Below are positions 1-64,000 of a DNA stretch of 64,000 nt, in pieces (position 1 is the first letter of the stretch; each line of letters starts with the position of its first letter). The notes under the pieces were generated by a model. It did not search any database and was not told the DNA's origin. It was given only the letters and a program-made list of their open reading frames with translations. The DNA lies in the NCBI RefSeq assembly GCF_009742725.1, contig NZ_WPHG01000003.1, positions 682,001-746,000 of the forward strand, read 5' to 3'. The translations under genes were made by a program, and so were the position numbers. The stretch is from Nitratireductor arenosus. Lineage in GTDB: Bacteria; Pseudomonadota; Alphaproteobacteria; Rhizobiales; Rhizobiaceae.

Positions 1-113
1 ACGGTCGAGACCCGATAGAGCGGCGGGTTGACCGCACCGTTCCACGCTTCGGGATCGCGCCCGGCATGGACCACGCGTGTCATCGGCCGGTCGCGGCTGT
101 CACCGCCGCTCAT
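1..113 (-). CDS. Cystathionine beta-lyase-like PLP enzyme, N-terminus only (cut by window edge)
   Basis: Only the first 37 codons are inside the window. They read MSGGDSRDRPMTRVVHAGRD and continue with a NPPLYRVSTV stretch. The HAGRDP...GAVNPPLYR pattern is the typical start of the Cys/Met-metabolism PLP family (cystathionine beta-/gamma-lyase, methionine gamma-lyase), which act on C-S bonds of sulfur amino acids. The start codon overlaps the stop of the molybdoenzyme gene as ATGA, so it is the fifth gene of the leftward operon. The catalytic Lys lies outside the window, so the exact member of the family cannot be told. Its position beside a sulfoxide-reductase-type molybdoenzyme fits organosulfur metabolism, which is inference. 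Confidence 0.75.
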   Translation of the reverse strand, partial: MSGGDSRDRPMTRVVHAGRDPEAWNGAVNPPLYRVST

Positions 114-2446
114 CGCTTTGCTCCCGGGGCGATCGCCGGCGGATCGTAGGCCGTCACCGGCGGTGCGTCGGCCGCCCGCTCGACTTCGACGAGGGCGGTT
201 TGGGCGATCGGTCCCTGGCCGAGCCTGGAGGTGCCCTTGTCGATAGTGAGCACGTTCGGATTGCCGTGCTTGTCGGTGCTGCCGTCGCGTGCGGGATCGC
301 TCGGATCGTACCAGGATCCGGTCGCGAGTTGCACGACGCCGGGGCGGATCGTGTCGGTGATCCTGACGCCGGCGAGCACGGAACCGCGCGCGTTGAAGAC
401 GCGCACGATGTCGCCGTCGGCAAGTGCGCGGGCGGCCGCGTCCACTGGATTGATCAACAATGGCTCGCGTCCGCCGACCTTGCCGGAACGGCTGAGCGCG
501 GTGTCGTCCAATTGCCCATGCAGCCGGTTGCGTGGCTGGTTGGAGATCATGTGGAGCGGATGCGCGCCGGTTTGCGACGAGCCCAGCCATTCGGCCGGTT
601 CGAGCCAGGTCGCGTGCCCGGGGCAGTCGTCATAGCCGAAGCCGGCGATTGTGTCGGAATAGATCTCAATGCGGCCCGACGGTGTATTGAGCCTGGCCCC
701 GTCGGGATCGGCACGGAAATCGGAAAACAGGTCGAAATCCGCCGCCGGCGGCTCGATTTCGGCAAATTCCCGCTCCCAGAAGCTGTCGAAGTCGGGAAGT
801 TGGACTTGGCGGCGCGACGCCTGTTCGCGGGCGGTTTCGTAGAGGTGACGGATCCAGTCCATCTCCGACCGGCCCTCGGTGAAGGCGCGCAACGTGCCTA
901 GACGCTCGGCGAGGCCGCGGAAGATGTCATGGTCGTTGCGCGCATCGTTGAGGGGCTCGATCGCCTGCTTCATCGCGATGATGAAGCGGTCGCGGCCGCA
1001 TGCCCCGACATCGTTGCGCTCCAGCGTCGTCGTGGCCGGCAGGACGATGTCGGCGAAGCGGGCCGTGGCTGTCCACCAACTCTCGTTGACGATGAAGGTC
1101 TCCGGCCGCCGTAGCGCGGTCCGCATCCGATTGATGTCCTGGTGGTGGTGGAACGGGTTGCCGCCGGCCCAGTAGACCAGCCGGATATCCGGATAGCGGC
1201 AATGCCGGCCGTTGAAGTCGTAGGCTTCTCCGGGGTGCAAGAACATATCGCAGATGCGTGCCACCGGTATCGCGGTCTTGACCGGGTTGACGCCAGCGGT
1301 GAGGTTGGGCGAGGCGATCTCCGTGCGTGGCGTTCCCATGCCCGAGATCGAGCCGTGTCCGAACGCCACTCCGCCGCCTGGCAGGCCGATCTGGCCAAGC
1401 ATGGCGGCGAGCGTGATCGCCATCCAGAATGGCTGTTCGCCGTGGTCGGCGCGCTGCAGCGACCAGGTCATGGTGATCATCGTGCGTGTTGCGGCCATGC
1501 GACGCGCCAGGGTGCGGATCGTCGCCGGAGCGATGCCGCAGATCGCGGCGGCCCATTCGGCGCTCTTTTCGATCCCGTCCGTCCGCCCGGCGAGATAGGC
1601 CTCGAAACGGTCATATCCCACGCAGTAACGATCGAGGAAGGCGCGGTCGTGCAGGCCTTCCGTAAGCAGCGTGTGGGCGATGCCGAGCATCAGCGCGGTG
1701 TCGGTGTTCGGCCTGGGGGCGATCCATTCCGCGTCGATCCCGTCATCGATATCGGCCTGCAATGGGCTGATATTGACGAACTCGACGCCTGCCGCGCGTG
1801 CTGCCCGGATCGCCGACGGCGCGGCGTGTTCGGCCGGGCCGCCCGCGGCCACTTGCAAGTTCTTATCCGGTAAGCCGCCGAAGGCGACGACCAGCCCGCC
1901 ATTGCGGGCGATGCTGCCCCAGCTGGTGACCGGACCGCTGCACGCCTGCGTCGAGCCGAGCAGATGCGGCAAAAGGGTCAGTCCCGCGGCGATGGAGTAG
2001 TTCTGTATCTGGCCGACGAAGCCACCGATCGTATTCAAGAACCGGTTCAACTGTGTCTTGGCGTGGTGAAAGCGGCCGGCGCTGCTCCAGCCATAGGACC
2101 CGCCGAAAATCGCCTCGTTGCCATGGGTGGATCGGACCCGCTCCAATTCGCTGGCGACGAGATCGAGCGCCTCGTCCCAGCTGACCGCGACGAATTCGTC
2201 GCGTCCCCGCGCCTCGCGTGAGGCCGCGCCGCGTTCGAGGAAACCGCGGCGCACCGCCGGTGTGGTGATCCTGCTCCCGGCGTGGACGGCGTCCGGTATG
2301 GCGCCAGTCAGCGCTGAGGGCTGCGGGTCGTGTCGGAAAGGCCTGACGCCAATCAGCCTGCCGTCGCGAACGCCGGCGTCGAACGCCCCCCAATGGGAGC
2401 TGTGGGAAACCCAGCGAATAGCGGGGTCGTCGAGGAATTCGGTCAT
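110..2446 (-). CDS. Molybdopterin-dependent oxidoreductase, BisC/DMSO-TMAO reductase type
   Basis: A 778-residue protein with the full-length architecture of the DMSO reductase family: molybdopterin oxidoreductase domain (about 50-500) and C-terminal dinucleotide-binding domain (about 630-760). The stretch GGSYGWSSAGRFHHA (about 115-129) matches the site where a serine ligates molybdenum in biotin sulfoxide/DMSO/TMAO reductases. No CxxC iron-sulfur motif precedes it and no twin-arginine signal is present, so a cytoplasmic BisC-like enzyme with only bis-MGD cofactor is expected. Such enzymes reduce S- or N-oxides. The ATG at 2446 is chosen because it overlaps the upstream CoA-transferase stop (ATGA) and gives the conserved N-terminus; an upstream extension in frame is non-homologous. 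The physiological substrate is unknown. Confidence 0.88.
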   Translation of the reverse strand: MTEFLDDPAIRWVSHSSHWGAFDAGVRDGRLIGVRPFRHDPQPSALTGAIPDAVHAGSRITTPAVRRGFLERGAASREARGRDEFVAVSWDEALDLVASELERVRSTHGNEAIFGGSYGWSSAGRFHHAKTQLNRFLNTIGGFVGQIQNYSIAAGLTLLPHLLGSTQACSGPVTSWGSIARNGGLVVAFGGLPDKNLQVAAGGPAEHAAPSAIRAARAAGVEFVNISPLQADIDDGIDAEWIAPRPNTDTALMLGIAHTLLTEGLHDRAFLDRYCVGYDRFEAYLAGRTDGIEKSAEWAAAICGIAPATIRTLARRMAATRTMITMTWSLQRADHGEQPFWMAITLAAMLGQIGLPGGGVAFGHGSISGMGTPRTEIASPNLTAGVNPVKTAIPVARICDMFLHPGEAYDFNGRHCRYPDIRLVYWAGGNPFHHHQDINRMRTALRRPETFIVNESWWTATARFADIVLPATTTLERNDVGACGRDRFIIAMKQAIEPLNDARNDHDIFRGLAERLGTLRAFTEGRSEMDWIRHLYETAREQASRRQVQLPDFDSFWEREFAEIEPPAADFDLFSDFRADPDGARLNTPSGRIEIYSDTIAGFGYDDCPGHATWLEPAEWLGSSQTGAHPLHMISNQPRNRLHGQLDDTALSRSGKVGGREPLLINPVDAAARALADGDIVRVFNARGSVLAGVRITDTIRPGVVQLATGSWYDPSDPARDGSTDKHGNPNVLTIDKGTSRLGQGPIAQTALVEVERAADAPPVTAYDPPAIAPGAKR

Positions 2447-3678
2447 GTGTCCTCCAACTTGGGCGCGTCGGCCATGCCTTCGTCCGACGACGGAGCGGCC
2501 AGGCAGACGCCGGCTTTCGTCAACGCCTCGGTCTCTTCGGTCGAGAAGCCGCAATCGGCGAGGGTTTCGCGCGTGTGTTCTCCAAGCCGTGGCGCCAGGC
2601 GACGCACGCTGCCGGGCGTGCGCGCGAACCGGACTGGAATGTCGACCTGGCGCAATGCGCCCTCGCTGGGATGCCGGTCGTGCCGCAGCAGGCCGGTTGC
2701 TTCGACCTGCTCGTCGGTCATGAGCTCCTCGAGCGAATTGACCCGCATGGCGGGAATGTCACCCTTTCGGCACAAAGACAGCCATTCCTCCGTGCCGCGC
2801 TTCGCGAGAATTTCCGCAAGGGTGGCGTAGAGCCAGTCGACATGAGTCGAGCGCGCTGTGGCCGAGCCGACGCGCGGATCGTCGGCGAGGTCGGGCCTGC
2901 CGGCGGCTGCGAAGAAGCGCGTCCATTGTCGATCTGTATAAGGGATGACACTGATATGGCCGTCGCGCGTCTCATAGGGCTTGCGGTGCGGCGACAGAAC
3001 GCGCGCGTAGCCAGCCGGTCCTTCAGGCGGTTCGAAGGTCAACCCCTGAAGATGTTCGACCGCCATGAACTGGACCATGGTGTCGAACATTGGCACGACG
3101 ACCTCCTGGCCGCGGCCGGAGCGCTCGCGTTCGAACAGCGCCATGGCGATTGCCGAAGCGGCGTGCAAGCCGGCGGTCTTGTCGACGAGAATGGTGCTGA
3201 CAAAGCGAGGCGGCCCGTCGCCTCCCTGCATGCGGGCGACGCCGCTTGCCGCCTGGATGACATCGTCGAGGGCGGGCAGATCCGCATAGGGGCCGGACGA
3301 GAAGCCGCGCACCGCACAGTGGATCAGGCGCGGGTTGATCGCCGCCAGCGAGGCGTAGTCCAGGCCAAGCCGCGCCGCCGCTTCGGGGCGAATCGAATGC
3401 AGCACCACGTCCGCCTTTGCGACCAGCCGTGTCACCACCTCGCGCGCCGCTTCGCGCTTGAGGTCGATCGCCAGGCTCTTCTTGTTGCGATTGAGGTTGA
3501 GGAAGATCGCGCCCATTCCCGGATTGCGGAACGGGCGGGCGTGGCGCATCACATCGCCTTCTGGGGGCTCGATCTTGATCACGTCGGCGCCCATGTCGCC
3601 GAGCATCAGCGCGGCGAACGGGCCGAGCACGACCGAGCTGAAATCCAGCACCCGGATGCCGGCCAGGGGACCGCTCAT
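2443..3678 (-). CDS. CaiB/BaiF family (class III) CoA-transferase
   Basis: A 411-residue protein close to the usual 380-420 for this family. The N-terminus has LAGIRVLDFSSVVLGPFAA, followed by GADVIKIEPPEGD (about 30-42), both typical of formyl-CoA:oxalate/carnitine CoA-transferases. Asp166 in the LVDKTAG motif is in the position of the catalytic aspartate that forms the acyl-aspartyl intermediate. It moves CoA between carboxylic acids in the cytoplasm. It is third in the leftward operon, 12 bases after the YdhR-like gene and overlapping the molybdoenzyme gene by four bases. The acid it activates is not known. The last ~20 residues (after about 390) look non-conserved. Confidence 0.92.
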   Translation of the reverse strand: MSGPLAGIRVLDFSSVVLGPFAALMLGDMGADVIKIEPPEGDVMRHARPFRNPGMGAIFLNLNRNKKSLAIDLKREAAREVVTRLVAKADVVLHSIRPEAAARLGLDYASLAAINPRLIHCAVRGFSSGPYADLPALDDVIQAASGVARMQGGDGPPRFVSTILVDKTAGLHAASAIAMALFERERSGRGQEVVVPMFDTMVQFMAVEHLQGLTFEPPEGPAGYARVLSPHRKPYETRDGHISVIPYTDRQWTRFFAAAGRPDLADDPRVGSATARSTHVDWLYATLAEILAKRGTEEWLSLCRKGDIPAMRVNSLEELMTDEQVEATGLLRHDRHPSEGALRQVDIPVRFARTPGSVRRLAPRLGEHTRETLADCGFSTEETEALTKAGVCLAAPSSDEGMADAPKLEDT

Positions 3679-3690
3679 CGCCGTCGCCCC

Positions 3691-4023
3691 CTATTGACCG
3701 TCGCGGACGATGGTCTCGCCCGCGATATTGTCCACCGTGACCGCGCATTCATAATAGGTCACGACCGGCTCGGCGCCGAACAGTTCGGTCATGCGCGCCT
3801 TCCAGTCACCGTCGTACCAGGCTTCCGCCTCGCTCCGACTGCGCCAGGTATAGACACCGCCACCACCGGCAGGCCCGTTGAGATAGTCCTTGCGCACCAA
3901 TCCCTTGGGCGCGAGCGCTCGATAGGTAGGCGCGGTGTTCAGGGCGGATGCGATGGCAGCCTGTCGGCTTCGCTTGGGAAGCGGGATTTGCACGATCGCG
4001 ATCGTCAGCGGCGCGGCGCTCAT
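3691..4023 (-). CDS. YdhR-like antibiotic-biosynthesis-type monooxygenase domain protein
   Basis: A 110-residue single-domain protein. The block DYLNGPAGGGGVYTWRSRSE followed by AEAWYDGDW and the overall length match the YdhR/ABM-like dimeric ferredoxin fold, where small cofactor-free monooxygenases or ligand-binding proteins are found. Here the stretch sits at about 46-65. Function in this family is mostly unproven. The gene starts with an ATGA overlap with the DUF169 gene and is followed after 12 bases by the CoA-transferase, so the three are almost certainly co-transcribed. A role in modifying or sensing the pathway substrate is inference only. Confidence 0.7.
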   Translation of the reverse strand: MSAAPLTIAIVQIPLPKRSRQAAIASALNTAPTYRALAPKGLVRKDYLNGPAGGGGVYTWRSRSEAEAWYDGDWKARMTELFGAEPVVTYYECAVTVDNIAGETIVRDGQ

Positions 4024-4853
4024 TTGGGCTTGTCGCCGTAGCTGAAATCCATGCCCGGCCCGGGATCGGCATTGGGGCCGTAAGGAATGATCGGGTAGCG
4101 CAGCCCGGCCCGCGACAGACCCTCCATGCCCTCAATGGCGCGCGCGAGTTCCTGCGGCCGCAGCGCCATCAGAAGCTCGTCATCGGCGACGCCGCCGTAG
4201 CGGCGTTCAGCGAAGCAGGGGATCGACAGGCTGGTCTTGCCGGTCGCCAGCGCCGTGCCCCAGGAATCGGCACATGCGCTTTCGCCGGTGACCGAGAAAT
4301 CAAAGCGCTCGTAGCGCCGCCACTGTAGGCCGTTGATGAAGATGATCATCTGGCCGGGCGTGCCGTAAAACAGAACGATATCGGGGTCGTCGAGGCGGGC
4401 CGAACGGAGCGGTGAAACCGCGACCCCGGCATACCGGCCGTGCGGCACGCGCGGCATCTGCTCCTGGTGCTGGCGCGCCGCGTCTTGGTTCTCGAACCAA
4501 ATGCCGTTCATCCTCTCACCCGACAGATACGATTCGGAGGGCTTGTTGAGGCCGAGAATGCCGCCGCAATTGGAGTGCGGGCGTACATTGTCATGCGTGA
4601 AGCCGAGCGTGATGCCTGAATAGCGGCATCGGGTCACGAGTTGGCAGGATGTGAAGGCGGTGCCGGCCTGCGGCAGCCGAAGTCCGGGGACCGCCCGCAT
4701 CGCGTCCACCGTCTCGAAAAGCTTCATGGAGATCGGTAGCGTGCGCAGGCGCAGCAGGTCCTGCAACCGTGCCCCCAGAGCCTTCAGCGCCTCTGCGTCG
4801 AGAGCGTCCGGCGTACTCGTTGAAGGGTGTTCGGCGGTGCTTGCTTCGGCCAT
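4020..4853 (-). CDS. DUF169 family protein
   Basis: A 277-residue protein recognised as DUF169 from the pattern of an N-terminal region (PISMKLFETVDAM), a mid segment with the GTPGQMIIFINGLQWRRYER stretch (about 165-184), and ACADSWGTALATGKTSLSIP (about 193-212). Cysteines occur at several conserved-looking places, including the CADSWG and IPCFAERRYGG segments. The biochemical role of DUF169 is not established; members often sit beside CoA-dependent or anaerobic-type catabolic genes. This is the first gene of the leftward operon and faces the TAXI-TRAP operon across a 266-base divergent spacer, so both operons may answer to the same signal. Confidence 0.75.
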   Translation of the reverse strand: MAEASTAEHPSTSTPDALDAEALKALGARLQDLLRLRTLPISMKLFETVDAMRAVPGLRLPQAGTAFTSCQLVTRCRYSGITLGFTHDNVRPHSNCGGILGLNKPSESYLSGERMNGIWFENQDAARQHQEQMPRVPHGRYAGVAVSPLRSARLDDPDIVLFYGTPGQMIIFINGLQWRRYERFDFSVTGESACADSWGTALATGKTSLSIPCFAERRYGGVADDELLMALRPQELARAIEGMEGLSRAGLRYPIIPYGPNADPGPGMDFSYGDKPK

Positions 4854-4922
4854 AAGAGCGGTCCTCCCGGCGTGCTGGACAAGGTTGGGCCCGGCGAAGC
4901 CTGCGTGAGCCTCGCTGCCTCA

Positions 4923-4987
4923 GAATGTCCATTCGGTACGAGAAACAGCGGCGGAATGGATACAAGACTGCCACGGAGTGTCCACAC
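4923..4987. promoter_or_regulatory. Divergent promoter region with two similar dyads, candidate IclR operator
   Basis: Two short inverted repeats with the same two-base centre lie in the spacer between the DUF169 and TAXI genes: GAATG-TC-CATTC at 4923-4934 and GTGT-CC-ACAC at 4978-4987. A further GGAATGGA half-site is at 4953-4960. The IclR-family gene encoded in the rightward operon is the obvious candidate to bind here. The repeats are visible in the sequence; the regulator assignment is inference. Confidence 0.35.
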
Positions 4988-5119
4988 GGTGAATACTTTG
5001 GTGCCAAACGACTTGTGGTCCGCGCTGGTCCTATCGACGCTTGCGGGCATCCCGGTGGGAACGGTTGATCGGTCATCGGTCGCCGACAGAAGCGACAAAA
5101 TGATTGGTAGGAGGCAATT

Positions 5120-6286
5120 ATGTTTCGAACACGGATACTCGCGGCGGTAGGACTGGCGGCCATGTGCCTGGCGCCTGTCGCGCCCGCGCAGGCCGAGGAG
5201 GTCAAGTTGCCCGGCAATATGGTCTGGGTCTCTTATGATGTCGGAGCCACGGCCTACAATTCGGCAGTCTCGATAGCGGCGACGTTGAAAAACAAGACCG
5301 GCACCGAGGTGCGGATCCTTCCGGCCAAGAGCGATGTGGCCCGGCTGACGCCGCTCAAGGACGGACGCGCCCAGTTTGCCACGCTCGGCACGGATTCGAT
5401 CTTCTCGCAGGAAGGCGTGTACGAGTTCGGGGCGCCCAATCTGGGCCCGATCCCGGTGCGTTACGTGGCGCTCAGCATCTCGCAGGGCTCGACCGGGCTG
5501 ATCGTCGCGGCGGACGCCGACGTTAAGAGCGCGGCCGATCTCAAGGGCAAGCGCATGGCGATCGTCAAGGGATCGCCCGTGTCGCGGCGACTAAACCTTT
5601 CCTATCTCGCCTTTGGCGGATTGGACTTCGACGATGTCGAGGTGGTCGAGGTGGCCAGTCTGAAGGCCGGCATCGACGCTGTCATCGACGGTCGCGCCGA
5701 CACCGCCATTTCCAACACCAACAATTCCGACGGCGTGCGCGTTTCCTCGTCGAACCGTGGCTTGACCTGGCTGGTGACGCCGCATGACGACAAGGAAGCC
5801 TGGGAGCGCATGTGGAAGGTTTCGCCCTGGCTTATCAAGCATGTCGCCACGATCGGTCCGGACGTACCGGAAGCCGGTCTGGAGATGGCGACCCTTGCCT
5901 ATCCGATCTTCTCCGCCGTGGACCAGACCGACGAGGAACTCGTCTACAACTTCACCAAGGCGTTGTTCACCTATTACGACGACTACAAGGACGGCTATCC
6001 GTCGAACGCCGGCTTCAAGCTGGACAGCCAGCGCTTCAGCAACGTCTTTGTGCCGGTTCATCCCGGCGCGGTCCGCTATTACAAGGAGATCGGTTTCTGG
6101 ACGCCCGAGTTCGAGGCGCGCCAGCAGCGGAATCTCGAGCGTCAGACTCTTCTGGCCAAGGCCTGGGCCGACGCCAAGGAAAAGGCGGGTAGCGGCAGCG
6201 ACGAGGATTTCGTCAAGGCGTGGCAGAAGATTCGAGCCGACGCGCTGGCGGAGGCCGGCCAGGACACCGTGTTCGAGGACTGGTAG
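5120..6286 (+). CDS. TAXI-family TRAP transporter solute-binding protein
   Basis: A 388-residue periplasmic protein. A Sec signal peptide is clear: basic start, hydrophobic core, cleavage near APAQA-EE at about 26. The mature part begins with MVWVSYDVGATAYNSAVSIA (about 33-52), the typical TAXI start, and contains LKGKRMAIVKGSPVSRRLN. TAXI proteins capture organic acids or amino acids for a fused TRAP permease, here probably the one at 11131-13137. A strong Shine-Dalgarno (GGAGG) sits 9 bases before the ATG. It is the first gene of the rightward set and is followed by a perfect 16-bp hairpin. Genes for its permease come only after iclR and hyuAB, suggesting one substrate-specific regulon. Confidence 0.92.
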   Translation: MFRTRILAAVGLAAMCLAPVAPAQAEEVKLPGNMVWVSYDVGATAYNSAVSIAATLKNKTGTEVRILPAKSDVARLTPLKDGRAQFATLGTDSIFSQEGVYEFGAPNLGPIPVRYVALSISQGSTGLIVAADADVKSAADLKGKRMAIVKGSPVSRRLNLSYLAFGGLDFDDVEVVEVASLKAGIDAVIDGRADTAISNTNNSDGVRVSSSNRGLTWLVTPHDDKEAWERMWKVSPWLIKHVATIGPDVPEAGLEMATLAYPIFSAVDQTDEELVYNFTKALFTYYDDYKDGYPSNAGFKLDSQRFSNVFVPVHPGAVRYYKEIGFWTPEFEARQQRNLERQTLLAKAWADAKEKAGSGSDEDFVKAWQKIRADALAEAGQDTVFEDW

Positions 6287-6309
6287 GATCCGCCGGGCAT
6301 AGTCTGTTC

Positions 6310-6346
6310 GAGCACGGGGCGGAACGGGCTGTTCCGCCCCGTGCTC
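6310..6346 (+). terminator. Strong stem-loop after the TAXI binding-protein gene
   Basis: A perfect 16-bp inverted repeat (GAGCACGGGGCGGAAC and its complement) with a 5-base loop GGGCT starts 23 bases after the stop codon and is followed by GCTTT. The U-run is weak, so it may act as a partial terminator or protect the 3' end of the abundant binding-protein mRNA. Confidence 0.75.
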
Positions 6347-6397
6347 GCTTTGTGCTAACGGTGGACGAGGCGCGAAACCGGGGAGGGAAGTCGACCG

Positions 6398-7231
6398 TTG
6401 CAGGAGAACGATACCGGCGGTGGAAACGAGGTCCGGCGTGGCTCGTCCGGCTACGAGCCCGTCAGGGCCGTGCTGCGCGCGTTCCGGGTGCTGGAGGAAG
6501 TCAACCGTCTCGGTCAAGCGCGTCTGCCCGAGATCGTCCGCGCTGTCGGCCTGCCGCGCGCGACCGTCATCCGTATGCTCGATACGCTCGAGGTCGCCGA
6601 CCTTGTTCACCGCGATCCCGACCAGGCCGTTTACCAGGCGACCCCGAAGGTGCATCTGCTGTCGTCGGGGTTCAATTTCAATCTCTGGCTGGAATCGGCG
6701 ACGACCCCGATCCTTCTCAAATTGCTGCGCCGGATCGGCTGGCCGTCCGATATCCTGATGCTGCATGGTCGCGAGATGGTGGTCAGCCATTCCAATCGCG
6801 GCCATTCCGTCATCGACATCAATCCGCGCTTCATCGGCATGCGTTCGCCGGTTCTGGGATCGGCTTCCGGCCGGGCCTATCTGGCCTGGTGCCCCGAGGA
6901 CGAGCGGGAGCGCCTGATCCGTATCGTGTGCAATCTGCAGGACCAGCGGCGCATTCGTGCCGAGATCAAGCATACCCGCGCAGCCGGCTATGGATCGCGC
7001 GATGTCGCGCTGCCGCCGAATGTCGGCGCGTTGGCGGTTCCCGTCATGATCGGCGACCGTGTCGCGTGCTGTATCGACACCGTGTTCCTGCCGCAGGTCA
7101 CCACCGCGGCCGAGGTGGCCAGAAAATGTCTCGGCCCCCTCAGGGAGGCGGCGACGGAAATCGCCGCCGAAATGAGCATGACGACACAAAGCAAGAAGGG
7201 CCAGGGGTTCTTCGCACTGTCCACTACGTGA
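6398..7231 (+). CDS. IclR family transcriptional regulator
   Basis: A 277-residue regulator with an N-terminal winged helix (about 20-85; LGQARLPEIVRAVGLPRATV is the helix-turn-helix region) and a C-terminal effector-binding domain (about 95-250) with the conserved RMLDTLEVADLV and GYGSRDVALPPNVGALAVPV stretches. The start is a TTG at 6398, 10 bases after GGGAGGG, giving the expected N-terminus. It lies inside the rightward operon between the TAXI gene and hyuA, so it is probably the local regulator of uptake and hydrolysis of the transported compound, and possibly of the divergent leftward operon. The effector is unknown. Confidence 0.9.
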   Translation: MQENDTGGGNEVRRGSSGYEPVRAVLRAFRVLEEVNRLGQARLPEIVRAVGLPRATVIRMLDTLEVADLVHRDPDQAVYQATPKVHLLSSGFNFNLWLESATTPILLKLLRRIGWPSDILMLHGREMVVSHSNRGHSVIDINPRFIGMRSPVLGSASGRAYLAWCPEDERERLIRIVCNLQDQRRIRAEIKHTRAAGYGSRDVALPPNVGALAVPVMIGDRVACCIDTVFLPQVTTAAEVARKCLGPLREAATEIAAEMSMTTQSKKGQGFFALSTT

Positions 7232-7309
7232 ATAAAAAGCCACTGTGTGGTGGCTGCTCCCATGCGTGCGCGACTAGAAAGCGGGCACGAACAGCATGGA
7301 GCGGCGTTT

Positions 7310-9382
7310 ATGATCCGGTTGGCCACCGATATCGGCGGTACGTTTACCGACCTCGCGCTCGAACGCGATGGGGAACTTCTGACGGGCAAGCTCCTGACCA
7401 CCTTGGATCGCCCGGAGCAAGCCGTCTTGGAAGGCTCGCGCGATTTGCTGGCCCGTGCTGGCGTCGCGCCCGATGACGTTGACCTCGTCATCCACGGCAC
7501 GACGCTCGCCACCAACGCGATTATCGAGCGAAAAGGCGCCAGGACCGCCTTCGTTAGCACGGCCGGCTTTACCGACATGATCGATATCGGCCACGAAAAC
7601 CGGTTTGAGCAATACGATCTGATGATCACCCGGCCTCGGCCGCTGGTGCCGCGATCGCTGCGTTTCGGCCTGCGCGAACGTATCGACGTCGAGGGTCAGG
7701 TGATCACCGCGCTCGCCGACGAGACCCTCGAGGAACTCGCGGATTTTCTTGCCAGCACGCGGCCGGAAAGCCTCGCGGTCTGCCTGCTGCACAGCTATGC
7801 CAACGCGGCCCATGAACGGCTCGTGGGCCGGTTTGTGCAAGAACGTTTCCCGGAGATCAGCGTGTCGCTGTCATGCGATATCTCTCCGCTCGCTGGTGAA
7901 TATGAACGTGCGACGACGACGTGCGCCAACGCCTATGTGAGGCCGGTTGTCGTCGATTATTTCGTGCGAATGGAGCAGCGCCTGCGCGAAATGGGTATTC
8001 ATGCGCCGGTACTGATCGTGATGTCGGAGGGCGGGCTGACATCGATCGAGACGGCCTGCGAGGCACCGGTCAGGCTGGTTGAAAGTGGTCCTGCCGGCGG
8101 CGCGTCGCTGGCCGTGTCGGTCGCGCACGCGTTCGGCATCGACAAGCTTCTGTCCTTCGACATGGGCGGCACGACCGCGAAAGTGTGCATCGTCGACGAT
8201 TTCGTGCCCCAATACGATGCCTGGTTCGAGGTCGACCGGACCTATCGTTTCCAGAAAGGCAGCGGCCTGCCGCTCCGCATTCCCGTCGTCGATCTCGTGG
8301 AGATCGGGGCCGGCGGCGGCTCCATCGGTCATGTCGACGCAATGGGTCAGATCGAGGTCGGTCCGCACAGTGCCGGAAGCGATCCGGGGCCGGCCGCCTA
8401 CGGGTTTGGCGGCGACCGGCCGACCGTCACCGACGCCAACCTGGTGTTGGGCAAGCTCGATCCGCATCGTTTCGCCGGCGGTCGCATCGTCCTCGACCAG
8501 GCGCGTGCCGAAGCGGCGCTTAGCGCCGTCTTCGCACAACCTCTTGGCCTGGAACCCGCCCAGGCGGCCTCCGCGCTCGCCGAGGTCGTGGACGAGAACA
8601 TGGCCAATGCCGCTCGCATGCACGCCATCGAGCAGGGCAAGGACATCTCGGAATATACCATGGTCGCCTTCGGTGGCGGTGGACCGCTGCATGCCGCACG
8701 CATCGCCCAGAAGATCGGCATCGCCCATGTCATCGTGCCGCCCAATGCCGGGGTCGGCTCTGCCGTCGGTTTTCTCGCCGCGCCGGTTGCCTACACGATC
8801 CGGCGCACCAGCTACCTCATGCTCAACGCGGTCGAGCCCCAAAAAGTTGCCACCGAGCTCGACGGGATCGTGGCCGCCGCGTCCGCCCATACCGCCCGCT
8901 TCGCCGCCGCCGCCGAGCCGGAAATCGAGTGGAAGGCGCTGATGCGGTACGCGGGGCAGGGGCACCATATCGAGGTGCCCTTCGAGTACCCCTTCCCCAA
9001 GGGCGATTTCAGGGCATGGATGACCGGCCTGTTTGAGACTGAATATCTCAGGCAGTTCGGCCGCGTGCTGCCGCACCTGCCGATCGAGATCGTCGGTTGG
9101 GTGCACCGCAACGCGCTGTCGCTGAGCGACCCGGCCACCATGTGGAACGGGCAGCGGGCATCGTTGGCCAAGCCGGTCGAAACGAGTCCGGCACGGGCCT
9201 ACGATCTGGAGAAGGCCGACTACGTTGCGGCCGAACGCTTCGAGCGCGAAACCCTGGATGCAGGCTGGCGGGGCTCCGGCCCGGCCTATCTGACCGAAGA
9301 GCAGACGACGACGGTGGTCCCCGCCGGGTTCGCCTGTGAGACGGATGAGCGCGGCTTCATCCATTTGACGTTGTCGACGTAA
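7310..9382 (+). CDS. hyuA: Hydantoinase/5-oxoprolinase family subunit A (HyuA-like)
   Basis: A 690-residue protein of the ATP-dependent N-methylhydantoinase/5-oxoprolinase/acetone-carboxylase superfamily. The actin-like ATPase motif DIGGTFTDLA is at about 7-16 and a second phosphate motif SFDMGGTTAK near 281-290. IHGTTLATNAI (about 62-72) and GAGGGSIGHVD are also characteristic. It works with HyuB, which follows after 12 bases. Family reactions couple ATP hydrolysis to opening of a cyclic amide or carboxylation of a ketone. The ATG at 7310 is preferred over upstream ATGs because it starts directly before the conserved RLATDIGG and has GGAG upstream. The PaaK-like ligase downstream also fits an acetophenone-carboxylase-like role, so the reaction is open. 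Confidence 0.93.
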   Translation: MIRLATDIGGTFTDLALERDGELLTGKLLTTLDRPEQAVLEGSRDLLARAGVAPDDVDLVIHGTTLATNAIIERKGARTAFVSTAGFTDMIDIGHENRFEQYDLMITRPRPLVPRSLRFGLRERIDVEGQVITALADETLEELADFLASTRPESLAVCLLHSYANAAHERLVGRFVQERFPEISVSLSCDISPLAGEYERATTTCANAYVRPVVVDYFVRMEQRLREMGIHAPVLIVMSEGGLTSIETACEAPVRLVESGPAGGASLAVSVAHAFGIDKLLSFDMGGTTAKVCIVDDFVPQYDAWFEVDRTYRFQKGSGLPLRIPVVDLVEIGAGGGSIGHVDAMGQIEVGPHSAGSDPGPAAYGFGGDRPTVTDANLVLGKLDPHRFAGGRIVLDQARAEAALSAVFAQPLGLEPAQAASALAEVVDENMANAARMHAIEQGKDISEYTMVAFGGGGPLHAARIAQKIGIAHVIVPPNAGVGSAVGFLAAPVAYTIRRTSYLMLNAVEPQKVATELDGIVAAASAHTARFAAAAEPEIEWKALMRYAGQGHHIEVPFEYPFPKGDFRAWMTGLFETEYLRQFGRVLPHLPIEIVGWVHRNALSLSDPATMWNGQRASLAKPVETSPARAYDLEKADYVAAERFERETLDAGWRGSGPAYLTEEQTTTVVPAGFACETDERGFIHLTLST

Positions 9383-9394
9383 AGGATGAGCGCC

Positions 9395-11116
9395 ATGTCC
9401 TTCCGAACCGGTGATCTCACCCGGCAGATTATGTGGCGGCGCCTGACCTCGGTGGTCGAGGAGCAGGCGCAGACGCTTATTCGGACCTCGTTCAGCCCGA
9501 CTACCCGCGAGGCTGGTGACCTGTCGGCGGGCGTGTTTACGCCCGACGGGCGCATGATCGCGCAGGCGGTGACGGGCACGCCCGGCCACATCAATTCCAT
9601 GGCCCGGTCGGTCTCCCACTTTATCGACGCCATCCCTCTGGCCGACTGGTGCGAGGGCGACGTCGCACTGACCAACGATCCCTGGCAGGGTACGGGCCAT
9701 CTCAACGACCTGGTCGTGGTCACCCCGGTCTTCCGAGGCGGTCGGGTGATCGCCTTTTTCGCCGCCACCAGCCATCTGGTGGATATTGGCGGGATGGGAC
9801 CGGGTTTCGACGCCAAGGACGTCTTTCACGAAGGCATCAGGATACCGATCACCAAAGTGGTCGACGCCGGACGCGTCGACGACAAGGTGCTGGGCATTCT
9901 GCGCGCCAATGTGCGCATGCCCGAGCAGGTGACCGGCGACCTGATGTCGCTGGTGGCCGGCAACCATACCGGCGGTCTGCGCCTGCTCGCCATGTGCGAC
10001 GAGTTCGGTCTCGATGGTGTCGAAGCGCTGTCTGAGTTCATTTTCGATCGCTCCATGCGTGGCATGCGCGAGGAGATCGAGCGTATCCCGGGCGGCGTCT
10101 ACCACGCCGCGCTCACCCTCGACGGCATCGACCGGCCCGTCGCGATGACCGCGACGATGACGGTTGCCGACGGCCGCATCGATGTCGAGTTCGGCGGCGA
10201 TCTGCGGCCGTCGCTGCGAGGCAACAACGTTCCGTTCTGTTATACCGAGGCCTATGCCAGCTATGGCGTGCGCTGCGTGGTGGGGCGCGCCGTCCCCAAC
10301 AACTGGTCCTCGCTTTCCGCCGTCACGATCCGCGCGCCCGAAGGGTCGATCCTGAACGCCACGGATCCGGCTCCGGTCGCCTCGCGACATCTCATCGGCC
10401 AGATGCTGCCCGACCTGGTGTTTCGCTGCCTGGCCCAGGCGGTGCCTGGCAGGGTGCCTGCCGAAGGCGCAGGCACGCTTTGGAACATCCGGCTGCTGCG
10501 GTCGGCTCACGGTCGCGGCAAGGCGGGGTTCAACGCGCTGTTCTTCCATTCCGGCGGCACCGGCGCGCGTCCCGGCCTGGATGGCCTGAACGCGACGGCG
10601 TTTCCGAGCGGGGTGCGCGCCATCCCCATCGAAATATCGGAAAAAAGCGCGCCGGTTCTCTATCGGCGCCGCGAATTGCGGCGTGATTCCGGCGGCGCCG
10701 GCTTGACTCGCGGCGGGCTCGGCCAGGTCATCGAGGTAGCGAGCCGCGACGGCGACCCATTCTGGATGGCCGCGTCCTACGAGCGTACCCGCAACGCGCC
10801 GCGCGGCCTTGACGGCGGACGGGACGGCGAGCCGGGCAGGGTGCGGCTTCGCTCCGGACTTCCCTTCAGCCCTATGGGACGGCAGGAAGTGCCGGGCGGC
10901 GACGTTATCATCGTCGAGCCCCCAGGTGGCGCCGGCCGGGGCGACCCGTTCGCCCGCGACCCGGCCCGGGTTCGCGACGATGTCGAAAACGGTTTCGTGA
11001 GCCGCGAGGCGGCCGCCAGTGAATATGGGGTCATGCTGACGGAGAATCTCGAGGTCGACGAGCCGGCAACGGCCGCTTTGAGATTGGGGCCGGACAGGCG
11101 GGCAGCATCCAACTGA
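9395..11116 (+). CDS. hyuB: Hydantoinase/5-oxoprolinase family subunit B (HyuB-like)
   Basis: A 573-residue partner of the preceding HyuA. Family hallmarks include VVEEQAQTLIRTSFSPTTRE near the N-terminus, LTNDPWQGTGHLNDLVVVTP (metal/substrate-site region, about 88-107) and LRRDSGGAGLTRGGLGQ (about 425-441). HyuB subunits carry the hydrolytic or carboxylating half of the reaction. Two ATG codons are possible; the one at 9395 has AAAGG nine bases upstream, while the one at 9386 directly abuts that ribosome-binding site. The gene ends 14 bases before the TRAP permease gene. Substrate is unknown. Confidence 0.92.
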   Translation: MSFRTGDLTRQIMWRRLTSVVEEQAQTLIRTSFSPTTREAGDLSAGVFTPDGRMIAQAVTGTPGHINSMARSVSHFIDAIPLADWCEGDVALTNDPWQGTGHLNDLVVVTPVFRGGRVIAFFAATSHLVDIGGMGPGFDAKDVFHEGIRIPITKVVDAGRVDDKVLGILRANVRMPEQVTGDLMSLVAGNHTGGLRLLAMCDEFGLDGVEALSEFIFDRSMRGMREEIERIPGGVYHAALTLDGIDRPVAMTATMTVADGRIDVEFGGDLRPSLRGNNVPFCYTEAYASYGVRCVVGRAVPNNWSSLSAVTIRAPEGSILNATDPAPVASRHLIGQMLPDLVFRCLAQAVPGRVPAEGAGTLWNIRLLRSAHGRGKAGFNALFFHSGGTGARPGLDGLNATAFPSGVRAIPIEISEKSAPVLYRRRELRRDSGGAGLTRGGLGQVIEVASRDGDPFWMAASYERTRNAPRGLDGGRDGEPGRVRLRSGLPFSPMGRQEVPGGDVIIVEPPGGAGRGDPFARDPARVRDDVENGFVSREAAASEYGVMLTENLEVDEPATAALRLGPDRRAASN

Positions 11117-11130
11117 GGGAGGTCGGGAGG

Positions 11131-13137
11131 ATGGAACGGCAGGAGGAGAACACCGTGGCACGGGAGAGACCGAGCCTCGGCGGGATCGAACGCATCTTGA
11201 CCTTCGTGGTCGCCGTCGCGGTGACCGCGATCAGCGTCAATCACACATTCGGGCTGGATTTTCTGGTCGGCTACGTGCTGATTGAATCGACCGCGGTGAT
11301 GCTGATCATCGGCCTGCTGATCTCGACGGCCTTTTTGGTGATGCCGATGCGGCTGTTCGACAACCGGACCGTATCGCGGGCGGTCGATGCCTGCCTCGCG
11401 CTCGTCAGCCTGGCGGTCACCGTCTATCTGTTCGTCAAGGCGGACATCATATTCGAGCAGGGTTGGGAATTCGCCGCGCCGAACGATGCGAAATGGATCG
11501 CGCTCGTGATGTGGGCGCTGTGCATGGAATGCGGCCGGCGCGCCGGCGGTACCCCGGTTTTCGTCGTCTGCCTGCTGCTTTCGGCCTTCCCCCTGGTCGC
11601 CGCGCACCTGCCGAGCCCCTTCAACGGCATTTCCCAGCCGCTGCTCGATCTTGCCGCCTATCACGTCTATGGCGGGGAAAGCGTGTTCGGTCTGCCGAGC
11701 CGGACGGTCGCTACCTCGCTGCTCGGCTTCATCATCTTCGGCGTCGCGCTGCAGCATACCGGCGCCGGCGCCTTCTTTATCGACATCGCCTTCGCCTTGT
11801 GCGGCAAATATCGCGGCGGCCCGGCCAAGGTCGCAGTCGTCTCCAGCGGATTGTTCGGCTCCCTGTCAGGCAGCGCGGTCGCCAATGTGATGTCGACCGG
11901 CACCCTGACGATCCCGGCCATGAAGCGCAGCGGCCTGTCGGCGCGCATGGCCGGCGCGGTAGAGGCGTGCGCCTCCACGGGCGGCGTGTTGGCGCCGCCG
12001 GTCATGGGCGCCACCGCCTTCGTCATGGCGAGCTTTCTCAACGTCTCCTACGCCACGATCGCGATCGCGGCCACGATCCCGGCCTTTCTGTATTTCTTCG
12101 GTATGTTTGTCCAGATCGACGCCTATGCGGCCCGCACGCGCCTGCGCGGGCTCGATCCGTCCCTGATGCCGGAGTTCCGCAAGGTTTTGCGGGAGGGCTG
12201 GTATTATGCGGCCGTGATCGTGGCGCTGGTGCTGCTCATCCTTCTGACCAGCCTGGAGGAAAAGGCGCCTTATTACGCCACGGCTCTGCTTCTGGTGATC
12301 AACCAGTTCAATCCCCGCCACCGCCTCGACCTTCGCGGCGTGGCCAATCTGGTGACCGGCATCGGCATCGCACTGGCCGAACTCGCCGCCATCGTTGCCT
12401 CGATCGGTTTTGTCATCGGCGCCCTGTTCGTCAGTGGCGTCATCGGCTCGCTGACCAACGATCTGCTGGCGCTCGCCGGCGGCAATGTCTACGCACTGCT
12501 GCTCATGGGCGCGGCGACCTGTTTCATCCTCGGCATGGGCATGCCGATCACCGCCAGCTACATCTTTCTCGCCATTCTGCTTGTTCCGGCGCTGACCAGG
12601 CTGGGCATCGACCCGCTCGCCGCCCATATGTTCCTGCTTTATTACGGCGCCGTGTCCTATATCACACCTCCGGTCGCGATCGCCGCGCTGACGGCGGCGA
12701 CGATTTCCAATTCCGGTCCGATCCAGACCGGCTTCGAGGCCATGCGCATCGGCGCGATTATCTATATCATTCCCTTTGTCTTCGTTTTCCATCCGGCCTT
12801 GCTGATGGATGCGCCCGCGTTCGAAATCCTCCTTGCTTTCGCCACCGCCGTGGTCGGGGTCACCTTCGTGTCCTGCGCGCTCCAGGGCTATCTGCCGGGC
12901 GCCGGCGTGGCCTCTGGGATCGCCGAGTGGCCGGCCCGCGCGCTGGCGCTGGCTGCGGGCCTTCTGCTGGTCCTGCCGAGCGAGACGGTCTCCGCCGGAT
13001 ACGGCGTCTGGTCCTCGCTGCTGGTCGCAGCCGCTGCCTATGGGCTCGGCGTGATCTTGCTGCGCCTTGAAGGGCGCGGCAGGCAACCGGCGACCGCACC
13101 GACCGCGCCCAAACCCAGTCCCCGGAAAGCCTCATGA
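11131..13137 (+). CDS. TRAP transporter permease, 4TM/12TM fusion type
   Basis: A 668-residue, highly hydrophobic protein in which the small (DctQ-like) and large (DctM-like) TRAP membrane subunits are fused, as is normal for TAXI-type systems. The large domain starts around residue 165 with GGESVFGLPSRTVATSLLGF and includes SGSAVANVMSTGTLTIPAMK (about 249-268), ACASTGGVLAPPVMG and GMGMPITASYIFLAILLVPA. It uses an ion gradient to import the ligand bound by the TAXI protein at 5120. An alternative GTG start at 11155 also has a good AGGAGG site. The stop overlaps the ligase start (ATGA), showing translational coupling of uptake and CoA activation. Confidence 0.92.
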   Translation: MERQEENTVARERPSLGGIERILTFVVAVAVTAISVNHTFGLDFLVGYVLIESTAVMLIIGLLISTAFLVMPMRLFDNRTVSRAVDACLALVSLAVTVYLFVKADIIFEQGWEFAAPNDAKWIALVMWALCMECGRRAGGTPVFVVCLLLSAFPLVAAHLPSPFNGISQPLLDLAAYHVYGGESVFGLPSRTVATSLLGFIIFGVALQHTGAGAFFIDIAFALCGKYRGGPAKVAVVSSGLFGSLSGSAVANVMSTGTLTIPAMKRSGLSARMAGAVEACASTGGVLAPPVMGATAFVMASFLNVSYATIAIAATIPAFLYFFGMFVQIDAYAARTRLRGLDPSLMPEFRKVLREGWYYAAVIVALVLLILLTSLEEKAPYYATALLLVINQFNPRHRLDLRGVANLVTGIGIALAELAAIVASIGFVIGALFVSGVIGSLTNDLLALAGGNVYALLLMGAATCFILGMGMPITASYIFLAILLVPALTRLGIDPLAAHMFLLYYGAVSYITPPVAIAALTAATISNSGPIQTGFEAMRIGAIIYIIPFVFVFHPALLMDAPAFEILLAFATAVVGVTFVSCALQGYLPGAGVASGIAEWPARALALAAGLLLVLPSETVSAGYGVWSSLLVAAAAYGLGVILLRLEGRGRQPATAPTAPKPSPRKAS

Positions 13138-14495
13138 TCACGACGAATTACTTTGATCCCGCCAACAACACCCGTTCCGGCGACGAGATCCGCGCCATGC
13201 AGGACGGGCTGATCGTACGCCAACTCGCCTATTGCCACGAGCGCTCGCCCTTCTTCCGCGAACGTTTTGCCGCGCATGGCATCGACCCGCGCGACATTCG
13301 CGGCCTCGAAGATCTGCGCGCCATGCCGGTTCTGATGGGCAAGGACGACGAGCGCCGCAGTGCCGAGGAAAGCCGTGAAAAGCTCGGACACCCTTTCGGC
13401 ATGCATTTGTGTGCGCCGCTCGAGGATCTCCATTTGACCGCGACGACCTCCGGCACGACTGGCGTGCCCACCTTTTCATATACGTTTTCGCGCGACGACA
13501 TCGACAGGCTGAGCGGGGCGATCGCGACCCGCTTCCGCAATATCGGCGTGCGGCCGGGCGAACGTGTGCTGTTTTGTTTCGCACTCGGCATCTACGCGAC
13601 GACGATCTCGCTGTTCGGACTGCGCAAGGCGCGGGCGCTACCGATCGACATCGACGCCCGCGCGGGTACCGAGGTCATGCTGCGCATGGCCGCCTTGACG
13701 CGGCCGCAATGGCTGTCCTGCACGCCCTCGCTGGCCGAATATCTCGCAGCGCGCGCGCCGGAGATCATCGGCATGGAGGTCGGCGAGCTTGGATTGCGGG
13801 GGCTGATCCTGACCGGCGAAAGCTGGGCGACGATCCCCGGCATGAAGGCGCGCATCGAGGCGGTTTATGGCGCCCGCGCCTACGATGTGTGGACGCCGGC
13901 CGGCCATGCCTCGGGCCATTCCTGCGACAGCGAGGCCTATCACGGCATGCACGGCATCGCCCCCGAACTGTGCACCAGCTACCAGGATTTGATCGATCCG
14001 GTGACCCGCGCGCCGATCGATCCCGTGCACGGGGCGATCGGTGAGATGGTCCACACCTCGCTTCAGCGCGAAGCGTGCCCGACGATCAAATACGCCTATG
14101 GCGATATCGTTCAGCTTCTGCTCGACGAATGTCCGTCCTGCGGCTTTCGCGGGCCGCGTATCAAGCTTGTCGGCCGCTCCGACGACATGCTGATCGTCAA
14201 GGGGGTAAACGTCTATCCGGCCGCGATCAAATCCGTCGTCGCCGAGTTCGCGCCCGCCGTTACGGGCGACATGCGAATCGTGCTCAACGCGCCGCCGCCG
14301 ACCATATTGCCACCGCTCGTGTTGCGGGTCGAACATGCTCCCGAAACAGGCGCCGGCGATCTCGATGATCTCGCTCGCCGTATCGCGGCGGCGCTTCACC
14401 GGACCTTGAAGATCAATCCACGGATCGAATTTGTGCCGCCCGGCACGTTCGAAAAGGCGACACGCAAGACGCCGCTGTTCGAACGCCGCTATTGA
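13134..14495 (+). CDS. Phenylacetate-CoA ligase (PaaK)-like AMP-dependent ligase
   Basis: A 453-residue adenylate-forming enzyme, near the usual ~430-450 of PaaK. The AMP/phosphate loop TATTSGTTGVPTFSY is at about 102-116, followed by the C-terminal motifs YAYGDIV and VGRSDDMLIVKGVNVYP (about 350-366). A CPSC pair (about 338-341) lies just before the hinge, as in the PaaK group. It should convert a carboxylic acid, ATP and CoA to an acyl-CoA, AMP and PPi in the cytoplasm. It is the last gene of the rightward operon and overlaps the TRAP permease stop by four bases. Whether the acid is aromatic cannot be told. Confidence 0.87.
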   Translation: MITTNYFDPANNTRSGDEIRAMQDGLIVRQLAYCHERSPFFRERFAAHGIDPRDIRGLEDLRAMPVLMGKDDERRSAEESREKLGHPFGMHLCAPLEDLHLTATTSGTTGVPTFSYTFSRDDIDRLSGAIATRFRNIGVRPGERVLFCFALGIYATTISLFGLRKARALPIDIDARAGTEVMLRMAALTRPQWLSCTPSLAEYLAARAPEIIGMEVGELGLRGLILTGESWATIPGMKARIEAVYGARAYDVWTPAGHASGHSCDSEAYHGMHGIAPELCTSYQDLIDPVTRAPIDPVHGAIGEMVHTSLQREACPTIKYAYGDIVQLLLDECPSCGFRGPRIKLVGRSDDMLIVKGVNVYPAAIKSVVAEFAPAVTGDMRIVLNAPPPTILPPLVLRVEHAPETGAGDLDDLARRIAAALHRTLKINPRIEFVPPGTFEKATRKTPLFERRY

Positions 14496-14515
14496 GGCTC
14501 GCCGGGCGGGCCGGC

Positions 14516-15295
14516 TCAGCCGCGATAGCGCGTCATGCGCAACGCGATCGCGGTCGAGCCGATCGTGATAACGAGCAGCAGGGTGGCGATCGCGTTGATG
14601 GAGGGGTCGAGCGAGGTACGCATCTTGCCCCAGACGAAGGTCGACAGCGTGTTGCCGGACCCGATTGTGAAAATCGTGATGATGAATTCGTCGAGCGAGA
14701 TGGCGAAGGCGAGAAGCGCCGCGCCGACGAGCGCGGCCCTGATTTGTGGCAGCGTGACATGCCGGAAGGCCTGCCACGGGCTCGCGCCGAGGTCGCGCGC
14801 CGCCTCCAGCGCGACCCGGTCGAAGCTCGCCATGCGGGCACTGACGACCAGAGCGACCAGCGGCTGGGTCAAAAGCAGGTGCCCGCCGATGACGGCGCCG
14901 AGCCCGAGCGGCACCGACAGCCAGCGCACGTAAAGCACGACAAGTCCGATCGCCACGACGAGCGGCGGGATCATGATCGGTACCGAAAGCGCGGTCAGCA
15001 GCGGCACGCTTGCCGCCGCGCTCTTGCGGGTCAGCGCCAGTGCCGTCATCGTGCCGGTGACCGTGGCCAGCAACGCGGTTGGCACCGCCACCGCGAGACT
15101 GTTCTGGAACGCGGCCCAGAACTCGGCCGACGAAAACAGCGCCCGGTACCAGTCGAGGCTGAAGCCGGTCAGCGGTAGGCTGACCAGCGCGCCGGAATTG
15201 AACGAAAACACCACGACGATCGCCAGCGGACCGAGCATGAACAGCACCAGCATCGTGATGACGATGAACCAGAGGATGGCGCCAAACGGTCTCAA
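14516..15295 (-). CDS. ABC transporter permease, PotC/YdcV type
   Basis: A 259-residue inner-membrane protein with about six hydrophobic segments. The EAA loop appears as EAARDLGASPWQAFRHVTLP, typical of spermidine/putrescine-type importers. The probable start is a TTG at 15295 that overlaps the stop of the preceding permease gene (TTGA) and has AGGAG nine bases upstream; no ATG lies in a suitable place. It is the last gene of the leftward SBP-ATPase-permease-permease operon and converges on the PaaK-like gene with only 20 bases between stops. Substrate may be a polyamine or another small cationic or carboxylated compound. Confidence 0.88.
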   Translation of the reverse strand: MRPFGAILWFIVITMLVLFMLGPLAIVVVFSFNSGALVSLPLTGFSLDWYRALFSSAEFWAAFQNSLAVAVPTALLATVTGTMTALALTRKSAAASVPLLTALSVPIMIPPLVVAIGLVVLYVRWLSVPLGLGAVIGGHLLLTQPLVALVVSARMASFDRVALEAARDLGASPWQAFRHVTLPQIRAALVGAALLAFAISLDEFIITIFTIGSGNTLSTFVWGKMRTSLDPSINAIATLLLVITIGSTAIALRMTRYRG

Positions 15296-16145
15296 GACGG
15301 TCTTCTCCTGACGAACAGGGCACCCACCAGCCCCAGAACCAGCAGGCTCGCCGCCATCAGCACGAACGACATCGCCGCGCCGGCGGGCCAGTTGAAACGG
15401 GTCGAGAATTCCCGGGCGATGAACTGGCCGATCATCGAGCCCGATCCGCCGCCCAGAAAGCGTGGCGTGATATAGTCGCCGGCGGCGTAGAGAAACGAGA
15501 TCGCGAAGGCGGCGAACAGCCCGGTTCTGCATTGCGGGACGATGACGCGCATCAAAGTCTGGTGCCCGCTTGCCCCGAGATCGTGCGCGGCCTCGATCTG
15601 GATGTCGTTCACGTTGCGCAACTGCCCGTAGATCGGCAGGATGGCGAAGGGCAAAAGGAAATGCACCAGCGCCACGATGACGGCGCCGCGATTGTAGAGC
15701 AGCGTGTCGAGCGGCTCGGCGCTCAGCCCGGACGCGATCAGGATGGCATTCAGGAAGCCGTCCGTGCTCAGGATCGCCTTCCAGGCGTAGATCTTGACCA
15801 GATAGCCGCCGAAAAGCGTGACGATCGCCACGAGGATGAGGGCGTCGCCCCAGCGGCCGGCGCGAAAGCGTGCGGCATAGGCGAACAGGAAACCGAGACC
15901 GACGCAGACCAGCGCGGTCAGGCCCCCGTTTATCATCGTCGAGACGAGCACGTCGCCATACGTGTCGAAGACGCGGACGTAGGCGGCCAGGGACATGTCG
16001 GGTGTCAGCGCGAAATTGCGCACCCGCCAGAAACTGACGACGAACAGCAGCAGCATCGGCACGACGAACAGCACCGCCAGGACCGTGTAGGCGGGGGCGG
16101 CGAGCAGGGCCGCGCGCAGGCGCTGCGATGGTCTGCGCGCGCCGC

Positions 16146-16149
<4 letters not shown>
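15292..16149 (-). CDS. ABC transporter permease, PotB/YdcU type
   Basis: A 285-residue integral membrane protein. The EAA loop IEAAHDLGASGHQTLMRVIV is at about 195-214 and around six transmembrane segments are visible, the first being LLAAPAYTVLAVLFVVPMLL. It pairs with the PotC-type permease to form the channel for the ATPase encoded just upstream. Start and stop overlap both neighbours by four bases, so the stoichiometry is translationally coupled. The family imports polyamines and related compounds; the specific ligand is not evident. Confidence 0.9.
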
Positions 16150-17222
<1,073 letters not shown>

Positions 17223-17225
17223 TAA

Positions 17226-18341
17226 TCAGGCTCGCAGGAAGCGCTGGTATTCTTCCTGGATCTGATCGTAGCTGGCGTGTTCGCCGTCATCCTGCAGTGG
17301 CCAGAACGGGTTGAAGCGGGCGCTCTGAAACAGGCTTTCGAAATCGCCGTACTGGTAGACTTCGCGGTTGACCTCGTCGACCAGCGGCACGGCGTCGCTG
17401 CTGACGACGGCCTGGGTCAGGTCGGACGCCATCACCGTCTGTCCGGCCGCCGAGATCGCCTGCGCCAGTGCCTTGTAGGCGGCGTCGCGATTGGGGGCCC
17501 CGCTCGGAATGGCAAGCGTATCCATGAACACCATCACGCCTTCCTGCGGGCGTACGAAAGCCAGCTCCTTATCCTTCTCGGCGGCGAAGGCCACCTGCGC
17601 GTCCCAGCCGATCGCGGAAATGACGACCTCGCCGCGCGCGTAGAGGTCGGTCGCCTCGCCGTAGTTGGGCGACAGGGTGCGGGCGTGCTCGCGCTTGATC
17701 TTGATCAGAAAGTCGATCGTCTGCTTGAGCTCAGCCGGCGTCAGGCGGGTCGGCGTCTTGGTGCCGGTGACGATCGGCGCCCAGGTCGAGATCAGGCCGG
17801 TAATGTCGTCGGTGATCGAGACCTTGCCCTTGTATTCGTCCTTCAGGCAGTCCTTCCACGAGGCCGGCTTGGCGATCGCCGCGGGGTCGTAGACCATCGA
17901 CAAGGTGCCCCATGTAAAGGGCACGGCGTAGAGCTTGCCGTCCTTACGGATGGTGTCGACGTCGAGGAATTCGGGAAAGATCTTTTCGATGCCCGGCACG
18001 CGCGCTTCGTCGATGGGTTCGACCAGTCCGGCATTGGCCAGGATCGGGATGTGCCCGAAATAGATCGAGATCAGGTCGAGCTGGCCGGCGCCGCCGGCCT
18101 GCAGCTTGGTGATGATCTCCTCGTTCGAGCTGATATAGGTCGTCGACAGATCGATGTCGTTCTTCTTCAGAAAGTCGCCGGCCTTGAGGGGGGCATCGTA
18201 GCCTTGCCATCCGATCCACGACAATTGCGTGGCGCCCATGGCCGAACGCGGAAGCGTCAGCATTGCCGCGGCTGCCGTGCCGGTGGCGATGAAGCTGCGG
18301 CGGTCGAGGCCGTGGCGTGGTTTGGCGTGATTACGGTGCAT
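17226..18341 (-). CDS. PotD/spermidine-putrescine-type extracellular solute-binding protein (Tat signal)
   Basis: A 371-residue periplasmic binding protein of the PotD family. The N-terminus has a twin-arginine export motif, DRRSFIATG (about 13-21), then a hydrophobic stretch and a likely cleavage after RSAMGA near 36, implying export in the folded state. The mature part starts QLSWIGWQGYD, typical of the family. It delivers its ligand to the permeases encoded downstream. The start lies 11 bases inside the end of the TetR gene, so the regulator heads this operon. Ligand type (polyamine or other amine) is inferred from the family only. Confidence 0.9.
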   Translation of the reverse strand: MHRNHAKPRHGLDRRSFIATGTAAAAMLTLPRSAMGATQLSWIGWQGYDAPLKAGDFLKKNDIDLSTTYISSNEEIITKLQAGGAGQLDLISIYFGHIPILANAGLVEPIDEARVPGIEKIFPEFLDVDTIRKDGKLYAVPFTWGTLSMVYDPAAIAKPASWKDCLKDEYKGKVSITDDITGLISTWAPIVTGTKTPTRLTPAELKQTIDFLIKIKREHARTLSPNYGEATDLYARGEVVISAIGWDAQVAFAAEKDKELAFVRPQEGVMVFMDTLAIPSGAPNRDAAYKALAQAISAAGQTVMASDLTQAVVSSDAVPLVDEVNREVYQYGDFESLFQSARFNPFWPLQDDGEHASYDQIQEEYQRFLRA

Positions 18342-18954
18342 TCTTTTCTCCCTGTTGTTGTTCCTGGGGTGTGTTGCTGGCGGCAGGCGTCTCCTTGCCG
18401 TAGGTCCATGACTTCAGGCGGGCGAGAACCGCCGCCTTGAGCATGGGGTCGTAGTTCATCAGGCCGAGGCTTTCGGAGAACCACAGGCCGTCGATCGCCA
18501 TGCGCACGATCGTGGCGAGCACGGGATCGGGTGAGTCGGCGATGATGGCGTCCTGGTGGCGGCGGCCCTGGGCCTGGACGGCGGCGAGCCGTTCGGGCGT
18601 GTTGGCGAGCGCGGCTGTGATGGCGCCGTTCACCCGGTCGAAATATTCGCCGGTGAAGGCATCACCCTCGTGAGTGGCCGCGATATAGGCGCGCACGGCC
18701 CGCCCGCTTGCATCGGGATCGGATCCCATCGCTTGCGACAGGGCCGCGTCGAAGCGCGACACGAGCCGTTCGATCATCGCGGTGATGAGGTCTTCCTTCG
18801 AGGCGAAATGATAAAGCACCGTGCCCTTGGCGACGCCGGCATCCTTCGAAACGCGGTCGTAGGTGAGGCCGACGAGGCCGTCCCTGGCGACGATTGTCTC
18901 GGCGGTGTCCAGCAATTTCTGGACCGTTGGATGAGAGGTCTTGCGCTTGCTCAT
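18331..18954 (-). CDS. TetR family transcriptional regulator
   Basis: A 207-residue repressor. The helix-turn-helix is at about 20-52, including LTYDRVSKDAGVAKGTVLYH and the FASKEDLI that follows; the rest is a ligand-binding helical domain with the ADSPDPVLATIVRMAIDGLW region. The last ~18 residues are Gln-rich and overlap the start of the binding-protein gene. An almost perfect palindrome lies 7-28 bases upstream of its ATG, in the divergent spacer before the bicupin gene. It therefore probably represses itself with the ABC operon and perhaps the bicupin/ROK genes. Effector unknown; the transported compound or a metabolite is a reasonable guess. Confidence 0.9.
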   Translation of the reverse strand: MSKRKTSHPTVQKLLDTAETIVARDGLVGLTYDRVSKDAGVAKGTVLYHFASKEDLITAMIERLVSRFDAALSQAMGSDPDASGRAVRAYIAATHEGDAFTGEYFDRVNGAITAALANTPERLAAVQAQGRRHQDAIIADSPDPVLATIVRMAIDGLWFSESLGLMNYDPMLKAAVLARLKSWTYGKETPAASNTPQEQQQGEKNAP

Positions 18955-18960
18955 AGTTCT

Positions 18961-18982
18961 TTGTACTGTCCGGACGGTACAA
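18961..18982. promoter_or_regulatory. TetR-type operator palindrome
   Basis: A 22-bp near-perfect palindrome: TTGTAC at 18961-18966 and GTACAA at 18977-18982 flank the core TGTCCGGACG, with one mismatched pair over the whole dyad. It sits just upstream of the tetR start and 54 bases upstream of the divergent bicupin ATG, the classical position for a TetR operator controlling both directions. Confidence 0.75.
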
Positions 18983-19036
18983 AAACAAGGGGCGATCCGC
19001 TCGCGCCTTGAAACACCCTTCAGCGGAGAGTTCTCA

Positions 19037-19897
19037 ATGGGCTACAAATCGTCGCCGCGGCCTGTTTTCGACAGGCCGACCCACATCCCCTATGCCGAGG
19101 TCACGCGTCACGTGTGGGGCGATGCCGGAGCGGGGCTGGTCGACGACCTGATCTACGCCTCCACCGACAAGATCCACCAGCTGGTCTTCGGTCTGGCCGG
19201 CGGCACGGGGTTCAAGCACTCGGAGGATTACCGCACTGTGTTTGGCGCCGACGAGGTGCTTTACGTGCTATCGGGCACGTTCGGCGCGGCCAATCCGGAA
19301 ACGGGCGAGGTCCGCATCGTCCAGGAAGGCGAGGCGATCTTCTTCCGCAAGGACACCTGGCATCACGGCTTCAGCCTGTCCGACAAGCCGGTGCGCGTGC
19401 TCGAGTATTTCTCGCCGCCGCCGTCGACCGGCGCGTCGGGCGTCTATGCCCGCACCCGTCCCTATCTCGAACAGTCGACCTATCGCCAGGAGCGTTTCAT
19501 CGGCCGCTGGCCGATGGCCGCCGACGAAGAAAAGCAGACCGCGACCATCAAGACGTTGCGCGACGTGGACCTGCTTTGGGAACTCGATCCCGAGGATCAG
19601 GGTGTCATCACCGGCCTCTACGCGGCGACGGAGCATCTGGAAAGCGGCAAGACGACCGTGCTGCCGGGGCGCAAATCCTCCATGATCACCCGCAAGGGCG
19701 ACGAATGCCTCTATGTGCTGTCGGGATGCTTGCATGTCCTGTGTCCGGACAGGGAAGGCCAGGTCTGGTTCGAGCTTAATCCCGGCGACGGCTTCTTCTT
19801 CCCCGACGGCGCGCGCCACCAATACGCCAATCTGCGCGGCGAGCCGGCGAGCTTCGTCTTCGGCGTTGGCCCCGGACTGGGCGACAAGGGCGCGTGA
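19037..19897 (+). CDS. Bicupin protein (two cupin domains)
   Basis: A 286-residue protein with two cupin barrels. Domain 1 (about 45-125) has GFKHSEDYRTVFGADEVLYV with metal-ligand-type His/Glu and a later DTWHHGF. Domain 2 (about 185-280) has KGDECLYVLSGCLHVLCP and DGARHQYANL. Such proteins are metal-dependent dioxygenases, isomerases or aminohydrolases; the specific activity is not recognisable. The ATG at 19037 has GGAGAG upstream, and an upstream in-frame extension runs through the operator, so it is not coding. It is followed after 11 bases by the ROK gene. The shared divergent region with tetR suggests a role in the same pathway as the Pot-type importer. Confidence 0.8.
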   Translation: MGYKSSPRPVFDRPTHIPYAEVTRHVWGDAGAGLVDDLIYASTDKIHQLVFGLAGGTGFKHSEDYRTVFGADEVLYVLSGTFGAANPETGEVRIVQEGEAIFFRKDTWHHGFSLSDKPVRVLEYFSPPPSTGASGVYARTRPYLEQSTYRQERFIGRWPMAADEEKQTATIKTLRDVDLLWELDPEDQGVITGLYAATEHLESGKTTVLPGRKSSMITRKGDECLYVLSGCLHVLCPDREGQVWFELNPGDGFFFPDGARHQYANLRGEPASFVFGVGPGLGDKGA

Positions 19898-19908
19898 GCT
19901 GACAGCGC

Positions 19909-20808
19909 ATGAACGTGATCGGCATCGACGTCGGCGGCAGCAAGACCGTCATCGGCCTGGTCGACACAGTCGGCGGGCGGGTCGAGCGCACCGTGCGGCT
20001 CGAAACCCCGGCGCGCGAGCGCGCCGGGGACGATTTTCTCGGCCGGGTTGCCGAAGAAGCGCGCGCGCTGGCAGCTGATGAGGCTCTTCCTGTCGGGGTC
20101 GGCATCTGCGAGGCCGTCGACAGGGCCGGCGAGATCGTCAGTGCGCACCGCGTGCCGTGGACATCGGCCGAAGTCCGCGCGGCGTTTTCGTTCGCCCCGG
20201 CTTTGGTACTCGATTCCGATGTCCGCGCCGCGGCCGTGGCCGAGGCGTGTTTCGGCGTCGGGCGCGGACTGGGCGACTGGCTCTACGCCAATGCCGGCAC
20301 CGGCATTGCCAGCGTCGTGATGCGCGCCGCCGTGCCGTATCTGGGATGTCGCGGCCGGGCGATGGGGCTTGGCATGAGCCACCTGGTCGAGGAGGATCCG
20401 CGCCGCGAGCCGGTCAGCATCGAAGACATCGCCGGCGGCGCGGGCATGTTGATGCGTGCCCGCGCGGCGGGGCTGGCCGTGCCGTCCGTGGCCATGCTGA
20501 TCGCCCGGGCGGAAGCCGGCGACGCGAGCGCGCGTGTCATCGTCGCGGGCGCCGGCGCGCTGCTGGGCCGCGCGCTCGGCTTCCTGGCCAACGTGCTCGA
20601 CCCCGAAGTGGTCGTTCTGGGCGGTGGGATGCCGTCGGCGAGCCCGACCTATCTTGCCGCGTGCAGGCGCGCGCTCGATGAGAGCCTGTGGCGCCCGGCG
20701 CCGCTGTGCCCGGAACTGAGGGTGGCCGGGCTCGGCCCCGAATCGGGCCTGGTCGGCGCGGCGCTGCTGGCCGCGCCGCAAGAAGCAACAGCGTTCCGAA
20801 GCGGCTGA
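19909..20808 (+). CDS. ROK family protein (sugar kinase-like) lacking the zinc motif
   Basis: A 299-residue protein. The N-terminal nucleotide-binding motif is VIGIDVGGSKTVIG (about 3-16), LDSDVRAAAVAEA (about 103-115) carries the usual catalytic-region Asp, and LDPEVVVLGGGM (about 228-239) is the adenosine-site region. ROK members phosphorylate sugars such as glucose or N-acetylmannosamine. The CxCGxxGCxE zinc motif normally found after the GHM segment is missing; the region reads GCRGRAMGLGMSHLVEEDPR instead. Function may thus differ from a classical hexokinase. No helix-turn-helix is present, so it is not a NagC/XylR-type repressor. It lies directly after the bicupin gene. Confidence 0.8.
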   Translation: MNVIGIDVGGSKTVIGLVDTVGGRVERTVRLETPARERAGDDFLGRVAEEARALAADEALPVGVGICEAVDRAGEIVSAHRVPWTSAEVRAAFSFAPALVLDSDVRAAAVAEACFGVGRGLGDWLYANAGTGIASVVMRAAVPYLGCRGRAMGLGMSHLVEEDPRREPVSIEDIAGGAGMLMRARAAGLAVPSVAMLIARAEAGDASARVIVAGAGALLGRALGFLANVLDPEVVVLGGGMPSASPTYLAACRRALDESLWRPAPLCPELRVAGLGPESGLVGAALLAAPQEATAFRSG

Positions 20809-20885
20809 ACAGTCAACGCCGGCGCAAGCCCGTGCCGGGGCAAAGATGTCGGCCGTGTCGCCCGGACCCGGCATGCCTTCCCTTG

Positions 20886-21857
20886 TTAGTTGCGTCGGCC
20901 GCTGGCGCTGATCGCGACCGCGGCGACGATGATCAGCCCGGTCGTCAGGTCCTTGTAGAACGGGTCGGCGTTGAGGATGTTGAAGCCGTTATTGACGAGC
21001 GCGAGCATGAACACGCCGGCGACCGAGCGCCACACCGCGCCCTGGCCGCCATAGATGCTGGTGCCGCCGATGATGACGGCGGCGATCGCTTCCAGTTCCA
21101 TGCCGGTGCCGGCCGTCGCCTGGCCGAGCGAAATCCGCGACACCGCGATCGCGGCGGCAAGGCCGGCTGCGAAGCCGTTGATGGAAAACGCGATGATCTT
21201 GATGCGCCGGGTGCGGATGCCCGACAGGATCGAGGCTTCCTCATTGCCGCCGACCGCGAACATTTTTCGGCCGAGCGTGGTCCTGTTGAGCACCACCGTC
21301 AAGATGACGGCGAATGCGATCAGCACGAGCACCGCGACATAGACCGGGCCGATCCGCTCGCGCCCGAGCCAGGTGAAGGCGTCCAGACGCACGGGAATGA
21401 GCGTGCCGCCGGTGATCAGGATCGCGATGCCGCGATAGACAAGGCCGGTGGCGAGCGTGGCCAGGAAGGAATGGATCTTCAGCGCGGTGATGGTCAGGCC
21501 GTTGACGAAGCCGAGCGCCATGCCGACCAGCGGCGCGGCGATGAGCCCGGCCACCGGGTGCACCTGCAGCGCCAGGGCGGCCGCGACCACGCCGCCGACG
21601 GCGAAGATCGCTCCCACGGAGAGGTCGAACCCGCCGCAGATGATGACCAGCGTCATCGCCGAGGCCATGATCGCCAGCGGCGCGTTCTGGTTCAAGATGT
21701 TGATCAGGTTCTGCAGCGTCAGGAACGAATCGCTGAGGATCGTCAGAAGAACGATCAGGGCCGCGATCATCACCGCCACGGCATAGGTTTGCAGGAACCG
21801 CAGCACCGGCAGCAGGGGGGCGGCGGATGCCCCGGGGGTCGTGTTGGTGGCACTCAT
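20886..21857 (-). CDS. Sugar-type ABC transporter permease (RbsC/branched-chain permease family)
   Basis: A 323-residue inner-membrane protein. The motifs ICGGFDLSVGAIFAVGGVVA (about 74-93) and AAVIIGGTSIYGGQGAVWRS (about 251-270) are diagnostic of ribose/xylose/galactose-type permeases, and 8-10 hydrophobic segments are present. It works with the RbsA-like ATPase whose stop it overlaps by four bases (ATGA at 21857), which fixes the start; a long upstream in-frame extension has no membrane character. It is the last gene of the leftward SBP-hyuA-hyuB-ATPase-permease operon. The ligand may not be a sugar, given the two hydantoinase subunits in the same operon. Confidence 0.92.
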   Translation of the reverse strand: MSATNTTPGASAAPLLPVLRFLQTYAVAVMIAALIVLLTILSDSFLTLQNLINILNQNAPLAIMASAMTLVIICGGFDLSVGAIFAVGGVVAAALALQVHPVAGLIAAPLVGMALGFVNGLTITALKIHSFLATLATGLVYRGIAILITGGTLIPVRLDAFTWLGRERIGPVYVAVLVLIAFAVILTVVLNRTTLGRKMFAVGGNEEASILSGIRTRRIKIIAFSINGFAAGLAAAIAVSRISLGQATAGTGMELEAIAAVIIGGTSIYGGQGAVWRSVAGVFMLALVNNGFNILNADPFYKDLTTGLIIVAAVAISASGRRN

Positions 21858-23425
21858 GCGCTTTTCTTTGCCTCCTGCTGGTCCTGTTCGTGGAACAGGC
21901 GCCATATGACCTTGTCGACGGTGGTCTCGCGCGGCACGAACTGGCCCGTCACGCGTCCGCCCGACACGGTGTAGGCGCGGTGGGCTAGGCCCATCACTTC
22001 CTCGATCTCCGAGGAAATCAGAAGAATGCCGGCGCCGCGGCGCGCCGTCTCGCCGATGAATTCGTGAATGCGCCGGCGCGCGCCGATGTCGACGCCGCGG
22101 CTGGGCTCGTCGAGAATGATGATTTGCGGATCGCCAAGGATCCATTTGCCCATCACCACCTTCTGCTGGTTGCCGCCGGAATAGTTGACCACCTGACCGT
22201 CGACCTGGTTCGGATGCACGCCGAAATAGTCGACGAGCCGGGCGACCGCGTCGCGTTCGTCACGTTCGCCGATCAGGCCGAGCTTGGCGAATGCGCCGAG
22301 ATGCGGCAGCGTCATGTTGGCCCGCACCGGCTGGGTGAGCACGAGGCCCTGTTTGCGCCGGTCTTCCGGCACCATCGCAAGACCGCGTGCGATCGCGGCG
22401 TGCGGCGAACGCTCATCGAACGGCTCGCCGTCGATTTCGACCGTGCCCGAAAGGGCCGGGTCGGCGCCGAAGATCGCACGCACGATTTCGGTGCGTCCGC
22501 TGCCGACCAGCCCGACCAGCCCGACAATTTCGCCCGGATAAAGCGCGAGATCGGCGGACCGCACGCCGGTTTCGGTCGACAGGCCGTGCACCGAAAGCAG
22601 CGGCGTGCCGCTGCGCCGCGGTTCGGGCGGCAATTCGGGATAGGCGACCTCCTTGGCCGACCGGCCGATCATCGCCGTAATCAGCGATGCCTTGGTTTCG
22701 TCCTTCGCCGGGCCGGTGCGGATAATTGCGCCGTCGCGCATCACGGTGACGGTGTCGCAGACGGCAAGCACGTGATCGAGGAAATGCGAGACGTAGATGA
22801 TGGTGTGGCCGCGGTCGCGCAGTCGCGTCATGACGCCGTGCAGGCGCTCGGCCTCGTCATGGGTCAGCGAGGAGGTCGGCTCATCCATCACGATCACGCG
22901 CGCCTCGCGCGCCAGCGCGCGCATGATCTCGACCTTCTGCTGGTCGGCGATGCTGAGCGTGCCGGCCCGCGCCAACGGGTCGAGATCGAAGCCGGCGAAT
23001 GCGGCGATCTCGGCCAACCGCGCTGCCTCGTCGCCGGCCAGAAAGCCGGCGCGGCTGGTCTCGATGCCCAAAAACACGTTCTGGGCGACGGTGAGGTCGG
23101 GCACCAGTTGCAGTTCCTGGTGCATCATGGCGACACCGCGCGCCAGCGCCTGCGGCGGGTCCCAATGCCCGACCGTATCGCCGAAGACGGTGAGCGCCCC
23201 GCCCGAGCGGGTATAGTAGCCGCCCACGATCTTGCCGACCGTGGACTTGCCGGCGCCGTTCTCGCCGATCAGGCCATGAATTTCGCCGGCTTTAAAGTCG
23301 ATATCGATGTCGCGCAGGACGCTGACGCCGGAGAACGATTTGACGACGCCCCGTAGGCTGATGCACGGCGTGGCGTTGTCACCGCCTCCGCCCGGTTCGT
23401 GCCAGTGCGTCACCGTTTCGTCCAT
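21854..23425 (-). CDS. Sugar-type ABC transporter ATP-binding protein (RbsA-like, duplicated)
   Basis: A 523-residue protein with two ABC domains. Domain 1 has Walker A GLIGENGAGKSTVGKIVGG, a degenerate signature (LSIADQQKVEIMRALA) and Walker B VIVMDEPTSSL. Domain 2 has a modified P-loop GLVGLVGSGRTEIVRAIFG and the signature NYSGGNQQKVVMGKWI, followed by IILDEPSRGVD. This asymmetric arrangement is usual for RbsA/MglA. The ATG at 23425 is preceded by AAAGGAC; a 25-residue upstream frame is not conserved. It is 28 bases downstream of hyuB and overlaps the permease gene. Confidence 0.93.
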   Translation of the reverse strand: MDETVTHWHEPGGGGDNATPCISLRGVVKSFSGVSVLRDIDIDFKAGEIHGLIGENGAGKSTVGKIVGGYYTRSGGALTVFGDTVGHWDPPQALARGVAMMHQELQLVPDLTVAQNVFLGIETSRAGFLAGDEAARLAEIAAFAGFDLDPLARAGTLSIADQQKVEIMRALAREARVIVMDEPTSSLTHDEAERLHGVMTRLRDRGHTIIYVSHFLDHVLAVCDTVTVMRDGAIIRTGPAKDETKASLITAMIGRSAKEVAYPELPPEPRRSGTPLLSVHGLSTETGVRSADLALYPGEIVGLVGLVGSGRTEIVRAIFGADPALSGTVEIDGEPFDERSPHAAIARGLAMVPEDRRKQGLVLTQPVRANMTLPHLGAFAKLGLIGERDERDAVARLVDYFGVHPNQVDGQVVNYSGGNQQKVVMGKWILGDPQIIILDEPSRGVDIGARRRIHEFIGETARRGAGILLISSEIEEVMGLAHRAYTVSGGRVTGQFVPRETTVDKVIWRLFHEQDQQEAKKSA

Positions 23426-23453
23426 CGACCGCAACGTCCTTTCGCGATGTCGA

Positions 23454-25175
23454 TCAGCCCGGGGCCGCTTCCTGCCGGCGCGGTTCGGTGTTGGCGGCAT
23501 CGATGGCGCCGGCCTCGGTCACCGTCACACCATAAAGCGAATGCGCCGCCTCGCGCGAGATCGTGCCGGCGAGAACGTCGGCGAGCACCTCGTTTTCGGG
23601 CCGTGCCCTGGGATCGCCATAGCCGCCGCCGCCGCCGGTGCGGGTGACGACCAGCGTGCCTTTTGGAAAACGCTTGGCGCGCATCTTGAGCGGTTTTTCG
23701 ACGGAGCCGTCCGGCAGCACGATATCGTTGTCCGGCCCGGCGCCGTCGCTGCCGCCCTTGATGCCCCAGGCCGGCGTCTTGGACCGTTCGAACCACAGCG
23801 CGCCGAAACAATCGTCGAGCAGCCGATAGCTGCGCACGACGCCACAGCCGCCGCGCCAGCGTCCCGCCCCGCCGGAATCGCGTCGCAGAGAAAACTCCTC
23901 GACCCGCACCGGGAACTTGGTCTCATAGACCTCGGCCGGCAGGTTGCGGAAGCCGCCATTGACGAGGTTGATCAGGGCGCTCTCGCCGTCTTGGCCGACC
24001 GTGCCGCCCCAGCCGCCGGCCGTCGGCTCGACGGAAATCCACTGGCCGCGCTCGGGATCCATGTCGAAAAAGGCCGCCACCATGGAATCGCCGTAGTGGG
24101 CGGCGGTCGCCTTGTGCGGCATCGCCTCGCCCAGGCAGGAAATCATCAGGTCGGCGAGCAGGCCGAGCCCGGTGAAATACCATTCGCAGGCCGCGGGCTC
24201 CTTGGCGTTGAACATGCACTTTTCGGGAATGCGCACCTCCATGGTCGAAAACGACCCGCCGGTGATCGCACGGTCCGGGTTGATCATGGTCTTGTAGGCG
24301 AGCCGCAGCAGGGAGCCGGTCTGCACCGCGCCGCAATTGATCGAGCCCTCGACCGGTCCCGACGAGCCGTCCAGATCGATGATCATGCGTTCGCCTTCGA
24401 TCGTCAGGCTGAGCGCGACTTTCACCGGCTCGGTGCCGACGCCGTCATCGTCGAGGTAGCCCTCGCGGGAATAGGTCCCGTCCTTCAGCTTGGCGATCGC
24501 CTCACGGTCGAGCAGCCGCGCCTGCTCGAAGATGTTGGCGCAGGCGGCGCGATAGGTGTCCGCTCCGATCCGGTCGAGGATCTGGCCGAGACGGCGCTCG
24601 CCGGTGCGGATCGCCGTGATCTGGGCGTTGAGGTCGCCGATCGTCATGTCCTTGAGCCGAGTGTTGCGGGTCAAAAGATCGTACCATTCGGGAATCCGCT
24701 TGAAACGGCTGACGATGCGCGTCGGGCCGAGCCGCAGGCCCTCGTGGAAGATCGAGGTCGAGCCCATGGTCGAGCCGGGATCGATCGCGCCGATGTCCTG
24801 CCAGTGGGCGCGCGCGGCGCCGAAGCCGACGAGCTCGTCCTTGTAGAACAGCGGCCCGATGGCGGTGACATCGTGCAGATGCGTGCCCTGCAGGTAGGAA
24901 TCGTTCAGGATGAAGATGTCGCCGGGATGGATGTCGTCGCCGTAACGGTCGAGCACCAGTTTCACACAGGCGTCGATCGCGCCGACGAACAGCGGTACGC
25001 CGGTCGACTGGCCGAGCATGTTGCCCTCTTCGTCGAGCAGTGCCACGGCGCTGTCGCGGCCTTCGTAGATGATCGCCGAGAATGCCGAACGCCACAGGGC
25101 GGCGTTCATGTCCTGGGCGCAGGAGATGACGAAATTGCGGACCACTTCCGTGGTGATCGGGTCGGCGTGAGCCAT
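23454..25175 (-). CDS. hyuB: Hydantoinase/5-oxoprolinase family subunit B (HyuB-like), second copy
   Basis: A 573-residue HyuB. It starts with PITTEVVRNFVISCAQDMNA, the common HyuB N-terminus, and has FILNDSYLQGTHLHDVTAIG (about 90-109) and LRRDSGGAGRWRGGCG (about 427-442), where conserved HyuB motifs lie. It should form a complex with the HyuA encoded 19 bases upstream. It shares only family-level resemblance with the HyuB at 9395 (for example NDSYLQGTHLHD versus NDPWQGTGHLND), so the two systems probably act on different substrates. The gene sits between the binding-protein and ATPase genes of an ABC importer, tying the hydrolase to the imported compound. Confidence 0.93.
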   Translation of the reverse strand: MAHADPITTEVVRNFVISCAQDMNAALWRSAFSAIIYEGRDSAVALLDEEGNMLGQSTGVPLFVGAIDACVKLVLDRYGDDIHPGDIFILNDSYLQGTHLHDVTAIGPLFYKDELVGFGAARAHWQDIGAIDPGSTMGSTSIFHEGLRLGPTRIVSRFKRIPEWYDLLTRNTRLKDMTIGDLNAQITAIRTGERRLGQILDRIGADTYRAACANIFEQARLLDREAIAKLKDGTYSREGYLDDDGVGTEPVKVALSLTIEGERMIIDLDGSSGPVEGSINCGAVQTGSLLRLAYKTMINPDRAITGGSFSTMEVRIPEKCMFNAKEPAACEWYFTGLGLLADLMISCLGEAMPHKATAAHYGDSMVAAFFDMDPERGQWISVEPTAGGWGGTVGQDGESALINLVNGGFRNLPAEVYETKFPVRVEEFSLRRDSGGAGRWRGGCGVVRSYRLLDDCFGALWFERSKTPAWGIKGGSDGAGPDNDIVLPDGSVEKPLKMRAKRFPKGTLVVTRTGGGGGYGDPRARPENEVLADVLAGTISREAAHSLYGVTVTEAGAIDAANTEPRRQEAAPG

Positions 25176-25194
25176 GGTCTGGTTCCTCCGCGGC

Positions 25195-27216
25195 CTAGCG
25201 ATGTGTCAGGAGAAGCTGGCCGCCGGCGATCACCTCGGCCCGCCAGTCGGGCGGCAGCAGTGTCGTGGCGGTCGCCTCCTCGATGATGGCCGGTCCTTCG
25301 ACGGTTTCGCCGGCTGCGATCTCGGAGCGGTTGACGATGGCCGTTTCGTGCTCGGTGCCGTCGAAATAGACCTTGCGCCCGCGCGCGGCGGTTGGCTGGG
25401 TCGCCCTTGGATCGGGAATGGCAGGCCGCTCCAGCGTTCCGAGCGCGGCGACGCGCAGATTGGCGACCTCGACCACCGCGTCGGGGCTGGAGTGGCCGTA
25501 TTGGCGTTCATAGGCCGCGTCGAAGCTGCCGCGCACGGCGTTCAGGTCTACGGGGCCGGCCGGAACCGGGATCGTCAGCACATATTCCTGGCCGTGATAG
25601 CGAAAGTCGGCAAAGCGTTCGAAGGAGATCTCGGCGTCCGTGAAGCCCTCCTTGCGCAGGTAGTCGCGTCCGTTTTCTTCCAGGCTGTCGAATTTCTCGG
25701 CCAGGTCTTCGGGCGCGATCTCGTGCCAGTAACCGTAATAGGTCATCTTGAAGTCGTGCCGCACGTCGGTCTGCAGCATGCCCCAGGCCGAAAACGCCCC
25801 CGGCATCACCGGTATGATGACCTCCTTGATGTCGAGCTGCTGGGCCAGCGCCGCCGCCTGGGCCGGGCCGGCGCCGCCATAGGCGACCAGGGCGAAATCG
25901 CGCGGGTCGATGCCGCGTCGGATGGTGATGGTACGGATCGCATCGGCCATCTTGGCGTTGATGATGTCGATCATGCCCTGCGCCATCGCCTCGGTCGACA
26001 TGTCGAACCTGTCGGCCAGCTTTTTCACCGCCATCCGCGCCTTGTCGCGGTCGAGCGTCATCGAGCCGCCGGCGAAGTTCGACGAATCGAGCCGGCCGAG
26101 CACGAGGTTGGCGTCGCTGACGGTCGGCTCCGTGCCGCCGCGCCCGTAGCAGGCCGGCCCCGGCACCGACCCGGCAGATTGCGGCCCAACGCGCACGGCG
26201 CCGGCCTCCTGCCAGGCTATCGAGCCGCCGCCCGCGCCGATGACGTGGATGTCGACCACCGACATCTGGATCGGCAGGCCTTCGAGTTCCGCCTCGTTGG
26301 AGGCGGAAGGCTGGCCGTCGATGATCAGGCTGGCGTCGAAGGAGGTGCCGCCCATGTCGACGCAGATCAGGTTCGGCCGGCCGGTGGTCTCCGCCAGCGT
26401 GCGTCCGCCGATCGTGCCGCCGACCGGTCCCGACAGCAGCGTCTGCAACGGCATCTCGGTCGCCGCGCCCGCCGTCATGGCGCCGCCGTTCGACTTCATC
26501 ACGTGCAGTTGGCGCCCTTCGGGCAACCGCGCCGACAGCCGGCCCACCAACGTGTCGAGATAGCGCCGCACCACAGGCGCGGCATAGGCGTCCATCACCG
26601 TCGTCGACGTGCGCGCGAATTCTCGCCATTCCGGCGAGACCCGGTGCGACAGCGTGATCGCGATGTCGGGCAGGTGCTTGCGCAGATAGGCCTCTACGGC
26701 CAGTTCGTGCGCGGGGTTCTTGAACGAAAACAGCAGGCAGACCGCGATCGCCTCGTAGTCCTTGTCCCGCACTGCGGCGATGAAGTCGTCCAACTCGTTT
26801 TCCGCGAGTGGCGTTTCCACCTCGCCCTTGGCGTTGATACGTTCGTTGACGGTGTAGGTGTCGGGGATTTCCACCAGCGGGCGTGGTTTGCGCCAGTGGA
26901 TGGAGAAGATCTCGCCGCGGTCGTTGCCCTGGATCGTGTAGACGTCGCGATAATTCTGCGTCGTCAACAGCGCCACGCGCGCGCCGCGTCGCGTCAGAAC
27001 TGCGTTGAGGCCGACCGTCGTGCCGTGCACGAAGAAGGCGACATCGGCGCCCTCGGGCAAGTGGCGATCGACGCCTTCGATCACGGCGAGCGCAGGGTTG
27101 TCCGGCGTCGAGAGCACCTTGTGCGCCTCGCAATCGCCGGTGTCGGCATCCTGAAACACGATGTCGGTGAATGTGCCGCCGATATCGGCCGACACGCGAT
27201 AGGACCTGCCCGTCAC
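25195..27216 (-). CDS. hyuA: Hydantoinase/5-oxoprolinase family subunit A (HyuA-like), second copy
   Basis: A 673-residue HyuA. The ATPase motif SADIGGTFTDIVF is at about 9-21, FVHGTTVGLNAVL at about 61-73 and CVDMGGTSFDASLI near 279-292, then GAGGGSIAWQEAG. With HyuB it is expected to hydrolyse a cyclic amide (hydantoin, oxoproline or lactam) at the cost of ATP, or to carboxylate a substrate. It follows the ABC binding-protein gene after 67 bases that contain a strong hairpin, and precedes hyuB by 19 bases. Substrate unknown. Confidence 0.93.
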   Translation of the reverse strand: MTGRSYRVSADIGGTFTDIVFQDADTGDCEAHKVLSTPDNPALAVIEGVDRHLPEGADVAFFVHGTTVGLNAVLTRRGARVALLTTQNYRDVYTIQGNDRGEIFSIHWRKPRPLVEIPDTYTVNERINAKGEVETPLAENELDDFIAAVRDKDYEAIAVCLLFSFKNPAHELAVEAYLRKHLPDIAITLSHRVSPEWREFARTSTTVMDAYAAPVVRRYLDTLVGRLSARLPEGRQLHVMKSNGGAMTAGAATEMPLQTLLSGPVGGTIGGRTLAETTGRPNLICVDMGGTSFDASLIIDGQPSASNEAELEGLPIQMSVVDIHVIGAGGGSIAWQEAGAVRVGPQSAGSVPGPACYGRGGTEPTVSDANLVLGRLDSSNFAGGSMTLDRDKARMAVKKLADRFDMSTEAMAQGMIDIINAKMADAIRTITIRRGIDPRDFALVAYGGAGPAQAAALAQQLDIKEVIIPVMPGAFSAWGMLQTDVRHDFKMTYYGYWHEIAPEDLAEKFDSLEENGRDYLRKEGFTDAEISFERFADFRYHGQEYVLTIPVPAGPVDLNAVRGSFDAAYERQYGHSSPDAVVEVANLRVAALGTLERPAIPDPRATQPTAARGRKVYFDGTEHETAIVNRSEIAAGETVEGPAIIEEATATTLLPPDWRAEVIAGGQLLLTHR

Positions 27217-27247
27217 GTCAACTCTCCCAGATGGTCATTGCAGGTAT

Positions 27248-27275
27248 GGCCGGCCGCGATGCAATGCGGCCGGCC
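27248..27275 (-). other. Intercistronic stem-loop between binding-protein and hyuA genes
   Basis: A perfect 10-bp GC-only stem (GGCCGGCCGC with its complement) and an 8-base loop GATGCAAT lie in the 67-base gap of the leftward operon. There is no U-run, so it is more likely an mRNA-stabilising or partial attenuation element that keeps binding-protein levels above those of downstream genes, as known for other ABC operons. Confidence 0.6.
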
Positions 27276-27283
27276 GGAAGCGC

Positions 27284-28279
27284 CTATTGCGCCCACTCGC
27301 CCTTGAAGTCGGGATGTTCCTTAAGCACCGCGGCGTCAATCAGGGCCGGCACCGGTCCGACCTCGTCCATGTTGATCACGGTAGGCGCGTCCTTGCCCTC
27401 GAGCACCTTGACGACGGTGTCGAGTGCGTATTCGCCCATCGATACCGGGAAGTGGGCCAGGGTCACGTCCCAGCGGCCTTCGCGGATCGCCTCGATGGCG
27501 ACCGAGGCGGCGCCGCCGCCGGACAGATAGAGGTCGGCGACGGATTTACCCGCTGCCTCAAGCGCGATCTCGACGCCGATCAGATGCTGGTCGGCGTTGG
27601 ACAACACCACGTCAATATCGTTGTTGGCCTGCAGGATGTCCTGCATCACCGTCAGCGATTTGTCGGGATCGTAATTGCCTTCGCCGGTGGCCACGACCTT
27701 GATGTTGGCGTGCTTGTCCAGCACCGCGCGATAGGCCTCGTAGCGCAGATTGTCGAACGGATAGATGCGCTGGCCGATCATGATGACGACCTTGCAGGGA
27801 TCGCGCTCGGCGCAGAATTCTACAACGTCCTCGGCCTGGGCGCGGGCGCCGTCGGCGGGCGGGCTGGCCACGGTCGCGGTGACGCCCGGCACCTGCGGCT
27901 CCAGCTTGGACAGATCCGGTCCGATCGGAAACAGTGCCGTGGCCAGCGGCTTGCCTGCCGCGCCGACCTGCTCGACCGCGCCGGCGATGCCCACCGTGTC
28001 GTTCGGCACGACGATGAAGGCATCGAACTGGCCGCCGGCCAGCACATCCTCGATCTGGCTGTACTGGCGCGCGGCGTCGAACTGGCCGTCATAGATGGCG
28101 GTTTCGATATTGCCGAGTTCCTTGGCCTTCTTCTCCACACCCTCATAGACGGCCTGATTGAAGCCGTTCTGGGCCGACGAAGCGAAGAAGGCGACCTTCC
28201 AGTCCTTTGCGGCCGCGGTACCCGAAAGGGCGAAGGTCAAGACCGCAGCCGATGCGGCCAGTCTTTGCAGCGAATTCAT
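27284..28279 (-). CDS. Sugar ABC transporter substrate-binding protein (RbsB-like)
   Basis: A 331-residue periplasmic protein. A Sec signal peptide with cleavage after GTAAA-KD near 24 is clear. The mature start KDWKVAFFASSAQNGFNQAV and the FDAFIVVPNDTVGIAGAVEQ segment are typical of periplasmic binding proteins of the ribose/galactose cluster; a CAERDPCK stretch (about 151-158) could form a disulfide. The ATG at 28279 has GGGAGGAG upstream. It is the first gene of the leftward operon and faces the GntR regulator across 175 bases. Ligand unknown; presence of HyuAB suggests a cyclic amide or purine/pyrimidine-derived compound as well as a sugar. Confidence 0.9.
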   Translation of the reverse strand: MNSLQRLAASAAVLTFALSGTAAAKDWKVAFFASSAQNGFNQAVYEGVEKKAKELGNIETAIYDGQFDAARQYSQIEDVLAGGQFDAFIVVPNDTVGIAGAVEQVGAAGKPLATALFPIGPDLSKLEPQVPGVTATVASPPADGARAQAEDVVEFCAERDPCKVVIMIGQRIYPFDNLRYEAYRAVLDKHANIKVVATGEGNYDPDKSLTVMQDILQANNDIDVVLSNADQHLIGVEIALEAAGKSVADLYLSGGGAASVAIEAIREGRWDVTLAHFPVSMGEYALDTVVKVLEGKDAPTVINMDEVGPVPALIDAAVLKEHPDFKGEWAQ

Positions 28280-28454
28280 GATTGCGTCTCCTCCCACAAA
28301 TGCAAACGAACCCTCTAGACGTCGAAGCGTAGTCATAATACAAACTTTATGCAACTGGAATTTTGAAACCGGAATTTTCGCTTTGCCGGTTCGCGCGCAC
28401 TGGTTATTGAGCGGCCGATCAACGGCGGACCCATGCGGTTGCAGGGAGTAGGAC

Positions 28455-29222
28455 GTGGCACCGAGCACGACGAAGAAGGCCAGGACGAAGTCTGGTGCGA
28501 GCGACGGCCAGGAGGGCGCACCGGCCAAACGCGGGCGCGGTTCGACGGCGGTGTACGAGGAATTGCGCGAGGACATCCTGTCGCTGCGCATGGCGCCGGG
28601 GACGGCTCTCGACGAGGTCGCGCTAGCGGCGCGCTTCGGTCTGTCGCGTACGCCGGTGCGCGAGGCGCTGTTGATGCTGTCGCGCGAGGATCTGGTCACG
28701 TTTCTGCCGGGACGCAGCGCCATCGTCACGCCGCACACGATGAGCAATGCGCACGAATACATGGACACGCTGATGTTGTTGTCGCGCGCCATCAACCGGC
28801 TTGCGGCCGAAGTGCGCACGCCAGATGCCCTCGCCGTCGTCAGGCGGTGCCAGGCACGCTATTCCACGGCGGTCGAGGGCGGCGATATCCACGCAATCGC
28901 GGCGGCCGACCTTGCCTTTCATCTCGCCATTTCCGAGGCCAGCGCCAACGGCTTTCTCGGCAATTTCTATCGGCTGGCGCTCGACTATGGCCGGCGCATG
29001 CATCTGTTGCACTACTACCCGATCTTCAATGCCGAGGAGGCCGAGCGCAGCCTTGCCGAGCACGCCGCCATGGCCGCTGCGATCGAGGCCGGCGACGCCA
29101 TGCGCTCGGAGGAGGCGGCCAGCGCCCACGTGATGTCGGAACTGCGTGTGGTGCAACGCTCGCTGGAACCCAAGGTCGGCGTGAACTTTTCGCTCGGCAA
29201 CGGATTGAGGAGCCCGAAATGA
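28455..29222 (+). CDS. GntR family transcriptional regulator, FadR/FCD type
   Basis: A 255-residue regulator with a basic, probably disordered N-terminal tail (1-30), a GntR winged helix (about 31-95; VALAARFGLSRTPVREALLM) and an all-helical FCD effector domain with likely metal-binding His/Asp residues (DLAFHLAISEA, ...LAEHAAMAAAI). The start is GTG at 28455. It is divergent from the ABC/HyuAB operon and overlaps the M24 peptidase gene by four bases, so it is the natural regulator of both. The 28280-28454 spacer includes an AT-rich patch at about 28333-28352 where promoter or operator elements may lie. Confidence 0.9.
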   Translation: MAPSTTKKARTKSGASDGQEGAPAKRGRGSTAVYEELREDILSLRMAPGTALDEVALAARFGLSRTPVREALLMLSREDLVTFLPGRSAIVTPHTMSNAHEYMDTLMLLSRAINRLAAEVRTPDALAVVRRCQARYSTAVEGGDIHAIAAADLAFHLAISEASANGFLGNFYRLALDYGRRMHLLHYYPIFNAEEAERSLAEHAAMAAAIEAGDAMRSEEAASAHVMSELRVVQRSLEPKVGVNFSLGNGLRSPK

Positions 29223-30334
29223 TCGACCCAGAACTCAGGCAGGCCCGTCGGGAACGTCTGCTTTCGGCGATGGAGGCTACCGACGCCGAAGCGGTCGCGA
29301 TCGTGCCGGGCGCGAATTTCTATTATCTGACCGGCGCCAATTTTCATCTGATGGAACGGCCGACGGTGCTGTTCGTGACCCGCTCCGGCACGATGCACGC
29401 CGTGGTTCCGGAACTGGAAAAGGCGCGCTGGGCGGCGTTGGCGCCGGAGGTGAAAACCGCCTACTGGCAGGATTCGGACGGGTATGCCGACGCCTTCGCC
29501 GCGGTCGCGGCCAGGCTCAACGCCTCGCGCATCGGGGTCGAGGGCCAGCGCATGCGCGTCTTCGAGGCGAACGCGATCCGCCACGCTTTTCGCGACACCC
29601 CGGTCATCGACGCGCATGCGGCGATCTCGCGCATGCGCCTGCACAAGGACGAGGCCGAGATCGCGGCGATCGACCGCGCCATCGCCATCAGCGAGGCAGC
29701 CCTGGCTGACACGCTGGCTGTGACCGTGGCCGGGATGAGCGAGCGCGCCGTGCGCGGGGTGTTGATGGCGGCGATGCTCGAGCACGGCGCCGACGGTGCC
29801 GCCTTCGATCCGATCGTGCTGACCGGCGCCGCCGCCGCCGATCCGCATGGCGAGCCGAGCGCGGAGCGCGTGCTGGCCAGGGGCGATGCGCTGTTGATCG
29901 ATTTCGGCGCCGCCTGGGGCGGCTACAACGCCGACATCACTCGCACCGTTTTCATCGAGACGGTCAGTGACGAGCATCGCGCGATCTACGCGGCGGTGGC
30001 GGCCGCAAACGCGCATGGCCGCGCCGTTTCCAGGCCCGGACTGTCGCTGCACGAGCTTGACCAGGGCGTAACCGATGTGATGGTCGAGGCGGGGTTTGCC
30101 GATCTCGTCGTCCACAAGACCGGTCACGGCCTCGGCCAGGACGTGCACGAGGCGCCGCAGGTGATGATCGGCAACCATCAGGCGATGGAGCCGGGTATGG
30201 TGTTCACCATCGAACCCGGCCTCTACCGGCCGGGTGAGATCGGCGTGCGCATCGAGGACGACGTGCTGGTGACGCCACAGGGCTGCCGCTCTCTGACCGG
30301 CTTTTCCCGCGACCTGACCCTGATCGGCGGGTGA
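29219..30334 (+). CDS. M24 family metallopeptidase (Xaa-Pro aminopeptidase/creatinase-like)
   Basis: A 371-residue protein with the N-terminal creatinase-type domain (about 1-135) and a pita-bread catalytic domain (about 140-365). Metal ligands are in place: Asp in LLIDFGAAWGGYNADITRT (two aspartates, about 223-241), His in HKTGHGLGQDVHEAP, Glu in FTIEPGLY and Glu in RIEDDVLV. It could hydrolyse X-Pro peptides or a C-N bond as in creatinase. The ATG overlaps the gntR stop (ATGA). Its link to the adjacent ABC/HyuAB operon suggests it acts on a product of that pathway (inference). Confidence 0.9.
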   Translation: MIDPELRQARRERLLSAMEATDAEAVAIVPGANFYYLTGANFHLMERPTVLFVTRSGTMHAVVPELEKARWAALAPEVKTAYWQDSDGYADAFAAVAARLNASRIGVEGQRMRVFEANAIRHAFRDTPVIDAHAAISRMRLHKDEAEIAAIDRAIAISEAALADTLAVTVAGMSERAVRGVLMAAMLEHGADGAAFDPIVLTGAAAADPHGEPSAERVLARGDALLIDFGAAWGGYNADITRTVFIETVSDEHRAIYAAVAAANAHGRAVSRPGLSLHELDQGVTDVMVEAGFADLVVHKTGHGLGQDVHEAPQVMIGNHQAMEPGMVFTIEPGLYRPGEIGVRIEDDVLVTPQGCRSLTGFSRDLTLIGG

Positions 30335-30335
30335 G

Positions 30336-30824
30336 ATGATGACGACCGCCGCCGCCGGCCTGCCCGAAGCCGTCGCTCGCGGACCGGAGGCGCTGTTTGC
30401 GCTTTTGGCCGAGCGCGTGGCGCAGACGGTCGGATACGACCTTCTGACCGTGCTCGCGCCGACCCCCGGCGGGCGCGTGCTGACCCGGCTTTTTTCCTCC
30501 AAGCCGCACCAATACCCGCTCGGCGACGCCGACCGCGTCGAAGATACGGCCTGGTTCCGCCAACTTTTCGGCCGGGGCGAGCCGATTATCGCCAATGACG
30601 GTCCGGAAATCGAACGCTGGCTGCCCGGTTTCGACGTCTTTTTCGCCGAACAGGGTTATGGCGCGCTCGCCAATGTGCCGGTGATCGTGGCGGGCAGGCC
30701 CGTCGGGTTGGTCAACATGATGGGGCAGGCGGGGCATTTTTCGCCGGAACGGCTGGCTGCGCTGCGACGGCAACTGCCGCTGGCCGCGCTGGCCATACTG
30801 GCCGCCACTTGGACGACCCGCTGA
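30336..30824 (+). CDS. GAF domain-containing protein
   Basis: A 162-residue protein made of a single GAF-like domain: a start with ALFALLAERVAQTVGYDLLT, a central strand-rich part, and ANVPVIVAGRPVGLVNMMGQ (about 114-133), the usual end of a GAF fold. Stand-alone GAF proteins bind small ligands or act as methionine-R-sulfoxide reductases, but the cysteines needed for the latter are absent. It starts one base after the peptidase stop, so it is probably co-transcribed with gntR and the peptidase. Ligand unknown. Confidence 0.7.
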   Translation: MMTTAAAGLPEAVARGPEALFALLAERVAQTVGYDLLTVLAPTPGGRVLTRLFSSKPHQYPLGDADRVEDTAWFRQLFGRGEPIIANDGPEIERWLPGFDVFFAEQGYGALANVPVIVAGRPVGLVNMMGQAGHFSPERLAALRRQLPLAALAILAATWTTR

Positions 30825-30866
30825 GACGCGCCGGCCCGAAGACGATCTGCGGAAGAGAACAGTTAT

Positions 30867-31019
30867 ATGGGGATAGGCGGTGAGGAGCAGCAGCGCCGCT
30901 TTCGTAAGAAGCGAATGACTAATGCGGCAAGTTCTTCGCGCTCTGGGCAGGAGCTAAGATTGGAGGATGTAGTCCGGATAGCGATTGTCCGGCTGCTGAG
31001 CGCTAATGAATCCTGCTAG
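30867..31019 (+). CDS. Possible 50-residue basic small protein (speculative)
   Basis: An ATG-initiated frame of 50 codons ending in TAG lies in the 230-base stretch between the GAF gene and the tRNA. The peptide is Arg-rich at the start (EEQQRRFRKKR) and ends with DVVRIAIVRLLSANESC. A weak GGAAG is 11 bases upstream. I do not recognise it. It may be chance; the rest of the stretch shows no other structure. Confidence 0.15.
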   Translation: MGIGGEEQQRRFRKKRMTNAASSSRSGQELRLEDVVRIAIVRLLSANESC

Positions 31020-31053
31020 TGATAAGGTGAATAAAATCAATAGCTTAGGAGGA

Positions 31054-31127
31054 TGGCTGGGGAACCTGGATTCGAACCAGGACCGACGGAGTCAGAGTCC
31101 GCTGTTCTACCGTTAAACTATTCCCCA
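31054..31127 (-). tRNA. tRNA-Gln (anticodon CTG)
   Basis: Read leftward, the 74 bases fold as a full cloverleaf. The acceptor TGGGGAA pairs with TTCCCCA, followed by discriminator G and an encoded CCA. The anticodon loop CTCTGAC carries CTG, reading the glutamine codon CAG. The T-arm has the standard GGTTCGAATCC. It stands between the catabolic block on its left (its 3' side) and the housekeeping genes on its right. tRNA 3' ends are common integration sites, but I see no repeat of this end in the window. Confidence 0.95.
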
Positions 31128-31406
31128 ACGGCAATACCGGTTTTCCCGCCTGGATGGCGACCGTGGCGGATCAGCACGCGACTGAACCGGATGCGCGCGC
31201 TTCTAGCATATCCGCCGCGCCGATCAAGCCTTTCCTGACGCGGCACGACTTTTGCAAAACGCGGCTTTCACCAGCCGCCCGGCGAGACGGGTCGATGCGC
31301 AAAGCCCTTGGTGATCGCGCTCGCCGCTGCTACATTGTTGGCAACTGAACGATTGCGGCGCCAGCGGCAACCATCGCGATTTGCGCGGCGCCCGAAGGAC
31401 GGATGT

Positions 31407-32783
31407 GTGAAGGACCTCGAGGACGGCGACAAGACGCCGGACGCGGAGGCTCTCGGCCGTTTCCCCGGCAAACGTCGCCGCGGCAAACGCAAGGCGGCGC
31501 GAGCCAGGGCGCAAAACCGCGCTGATGGCGGCGATGCCGACGGAGCCGGAAAGCCGGGCGCCAATCCGCAGGACGCACAAAAACGCCGGCGTAAGAAGCG
31601 TCGCAGCGGACGCAGGTTTTATGTGCGCGACGCCGGCAATGCGGCCGCGCCGCATGCGGCCGGCGCGACGGGGGATGCGCCCGCGCGGCCGGCCGTCAAC
31701 GGTCAGACGCAGACTTTGGACCCCGGCGCCGGGCAGGGGCGGGCGCATCGACACCACCAGGCGCCGTTCGTTCAGCCGCCGGCCTATGCCGCGCTCGATC
31801 TCGGCACCAATAATTGCCGGCTTCTGGTCGCCGTTCCCAACCGTCCCGGCCGGTTTCGCGTCGTCGACGCGTTTTCGCGCATCGTGCGGCTCGGCGAGGG
31901 GCTGACGGCGAGCGGGCGCCTGGCCGACGACGCCATGGCGCGGGCTCTCGAAGCGCTGAAAGTGTGCGCCGGCAAGCTCGAGGCGCGTAAGATCGCGCGC
32001 GCACGCCTGATCGCCACCGAAGCCTGCCGCGCCGCCGAAAACGGCGCAGAATTCATCGACAGGGTGCGCGAGGAGACGGGGCTGGCGTTGGAAGTCATCG
32101 ACCGCGAGACGGAAGCGCGGCTGGCCGTGTCGGGCTGCGGTTCGCTGGTCGAGCGCGAAACACGCGGCGTCGTTCTGTTCGACATTGGCGGCGGCTCCTC
32201 AGAAATCGCGCTGATCGACATTTCCCGCCGGCGCAGCCGCCGGCTCGCCAACCATATCGTGTCCTGGACGTCGTTGCCGGTCGGCGTCGTCTCGCTCTCC
32301 GAACGCTTCGGCGGCCGCCATGTCACGCCCGAAATATTCGCCGCCATGGTCGACGACGTCGCCGGGATGATCGACGCCTTCGACGGCCGCGACCGCCTGA
32401 GAGAAGTCGCCGGCGGCGAGGGGTTCCACCTGCTCGGCACATCCGGCACGGTAACGACGCTCGCCGGTATTTTTCTGGAGCTGCCGCGCTACGATCGCCG
32501 CCGCGTCGACGGCTTGTGGATGAACGATGCCGACATCGACCGCATGGTCGCGACCCTGGTTGGCTGGGAGTTCGACGAGCGGGTGAAAAACCCCTGCATC
32601 GGCGCGGACCGCGCCGATCTCGTGCTTGCCGGCTGCGCGATCCTGGAGGCGATCCGGCGCACCTGGCCGGCGACCCGGCTGCGGGTTGCCGATCGCGGCC
32701 TGCGCGAGGGCATCTTGACCGAACTGATGGCGGAAGACCGGGTCTGGGACCGCGACCGCCGCGCACGGAGCCGCGTCTCGTGA
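31407..32783 (+). CDS. ppx: Ppx/GppA phosphatase (exopolyphosphatase family) with basic N-terminal extension
   Basis: A 458-residue protein. The sugar-kinase/Hsp70-like fold starts at about 125 with [19 protein letters not shown] (phosphate 1 motif) and [18 protein letters not shown] at about 255 (phosphate 2). [11 protein letters not shown] and [20 protein letters not shown] follow. The family degrades polyphosphate or pppGpp. The first ~115 residues are not part of the fold and are rich in Arg/Lys ([26 protein letters not shown]), probably disordered and nucleic-acid or polyphosphate binding. The likely start is the GTG at 31407 after AAGGA. The stop overlaps the rlmE start (GTGA), a pairing commonly seen in Rhizobiales. 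Confidence 0.88.
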
Positions 32784-33484
32784 AGAAACCAGATCCGAAA
32801 CCGGGCGCGCGGGCGCTCAAGGCCCGGGTGAAAAAGAAGCGCGGCCTCAAGGCTTCGTCGCGGCGCTGGCTGGAGCGGCACCTGAACGATCCTTACGTGC
32901 ACCGCGCCAAGGCCGACGGATACCGCTCGCGCGCCGCCTTCAAGCTGATCGAGATCGACGACCGGCAAAAGCTGCTCAAGCCGGGCGCGCGCGTCATCGA
33001 CCTCGGCGCGGCGCCGGGCGGCTGGTCGCAGGTGGCGGTGCAGCGCATCGGCTCCGATCCGACTGCGCCTACCGTTGTGGCGATCGACTATCTCGACATG
33101 GACGCGATCGTCGGTGTGTCGTTCTTGAAGATGGATTTCCTTGACGACGACGCGCCCGAGCGGCTGCTCGAAGCGCTTGGCGGGGCTCCCGATGTGGTGT
33201 TGTCGGACATGGCCGCGCCAACCACCGGCCATAAGCGCACCGACCATATCCGCACCATGCATCTGTGCGAGGTGGCGGCCGATTTCGCCATCCAGGTGCT
33301 GCGGCCGGGCGGGCATTTTCTGGCCAAGACCTTCCAGGGCGGGACCGAAAACGATCTGCTGACCCGGCTCAAGCAGAACTTCGCCAGTGTGCATCACGTC
33401 AAGCCGCCGGCCTCGCGCGACGAGTCGGTCGAACTCTATCTGCTCGCCAAGGGTTTCAAGGGACGTCAAGACGAACGGCTCTGA
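32780..33484 (+). CDS. rlmE: 23S rRNA (uridine-2'-O-)-methyltransferase RlmE (FtsJ)
   Basis: A 234-residue methyltransferase matching RlmE, which methylates U2552 in the peptidyl-transferase A loop of 23S rRNA. The SAM motif [15 protein letters not shown] is at about 73-87. The catalytic K-D-K-E set fits Lys in FKLIEID, Asp in [13 protein letters not shown], Lys in FLAKTFQGG and Glu in [13 protein letters not shown] basic N-terminal tail ([18 protein letters not shown]) is usual in alphaproteobacteria. The GTG start at 32780 is tied to the ppx stop by a four-base overlap. The stop is immediately adjacent to the convergent MFS gene's stop. Confidence 0.95.
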
Positions 33485-34957
33485 TCAGCGCGGCGGCAGC
33501 ACCTGCGAGCGGGCGTTGTCGCCGCCCAGCCTGTGGCCGGAGACCGCGTTTCCGGCCGTCGGATGCAGTCTCCAGAACGGCAATGCCGCCAGGGCGGCGA
33601 CTCCCGCGACGATGAAAAAGGCGATCTGGAACGCGCCGGCCTGAAGCGGCTGGCCGGAGATCATCGTCACGGCCTCCAGGATGACGCCGGCCAGCGCGAC
33701 GCCGAGCGCGATGCTGACCTGCTGCGTCACCGCCGCGATCGCGGTTGCCTGTCCGGCTCTTGCGTCGTCGAGATCGGCGAAGACGAGCGCGTTGACGGAG
33801 GTGAAGAACAGCGAGCGCAGGAAGCCGGCGGCGATCAGCACCGCCATGATCACCCAGACAGGGGTGCCGGTGCTGAACAGGCCGGCCGCGGCGATCATCA
33901 GCGCCCCGCCGAGGGCGGCGATGACGAGCACGGTGCGGAAGCCGCCGCGTCTGAGCGTGCGCCGGGCAAAGAATTTCATGCCGATGGCGCCGATGGCGGC
34001 GGTGAAGGTCAGCATGCCCGATTCGAACGGTGTCATGCCGAAACCGAGCTGGAACATCAGCGGCAACAGGAACGGCGTCGCTCCCGAGCCGAACCGGAAG
34101 AGCGAGCCGCCGGTGATCGCGGCGCGGAATGTGGCGTTGCCGAACAGGCTGAGATCGAGGATCGGGCGCGGCGCGCGGCGCGCATGCGCGAGATAGAGCC
34201 CGGTCGCAGCAAGCCCGACGCCCAGCGTGACCATGCCGACGACAGGCGGCAGGGCCGGCAGGCTGACCACCGAAAGGCCGAAGACGATGCCCGCCGCCGC
34301 CAGTCCGGACAGAACGAAGCCGCGCATGTCGATCGGCGCCGTGCCTTCGCCCTCGGCTTCCGGCAGCAGAAAGGCGGCGGCCACGATGCCGGCGAGCCCG
34401 ATCGGCACGTTGATCAAAAAAATCCAGTGCCAGCTCACGAAAGTGGTGATGAAACCGCCGACCGGCGGGCCGAGCAGCGGCCCGATCAGCGCCGGCGCGG
34501 TCAGCCAGGCCATGGCGGAGACGAGGTTGCCACGGGGTGTTGCCCTGACCAGCAGCAGGCGCGCCACCGGCGTCATCATCGCGCCGCCCATGCCCTGCAG
34601 GAACCGCGCCAGCACGAAGCCTGACAGCGATCCGGCAAAGGCGCAGGCGATCGAGCCGGCGACGAACACGCCGATCGCGGTGCAGAAGACGCGCCGTGCG
34701 CCGAACCGGTCTGCCATCCAGGCGCTGATGGGAATGAAGATCGCGACCGAAACCAGATAGGCGGTCAGCGCCAGCTTGAGCGCGATCGGATCCGTTCCGA
34801 TATCGGCCGCGATCGCCGGCAGCGAGGTCGCGATCACGGTGGAGTCCATCTGTTCCATGAACAGGGCGACCGCGAGCACCAGCGGAATGGTCCGGTTCAA
34901 ACTGCTGTCCTGTCTGCGATTCTTCTTCGTCGCCCGGGCGGTAGCACGTCCGGGCAT
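33485..34957 (-). CDS. MFS drug/metabolite exporter (DHA2/EmrB-like)
   Basis: A 490-residue protein with about 14 hydrophobic segments. The first helix region FMEQMDSTVIATSLPAIAAD followed by AWMADRFGARRVF (MFS motif A) and LARFLQGMGGAMMTPVARLL point to the DHA2 group of proton-driven exporters. The ATG at 34957 has AGGA upstream; the first ~20 residues are basic and may be unneeded, with a later TTG close to the first helix as an alternative. It converges on rlmE with no spacer. Substrate not predictable. Confidence 0.9.
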   Translation of the reverse strand: MPGRATARATKKNRRQDSSLNRTIPLVLAVALFMEQMDSTVIATSLPAIAADIGTDPIALKLALTAYLVSVAIFIPISAWMADRFGARRVFCTAIGVFVAGSIACAFAGSLSGFVLARFLQGMGGAMMTPVARLLLVRATPRGNLVSAMAWLTAPALIGPLLGPPVGGFITTFVSWHWIFLINVPIGLAGIVAAAFLLPEAEGEGTAPIDMRGFVLSGLAAAGIVFGLSVVSLPALPPVVGMVTLGVGLAATGLYLAHARRAPRPILDLSLFGNATFRAAITGGSLFRFGSGATPFLLPLMFQLGFGMTPFESGMLTFTAAIGAIGMKFFARRTLRRGGFRTVLVIAALGGALMIAAAGLFSTGTPVWVIMAVLIAAGFLRSLFFTSVNALVFADLDDARAGQATAIAAVTQQVSIALGVALAGVILEAVTMISGQPLQAGAFQIAFFIVAGVAALAALPFWRLHPTAGNAVSGHRLGGDNARSQVLPPR

Positions 34958-35030
34958 GGCTGTCCTGTGCCAAAGCCGAAAATGGCCGGAGCCTGGACAG
35001 GGCCGTGGACCGGGGCGGTGGAACCTAGGC

Positions 35031-36107
35031 CTAGTCTGACGGGGCCGCGGCTCCGTTTTGCGCAATCTCGGCCGCGTAGCGCCGGGTTTCCTCGATCCGT
35101 TCGCCGGTCGCCGGATGAGTGGTCAGGATCGCGCCGTCGCCGACATCGCCGAAACGCGCGCGCATCAGCTCGAAGAACCGCGCGATCGCGGCCGGGTCGC
35201 GCCCGGCGCGCGCCATGATCTCGACGCTGTAGCGGTCGGCGTCGCGCTCCTGGTGGCGTGAATAGGACAGCGCCAGCAGTGCCGTCCCCTGCACCAACAG
35301 GTCCTGCACGCCGGAGCCGACATCGCCGCCAATCACCATGATGAGCCCGACGACACCGGCGGCGTGGTAAAGCTGGCGCAGGCTGTGATCGTGCTCGACA
35401 TGACCGATCTCGTGCCCGAGCACGCCGAAAATGAGGTCATCGTCCGAACCGGCCAGTTCGATGAGTTCGTCGGTGATCACGAGCGTGCCGTCGGGCAGCG
35501 CGAAGGCGTTCGGGCCGATCGATCCGCCGTCGCGAAATTGCAGCTTGAACCGCGCGGCGCCGCGCGGGGCGAACGCGGCGAGTTCAAGAAAGCCGGTCGC
35601 GATCCCGGCGCGCCGTTGCTCGCTCAGCGTGCTCTGCGAAAAGACGGTCTCGTCGAGCGAGGCGAGCACGCCCTTGCTCATCAGCTCAGGCACGATTTCG
35701 GGTGTCGCCAACACCGCCGCCTCGACGAGAAGCGGAACGGCGAAGCGGTAGACGCCGACGGCCAGAAGCGCGACCGCAGCCACCAGCACGATCAGGCGCG
35801 GCCGAAAACGCTCGATCTCGACCAGCCAGCGCGAGCCGTGACCGATGGTGTCTGCGAGCAACCGGTCGACGCCGTCATTGTCGCGGCTGACGAACACGCT
35901 GTCGTCTGGGAAGCCGATACGCCGCGGCACCGACCCGACGCGCCGCGAGACGACGAGGCTCGATCGCGTGCCGCGCGCCAGGATCGCGCCGGTCTGCGTA
36001 TCGCGCACGGCGGCGTCGTCTTCGTCGATGAGAAAAAGCTCGGCGGCGATGTCGCGCCCCGAGCGCGCGGCGTGCCATGTGCCGGTGACGGCGGGTTCAA
36101 AAGCCAA
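35031..36107 (-). CDS. M48 family membrane metalloprotease
   Basis: A 358-residue zinc protease. The HExxH motif is in FGVLGHEIGHVEHDHSLRQ, with a downstream Glu in SRHQERDADRYSVEIM as third ligand. A hydrophobic anchor near 106-130 (RLIVLVAAVALLAVGVYRF) places it in the inner membrane. The first ~100 residues form a separate domain. The best start is TTG at 36107 after GGAGGGG, overlapping the DUF898 gene end by 11 bases. This DUF898-M48 pairing implies one transcript and a shared envelope role, perhaps quality control of membrane proteins. Confidence 0.88.
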   Translation of the reverse strand: MAFEPAVTGTWHAARSGRDIAAELFLIDEDDAAVRDTQTGAILARGTRSSLVVSRRVGSVPRRIGFPDDSVFVSRDNDGVDRLLADTIGHGSRWLVEIERFRPRLIVLVAAVALLAVGVYRFAVPLLVEAAVLATPEIVPELMSKGVLASLDETVFSQSTLSEQRRAGIATGFLELAAFAPRGAARFKLQFRDGGSIGPNAFALPDGTLVITDELIELAGSDDDLIFGVLGHEIGHVEHDHSLRQLYHAAGVVGLIMVIGGDVGSGVQDLLVQGTALLALSYSRHQERDADRYSVEIMARAGRDPAAIARFFELMRARFGDVGDGAILTTHPATGERIEETRRYAAEIAQNGAAAPSD

Positions 36108-37206
36108 AGTCGAGCCCCTCCACGTCCATATATTCCGCGCCGACCGCGGCCCCTTCATCGGTAATCGTGTCGATATAGCTGTCGAGCGCGCCGACCGTGT
36201 CGACGGCGGTGCAGATGGCGAGATAGCGCGCCATGCGCACCGCGGCCCAGGGGCGCAGCAGGCCGAGCGTGAACACCGTGGCGATGAGATTGGTGATCGA
36301 AATCCAGACATAACGCCAGCGCCCGAGCGTGGACGCGAGCGCGTGGCGTCCGTCGATGACGGTTTCGCTGACGGCGGCGTTGCGCGAGCCGGCGTGGTAG
36401 AGCAGGCCGACGACCACGTAGAGCACGATCAGCGGCAGGAAGCCGACATAGATCAGCGCCAGCACCCCGGCGGTCAGCGTGCCGACGCCGCCGCCGCCGC
36501 CGACGATATCGGCGAGCTCGGAGCCGTAGAGATAGCCGAGCGCGACCGAGCCGGCGAGGAACAAGGCGATGCCGCCGCCAAACAGGATCGCCGGCAGCCA
36601 CCATTGCCCGAACAGTTTCTCCAGACGCGGGTCGCAGTCGATCGGCCGGCCGCCATAGGTGAGATTGCCGAGCGTGTAGCTCCAGATCCAGCGCGAGGCG
36701 ACGGGCGCAAGCACGCCCAGCGTACCCCAGGTCAGCACGCCGCCCGCCACATAGGCGAGCAGGGCGCCCCAATACCCGCCCTCGAAGTCGAAACGGACAT
36801 TGCGGTAGCTCGTTACCCGGGCGCGGAAGCGCAGTCCGCGCATGACGAGATAGGGCAGGGCGAGAAAGAAGCCGATCACTAGGACGATGCTGAAGCCGGG
36901 CGCGAAATAGAGCGCCAGATTGTAAGTGGCGATCAGCGCCAGCGCGATGATGCGGCCGATCAGGATCTGGCGGGGCCTGGCGTGATATTCGAAACTGGCA
37001 TCGCCGAGCCATGTGCTGCCGTGAAAAAAGCGCATGCGGCGCACCTTTGCCCAGGCCGAATAGATGCCGAGCGTCAGGATGGTCAAAAGCACGTTGATCA
37101 GCCAGATGCCGAAATATTCGCGCGCGGTCCCGGTGAAGACGAACGGTTCGCGCCGCATTGTCTGGTCGACGTCCCCGTCTTCACGTGTCGGTGTCGTCTC
37201 GTTCAT
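36097..37206 (-). CDS. YjgN family (DUF898) membrane protein
   Basis: A 369-residue integral membrane protein recognised as YjgN/DUF898 from REPFVFTGTAREYFGIWLIN, LTLGIYSAWAKVRRMRFFHG and RARVTSYRNVRFDFEGGYWG; it has about seven or eight hydrophobic stretches and a Gly-rich loop (IVGGGGGVGTL). Function is unknown for the family. The ATG at 37206 is chosen because the conserved part starts at about 20; no clear Shine-Dalgarno is visible. It is first in a two-gene leftward operon with the M48 protease and divergent from guaB. Confidence 0.85.
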   Translation of the reverse strand: MNETTPTREDGDVDQTMRREPFVFTGTAREYFGIWLINVLLTILTLGIYSAWAKVRRMRFFHGSTWLGDASFEYHARPRQILIGRIIALALIATYNLALYFAPGFSIVLVIGFFLALPYLVMRGLRFRARVTSYRNVRFDFEGGYWGALLAYVAGGVLTWGTLGVLAPVASRWIWSYTLGNLTYGGRPIDCDPRLEKLFGQWWLPAILFGGGIALFLAGSVALGYLYGSELADIVGGGGGVGTLTAGVLALIYVGFLPLIVLYVVVGLLYHAGSRNAAVSETVIDGRHALASTLGRWRYVWISITNLIATVFTLGLLRPWAAVRMARYLAICTAVDTVGALDSYIDTITDEGAAVGAEYMDVEGLDFGF

Positions 37207-37443
37207 GGACCGGTCGTTCCCGCCAATGCTCCGGTTGACCTGGCTCAAATCTTGGCCCCCTGCGGCCGGCACGGCAAGCGGAACCTTTTCGTGCCAAGCC
37301 TCAGATCATCGTCAGCAGTGCGATGAGCGCTTCTTTTCAATGTCATGCAGACGTGATACCAGCCAGCGCCAATCCTGAACGGGAAATCAGCGAGTCGGTG
37401 TGGCCACGGGGGCCGCGCCGGTTTCAGCATTCAAGGAATGGCC

Positions 37444-38946
37444 ATGGCGAAAATCATCGAAAGCGTGACCGGTCTGGAAGCGCTGACCTTCGACGACGTA
37501 CTTCTGCAGCCGGGCCATTCGGACGTGCTGCCGGGGCAGACCGAGGTCAGCACCCGCATTGCCGGCGACATCGATCTCAATATTCCCATCCTGTCGGCGG
37601 CCATGGACACCGTCACCGAATCGCGGCTCGCCATCGCGATGGCGCAGGCCGGCGGCATCGGCGTCATCCACCGCAATTTTTCTCCCGCCGAACAGGCCGA
37701 GGAGGTCCGCCAGGTCAAGAAGTTCGAATCCGGCATGGTGGTCAATCCGGTCACCATCGGCCCCGACGCCACGCTCGCCGACGCGCAGGCGTTGATGCGC
37801 TCGCATGGCATTTCCGGCATTCCGGTGGTCGAAAACGGCGGTGCCGGCGGCCACACGACCGGACGGCTGGTCGGTATCCTCACCAACCGCGACGTGCGTT
37901 TCGCCTCGGATCCGGGCCAGAAGGTTTCGGAGCTGATGACCCACGAGAACCTGGTGACGGTCAAGGACGGCGTCGATCAGAAGGAGGCCCAGCGTCTCTT
38001 GCATCAGCGCCGTATCGAAAAGCTGCTCGTGGTCGACGAGCATGGCCGCTGCATCGGCTTGATCACGGTCAAGGATATCGAAAAGACGCAGCTCAACCCG
38101 AACGCCTCCAAGGACGCCCAGGGCAGGCTGCGGGCCGCGGCCGCGACCAGCGTTGGCGACGACGGGTTCGAGCGCGCCGAGCGCCTAATCGACGCCGGCG
38201 TCGACCTTCTGGTCATCGACACCGCGCACGGCCATTCGCAGCGCGTACTCGATGCGGTTGCACGAGCCAAGAAACTGTCGAACGCCGTGCGCATCGTCGC
38301 CGGCAATGTGGCGACCGCCGACGGGACCAAGGCACTGATCGACGCCGGCGCGGATGCGGTCAAGATCGGCATCGGGCCGGGCTCGATCTGCACCACCCGG
38401 ATCGTGGCCGGCGTCGGCGTACCACAGCTTTCCGCCATCATGGCGGCCGCCGAGGAGGCCGACAGGCAGGGCGTCGCGGTGATCGCCGATGGCGGCATCA
38501 AATATTCGGGCGATCTCGCCAAGGCGCTGGCCGCCGGCGCGCGCGCGGCCATGGTCGGCTCGCTGCTGGCGGGCACCGAGGAAAGCCCCGGCGAGGTCTA
38601 TCTGCACCAGGGCCGCTCGTTCAAGGCCTATCGCGGCATGGGCTCGGTGGGCGCCATGGCGCGCGGCTCGGCCGACCGCTATTTCCAGGCCGAAGTCCGC
38701 GACACGCTCAAGCTGGTGCCGGAGGGGATCGAGGGCCAGGTGCCCTATAAGGGACCGGTCGGCGGCGTTCTGCACCAGCTCGTCGGCGGGTTGAAGGCGG
38801 CGATGGGTTATGTCGGCGCGCGCGACCTCGAGGAGTTTCGCCGCCGCGCGACCTTCGTGCGCATTTCCGGCGCGGGCCTGCGCGAAAGCCATACCCACGA
38901 CGTCACCATCACCCGCGAAAGCCCCAACTATCCGGGTATGAGCTAG
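37444..38946 (+). CDS. guaB: Inosine-5'-monophosphate dehydrogenase
   Basis: A 500-residue IMP dehydrogenase that oxidises IMP to XMP with NAD in guanine nucleotide synthesis. [17 protein letters not shown] is near the start, two CBS domains span about 95-205, and the catalytic loop [19 protein letters not shown] holds the active-site Cys (about 305). [17 protein letters not shown] is the mobile flap. The ATG at 37444 is preferred over that at 37438 because AAGGA lies six bases before it. guaA, which uses the product XMP, is about 7.6 kb away in the same orientation. Confidence 0.97.
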
Positions 38947-38962
38947 GGGTTGCCCGCCGGGC

Positions 38963-39877
38963 TCATGCCGCCCGGGGTTGGGCGGCGCTCTCGAAGATGA
39001 GCGAGCGGTGAGTGGCGGTGCCGGCGAAGGCGCCATCTCCCACCGCAAGCGCCACCGAGGCGACCGGTCGGACGACATCGCCGCAGGCGAAAACACCGGG
39101 CACCGAGGTCTGCCTGAGGTCGTCGGTCGCGATTATCGGGCCGAGGGGCGCATCCTTGAATGCGCAGCCCAATTGTTCCGGGATGGCGCTGGCGATGCGT
39201 GTGCGCGGCGTGACGAACAGCCCGTCGAAGGCGAGTTGCCGCCCGTCGCGAAGGATCGCGACCGGCGCACCGGCCTCGCCGCCGATCTCGGTGACGGCGA
39301 CCGGTTCGATAGTGACGCCGCGCCGCTCTAGTTCCTCCAATTCGTGCGCATCGGGCGCTACTGTGCCGTTGGCGAGCAGCGTGGTGGTGCCCCATTCCGG
39401 CAGCATCATCGCCTGATGCAGCGCCATCGGGCTCGTCGCGAGAACCCCGATGCGGCCGCGATCGAGCTCGTAGCCGTGGCAATAGGGGCAGGCCATCGCG
39501 CCGATGCCCCAATGCGCAGCCAAACCCGGAATCTCGGGCAGGATATCCGCGACGCCGCAGGCGATCACGACCCGGCGGCCAGCGAGTTGCCTGCCGTCGT
39601 CAAGCGCGATTTCGAAGCCGTCGATTTTTCCTGATGCCGTCACGGCGCGACCATCGAGCCAGCTAACGGTCGGATAGGCGAGCAATTGCGCCCGCGCTTC
39701 GTCTGCGATCTCGTCGGGCGCATGGCCGTCGCGGCCGAGAAAGCCGTGCGAGGCATGCGCGAAGCGGTTGCGGCGTTCGCCGGCGTCGACGATCGCGACG
39801 CTGCGGCGCGCGCGTGCGAGGGGGATTGCGGCGGACATGCCGGCATAGCTGCCGCCAACGATGATGACGTCAAACAT
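38963..39877 (-). CDS. Thioredoxin reductase-like FAD-dependent oxidoreductase
   Basis: A 304-residue flavoprotein. The FAD motif VIIVGGSYAGMSAA is at about 4-17, the redox pair is MACPYCHGYEL (CxxC, about 130), and the C-terminal FAD motif GVFACGDVVRP is near 268. The spacing and length match thioredoxin-reductase-like proteins, some of which act on small disulfides rather than thioredoxin. The start at 39877 has a perfect AAAGGAG. It overlaps the end of the upstream rrf2-type gene by eight bases, so this regulator most likely controls it. It converges on guaB with a small GC-rich hairpin (38957-38975) across the gap. Confidence 0.88.
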   Translation of the reverse strand: MFDVIIVGGSYAGMSAAIPLARARRSVAIVDAGERRNRFAHASHGFLGRDGHAPDEIADEARAQLLAYPTVSWLDGRAVTASGKIDGFEIALDDGRQLAGRRVVIACGVADILPEIPGLAAHWGIGAMACPYCHGYELDRGRIGVLATSPMALHQAMMLPEWGTTTLLANGTVAPDAHELEELERRGVTIEPVAVTEIGGEAGAPVAILRDGRQLAFDGLFVTPRTRIASAIPEQLGCAFKDAPLGPIIATDDLRQTSVPGVFACGDVVRPVASVALAVGDGAFAGTATHRSLIFESAAQPRAA

Positions 39878-40322
39878 GAAAGTCTCCTTTTCCCGGATAT
39901 TGGTCGAATCGGCCACGGAAATCCGCGAGGATGTCGGCGAGCGTAACAGCCGAGAGGCGCTCCAAGATGCGCTGCTCGGCGTCCCGCATCGTGTCTTCCA
40001 GCGCGGCGTTGACCGTCTGTTCGATGAGGCAGTTGGGTTGGCTGTTGCGGTTGCCGAAGGCGAAGAAATCCGGCGCGCCAAGCGCGCGATGAATGTCGGC
40101 GAGCGTGATCGCCTCCAGATCGCGGGCCAAGTGCCAGCCGCCGCCATGCCCCTTCTCGGAGATGACGATCCCGGCCTGGCGCAACCCCGCCATGGTGCGA
40201 CGCACCGCAGCCGCGTTGCCACGCATGAAGCGCGCCAGATCTGCCGAACGGAGCGGCTCGTCGGTGTCCGCCATGTGCAGCAACAGGTGAAGCATTGCGG
40301 AGAGTCGTGTATCGCGTTTCAT
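39870..40322 (-). CDS. Rrf2 family transcriptional regulator
   Basis: A 150-residue regulator with the Rrf2 winged helix (about 1-80: LRSADLARFMRGNAAAVRRT, then SEKGHGGGWHLARDLEAITL). The three-cysteine Fe-S cluster motif of IscR/NsrR is missing; only one Cys (QPNCLIEQ) remains, so sensing is not by an Fe-S cluster and may be direct thiol chemistry or ligand binding, as in CymR/YwnA-like members. It overlaps the flavoprotein gene, and a palindrome covers its start codon, pointing to autorepression of this two-gene operon. Confidence 0.88.
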   Translation of the reverse strand: MKRDTRLSAMLHLLLHMADTDEPLRSADLARFMRGNAAAVRRTMAGLRQAGIVISEKGHGGGWHLARDLEAITLADIHRALGAPDFFAFGNRNSQPNCLIEQTVNAALEDTMRDAEQRILERLSAVTLADILADFRGRFDQYPGKGDFHV

Positions 40323-40341
40323 GTATCATTAAATGTTACAT
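40321..40341. promoter_or_regulatory. Candidate Rrf2 operator over the start codon
   Basis: A 21-base dyad, ATGTATCATT and its near complement AATGTTACAT around a central base, with one mismatch pair beside the centre of each arm. It is AT-rich in an otherwise GC-rich area and overlaps the first two bases of the rrf2-type start codon, so binding would block its own expression. The palindrome is visible; the binding protein is inferred. Confidence 0.6.
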
Positions 40342-40500
40342 GATAAGGCTCATGTCAAGCCGGGAAGGTGCCGGCGGTCCCGACTTGACCTCGCGGCCAC
40401 GCGGTTTGGCTGCATTCATCCCGTGCCTGGCTGTCGCGCCCCGGACCCGCACGTGCTATCGGCTTGGCACGATACCAGCGATGATAGGGGAGCGCCGCGC

Positions 40501-40920
40501 ATGAACCAGACCGCCATCATCTGGCCGATGATCGTCCATGTCGTGCTGGTCTACTGCATCTATGCGCTGATCGCCCGACGCCGCTACGCTGCGGTGAAGG
40601 CAGGGTCGGCCAAACCGTCCCAGTTCCGCGAGAACGTGGTCGAGCCGCCTGAAAGCCAGTTCGTGCGCAACAATCTCGCCAATCAGTTCGAACTGCCGAT
40701 GCTGTTCCATTCCGGCTGCCTGGCGCTCTTTGTCACCGGTGGCGCGGGACTGGTCGCGGTGGCTTTGGCTTGGCTGTTCGTCGCCTCACGTGTTGTCCAC
40801 GCCGTCATCCATGTCACCACCAACCGCATCCGCTACCGCCAGCCGGTCTTCACCCTTGGCTTTCTCGCGCTCGGCGTGATGTGGCTGTGGCTGGCGCTGC
40901 ACCTTCTGGGCCTTGTCTGA
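40501..40920 (+). CDS. MAPEG-like membrane protein
   Basis: A 139-residue protein with four hydrophobic segments: IIWPMIVHVVLVYCIYALIA at the N-terminus, then FELPMLFHSGCLALFV, LVAVALAWLFVASRVVHAVI and FTLGFLALGVMWLWLALHLL. The VRNNLANQFELPMLFH and ASRVVHAVIH parts match the MAPEG family (microsomal glutathione-transferase-like), four-helix membrane proteins sometimes linked to detoxification. The ATG at 40501 follows GGGGAG. Its 3' part overlaps oxyR on the other strand by 135 bases. Confidence 0.78.
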   Translation: MNQTAIIWPMIVHVVLVYCIYALIARRRYAAVKAGSAKPSQFRENVVEPPESQFVRNNLANQFELPMLFHSGCLALFVTGGAGLVAVALAWLFVASRVVHAVIHVTTNRIRYRQPVFTLGFLALGVMWLWLALHLLGLV

Positions 40921-41838
40921 CCTCGCCTGATCGGGTTCTGGCGCGGTGTCGATAATGCCGCGTATCAGCGTGGCCAGGGTCCGGCATTCATCGGCCCTGG
41001 CGCTGTTCTTGCGCCGCGCAAGGCATACTGTGCGCGCCGGCATGGGCGCCGCGAACGGCACGACTTTGAGGCCGCGTGTCTGGCCGGCCGCGGCGATTGC
41101 CATTTCGGGTATCAATGTCACGCCTAGGCCATGGGCGACCATTTGCAGCAGGGTCGTCAGGCTGGTTGCGCCATAACTCGCCATCGCCACCGGCTTGACG
41201 CTGCCGCACACCGCAAGAGCCTGTTCGCGCAGGCAATGGCCTTCTTCCAGCAGCATCAGCTTTTCCAGGGCCGGGCTTTCCGGCGGTACCGGAGGCGCGA
41301 TGAAATCCGAGTCGTTGGCCGGCGCGGCGAGAAAAAAACGATCCTCGAACAGCGGCTCGGCCACCAGGCCCGGTGCCTCGACCGGCAGCGCGGCGATGAA
41401 GGCGTCGAGGCCGCCGACCGACGTCTCGGCGACCAGCGTCGCCGTCACCGCCTCGCGCAATTCGAGCCGCAGATCTGGAAACCGCCGCCGGAGCGTAGGC
41501 AGCACGCGCGGCAATAGATAGGGCGCGACCGTTGGGATCAGGCCAAGCCGGAAACGGCCTTCCATCGGCCGGCGGCCGCTCTGCGTCGCAACCTCGATGT
41601 CGCGAACCTCCGACAAGACGGCGGCAAAGCGTGGCGATAGCGAGCGCGCATCTTCCGTCAGCCGCACGCCGGCGCGGCCGCGCTCGAACAACCGGCAGCC
41701 GAGCTTTTCCTCCATTTCGGCGATTTGCGCCGAAAGTGCGGGCTGCGTGATGCCGACAAGCGCCGCGGCACGCCCAAAATGCAAGCTTTCTGCCAGAGCC
41801 TCGAAATATTCCATCTGGCGCAGGGTCAATCTTATCAT
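40786..41838 (-). CDS. oxyR: Hydrogen-peroxide-sensing LysR regulator OxyR
   Basis: A 350-residue LysR regulator. The helix-turn-helix is at about 18-45 (HFGRAAALVGITQPALSAQI). The segment LLEEGHCLREQALAVCG holds Cys202 and Cys211, matching the redox pair of E. coli OxyR (199/208) in sequence and nine-residue spacing. It should sense peroxide and activate the divergent katG. Usual OxyR length is about 300-310; here the last ~45 residues (rich in Gln, Lys, Asp) run antisense into the MAPEG gene and lack family similarity. An ATAAT-N5-ATTAT dyad (41837-41851) overlaps its start codon. Confidence 0.93.
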   Translation of the reverse strand: MIRLTLRQMEYFEALAESLHFGRAAALVGITQPALSAQIAEMEEKLGCRLFERGRAGVRLTEDARSLSPRFAAVLSEVRDIEVATQSGRRPMEGRFRLGLIPTVAPYLLPRVLPTLRRRFPDLRLELREAVTATLVAETSVGGLDAFIAALPVEAPGLVAEPLFEDRFFLAAPANDSDFIAPPVPPESPALEKLMLLEEGHCLREQALAVCGSVKPVAMASYGATSLTTLLQMVAHGLGVTLIPEMAIAAAGQTRGLKVVPFAAPMPARTVCLARRKNSARADECRTLATLIRGIIDTAPEPDQARSDKAQKVQRQPQPHHAEREKAKGEDRLAVADAVGGDMDDGVDNT

Positions 41839-44353
<2,515 letters not shown>

Positions 44354-44417
44354 TCCGGCAGATCGCCGACGCCGCCGTCTCCCGACGGGGTCGGCTGCGC
44401 GAACGAGAACGAACCAT

Positions 44418-44444
44418 AAGGGCGCGGCCACGGCCGCGCCCTTT
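44418..44444 (+). terminator. Rho-independent-like terminator after katG
   Basis: An inverted repeat AAGGGCGCGGCC / GGCCGCGCCCTT with a very short centre (in practice a 10-bp stem with a CCACGG loop), followed by TTTGCAT, lies 65 bases after the katG stop. Confidence 0.8.
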
Positions 44445-44568
44445 GCATGTCCGATGAGACGGTTTTTCGGTCTGCGTATTGGCAAGCTTGAGCGAAACCT
44501 CTTCACCAGGCGGGCAAGATGGTCTAGGTCGCTCGGTGATCGGGTATGCCGAAATCGGGGACACCGGA

Positions 44569-45855
44569 ATGCGTCTAGGGGGACGGCTCGCCGCCGCCAT
44601 CGAAATCATCGAGGACATCCACACGCGCCATCGGCCTGCCGCCGACGCGTTGAAGGATTGGGGCCTGTCGCATCGCTTCGCCGGCGCCGGCGACCGCGGC
44701 GCGATCGGCAATATCGTCTACGACGCGCTGCGCCGGCGCCGTTCGGCGGCATGGCTGTTCCAATCGGAGGCCTCGCGCGCCCTGGCCCTGGGCGCGCTGC
44801 TGCTTGAATGGGGTCTGGATCTGGCCGACATTGATGCCGCACTGGCCAAGGATGGTTTTTCCCCCCCCGCCCTGTCCGACGAGGAACGGCGGGCGGTGGC
44901 GGAAAACACGCTCGAGCAGGCTCCCGATCCCGTGCGGGCCGACTGCCCCGACTGGTGCGTGCCCCTGATCGAGGACGCGTTCGGTGCCGACTGGGTCGAG
45001 GAGACGGCCGCGCTTGCGTCCCGTCCGCCGCTCGACCTGCGCGTCAACCCGCTGCGCGCAAGCCGCGAGCGCGTGCTGCAAGAGATCGAGCGCAGCGGCG
45101 CGGGGCCGACACGGATCGCCCCGAACGGCATCCGCATCCCGCCGATTCTCGGCAGCGGTCGCCACCCCAACGTCCAGGCCGAGCCCGGCTTCCGCAAGGG
45201 CTGGTTCGAGGTCCAGGACGAAGGCTCGCAACTGACCGCCGAACTGGCCGGCGCCACCACGGCCATGCAAGTGCTCGATTATTGCGCGGGCGCGGGCGGC
45301 AAGACGCTGTCGCTTTCGGCGGCGATGGAAAATGGCGGTCAGCTTTTCGCTTACGACGCCGAAAGGGCGCGGCTAGCCCCGATCTTCGAGCGCCTGCGCC
45401 GCGCCGAATGCCGCAACGTGCAGGCGACCGCGCGCGCGGGCGATCTCGAACCGCTCGCCGGGCGCATGGACCTCGTGGTCGTCGACGCGCCCTGCAGCGG
45501 CTCGGGCACCTGGCGGCGCCGTCCTGATGCGAAGTGGCGCCTGACGGGACGTCAGGTCGAGGTACGCCTGTCCGAGCAGGCCGCCATCCTGCAGCGTGCC
45601 AGCCGGTTCGTTAAGCCTGGCGGTCGTCTCGCCTACATCACCTGCTCGGTCTTTCCCGAGGAGAATCAGGGTCAGGTGCGCAATTTTCTGGAAATGAACG
45701 CGGATTTCGCCGCCGTCAATGCCGCGGCCCTCTGGCGCGACCGCTTCGCCGAGCACGTTGCGCGCAGCCGCGCGACCGATCCGGGCCTGCTTTTGTCGCC
45801 GCGGCTGACCGGCACGGACGGGTTTTTCTTCGCCATGGTGCAAAAGGCGGTCTGA
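44569..45855 (+). CDS. RsmB/NOP family class I SAM-dependent RNA m5C methyltransferase
   Basis: A 428-residue RNA (cytosine-5) methyltransferase. The N-terminal part (about 1-140) is NusB-like helical; the catalytic domain has LDYCAGAGGKTLSLSAAM (SAM site, about 237-254), VVVDAPCSGSGTWRRRPDAK (motif IV with PC dipeptide) and AYITCSVFPEENQGQV (motif VI with the catalytic TCS). It probably modifies 16S rRNA. The ATG at 44569 gives MRLGGRLAAAIEIIEDI, a conserved alphaproteobacterial start; an upstream TTG extension of 30 residues is unlikely. It is monocistronic or followed by the thioesterase 144 bases later. Confidence 0.9.
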   Translation: MRLGGRLAAAIEIIEDIHTRHRPAADALKDWGLSHRFAGAGDRGAIGNIVYDALRRRRSAAWLFQSEASRALALGALLLEWGLDLADIDAALAKDGFSPPALSDEERRAVAENTLEQAPDPVRADCPDWCVPLIEDAFGADWVEETAALASRPPLDLRVNPLRASRERVLQEIERSGAGPTRIAPNGIRIPPILGSGRHPNVQAEPGFRKGWFEVQDEGSQLTAELAGATTAMQVLDYCAGAGGKTLSLSAAMENGGQLFAYDAERARLAPIFERLRRAECRNVQATARAGDLEPLAGRMDLVVVDAPCSGSGTWRRRPDAKWRLTGRQVEVRLSEQAAILQRASRFVKPGGRLAYITCSVFPEENQGQVRNFLEMNADFAAVNAAALWRDRFAEHVARSRATDPGLLLSPRLTGTDGFFFAMVQKAV

Positions 45856-45957
45856 CGGATCGGCTGGCCGCTACCCTGGATTTTTTGCGTCGCAGCATTT
45901 CATCTTTGCAATGCAGCAACGGCTTTGCGACAATAACCAGCCGGCAAACAGTTGAAC

Positions 45958-45984
45958 GGGCGCGACGCGCCCCCGCCGGGGCGC
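45958..45984 (+). other. Overlapping alternative stem-loops in the thioesterase leader
   Basis: Three GC-rich segments can pair in two exclusive ways: GGGCGC (45958-45963) with GCGCCC (45967-45972), or GCGCCCC (45967-45973) with GGGGCGC (45978-45984). The second hairpin ends four bases before the AAGGAG ribosome-binding site of the following gene. This may affect translation start, or be a by-product of high GC. Confidence 0.35.
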
Positions 45985-45999
45985 CCGAAGGAGCAGCAC

Positions 46000-46458
46000 A
46001 TGGCAGCGATGATCGTGCCGGAGGATGGGTTCGAGGAACGGGTGCGCTCCAGTTTCGCGCGCCAGAGGGCGATGACGACGATCGGCGCCGAACTCACCCG
46101 GGTGACGCCGGGCATGGTGGAGATCGAGATGGCCTATAGCGAGGCGCTCACCCAGCAGCACGGTTTCCTGCATGCCGGGGTGATCTCGGCGGCTCTCGAT
46201 TCGGCCTGCGGCTACGCGGCCTATTCGCTGATGCCGGCCGACGCTGCAGTGCTGACTATCGAGTTCAAGGTCAATCTGCTCGCGCCGGGAAAGGGCGAGC
46301 GTTTCCTGTTTCGCGGCTCTGTCACCAAGCCCGGCCGCACCATTATCGTGGCCGACGGGCAGGCCTATGCGTTCGGCGACGGTGGCGAGGCCAAGCTGGT
46401 CGCCACCATGACCGGCACCATGATGACGGTGCAGGGCAGAGAGGATCTCGCCGGCTGA
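46000..46458 (+). CDS. PaaI family hotdog-fold thioesterase
   Basis: A 152-residue single hotdog domain. The motif QQHGFLHAGVISAALDSACG (about 47-66), with the HGxxHxG pattern followed by an Asp on the central helix, marks the PaaI/YbdB thioesterase group, which hydrolyse acyl- or aryl-CoA esters. FKVNLLAPGKGERFLFRGSV follows as the usual strand. The ATG at 46000 is preceded by AAGGAG. It lies between the rRNA methyltransferase and guaA, with 123 bases to guaA. Substrate unknown. Confidence 0.88.
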   Translation: MAAMIVPEDGFEERVRSSFARQRAMTTIGAELTRVTPGMVEIEMAYSEALTQQHGFLHAGVISAALDSACGYAAYSLMPADAAVLTIEFKVNLLAPGKGERFLFRGSVTKPGRTIIVADGQAYAFGDGGEAKLVATMTGTMMTVQGREDLAG

Positions 46459-46581
46459 CGCCGTGCGCCGCCGCGCCGACCGAGACGGCCGACCGGAACC
46501 ACGCACCGATTTCTGTGAGCGCAGGACAGCCATGCCGTGTCGGCCATTGCGTGGTTGGGCGATTCGGCATAGTTCCCTGTC

Positions 46582-48144
<1,563 letters not shown>

Positions 48145-48711
48145 TTTAGACCCATCCGAACGCCGCCGATTTTACGCTGCGGCACGATGTAAGTCACTGA
48201 AATAGTTAAAAAACTAGGCCGCTTATCGCCATCTATCGCGAGGCAAGCTTGGTGATAGACGGTATGGCCGACAGCATGGCGACTCTTATAGCATCGGCAG
48301 ATGCATATTCCGTCACCGCTTAGAGAGTTTGTGACGGTATTTTATTGACCTTTTTTCATTGACAATAGTGAAGAAATATCCGTCCAGAGAGGCCGTCTTG
48401 GCCTGACGGTATATTTGGCGGCTCTCTCATGTTTTTTGAGCGAATGCGCAGGGTCAAAATGCTGACTCACGCGGGCATCGAAGCCGGGAAACCAAAGGAC
48501 AAATCACAAAAGGTCGCTGACTGTGACGGTATGGACGTCATGGTTAGGGGCACGCTGGCCCCCTAATAACTCGTTCGACTTGCGATGAGCGGGTCCGGCT
48601 TCCCGGCGCCGAGCATCCGACGAAGTTCGCAATCCCATATCGCGCGCTTCGGCGAAAACGATTGTCGCGATGGGCAAAGTTTTTTGATCCTTCCTCGGCT
48701 TAGGAGGATCC
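48145..48711. other. 567-base AT-richer spacer between guaA and the hydantoin/urocanase operon
   Basis: No convincing gene. The first ~300 bases are clearly richer in A/T than anything around. It holds four GACGGTAT copies (separate entry), a hairpin at 48307-48340 (ATTCCGTCAC against GTGACGGTAT, nine of ten matched), a nested stem at 48376-48414 (inner AGGCC-N5-GGCCT inside CCGTC/GACGG) and a TTAGGGG/CCCCTAA stem at 48544-48566. A 45-codon ATG frame (48429-48566) lacks a ribosome-binding site and is unlikely. The final ~60 bases carry the leader and the GGAGGA site of the next gene. Confidence 0.6.
48258..48532. repeat. Four-copy GACGGTAT motif array with inverted partners
   Basis: GACGGTAT occurs at 48258-48265, 48333-48340, 48405-48412 and 48525-48532; three of these are TGACGGTAT, and the first and last extend to GACGGTATGG. 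Two are paired with imperfect inverted copies just upstream (ATTCCGTC at 48307-48314 and ATATCCGTC at 48376-48384). An eight-base word recurring four times in 275 bases in one orientation is far above chance. It could be a regulator binding array, a small-RNA structure, or debris of a mobile element. Confidence 0.65.
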
Positions 48712-50091
48712 ATGAGCGACTACGATCTGATTATCACCGGACAAGTGGTGGACGCGGTCCGCGTCCGCGAAAACGGCTATGTGGCAATCCGTGGCGGGCT
48801 GGTGGAGCGCATCGGCGAGTGCCCGCCGCCGGCCGCGCGCGCGCGCCAGGATTTCGGCGACGCCTTCGTGCTGCCGGGCGCCATCGACGCGCAGGTTCAT
48901 TCACGTTCGCAGCGCGGCCAGGAGGATTTCGTCTGGTCGACGCGCGCGGCGGCGGCCGGCGGCGTGACGACCATCGTCGACATGCCTTATGACGACGGCG
49001 TTTTGATCTGCACCGGCGAGCGGCTTGCGACCAAGGCGCGCGAGGCCGGCGAGCAGGCGCGCGTCGACTTCGCGCTCTACGGCACGGTGCATCCCGATGA
49101 CGGCCCGCGCCACATCGCCGAGATGGTCGCCGCCGGCGCGGCCGCCTTCAAATTCTCCACCTTCGGCACGCATCCGCAGCGTTTCCCGCGCATTGCGCCG
49201 CATATGCTGCAGGCCTGCTTCGCCGAAATCGCCCGGCATGGGCTCGCCGCCGGCGCACACAACGAAAGCGACGAGTTGGTTCGCGCCGCCGAGGCCGAGG
49301 TCGCCCGCTCCGGCATCACCGACTATCGCGCCCACGGCCTGGCGCGACCGGCTCTGGCCGAGGCGCTGGCCACCGCCGAGGTCTACGAGATCGGCGCGGC
49401 GACCGGCTGTTCGGCCCATATCGTGCATTGCTCGATCGGGCGCGGCTACGAATTGTGCCAGGACCATCGTGCGCGCGGTCACGACGCCACCATCGAAGCC
49501 TGCATCCACTATCTCGTGCTCGATGAGGAAAACGACGTCGCCCGGCTTGCCGGCAAAGCCAAGATCAACCCGCCGATCCGTCCGCGGGCCGAGGTCGAGG
49601 CGTTGTGGCGTCACCTGGCGGCGGGCCACGTTACCGTGGTGTCGACCGATCACGTGAGCTGGTCGAAGGATCGCAAGGCCGATCCGGTCATGCTCAACAA
49701 CGCCTCGGGCGTGCCGGGGTTGGAAGTGCTCTACGCGCTGCTTCTCGACGGGCTTCTGAAGCGGGGGTTGAGCCCGGTTTGGGCGGCGCGGCTGTTGGCG
49801 GCCAATCCGGCGCGGCTGTTCCGTATCGGCCACCGCAAGGGCGCGCTGGAACCGGGCCGCGACGCCGACATCGTCGTCATGGCGCGCGATCCGCGTCGTT
49901 ACGACGCCGGCGCCAGCGGCAACAATTTTGTCGGCTGGAGCCCCTATCAGGACATGGCGCTCGACTACAGGCCGGTCGCTACCTTCCAGCGCGGCGAAAT
50001 GGTCTTCGACGGCACGCGCGTTCTGGCCGAGCCCGGTGCGGGCCGGTTCGTCACCCCGGCGCGTGCGCTTGCGGAGAATGGCGGACAATGA
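48712..50091 (+). CDS. Dihydropyrimidinase/hydantoinase-like amidohydrolase with altered metal site
   Basis: A 459-residue cyclic amidohydrolase of the dihydropyrimidinase/allantoinase group. Expected binuclear-site residues are in register: Lys147 (AAFKFSTFG), His183 (GAHNES), His239 (HIVHCS) and Asp313 (STDHVSW). The first metal His-x-His motif, however, reads DAQVHSRSQ: Gln61 replaces the first His, with His63 kept. In the presumed pathway it would open a hydantoin ring to an N-carbamoyl amino acid for the next gene product. It has a near-perfect Shine-Dalgarno (AGGAGGA) and is first in a chain of genes joined by short overlaps. Allantoinase-like action is an alternative. Confidence 0.85.
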   Translation: MSDYDLIITGQVVDAVRVRENGYVAIRGGLVERIGECPPPAARARQDFGDAFVLPGAIDAQVHSRSQRGQEDFVWSTRAAAAGGVTTIVDMPYDDGVLICTGERLATKAREAGEQARVDFALYGTVHPDDGPRHIAEMVAAGAAAFKFSTFGTHPQRFPRIAPHMLQACFAEIARHGLAAGAHNESDELVRAAEAEVARSGITDYRAHGLARPALAEALATAEVYEIGAATGCSAHIVHCSIGRGYELCQDHRARGHDATIEACIHYLVLDEENDVARLAGKAKINPPIRPRAEVEALWRHLAAGHVTVVSTDHVSWSKDRKADPVMLNNASGVPGLEVLYALLLDGLLKRGLSPVWAARLLAANPARLFRIGHRKGALEPGRDADIVVMARDPRRYDAGASGNNFVGWSPYQDMALDYRPVATFQRGEMVFDGTRVLAEPGAGRFVTPARALAENGGQ

Positions 50092-51383
50092 CGGCGCGAT
50101 GCACGAACCTGCCGGTCGATGGCGGCCGGCTGTGGGCCGACCTGATGGCGCTGGGCACGATCACCGAACCGGACAAGCCCTATACGCGCCGTTCCTTCTC
50201 GCCGCTGTTTCTGGAAGGGCGCGACTGGCTGGCCAAGCGCTTCGCCGCCGCAGGCCTGTCGGTACGCATCGATACTGGCGGCAACCTGATCGGCCGCATG
50301 GAAGGCGCACGCGCCGATGCCGGCACGATCATGATCGGCTCGCATTCCGATACGGTGCCGTCCGGCGGGCGGTTCGACGGCGTGGCCGGCGTGGTCGTGG
50401 CGCTTGAGATCGCCCGCTCGCTGCGCGAGGCCGGCCGGCGGCTTAATTGCGCGATCGAGGTCGTCGACTTCCTGGCCGAGGAGCCGAGCGAATTCGGCCT
50501 GTCCTGCGTCGGCAGCCGTGCTTTGACCGGCCGGCTGACGGACGACCAGCTCGCCTATCGCGATCCGGCCGGCGAGCGGCTCGATCAGGCGATCGCCCGC
50601 GTCGGCGGCGATCCGGCCCGACTCGCCGCCGCGCGGCGCGACGACATTGTCGGCTTTTTCGAGTTGCATATCGAGCAGGGCATCGTGCTGGAGCAGCAGG
50701 GCATCGACCTTGGCATCGTCACCGCGATCGCCGGTATCGCCCGCGTCGAGATCGTGTTCGACGGCCGTGCCGACCATGCCGGCACCACGCCGATGGACCT
50801 GCGCCGCGATGCCGGGCTGGCAGCGGCGATCACATCGGCCTTTGTCGCCTCGACGGCACGCGAGGCCGCCGCCGGTGGCAACGGCCACTTCGTCGCCACC
50901 ACGGGCGTGTTCGAGCAGTTTCCGAACGCGGCCAATGTCGTTCCCGGCAAGGCGCGCCTCGTCGTCGATATCCGGGCCGAGGACCATGCCGTCACCGAGC
51001 GCTTCCTCGCAGCACTCGACGCGCGCAGCGGCGAGATCGCGCGTGAGTGCGGCGTCGAGCGCGCCCGCTTTGCGCTGTTGTCTGACACCGATCCGGCCCC
51101 CTGCGACACCGCGCTGCAGGCGCTCTTGTCGCAAAGTGCCGACGCACTCGGCTATTTGTCCCTGCCGATGGCGTCGGGCGCCGGCCACGACGCGGCCTTC
51201 ATGTCGCATATCGCGCCGAGCGCCATGGTGTTCGTCCCGTGCCGCGACGGGCGCAGCCACGCGCCCGAGGAATGGGGCGAACCGGATGCGATCGCCGCTG
51301 GCGCGGCGGTCATCCACGACGCGGTGCTGCGTCTGGACGAACGACACAACAAGACCGAATCCGAAGGGAGCCACGCCAGATGA
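50088..51383 (+). CDS. M20 family N-carbamoyl-L-amino-acid hydrolase/allantoate amidohydrolase-like
   Basis: A 431-residue zinc hydrolase. Metal ligands match the family: His86 and Asp88-type motif GSHSDTVPSGGRFDG with Asp97, Glu131-Glu132 in DFLAEEPSEFG, His in FFELHIEQG and His in SGAGHDAAFMSHIAP near the end. Enzymes of this group hydrolyse N-carbamoyl amino acids, ureidopropionate or allantoate, releasing CO2 and ammonia. Coupled by ATGA overlap to the hydantoinase-like gene, it is the natural next step. Dimerisation domain at about 210-325 (RVEIVFDGRADHAGTTPMDL). A longer in-frame upstream stretch is part of the preceding gene in another frame. Confidence 0.92.
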   Translation: MTARCTNLPVDGGRLWADLMALGTITEPDKPYTRRSFSPLFLEGRDWLAKRFAAAGLSVRIDTGGNLIGRMEGARADAGTIMIGSHSDTVPSGGRFDGVAGVVVALEIARSLREAGRRLNCAIEVVDFLAEEPSEFGLSCVGSRALTGRLTDDQLAYRDPAGERLDQAIARVGGDPARLAAARRDDIVGFFELHIEQGIVLEQQGIDLGIVTAIAGIARVEIVFDGRADHAGTTPMDLRRDAGLAAAITSAFVASTAREAAAGGNGHFVATTGVFEQFPNAANVVPGKARLVVDIRAEDHAVTERFLAALDARSGEIARECGVERARFALLSDTDPAPCDTALQALLSQSADALGYLSLPMASGAGHDAAFMSHIAPSAMVFVPCRDGRSHAPEEWGEPDAIAAGAAVIHDAVLRLDERHNKTESEGSHAR

Positions 51384-52468
51384 CACGAATTCTACGGGCC
51401 CACGATATCGAGGCTGCCGTCAAGGGCGGCGCGGTCTACGCCGCCGGCGGTGGCGGCTGGGCCGATCACGGACGCATGCTGGGAACGGCCGCCGTCAATG
51501 CCGGCGAGCCGGAACTGGTGTCGATGGACGACGTTCCCGACGACGCCTGGATCGCCACCGCCGCCGCGATCGGCGCACCGGCTGGCACGACGGAATGGCA
51601 GATGCTGGGTGTCGATTACGTCAAGGCCGTCCGGCTGGTGGAGGAAGAGCTCGGCGCGCCGATCTATGGGCTCATCATCGGCCAGAACGGCAAGTCGAGC
51701 ACGCTCAACGCCTGGCTGCCCTCGGCGATCCTCGGCACCAAGGTGATCGACGCCGTCGGCGATATCCGCGCCCATCCGACCGGCGACATGGGCTCGATCG
51801 GCCTGGCCAATTCGCCCGAGCCGATGATCCAGTCGGCGGTGGGCGGCAACAGGTCCAAGAACGCCTATATCGAACTCGTCGTGCGCGGCGCGACCGCCAA
51901 GGTGTCGCCGATCCTGCGCACCGCCTCCGACATGTCGGGCGGTTTCATTGCCTCGTGCCGCAATCCGGTGCCGGCCGCCTATGTTCGCGAGCACGCCGCG
52001 CTTGGCGGCATTTCTATGGCGCTGGCGCTGGGCGAGGCGATCATCGCGGCCGAGCCGCGTGGCGGCACTGCGGTGATCGACGCCATCTGCAAGCAGACCA
52101 AGGGCGAGATCATCGGCCAGGGCAAGGTCGTTGCCAAGGACGTCGTCTACACCAACGAGGCCTTCGATGTCGGCACGATCCAGGTCGGCAGCGGCAAGGG
52201 CGCCTGCGTGCTGCACGTCATGAACGAATACATGGCCGTCGACGATGGCGAGGCAAAGCGCATCGCCGGTTATCCCGACGTCATCACCACGCTGAATACA
52301 AACGGCGTGCCGATGAGCGTCGGCGAGGTTGTCGAGGGCATGGAGCTTCTGGTGCTGCGCGTGCCCAAGACCGTGATCCCGCTGTCCTCCAGCGTCACCG
52401 ATCCGGCGGTCTATCCGTCCGTCGAGGCGACGCTTGGCATCAATCTGACAGACTACGCGCTGGGCTAG
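51380..52468 (+). CDS. DUF917 / S-methyl-thiohydantoin desulfurase-like protein
   Basis: A 362-residue DUF917-type protein; the family was renamed after S-methyl thiohydantoin desulfurase. The N-terminus DIEAAVKGGAVYAAGGGGWA (about 8-27) with the Gly-rich turn, then EPELVSMDDVPDDAWIATAA, RAHPTGDMGSIGLANSP (about 128-144) and the C-terminal VLRVPKTVIPLSSSVTDPAV are characteristic. Such enzymes replace sulfur at C2 of a (methyl)thiohydantoin, giving a hydantoin. ATGA overlap with the M20 gene and 14 bases before the urocanase homologue put it exactly between hydration and ring opening. A related role on another hydantoin derivative is possible. Confidence 0.8.
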   Translation: MTRILRAHDIEAAVKGGAVYAAGGGGWADHGRMLGTAAVNAGEPELVSMDDVPDDAWIATAAAIGAPAGTTEWQMLGVDYVKAVRLVEEELGAPIYGLIIGQNGKSSTLNAWLPSAILGTKVIDAVGDIRAHPTGDMGSIGLANSPEPMIQSAVGGNRSKNAYIELVVRGATAKVSPILRTASDMSGGFIASCRNPVPAAYVREHAALGGISMALALGEAIIAAEPRGGTAVIDAICKQTKGEIIGQGKVVAKDVVYTNEAFDVGTIQVGSGKGACVLHVMNEYMAVDDGEAKRIAGYPDVITTLNTNGVPMSVGEVVEGMELLVLRVPKTVIPLSSSVTDPAVYPSVEATLGINLTDYALG

Positions 52469-52482
52469 GTAGGGAAACCGTC

Positions 52483-54153
52483 ATGCATCGAGATTTTACC
52501 GTGACGAGCGGCACGACGCTGCGTTGCAAGGGCTGGCGCCAGGAAGGGCTTCTGCGCCTTCTGGAAAACGTGCTTGCCGTCGGCGAGGACCCCGACAATC
52601 TGATCGTCTACGCCGCACTCGGCCGTGCTGCGCGCGACTGGCCCTCGCATGACAGGATCGTCGAGACGTTGAAAACGATCGAGGACGGCGAGACGCTGAT
52701 CGTCCAATCGGGCAAGCCGATCGGCGTGGTTCGCACCCACCCCAAGGCCCCCGTCGTGCTGATGGCCAATTGCAATATGGTCGGCCAGTGGGCGAAGGCG
52801 GAGAATTTTTATCGCTGGCAGGACGACAACCTGATCTGCTGGGGCGGGCTGACGGCCGGAGACTGGCAATATATCGGCTCGCAGGGCGTCATTCAGGGCA
52901 CTTACGAGATCTTCATGCGCATCGCCGAGCAGAATTTCGGCGACAATCTGGCAGGGCGTTTCGTGCTGACGGCCGGGCTCGGCGGCATGGGCGGCGCCCA
53001 GCCGCTCGCCGGCGTGATGGCCAGGGCCGCGATCCTGTGCGTGGAAATCGATCCCAAGCGCATCGAAAAACGCATCGAGGTCGGCTATCTCGACAAGCAG
53101 GCCGAAACGCTCGACGAGGCGCTGGCGCTGATCGAAGAAGCCCGTGCCAACAAGGAACCCCTCTCGGTCGGCTTGTGCGCCAACGCCGCCGACATCTTCG
53201 AGCAGATCCGCCAGCGCGGCATCGTGCCCGACATCGTCACCGACCAGACCTCCGCCCACGACCTGATCTACGGCTATGTGCCGGCGGACTACGACCTGGA
53301 GACAGTGCGCCGCATGCGCCGCGAAGCGCCGGACGAACTGATGGCCGCCTCGACCCGCTCGATCGTGCGCCATGTCGGTGCGATGCTGGCCTTCCAGAAG
53401 GCCGGCGCGGTGGTGTTCGACAACGGCAATCTGATCCGGACCCAAGCCAAGGAAGGCAGCGTGGACAACGCGTTCGACATCCCGATCTTCACAGAGGCCT
53501 TCCTGCGGCCGCTGTTTGCCCGAGCCATCGGACCATTCCGCTGGATCGCCCTGTCGAACGATCCCGACGACATTCGCAAGATCGACGACTGGCTGCTGGA
53601 CGAGTTCAAGGACGATGCCGGCGTCACCCGCTGGATCGAACTGGCGCGCAAGCACGTGCCGGTCGAGGGCATGCCGGCGCGCATCGCCTGGCTCGGCCAC
53701 GGCGACCGCACCAAGCTCGGCCTTGCCGTCAACCGCATGGTGCGCGACGGCGTGTTGGCGGGGCCGGTGGCGTTCACCCGCGACCACCTCGACGCCGGCG
53801 CCATGGCGCATCCCAACATCATGACCGAGAACATGCGCGACGGCTCCGACGCGATCGCGGATTGGCCGCTGCTCAACGCGCTGGTCAACTGCGCCTCGCA
53901 GGCCGATCTGGTCGCGATCCATTCCGGCGGTGGCGGCTATTCGGGCTATATGACAAGCTCGGGCGTGACCCTGGTCGCCGATGGCTCGGCCGCGGCGGAC
54001 GAACGGCTGGAGATGACCCTGACCAACGACACCACCACCGGCGTGATGCGTTATGCCGATGCGGGTTACGAGGAGTCCTTCGACGAGATCGCCCGCAAGG
54101 ACATCCGGCATTTCCGGCTCGACACGACCGGCAAGGGCGGGTCCGGGGCATGA
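52483..54153 (+). CDS. Urocanase family hydratase (thiourocanate-hydratase-like), catalytic Cys replaced
   Basis: A 556-residue urocanase homologue, the normal family length. Tightly bound NAD+ motifs are kept: WQYIGSQGVIQGTYE (about 128-142), TAGLGGMGGAQPLAG (about 163-177) and TDQTSAHDLIYGY (about 253-265), as well as MRDGSDAIADWPLLNAL. But the segment ARICWLG of urocanases, holding the catalytic Cys (410 in Pseudomonas putida), reads ARIAWLG with Ala402, and the substrate-pocket HHGGGVGMGFSQH region reads HSGGGGYSGYMTS (about 480-492). It thus probably hydrates an imidazole-acrylate other than urocanate, for example a thio- or S-methylthio-urocanate. Next comes UbiD (ATGA overlap). Confidence 0.9.
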   Translation: MHRDFTVTSGTTLRCKGWRQEGLLRLLENVLAVGEDPDNLIVYAALGRAARDWPSHDRIVETLKTIEDGETLIVQSGKPIGVVRTHPKAPVVLMANCNMVGQWAKAENFYRWQDDNLICWGGLTAGDWQYIGSQGVIQGTYEIFMRIAEQNFGDNLAGRFVLTAGLGGMGGAQPLAGVMARAAILCVEIDPKRIEKRIEVGYLDKQAETLDEALALIEEARANKEPLSVGLCANAADIFEQIRQRGIVPDIVTDQTSAHDLIYGYVPADYDLETVRRMRREAPDELMAASTRSIVRHVGAMLAFQKAGAVVFDNGNLIRTQAKEGSVDNAFDIPIFTEAFLRPLFARAIGPFRWIALSNDPDDIRKIDDWLLDEFKDDAGVTRWIELARKHVPVEGMPARIAWLGHGDRTKLGLAVNRMVRDGVLAGPVAFTRDHLDAGAMAHPNIMTENMRDGSDAIADWPLLNALVNCASQADLVAIHSGGGGYSGYMTSSGVTLVADGSAAADERLEMTLTNDTTTGVMRYADAGYEESFDEIARKDIRHFRLDTTGKGGSGA

Positions 54154-55514
54154 GCATCGACCAGAGCATGCGCGGCTTCCTGGCCGCGCTGGAGGACGAC
54201 GGCGAGTTGCATCGCGTCGGCCGTGTAGTTGACCCGCGTTTCGAGCTGGCCTCGGTCCTGTCCCTGCGCGACGACGGCGCCGCGCAACTGTTCGAGAACG
54301 TGCAGGGCAGCGCCATGCCCGTCGTCGGCAACCTCTACAACCACCGCAGCCGCTTCGCCCGGGCGCTCGCCATCGAGGAAGCCGACCTCGACGCGCATTG
54401 CCTGGCTGCGCTGCGTCAGCCGGTCAAGCCGGTCATGGTCGAAGACGGGCCGGTGCAGGAGGTCGTCCACCGGGCGCCCTTCGACATCGGCGAACTGATG
54501 CCGGTGCCGCACTGGTTCGAAAAAGAAGGAGCGCCCTATATCACCGCCGGGGTGATTGTGGCCAAGGATCCCGAAACCGGCCGTCGCAACGTGTCCATCG
54601 CGCGCTTCCGGCTCGAAGGCGGCATGCGGATGATGGCGGGCATTGCCAAGAACCACCATCTCGCGCAGATGGCCGAAAAGGCCCGCCGTCTCGGACGCGA
54701 TCTCGAAATCGCCGTGGCGATCGGCAATCATGCCGCCGTTCTGCTCGGCTCGCAGCTCTATCTCGAGCTGGGCGATGACGAGTTCGACAATGCCGGTGCG
54801 CTGCTCGGCGCTCCGATCGAACTCGTCAAGTGCAAGACGGTCGATCTCGAAGTGCCGGCCCATGCCGAAATCGTGATCGAGGGGCGGCTCAAGCCCGACG
54901 ACCTGATCGAGGAGGGCGCGGTCTCCGAGTTCCCGGGCTTCTACGTCTATTACGGCCCGGGCATCGGCGTCGAGGCGAGCTGTGTGACGCACCGCAAGGA
55001 TGCGATCTATCAGGCGATCCTGCCCGGCTATGCGCGCGAGCATTGCCTGATCGGCGCGGTCTCGATCGGCGCGACGCTGACGCGCGATCTCAAGCGCGCC
55101 ATTCCGGCCGTCCGCCGCGTCTTCGTCACCGAAGGCGGCATGGGCCGCCTGCACGCCGTCGTCACCATGCACAAACCGCGCCTCGGCGAGGGCAAGCGCG
55201 CGGTGATGCTGGCGATGGGCTCGGTCAATCTCCTGAAACTGGTTATCGTCGTCGACGACGATGTCGATCCCGAAGACTGGCGCCAGGTCGAATGGTCGCT
55301 CGCGGCCCGATTCCGGGCGCATGAGGACCTGATCGTGCTGCCGGGCGTCAAGGCGGACCGCTGCGATCCCGTGCACGAGGACCTGGTCGTCACCAAGATA
55401 GGCATGATCGCCACCACCCGTCCGGGCGACGGCGCGCCGGGCGGCCGCTCGGAATTCGTCCGACCGCCGGCCGAGATCTATGAAAGGGTGCGCCGCGACC
55501 TCGAATCCTATTAG
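54150..55514 (+). CDS. UbiD family prenylated-FMN-dependent decarboxylase
   Basis: A 454-residue UbiD-type (de)carboxylase. RNVSIARFRLEGGMRMM (about 146-162) supplies the prFMN-contacting Arg, and EEGAVSEFPGFYVYYGP (about 254-270) holds the acidic residues of the usual E-R-E catalytic set. UbiD enzymes act reversibly on alpha,beta-unsaturated and aromatic acids; cinnamate-type acrylates are classical substrates, so a heteroaryl acrylate is conceivable here. Ubiquinone-pathway UbiD is longer (about 490) and normally elsewhere, so this is a catabolic member. Overlaps the urocanase homologue by four bases and precedes its maturase ubiX by 31 bases. Confidence 0.9.
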   Translation: MSIDQSMRGFLAALEDDGELHRVGRVVDPRFELASVLSLRDDGAAQLFENVQGSAMPVVGNLYNHRSRFARALAIEEADLDAHCLAALRQPVKPVMVEDGPVQEVVHRAPFDIGELMPVPHWFEKEGAPYITAGVIVAKDPETGRRNVSIARFRLEGGMRMMAGIAKNHHLAQMAEKARRLGRDLEIAVAIGNHAAVLLGSQLYLELGDDEFDNAGALLGAPIELVKCKTVDLEVPAHAEIVIEGRLKPDDLIEEGAVSEFPGFYVYYGPGIGVEASCVTHRKDAIYQAILPGYAREHCLIGAVSIGATLTRDLKRAIPAVRRVFVTEGGMGRLHAVVTMHKPRLGEGKRAVMLAMGSVNLLKLVIVVDDDVDPEDWRQVEWSLAARFRAHEDLIVLPGVKADRCDPVHEDLVVTKIGMIATTRPGDGAPGGRSEFVRPPAEIYERVRRDLESY

Positions 55515-55545
55515 GATCGGGGCGGTCCGGCGCCTGCGAGGGCCC

Positions 55546-56106
55546 ATGACCAAACGCTTCATCGTCGCAATCACCGGAGCCTCGGGCCATGTCTACGGTA
55601 TCCGGCTCCTTGAGGTGCTGCGCGCGCTCGGCTGCGAGACACACCTGGTGATGTCGCGCTCTGCCGTCGTCGCGCTCGCCCACGAGACCGACCTGAAGCA
55701 GGCCGATATCCACGCCCTGGCCGATCACGTCCATTCCAACGACGACGTCGCCGCCTCCATATCCAGCGGGTCGTTCCGCGTCGACGGCATGTTCATCGCG
55801 CCGTGCTCGGCCAAGACACTGGGCGAGATCGCATCCGGGGCCTGCGGCACGCTGGTCTCGCGCGCCGCCGATGTGAGCCTGAAGGAACGGCGCCGGCTGG
55901 TGCTTCTGTTCCGCGAGACGCCGTTGCATCTCGGCCATTGCCGCAACATGGTCTCGGTGACGGAGATGGGCGCGATCGTCATGCCTCCGGTCCCCGCCTT
56001 CTATCCCCGTCCCGACACGGTCGAAGAGATGGTCGATCACACGGTCGGCCGGGTACTCGACCTGGTCGATATCGACGCTGGAATCGTAAAACGTTGGAAA
56101 AGCTAG
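55546..56106 (+). CDS. ubiX: UbiX-type flavin prenyltransferase
   Basis: A 186-residue flavin prenyltransferase that makes prenylated FMN, the cofactor of UbiD-type enzymes. FIVAITGASGHVYGIRLLEV is the N-terminal FMN-binding motif; SISSGSFRVDGMFIAPCSAK (about 67-86) and LLFRETPLHLGH (about 121-132), with the conserved Arg-Glu pair, complete the active site. The ATG at 55546 follows CGAGGG. A dedicated ubiX beside ubiD in a catabolic operon is the usual arrangement for UbiD/UbiX systems and confirms that UbiD is active. Confidence 0.93.
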   Translation: MTKRFIVAITGASGHVYGIRLLEVLRALGCETHLVMSRSAVVALAHETDLKQADIHALADHVHSNDDVAASISSGSFRVDGMFIAPCSAKTLGEIASGACGTLVSRAADVSLKERRRLVLLFRETPLHLGHCRNMVSVTEMGAIVMPPVPAFYPRPDTVEEMVDHTVGRVLDLVDIDAGIVKRWKS

Positions 56107-56257
56107 GCCTCACGGGCGGTCGAGCTTCGTCTTTCGTGATTGTCCAGTTTCGCAAAACCTATTTCAGCGTGGGTGCCCGCAGACACGATAATTTTCGCCG
56201 TCATACGAACATAGCCGTGTTCCTGGTCGCCAGGCGCGAGCTCGAAAGGGAGAGACG

Positions 56258-57277
56258 ATGACAACGATCAAAAAACTGACCATGGCTGCGGTCATTCTGG
56301 GCAGCGCGTTCGTGCAGCCGGCCCTGGCGGAATCGCCCGTGGTGCTGAAATTCGCCAGCGCCTTCCCGCCCGGCACAAAGACCAACTCGATTTCGATCCC
56401 CGCTTTCATCAAGGCGGTTGAGGAGGCTTCCGAAGGCACGCTGAAGATCGAGCATTATCCCGGCGGCACCTTGGGAGCGAGCCCGACCACCCAGCTCAAG
56501 CTGGTCGAGGACGGCGTCGTCGACATCGCCGAGGTCGTCGCGTCCTACACCCCCGGCCGTTTCCCCGAGCTGGAAATGTTCGAACTGCCGTTCGTGTTTG
56601 AAAACACGCGCGAAGCCAGCCTGACCGCTTACGCGCTGTATGAAAAGGGCTTCTTCACCGGCTTCGACAAGCTCGAGCTCGTCGGCATCGCCGAGGTGGG
56701 TCCCTATTATCTGCACAGCAAAAAGGAACTCGCCACGGTCGACGACATTTCCGGCCAGAAGTTGCGTGCCGGCGGCCCGGTTCAGGGCGCGGTCGTGCAG
56801 GCGATGGGCGGCGTTCCCGTCGGCGGCATGCCGGCCACCCAGATTGCGGAAAACATCTCGCGCAACGTGGTCGACGGCACGCTGATGGATATCGGCAATA
56901 TGTTCAACTTCCGCATCGCGGATGCGGCCGGTTACCACGTCATCAATGCCCCGCTGGGCAATGTCGCGGTCATGTTCCCGATGCGCAAGGACACCTATGA
57001 GAGCCTGCCGCCCAAGGCCAAAGCCGCTTTCGATAAATATCGCGGCATGTGGTTTTCCAATGTTCTGTCCGAAAACCTGGACAAGCAGAACGATGAATCC
57101 GCCGCCCGCCTTGAGGCCGATGCCGAGCACAATATGGTCGAGTTTTCTGACGAAGACATCGATACGCTCAAAGGCGCTTTCGCCGGTCTGAAGGATCGCT
57201 GGGATGCCGACAAAGACGGCGTGAACCTGTATCAGGAGATGCTGTCCGCGCGCGACGCCGTGCGCGCCGACAAGTAA
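56258..57277 (+). CDS. TRAP transporter solute-binding protein, DctP family
   Basis: A 339-residue periplasmic protein. Signal peptide with cleavage after PALAE near 25. The DctP fold is shown by LKFASAFPPGTKTNSISIPA at the mature start and Arg170 in ISGQKLRAGG, the residue that usually clamps the ligand carboxylate, so an organic acid is the likely cargo. AAAGGGAGAG lies upstream of the ATG. The 151-base gap after ubiX could hold its own promoter, but orientation and context suggest it is part of the same regulon. The gene is followed by a hairpin and then the two membrane subunits. Confidence 0.92.
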   Translation: MTTIKKLTMAAVILGSAFVQPALAESPVVLKFASAFPPGTKTNSISIPAFIKAVEEASEGTLKIEHYPGGTLGASPTTQLKLVEDGVVDIAEVVASYTPGRFPELEMFELPFVFENTREASLTAYALYEKGFFTGFDKLELVGIAEVGPYYLHSKKELATVDDISGQKLRAGGPVQGAVVQAMGGVPVGGMPATQIAENISRNVVDGTLMDIGNMFNFRIADAAGYHVINAPLGNVAVMFPMRKDTYESLPPKAKAAFDKYRGMWFSNVLSENLDKQNDESAARLEADAEHNMVEFSDEDIDTLKGAFAGLKDRWDADKDGVNLYQEMLSARDAVRADK

Positions 57278-57283
57278 AAACCA

Positions 57284-57318
57284 GCCCGACGGTCGCGGCT
57301 TGGCCGTGGCCGTCGGGC
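57284..57318 (+). other. Intercistronic stem-loop after dctP-type gene
   Basis: GCCCGACGG (57284-57292) pairs perfectly with CCGTCGGGC (57310-57318); the 17-base loop can form further CGGC/GCCG pairs. It starts seven bases after the binding-protein stop and lacks a U-run, so it probably stabilises the 3' end of the binding-protein message rather than ending transcription. Confidence 0.6.
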
Positions 57319-57360
57319 CCACGCCGCGCGTCAGAGCGCGGCAAGCCGAGAGCTCCTCCC

Positions 57361-57924
57361 ATGACATTGCTGGCAAATATTCGCAGACTTGCCCAGTTCG
57401 CGGCCACGATCGGGCTTGCCGCGCTTGTCGTCCTGTCGATCATGACCATGGTCGACATTGCCGGGCGGGAACTGTTCGGTACGCCGGTCACCGGCTTCAG
57501 CGACATCTCTGACCTGATCATCGTGATCGCCGCCGCCGCCTGCTTCCCCGCGTCGCTGGCCACAAACCAGCATGTCTCGGTGCGTTTCGCCGGCATGGCG
57601 CATTGGCGCCTGGGAGCGGTGCTCGATTTCCTCGGACATGTAATCATGCTCGCCGTCTTCGTGCTGATCGCCTGGCAGCTTTGGGTCTACGCGATCGACG
57701 TCTACACATCCGGCCAGACCACCTGGCTGATCTACATTCCCGTGTGGCCGGTATGGGTGCTGACGACGGCACTGTTCGTGCTGTGTATTCCCGTCCAACT
57801 CTCGCTGGTTGTCGCCGCGGCCCGCGACATCCGCTTCTCGGCGCAGAACCCGGTAGGCATGAACGATGCCGCGGCGACATCCGTGCGCCCCGAGAACAAG
57901 GAGGAGCCCGATGGCACCGATTGA
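57361..57924 (+). CDS. TRAP transporter small permease, DctQ family
   Basis: A 187-residue protein with four hydrophobic segments (for instance FAATIGLAALVVLSIMTMVD at about 17-36) and the DctQ pattern DIAGRELFGTPVTGFSDISD (about 36-55). With the DctM subunit it forms the sodium- or proton-driven importer for the ligand of the preceding binding protein. The last 14 bases overlap the large permease gene. The C-terminal ~25 residues (PENKEEPDGTD) are charged and cytoplasmic. Confidence 0.9.
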   Translation: MTLLANIRRLAQFAATIGLAALVVLSIMTMVDIAGRELFGTPVTGFSDISDLIIVIAAAACFPASLATNQHVSVRFAGMAHWRLGAVLDFLGHVIMLAVFVLIAWQLWVYAIDVYTSGQTTWLIYIPVWPVWVLTTALFVLCIPVQLSLVVAAARDIRFSAQNPVGMNDAAATSVRPENKEEPDGTD

Positions 57925-59215
57925 AGTCGGCCTGGTCGGGCTTGCCTGCCTGATCGCCGCGATCCTGCTGCATGTGCCGGTCGGCATCGCCATGGCCGCG
58001 GTGGGGGCGGCGGGTTACGTGATGTTGACCGGCAATCTGTCGGGCATGGTCTCCCTGTTCGGCACCGAAACCGTCAACATGCTCACGAACCAGGATTTCG
58101 CGGTCGTGATGTTCTTCCTGTTGATGGGGGGCTTTGCCGGCGCGGCCGGCATCTCCGCCGACATCTACCGCGTCGCCAACACCTGGATCGGTCACTACCG
58201 GGGCGGATTGTCGATGGCGACCATCCTGGGCTGCGCCGGTTTCGGCGCCATTGCCGGCTCGTCGATCGCAACCGCCGCCACCATGGCCAAGATCGCGCTG
58301 CCGGAGATGGAAAAGCGCAACTACGCGCTGTCCCTGTGCACCGGCACCTTGGCTGCCGGCGGCACGCTCGGATCGCTGATCCCGCCATCGATCATCATGG
58401 TGATCTATGCCGTCCAGGTCGAGCAGTTCGTCATCGACCTGTTTCTGGCCGCGATCATTCCCGGCCTGCTTTCTGTCGCGCTGTTCGTTCTCGCCATCCG
58501 CGTCCAACTGCTGATATCGCCGCATCTCGCCGGCGCGGGCGAGCGCATAGCCTGGCGCGGGCGGATGCGCGAAACGGGGCGTGCCTGGGCGCCGATCGGC
58601 ATTATCGTTGTGGTGATGGGCGGCATCTATTCCGGCTTTTTCACCGTCAACGAGGGCGCCGCGGTCGGTCTGGTGCTGACCCTGATCTTCGCTGTCGCGA
58701 GAAAGTCGCTGACACGTGCCACCTTCACCGAGACGCTGTTCGGATCGGCCGGTTCGATCGCCATGCTCTACATGATCGTGATCGGGGCCAATATCTTCGG
58801 CTATTTCCTGACCTTGTCGCACATGCCCAGCGAGGTCGCGACCTGGGTCCAGGGTCTCGACATCCCGCCGTTGGCGATCGTCTTCATCATCATCGCTATG
58901 TATGTGCTTCTGGGCTGTGTTTTCGATGCGCTTGCCGGCATGGTGCTGACGCTTCCCTTCGTCGTGCCGATCATCAGCGGGCTCGGCTACGACCTGGTCT
59001 GGTGGGGCATCGTCAATGTGATGGTCATCGAGATCGGCATGATCACGCCGCCGGTCGGCATCAATGTCTTCGTCATCAAAGGGCTGCGTCAGGACATACC
59101 GCTGGGAACGATTTTCCGCGGCATCACGCCGTTCCTGATCGCCAACGTCGTTGCGCTTCTGCTCGTTGTCCTGTTCCCGCAGCTCGCAACCTGGCTGCCG
59201 GATCTGTTGCGCTAG
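57911..59215 (+). CDS. TRAP transporter large permease, DctM family
   Basis: A 434-residue, very hydrophobic protein with about 12 membrane segments. GFGAIAGSSIATAATMAKIA (about 112-131), LAAGGTLGSLIPPSIIMVIY and VIEIGMITPPVGINVFVIKG are signature stretches of DctM. The ATG at 57911 has AGGAG and lies inside the end of the dctQ-type gene. It completes the importer that supplies the catabolic genes on both sides. Ligand not identified. Confidence 0.93.
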   Translation: MAPIEVGLVGLACLIAAILLHVPVGIAMAAVGAAGYVMLTGNLSGMVSLFGTETVNMLTNQDFAVVMFFLLMGGFAGAAGISADIYRVANTWIGHYRGGLSMATILGCAGFGAIAGSSIATAATMAKIALPEMEKRNYALSLCTGTLAAGGTLGSLIPPSIIMVIYAVQVEQFVIDLFLAAIIPGLLSVALFVLAIRVQLLISPHLAGAGERIAWRGRMRETGRAWAPIGIIVVVMGGIYSGFFTVNEGAAVGLVLTLIFAVARKSLTRATFTETLFGSAGSIAMLYMIVIGANIFGYFLTLSHMPSEVATWVQGLDIPPLAIVFIIIAMYVLLGCVFDALAGMVLTLPFVVPIISGLGYDLVWWGIVNVMVIEIGMITPPVGINVFVIKGLRQDIPLGTIFRGITPFLIANVVALLLVVLFPQLATWLPDLLR

Positions 59216-59251
59216 GGCCCGCCCGCGCGCGCACCAAAACTGGAGATAATA

Positions 59252-60442
59252 ATGCCTTCGACCAAGCCCTTCGCCGGGGTGACCGTGCTCGACTTCAGCC
59301 GGGTTCTGGCCGGCCCGTTCTGTACCGCCATGCTGGCCGATCTCGGCGCTGAGATCATCAAGGTCGAGCCGCCCACCGGCGACGACCAGCGCTCGATGGG
59401 CGCTTTTTCGCAGGGCATCAGCGTCAGTTTCGAACTGATCAACCGCAACAAACGCAGCATCCGGCTCGACTTGAAGAGCGAGGAAGGCCGGGTGATCGCG
59501 CGCCGCCTGGCGGCCAGAAGCGATGTGGTGGTGGAGAATTTCCGTCCCGGCGTCGCCCGCAAGCTCGGCATCGACGCCGACGCGCTGCGCGGCGAGCGGG
59601 CCGATCTGATCTACTGCTCGATCTCCGGCTTCGGTCAGGACGGACCGCTGGCGCGTGCGCCGAGCTATGACGTCGTCGCTCAGGCGCTGTCGGGCCTGAT
59701 GAGCATCACCGGCGAGCCCGACGGCGAGCCGATGATGGTCGGCGATTCGGTCGGCGACACGGTCTCGGGCCTTTATGCCGGCTTCGCGATCGCTGCCGCC
59801 CTCTACCGGCGCGCGACGACCGGCGAGGGGGCGACGCTCGACATCGCCATGTTCGATTCGCTGTTTTCCCTGCTCCCGACCGCGCTGGCACAGCTTCAGG
59901 TCAACGACCAGCCGCCGACCCGGCAGGGCAACCAGCATCCGCTGTCGGCGCCCTTCGGCGCGTTCGTGGCCAAGGGCGGGACCATCATCATCGCGATCGC
60001 CAACAATTCGCTGTTTGCCCGTTTCGCCGCCACCATCGGCCGGCCGGAACTTGCGGACGACCCGCGCTATGCCTCCGACCGCGAGCGCCGCGTCAATCGC
60101 GACGCGCTGCGCGCGGAAATCGAGTCCTGGTCGCGCGATCTGTCGCCGGAAGCCGCGGTCGAACGCCTGGCCGCCGCCGGCATTCCGGCATCGGTAGTGT
60201 GGGACGTCGCTGAGGCCGCCGACAGCGCCCATGCCCGTCATCGCAGGCTGATGACGACGGTCGACCATGACAGGCTCGGCACGCTCAGATTGCCCGAGCA
60301 GCCCGTACATGTCGCCGGGCTGGAGCGGGGCGAGGCGCGCCCGGCGCCGGAGCTTGGCGAACATGGCGGCACGATCCTGCAAGACATGCTCGACATGGAC
60401 GCGGGCGAGATCGCGCGGCTGCGGACAGCCGGCGTCATCTGA
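59252..60442 (+). CDS. CaiB/BaiF family (class III) CoA-transferase
   Basis: A 396-residue CoA-transferase. It opens with FAGVTVLDFSRVLAGPFCTA, then GAEIIKVEPPTGDDQR (about 32-47), and has Asp169 in the VGDTVSGLYAG motif as the nucleophile. It would activate an organic acid, such as the TRAP cargo, to the CoA thioester with an acyl-CoA donor. It follows the TRAP genes by 36 bases and precedes two acyl-CoA dehydrogenases, making an uptake-activation-oxidation series. It is only distantly similar to the CoA-transferase at 2443. Confidence 0.93.
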   Translation: MPSTKPFAGVTVLDFSRVLAGPFCTAMLADLGAEIIKVEPPTGDDQRSMGAFSQGISVSFELINRNKRSIRLDLKSEEGRVIARRLAARSDVVVENFRPGVARKLGIDADALRGERADLIYCSISGFGQDGPLARAPSYDVVAQALSGLMSITGEPDGEPMMVGDSVGDTVSGLYAGFAIAAALYRRATTGEGATLDIAMFDSLFSLLPTALAQLQVNDQPPTRQGNQHPLSAPFGAFVAKGGTIIIAIANNSLFARFAATIGRPELADDPRYASDRERRVNRDALRAEIESWSRDLSPEAAVERLAAAGIPASVVWDVAEAADSAHARHRRLMTTVDHDRLGTLRLPEQPVHVAGLERGEARPAPELGEHGGTILQDMLDMDAGEIARLRTAGVI

Positions 60443-60464
60443 CACCTGACAGCGGAACCAGACC

Positions 60465-61640
60465 ATGACGATGATTTTTACTGACGACGACAAGGCCTTC
60501 AGCGCCGAGGTTCGCACCTATTTGAGCGACAACCTGCCCGCCGAGCTGGCGCGCAAGGTACGTTATAATCAAAGGCTGACGCGGGACGACTACACGTCCT
60601 GGCAGGACGTTCTGGCGGCCCGCAACTGGCACGCGGTCGGCTGGCCCGCCTCGGCCGGCGGACCGGGTCTGACTCAGACCCAGCGCTATCTGTTCGAGCG
60701 CGAATATGGCGCGCTGTCATGTCCGCATCCGTGCCAGTTCGGCATTGCGATGGCGGGGCCGGTCATCTTCACCTTCGGCAATGACGAGCAGAAGGCGCGG
60801 TTCCTGCCCGGTATTCGCGAAAACAAGGACTTCTGGTGTCAGGGTTATTCCGAACCTGGGGCTGGCTCCGATCTCGCCGCGCTGAAGACCACGGCGGTGC
60901 GCGAGGGCGACCACTATCGCGTCAATGGCCAGAAGATCTGGACCACCTGGGCGAACTGGGCCGACTGGATGTTCTGTCTGGTCAAGACCGATCTCGAGGT
61001 GAAGCCGCAGCGCGGCATCTCTTTCCTGCTGATCGACATGCGCTCGCCCGGCATTACCGTGCGCCCGATCAAGACGATCGACGGCGACGAGGAATTCAAC
61101 GAAGTCTTCTTCAACGACGTGTTGGTGCCGGTCGAAAACCGCATCGGCGAGGAAGGGCAGGGCTGGACCTACGCCAAGTTCTTACTCGAATTCGAACGGT
61201 TTTCGATGTCGGGCGCGGCACGCTCGCGGCGTGTCCTTTCCGAAATCCGGGCCGACGCCGAAGCGCTCGGCAAGGCCGATGACGCACGCGTGGCCGAGCG
61301 GCTGACCCGCCTGGAAATCGAGCTTCTGGCGCTGGAGCACATGGAGCTGCACCTCTTGGCGCGCAGCGTCGGCGGCGAAAATCCCGGCCCGGAAGCCTCG
61401 AAGCTCAAGATTCGCGGCACCGAGATCGCCCAGGCGCTGTCGCGGCTCAGGGTCGATCTGCACGCCGAGGATTGCCTCGTCCATTCCGAGGCGTTCCTGG
61501 ACGCTTCGGAACCGTCCGACAATCCGTCGGCGATGGGCGCGATCGCGACCTATCTCAACCAGCGCAAGCTGACGATCTGGGGCGGATCGAACGAGGTTCA
61601 GCGCATGATCCTTGCCAAGCAGATTCTGGAACTCGGGTGA
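60465..61640 (+). CDS. Acyl-CoA dehydrogenase (first of a pair)
   Basis: A 391-residue FAD enzyme. WCQGYSEPGAGSDLAALKTT (about 124-143) is the flavin/substrate signature, INGQ-like VNGQKIWTTWANWADWMFC follows, and the C-terminal WGGSNEVQRMILAKQILEL is the second ACAD signature. It dehydrogenates an acyl-CoA at the alpha-beta position and passes electrons to ETF. The next gene encodes a shorter, divergent ACAD; such adjacent pairs often form alpha2beta2 enzymes, as with steroid side-chain ACADs. Starts 22 bases after the CoA-transferase gene. Confidence 0.93.
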   Translation: MTMIFTDDDKAFSAEVRTYLSDNLPAELARKVRYNQRLTRDDYTSWQDVLAARNWHAVGWPASAGGPGLTQTQRYLFEREYGALSCPHPCQFGIAMAGPVIFTFGNDEQKARFLPGIRENKDFWCQGYSEPGAGSDLAALKTTAVREGDHYRVNGQKIWTTWANWADWMFCLVKTDLEVKPQRGISFLLIDMRSPGITVRPIKTIDGDEEFNEVFFNDVLVPVENRIGEEGQGWTYAKFLLEFERFSMSGAARSRRVLSEIRADAEALGKADDARVAERLTRLEIELLALEHMELHLLARSVGGENPGPEASKLKIRGTEIAQALSRLRVDLHAEDCLVHSEAFLDASEPSDNPSAMGAIATYLNQRKLTIWGGSNEVQRMILAKQILELG

Positions 61641-61646
61641 GCGGCG

Positions 61647-62702
61647 ATGAGTACCAATCTTGATGATGAACTCCACATGCTTACCGAAACGGTGGCGCGC
61701 TATGTCGCCAACCGGTCGGACGGCAAGGCCAACAGCGAAGACGGCTGGAAGGAACTGGCCGAGCTCGGCTGGCTCTACCTGCCCTATCCCGAAGAGGTCG
61801 GCGGGCTCAGGCTCGGCACGGCGGGGGTCTCGGCCGTCATGCAGGGCCATGGTCGTGGCCTGTTGGCCACGCCCTATCTGCCGTTCGCGGTCATGGCCGG
61901 CGGCGTGCTCGCGCGCTGCCCGCGCGCATCGCAGACGCTCGCCGCGGTGATGGAAGGCACGCAGCGCGTTGCCGCCGCGTTTGTGGTTGGCGCCGCCCCG
62001 ACGCAGGTGGCGCAGGCGGCCGATGACGGCTGGCGCTTGGCCGGCGCGTGCGATCACGTCCTGGCCGTCGACGAGGCCGACGCGGTGCTGGCATTGGCGC
62101 GGATCGGCGCGAGCGACGAGACCGGGCTGTTTGTGGTCCGCACCGACGCGCCCGGAGTGACGGTCGAGCCTCATCTCCTGCCGGACGGGCGAAGGGCGGG
62201 ACGTGTCGGTTTCGACGATGTCGCGGTCGCGGCAGCCGATCGCCTGGACGATGACGGCGGGGTCGAAACGCTGCTGCGCGAGGTGGAAACCGAGGCGCTG
62301 CTCGCCGCGGCTGCCGACAATCTCGGCGCCATGCAGGTGCTTTATGAGCAGACGCTGGATTATGCTAAGCTGCGCAGGCAGTTCGGCCGGCCTATCGGCT
62401 CGTTCCAGAGCCTTCAATTCCGGCTGGTCGACATGTGGATCAAGCTCGACGAGGTCCGTTCGCTGGTTTCCTCGGCGGCCGGCGCTGAGGATCGACAGGA
62501 GGCCGGTGCGCTCGCGATCGCGGCCTGGATCCAGTCCGTGTGGTCCGGCCGGCTGATAGGCGAGGAGGCGATCCAGATCCATGGCGCCATCGCCATGACC
62601 GACGAGCATGCGGTCGGCCGCTACGTCAAGCGCATCCTGGTCAACGAACTGGTGTTCGGGGCTCCGGAGCGGCATTTTTCCCGCTATCGCTCCATGCGGT
62701 AG
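61647..62702 (+). CDS. Acyl-CoA dehydrogenase-like protein (second of a pair)
   Basis: A 351-residue, divergent acyl-CoA dehydrogenase. The N-terminal domain is short, the middle has GLFVVRTDAPGVTVEPHLLP and the C-terminal helical domain has YEQTLDYAKLRRQFGRPIGS (about 232-251) and GEEAIQIHGAIAMTDEHAVG, typical of ACAD family members. The EPGAGSD-type signature of the first copy is absent, so it may be a partner subunit that completes FAD or substrate binding rather than an independent enzyme. Six bases separate it from the first ACAD. It ends 13 bases before the convergent LysR gene. Confidence 0.9.
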   Translation: MSTNLDDELHMLTETVARYVANRSDGKANSEDGWKELAELGWLYLPYPEEVGGLRLGTAGVSAVMQGHGRGLLATPYLPFAVMAGGVLARCPRASQTLAAVMEGTQRVAAAFVVGAAPTQVAQAADDGWRLAGACDHVLAVDEADAVLALARIGASDETGLFVVRTDAPGVTVEPHLLPDGRRAGRVGFDDVAVAAADRLDDDGGVETLLREVETEALLAAAADNLGAMQVLYEQTLDYAKLRRQFGRPIGSFQSLQFRLVDMWIKLDEVRSLVSSAAGAEDRQEAGALAIAAWIQSVWSGRLIGEEAIQIHGAIAMTDEHAVGRYVKRILVNELVFGAPERHFSRYRSMR

Positions 62703-62715
62703 CGCTGGATGCCGC

Positions 62716-64000
62716 CTATGCCAGGTGGCGCCTGATTGTGTCCACTAGGGCGCGCTCGATCTCCGTCAGGCTGCGCGACGTCGAGAACATGATCGACAGC
62801 CGGCGATAGATCGTCGGGTCTACGATCGCGTTGATCTGAAAGGCGCCTTCGGCCACGAACGGCTGGACTGTCACTTCTGGCATGACGGTTGCGAGCGGCA
62901 TGCGGCGTACCATCGCCAGCACTACTGCGAGCGAGTTGACCTCGACTCGCGGCACGATGGAGACGCGGGCTTCCTCGGCCGCTTTGTTTATCAGCTGCCG
63001 CAATCCAAACGTGTCGCTGGGCAGAACCAGAGGCAGGTTCGCGAGCCGCGCAAGCGGCACGTCTCCGGGCGCAAGCATGTCGCGGCCGGATTTCGAGACC
63101 ACCACCAGCTGGTCCTGACTGTTCAGGTCGAGCTGGACCGACCGCGACACATGCGCCTCGACCAGACCGAGGCTTATCTTTCCGGTCTCGACCCAGCGGT
63201 GCAGCACCGTTGCGGCTGCCTCCACGACATGCAGCTTGACCTCCGGATAGGTCGCGGTCCATTCCTCAAGGGCGCCGGCGATGGCTTCTACCAGGGCGCC
63301 GCGGTGGTTGAGTAGCGGGACCACGCCGACGGTCAGCCTGCGGCCCTGTTGCGAGGCCTGGCGGCGCGCCTCTACCGCGACATTGCCGCACAGTTCCACG
63401 GCTTCCTCGATCAGGGGCACGAGCGCCTCGGCTTCCGGCGTGGGTTTCAGCCCGGTGCGCTGGCGTTCGAACAGCGGTTCGCCGATGATCGCTTCGAGCT
63501 TGCGCAACTGGTTGGACAGGGCCGGCTGGACCACGTTCAGCTTGCGCGCGGCGGCCGTCATGTTCATCTGGTCGAAGAGAACCAGGAAATAGCGCAATTG
63601 CCGCAGCGTGATATGCGGATCGTAGACGATCGGACGGTCCGGTTCGGCGAGGATGCGCTTCAGGTGCCCGACATAGGCCTGACCCAGGAGGCTGCCGTCC
63701 TGGACGCTGGCGGCGACCGGGCTGACGAGTTCGCTCGGCAGGCTGACATGGTCGAGTTGCAGGCGCGACAGGCCCCCGGCGACGAGGCTGCGCGGCGCCA
63801 GCAACGCGAACGGGCGGGCGTCGCGGGAAAGCGTGGGAAATGTCCCGACATCCTCCTCCACGGTCACCGGCTCGGGCAGGTTGTGGCGCGCGCAATAGCT
63901 ACGCGCATGGTGCGTCTGTGCCGGCAGCAATGGCGGCAGCAGAAGGCGCAGGTTTCGCAAGGCATCGAAATCGATCACGCGGCCTTGTTCGAGGCTGCGG
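62716..64000 (-). CDS. Tandem LysR-type regulator (second unit complete, first unit cut by window edge)
   Basis: The open frame continues past the window end, so the true start is outside. From about 63612 downward it encodes a full LysR protein of ~298 residues: helix-turn-helix ITLRQLRYFLVLFDQMNMTA with PALSNQLRKLEAIIGEPLFE, then an effector-binding domain. In front of it in the same frame lie >125 residues that look like the end of another LysR effector domain (FPTLSRDARPFALLAPRSLV, then VAASVQDGSLLGQAYVGHLK). No stop or frame change separates them. It is thus probably a two-unit LysR-LysR fusion; a GTG at 63978 could be misread as a start. It likely controls the convergent catabolic operon. 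Confidence 0.8.
   Translation of the reverse strand, partial: RSLEQGRVIDFDALRNLRLLLPPLLPAQTHHARSYCARHNLPEPVTVEEDVGTFPTLSRDARPFALLAPRSLVAGGLSRLQLDHVSLPSELVSPVAASVQDGSLLGQAYVGHLKRILAEPDRPIVYDPHITLRQLRYFLVLFDQMNMTAAARKLNVVQPALSNQLRKLEAIIGEPLFERQRTGLKPTPEAEALVPLIEEAVELCGNVAVEARRQASQQGRRLTVGVVPLLNHRGALVEAIAGALEEWTATYPEVKLHVVEAAATVLHRWVETGKISLGLVEAHVSRSVQLDLNSQDQLVVVSKSGRDMLAPGDVPLARLANLPLVLPSDTFGLRQLINKAAEEARVSIVPRVEVNSLAVVLAMVRRMPLATVMPEVTVQPFVAEGAFQINAIVDPTIYRRLSIMFSTSRSLTEIERALVDTIRRHLA

Follow-up and report, generated by a model that had tools for sequence, protein, structure and literature searches.

The amidohydrolase gene at positions 48712-50091 of the window (the whole 64,000-nucleotide stretch of Nitratireductor arenosus DNA that was analysed) is very probably ertD, encoding a recognised ring-opening enzyme of late ergothioneine breakdown, and the Gln that occupies the place of its first metal-binding His is, at the same level of confidence, an inherited trait of a branch of hydantoinases. 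The ErtD family and the neighbouring enzymes (ErtE, the desulfurase and the hydratase) have already been named, and the main result is one of identification. The role of the enzyme thus has a name, and the altered metal site has no description in the literature found, as represented by titles and abstract openings; no publication on ErtD or on a Gln-bearing hydantoinase site was among the matches listed at that depth.

The gene is an unbroken forward-strand reading frame of 459 residues. Its product scored 772.6 bits against NCBIfam NF058538 (ergo_util_ErtD, hydantoin-5-propionate amidohydrolase, type 1; cut-off 600), exceeding the equivalog cut-off with a full-length match (profile positions 1-446 of 446), and also matched PF01979. 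It is a member of type 1 and shows no difference from it; members with His exist above the same cut-off (L046, 724.2 bits; L066, 622.1 bits). Against NF058539 (ErtD type 2), for which the annotated reaction is identical, it reached 349.9 bits, under the cut-off of 650, and falls outside that family. The protein nearest to type 2 among those scanned was L059 from Chloroflexi (481.2 bits, likewise under the cut-off), which has His at position 61 and HAE where the clade of the window protein has HNE. An AlphaFold2 model built from 27 sequences (mean pLDDT 94.6, pTM 0.93) was closest in fold to the L-hydantoinase 1gkr (TM-score 0.92; Z 55.4, rmsd 1.6 Å, 442 residues). This Arthrobacter aurescens enzyme is the best match among solved structures by sequence as well as fold, at 28% identity, but it keeps the full HxH motif, whereas ErtD has Gln at the first place. 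The gene and its neighbours are as follows.

48712-50091, forward strand: ErtD-type amidohydrolase (hydantoin-5-propionate amidohydrolase), 459 aa; NF058538, PF01979, 1gkr-like model
50088-51383, forward strand: ErtE, N-carbamyl-L-glutamate amidohydrolase (M20); NF058540, 579.9 bits, cut-off 520
51380-52468, forward strand: DUF917 protein, thiohydantoin desulfurase; NF058529, 607.9 bits, cut-off 440
52483-54153, forward strand: urocanase homologue, thiourocanate hydratase; NF058530, 1006.1 bits, cut-off 930
54150-55514, forward strand: UbiD-family decarboxylase; TIGR00148, 294.2 bits, cut-off 244.85
55546-56106, forward strand: UbiX-family flavin prenyltransferase, from its likely start (the frame opens at 55480); NF004685, 259 bits, cut-off 188
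56258-59215, forward strand: TRAP transporter genes DctP, small membrane protein (assigned as DctQ from position alone) and DctM; NF037995 and TIGR00786, over cut-off
59252-60442, forward strand: CaiB-type family III CoA-transferase; PF02515
60465-62702, forward strand: two pimeloyl-CoA dehydrogenase-like acyl-CoA dehydrogenases; TIGR03204, 379 bits, and TIGR03203, 165.8 bits, both under cut-off
62716-63978, reverse strand: LysR-type regulator; best NCBIfam matches CynR, CidR and PcaQ, all under cut-off

Neighbouring frames share four bases at three junctions, ertD-ertE (where the ertE start overlaps the ertD stop, ATGA), ertE-desulfurase and hydratase-ubiD. Promoter-like sites numbered 4, where shuffled sequence averaged 2.2 (sd 1.5), and terminator-like sites 9, where it averaged 7.8 (sd 3.1), so that neither count is informative.

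The route reported from work on Burkholderia sp. HME13 leads from thiourocanate through thiohydantoin propionate, hydantoin-5-propionate and N-carbamoyl-glutamate to glutamate, and this order of reactions agrees with the NCBIfam names of the window genes. Judged from these family assignments, the genes would cover the later steps of ergothioneine catabolism, down to glutamate. The hydratase and the DUF917 desulfurase would convert thiourocanate to hydantoin-5-propionate, ErtD would open the ring of this compound, its likely substrate in this organism, to give N-carbamoyl-L-glutamate, and the adjoining ErtE would release glutamate. Arg157 and Arg160, C-terminal of Lys147, are invariant in the clade of relatives described below. 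They lie in the stretch that we equate with the second active-site loop, residues of which contact the exocyclic group in hydantoinases (PMC9863593, in part), and they would fit a carboxylated side chain.

Residues 59-63 of ErtD read DAQVH. Residue 61, encoded by CAG at 48892-48894 (forward strand), is Gln at the place where relatives carry the first metal-binding His, so that the first alpha-site His of the HxH motif is replaced; HMMER alignments set it against the first HxH histidine of both the L-hydantoinase 1gkr and the allantoinase 3hm7. The protein therefore lacks the pair of HxH histidines typical of cyclic amidohydrolases (Q61, H63), and it has the Lys, the two further His, the Asp and the fold of the hydantoinase/allantoinase/dihydropyrimidinase class. 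Three longer paralogues in the same genome (L002-L004) all have His. The other five ligands (His63, Lys147, His183, His239 and Asp313) are intact in the window protein, and each is identical in all 77 members of the clade described below.

48898-48900, forward strand: His63, second His of HxH; invariant, 77/77
49150-49152, forward strand: Lys147, the expected carboxylated bridging lysine; invariant, 77/77
49258-49263, forward strand: His183 (beta-site ligand) and Asn184 (second clade marker); both 77/77
49426-49428, forward strand: His239, beta-site ligand; invariant, 77/77
49648-49650, forward strand: Asp313, catalytic and alpha-site Asp; invariant, 77/77

Relatives were drawn from 56 genome-contig loci, from eight of 350 matching plasmid records and from further genomes; the contig search was queried with peptides of the window protein, which skews the sample towards its relatives. 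After identical copies had been merged and genes of fewer than 400 residues dropped, 92 proteins were aligned, and a quick maximum-likelihood tree was calculated with column 61 left out. In this tree 77 distinct proteins, the window protein included, form one clade (SH-aLRT 99), in which 74 proteins carry Gln at position 61 and three carry His (L046, L066 and L069), with no other residue. The Gln codons are CAG (65) or CAA (9); each lies one third-base change from His, yet Gln has been kept, which points to conservation beyond chance. Each of the 14 outgroup rows that could be read has His, and the fifteenth (L102, a neighbouring paralogue) is gapped at this position. Asn184 is a stricter marker of the clade than Gln61, being present in 77/77, compared with Ala in 13 and Cys in 2 of the 15 outgroup proteins. 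The distribution of Gln and His on the tree needs four changes, three of them forced by starred branches, versus 16.8 with shuffled labels, the gapped row having been taken as His in this count. L046 is deeply nested among Gln proteins, which looks like a reversion to His; in the case of L066 and L069 we are unsure of the direction of change. Of the partial genes excluded from the tree, L058 has Gln, and L061 and L095 have His. Five relatives found later, 39-65% identical, all have Gln (L114, L115, L116, L118 and L119), as do L113 and L117, which repeat genes already in the tree. L113, 93% identical, comes from the same-genus genome G745 and, judged by its coordinates, is the gene already present in the tree as L011.

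The replacement at residue 61 noticed in the first-pass annotation is therefore real, being borne out by the alignments to 1gkr and 3hm7 and shared by 74 of the 77 clade members. That count and the Gln in G745 also exclude sequencing error as its source, which answers the objection that a correction might recover the His. The same annotation had described the remaining ligands as intact, which their invariance confirms, and had thought the enzyme likely active, as this conservation implies. Its proposal that Gln marks a subfamily is likewise upheld by the 74 of 77 within the clade and the His in every readable outgroup row. As far as sequences can tell, Gln has been inherited along one branch of L-hydantoinase/allantoinase-like enzymes and is not a defect. 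One altered or missing metal, as the annotation also supposed, is plausible.

ErtD would retain the usual hydrolytic mechanism, in which a metal-bound hydroxide, bridged by a presumably carboxylated Lys147, is activated by Asp313. A beta-site metal would be held normally by His183, His239 and Lys147, and an alpha-site metal, more weakly, by Gln61, His63, Lys147 and Asp313. We lean towards this picture, in which the alpha site is kept, with predicted metal occupancy and with Gln as a ligand. Excerpts of PMC3880350 give the alpha ligands of dihydroorotase as two His, an Asp and a carboxylated Lys, and the beta ligands as two further His and the same Lys. As one of the four alpha ligands is changed in ErtD and only Gln or His is found at 61, a kept but weaker alpha site is favoured. 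L046 (His) is 75% identical to L024 (Gln), so the two residues look exchangeable, which also favours a ligand role for Gln. Since a single base change converts Gln to His, the lack of other residues at position 61 is only mild evidence for such a role.

A serious rival, though the less likely reading, is that Gln instead abolishes the alpha site and leaves a beta-site-only enzyme, with a single metal at His183, His239 and Lys147, as in NagA. E. coli NagA, likewise an amidohydrolase, reads QXN in place of HxH, so that its first position is also Gln, and it binds a single metal, in the beta site, possibly because affinity is weaker (PMC3880350, in part); an excerpt of PMC6016474 describes QXN as the motif that goes with a single metal in NagA of E. 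coli and V. cholerae. The clade-invariant Asn184 could compensate for the loss, although the three His members carry it too. However, NagA has lost the second His as well, whereas in ErtD just the first is gone and the clade keeps His63, Asp313 and the bridging Lys without exception. NagA also differs in substrate and in metal-site type, Glu/His/His being listed as a distinct type in the text seen of PMC12017989. Two further enzymes also speak against this rival: A. aeolicus dihydroorotase is active with the alpha metal alone (PMC3880350, in part), and the single-metal form of dihydropyrimidinase, obtained by chelation, retains its alpha metal, the lysine then not being carboxylated (PMC8860565, in part). 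An alpha site that is weaker but has Gln among its ligands therefore seems to us more likely than a beta-site-only enzyme.

A wider proposal, which we put forward tentatively, is that the alpha site has been rebuilt throughout the hydantoinase branch, Gln taking the place of His and Asn184 adjoining a beta ligand, and that the enzymes use a single metal, or an alpha metal that is easily exchanged or is not zinc. Dihydropyrimidinase, which holds its alpha metal tightly, would be the opposite case, and the branch would reach well beyond ergothioneine breakdown.

The suggestion that the subfamily is tied to this operon did not hold under the refuting condition that the annotation itself had set, Gln in homologues from unrelated contexts. 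We surveyed 75 loci of at least 8 kb containing a relative at 37% identity or more, with near copies counted separately (for example six Pseudochrobactrum-type loci, L039-L043 and L045); 70 have Gln, three have His and two were unreadable from that alignment. Homologues of both DUF917 and urocanase accompany Gln at 30 of the 70 loci, DUF917 only at one, a urocanase homologue only (51-53%) at four and neither at 35, where absence means absence within the sequence examined, as flanks were mostly no longer than 9 kb and some contigs were shorter. ErtE is present in 20 of these 35 loci, often together with UbiD; the other 15 lack DUF917, urocanase and ErtE alike, and 12 of them include one or more genes of the racemase, dihydrodipicolinate-synthase or SDR families. 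Only 29 of the 70 have homologues of all three of ErtE, desulfurase and hydratase. Gln as a marker of the operon is ruled out by the 35 loci. The converse seems to fail as well, since ErtD-like proteins with His occur in ergothioneine-type clusters of Chloroflexi (L059, L061) and Deinococcus sp. KNUC1210 (L095), each near urocanase and ammonia-lyase homologues. These proteins are remote relatives; of the two from Chloroflexi, L059 was scanned and lies below both ErtD cut-offs, and the hydratase and desulfurase of L095 are under their family cut-offs. It is unlikely, given these clusters, that the ergothioneine step needs Gln, and the pathway appears from their gene content to run with His as well. 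Thus, when the tree and co-occurrence check proposed in the first-pass annotation was carried out, the part that stood was a true clade, and co-occurrence with DUF917 and urocanase was found in part of the loci only.

As half of the Gln loci are without hydratase or desulfurase homologues, the ErtD family name may cover other substrates. An unlikely extension of this point is that the window enzyme itself is not a functional ErtD, but a hydantoinase for another carboxylated hydantoin that has been borrowed by several operons, some with UbiD and UbiX, others with racemase- or dihydrodipicolinate-synthase-like genes. The 20 loci with ErtE but no DUF917 or urocanase and the 15 with none of the three are in keeping with it, as is L093 (Ensifer canadensis, 80% identical), which combines ErtE-, UbiD- and UbiX-type genes but has neither hydratase nor desulfurase. 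However, the desulfurase, hydratase and ErtE genes stand adjacent to ertD in the window, all above equivalog cut-offs. An inactive or regulatory pseudo-hydantoinase that has lost its metal site, like the vertebrate CRMPs, which are non-catalytic and share the fold of the ErtD model in the structure comparison, is very improbable, for although one canonical ligand is absent, all the others are invariant in 77/77 and the pathway needs a ring-opening step between the desulfurase and ErtE.

Several related clusters were seen in the survey. An ErtD-ErtE-UbiD-UbiX module with no hydratase or desulfurase within the sequence examined occurs at 9001-13645 of L093 and also in L008 and L009. Gln-type amidohydrolases without ErtE and with racemase-, dihydrodipicolinate-synthase- or SDR-family genes were found in L053-L057, L091, L092, L096 and L100-L103, amino-acid ABC transporters being annotated beside L091 and L096; such loci perhaps represent a different, unnamed pathway. 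A hybrid on a Microvirga ossetica plasmid (L090, 7767-16108) has a desulfurase, a Gln-type ErtD and ErtE, followed by flavin reductase, racemase, FAD oxidoreductase, dihydrodipicolinate-synthase-like and SDR genes. On Agrobacterium pAt15955 (L094, 2028-14711) a Gln-type ErtD lies beside genes that score as S-methyl thiohydantoin desulfurase and S-methyl thiourocanate hydratase, together with an M20 hydrolase, a bisC/TorA-like molybdopterin reductase, a glycine-betaine-type ABC transporter and an ammonia-lyase-family protein under the hutH cut-off. The His-type ErtD-like gene of Deinococcus sp. KNUC1210 (L095, 8094-9328) is annotated as two overlapping pieces and may be broken in the record.

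Ergothionase splits ergothioneine into trimethylamine and thiourocanic acid, according to an excerpt of PMC13405746 (2026), which also cites the Burkholderia, Agrobacterium and gut ergothioneine pathways. No ergothionase that could feed the pathway was found in the N. arenosus genome (4.81 Mb, 99.97% complete), where the single PF00221 lyase gene scores as hutH (718.9 bits, cut-off 539.15) and adjoins hutI (imidazolonepropionase). In 26 further genomes or records that carry such clusters, of which G745 and G799 appear to be the same genome and two are single plasmids, PF00221 genes of whatever class numbered none in 3, one in 13 and two to four in 10, and the missing ergothionase may not be special to N. 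arenosus. An apparent class of UbiD-bearing clusters without ammonia-lyase was an artefact of short flanks, as G802, G807 and G808 have a lyase-family gene on the same contig, about 5-8 kb from the desulfurase gene. The same genes overturned the idea that acyl-CoA dehydrogenases substitute for the lyase everywhere; such a substitution is possible in N. arenosus. Downstream of the ergothioneine genes, the window has UbiD, UbiX, TRAP, CoA-transferase and two acyl-CoA dehydrogenase genes (54150-62702). We offer only as a suggestion that the TRAP transporter, the CoA-transferase and the dehydrogenases suit uptake of the reduced compound 3-(2-thioxoimidazolyl)propionate and its desaturation to thiourocanate. 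In a search of 26 genomes or records together with N. arenosus, G745, G800, G801, G807 and G808 proved to have a dehydrogenase homologue no more than 13 kb from the desulfurase gene.

Gln members outside ergothioneine-type clusters are a warning that naming based on NF058538 may overreach. Finally, these enzymes amount to a natural experiment, in which apparently the same pathway step is served by Gln in the window branch and by His in the Chloroflexi and Deinococcus clusters and in the close relative L046. A comparison of Gln and His enzymes would tell whether a complete alpha site is required for hydantoin hydrolysis and, if the alpha site has been rebuilt throughout the branch, its few natural His members would reveal the effect of the change.
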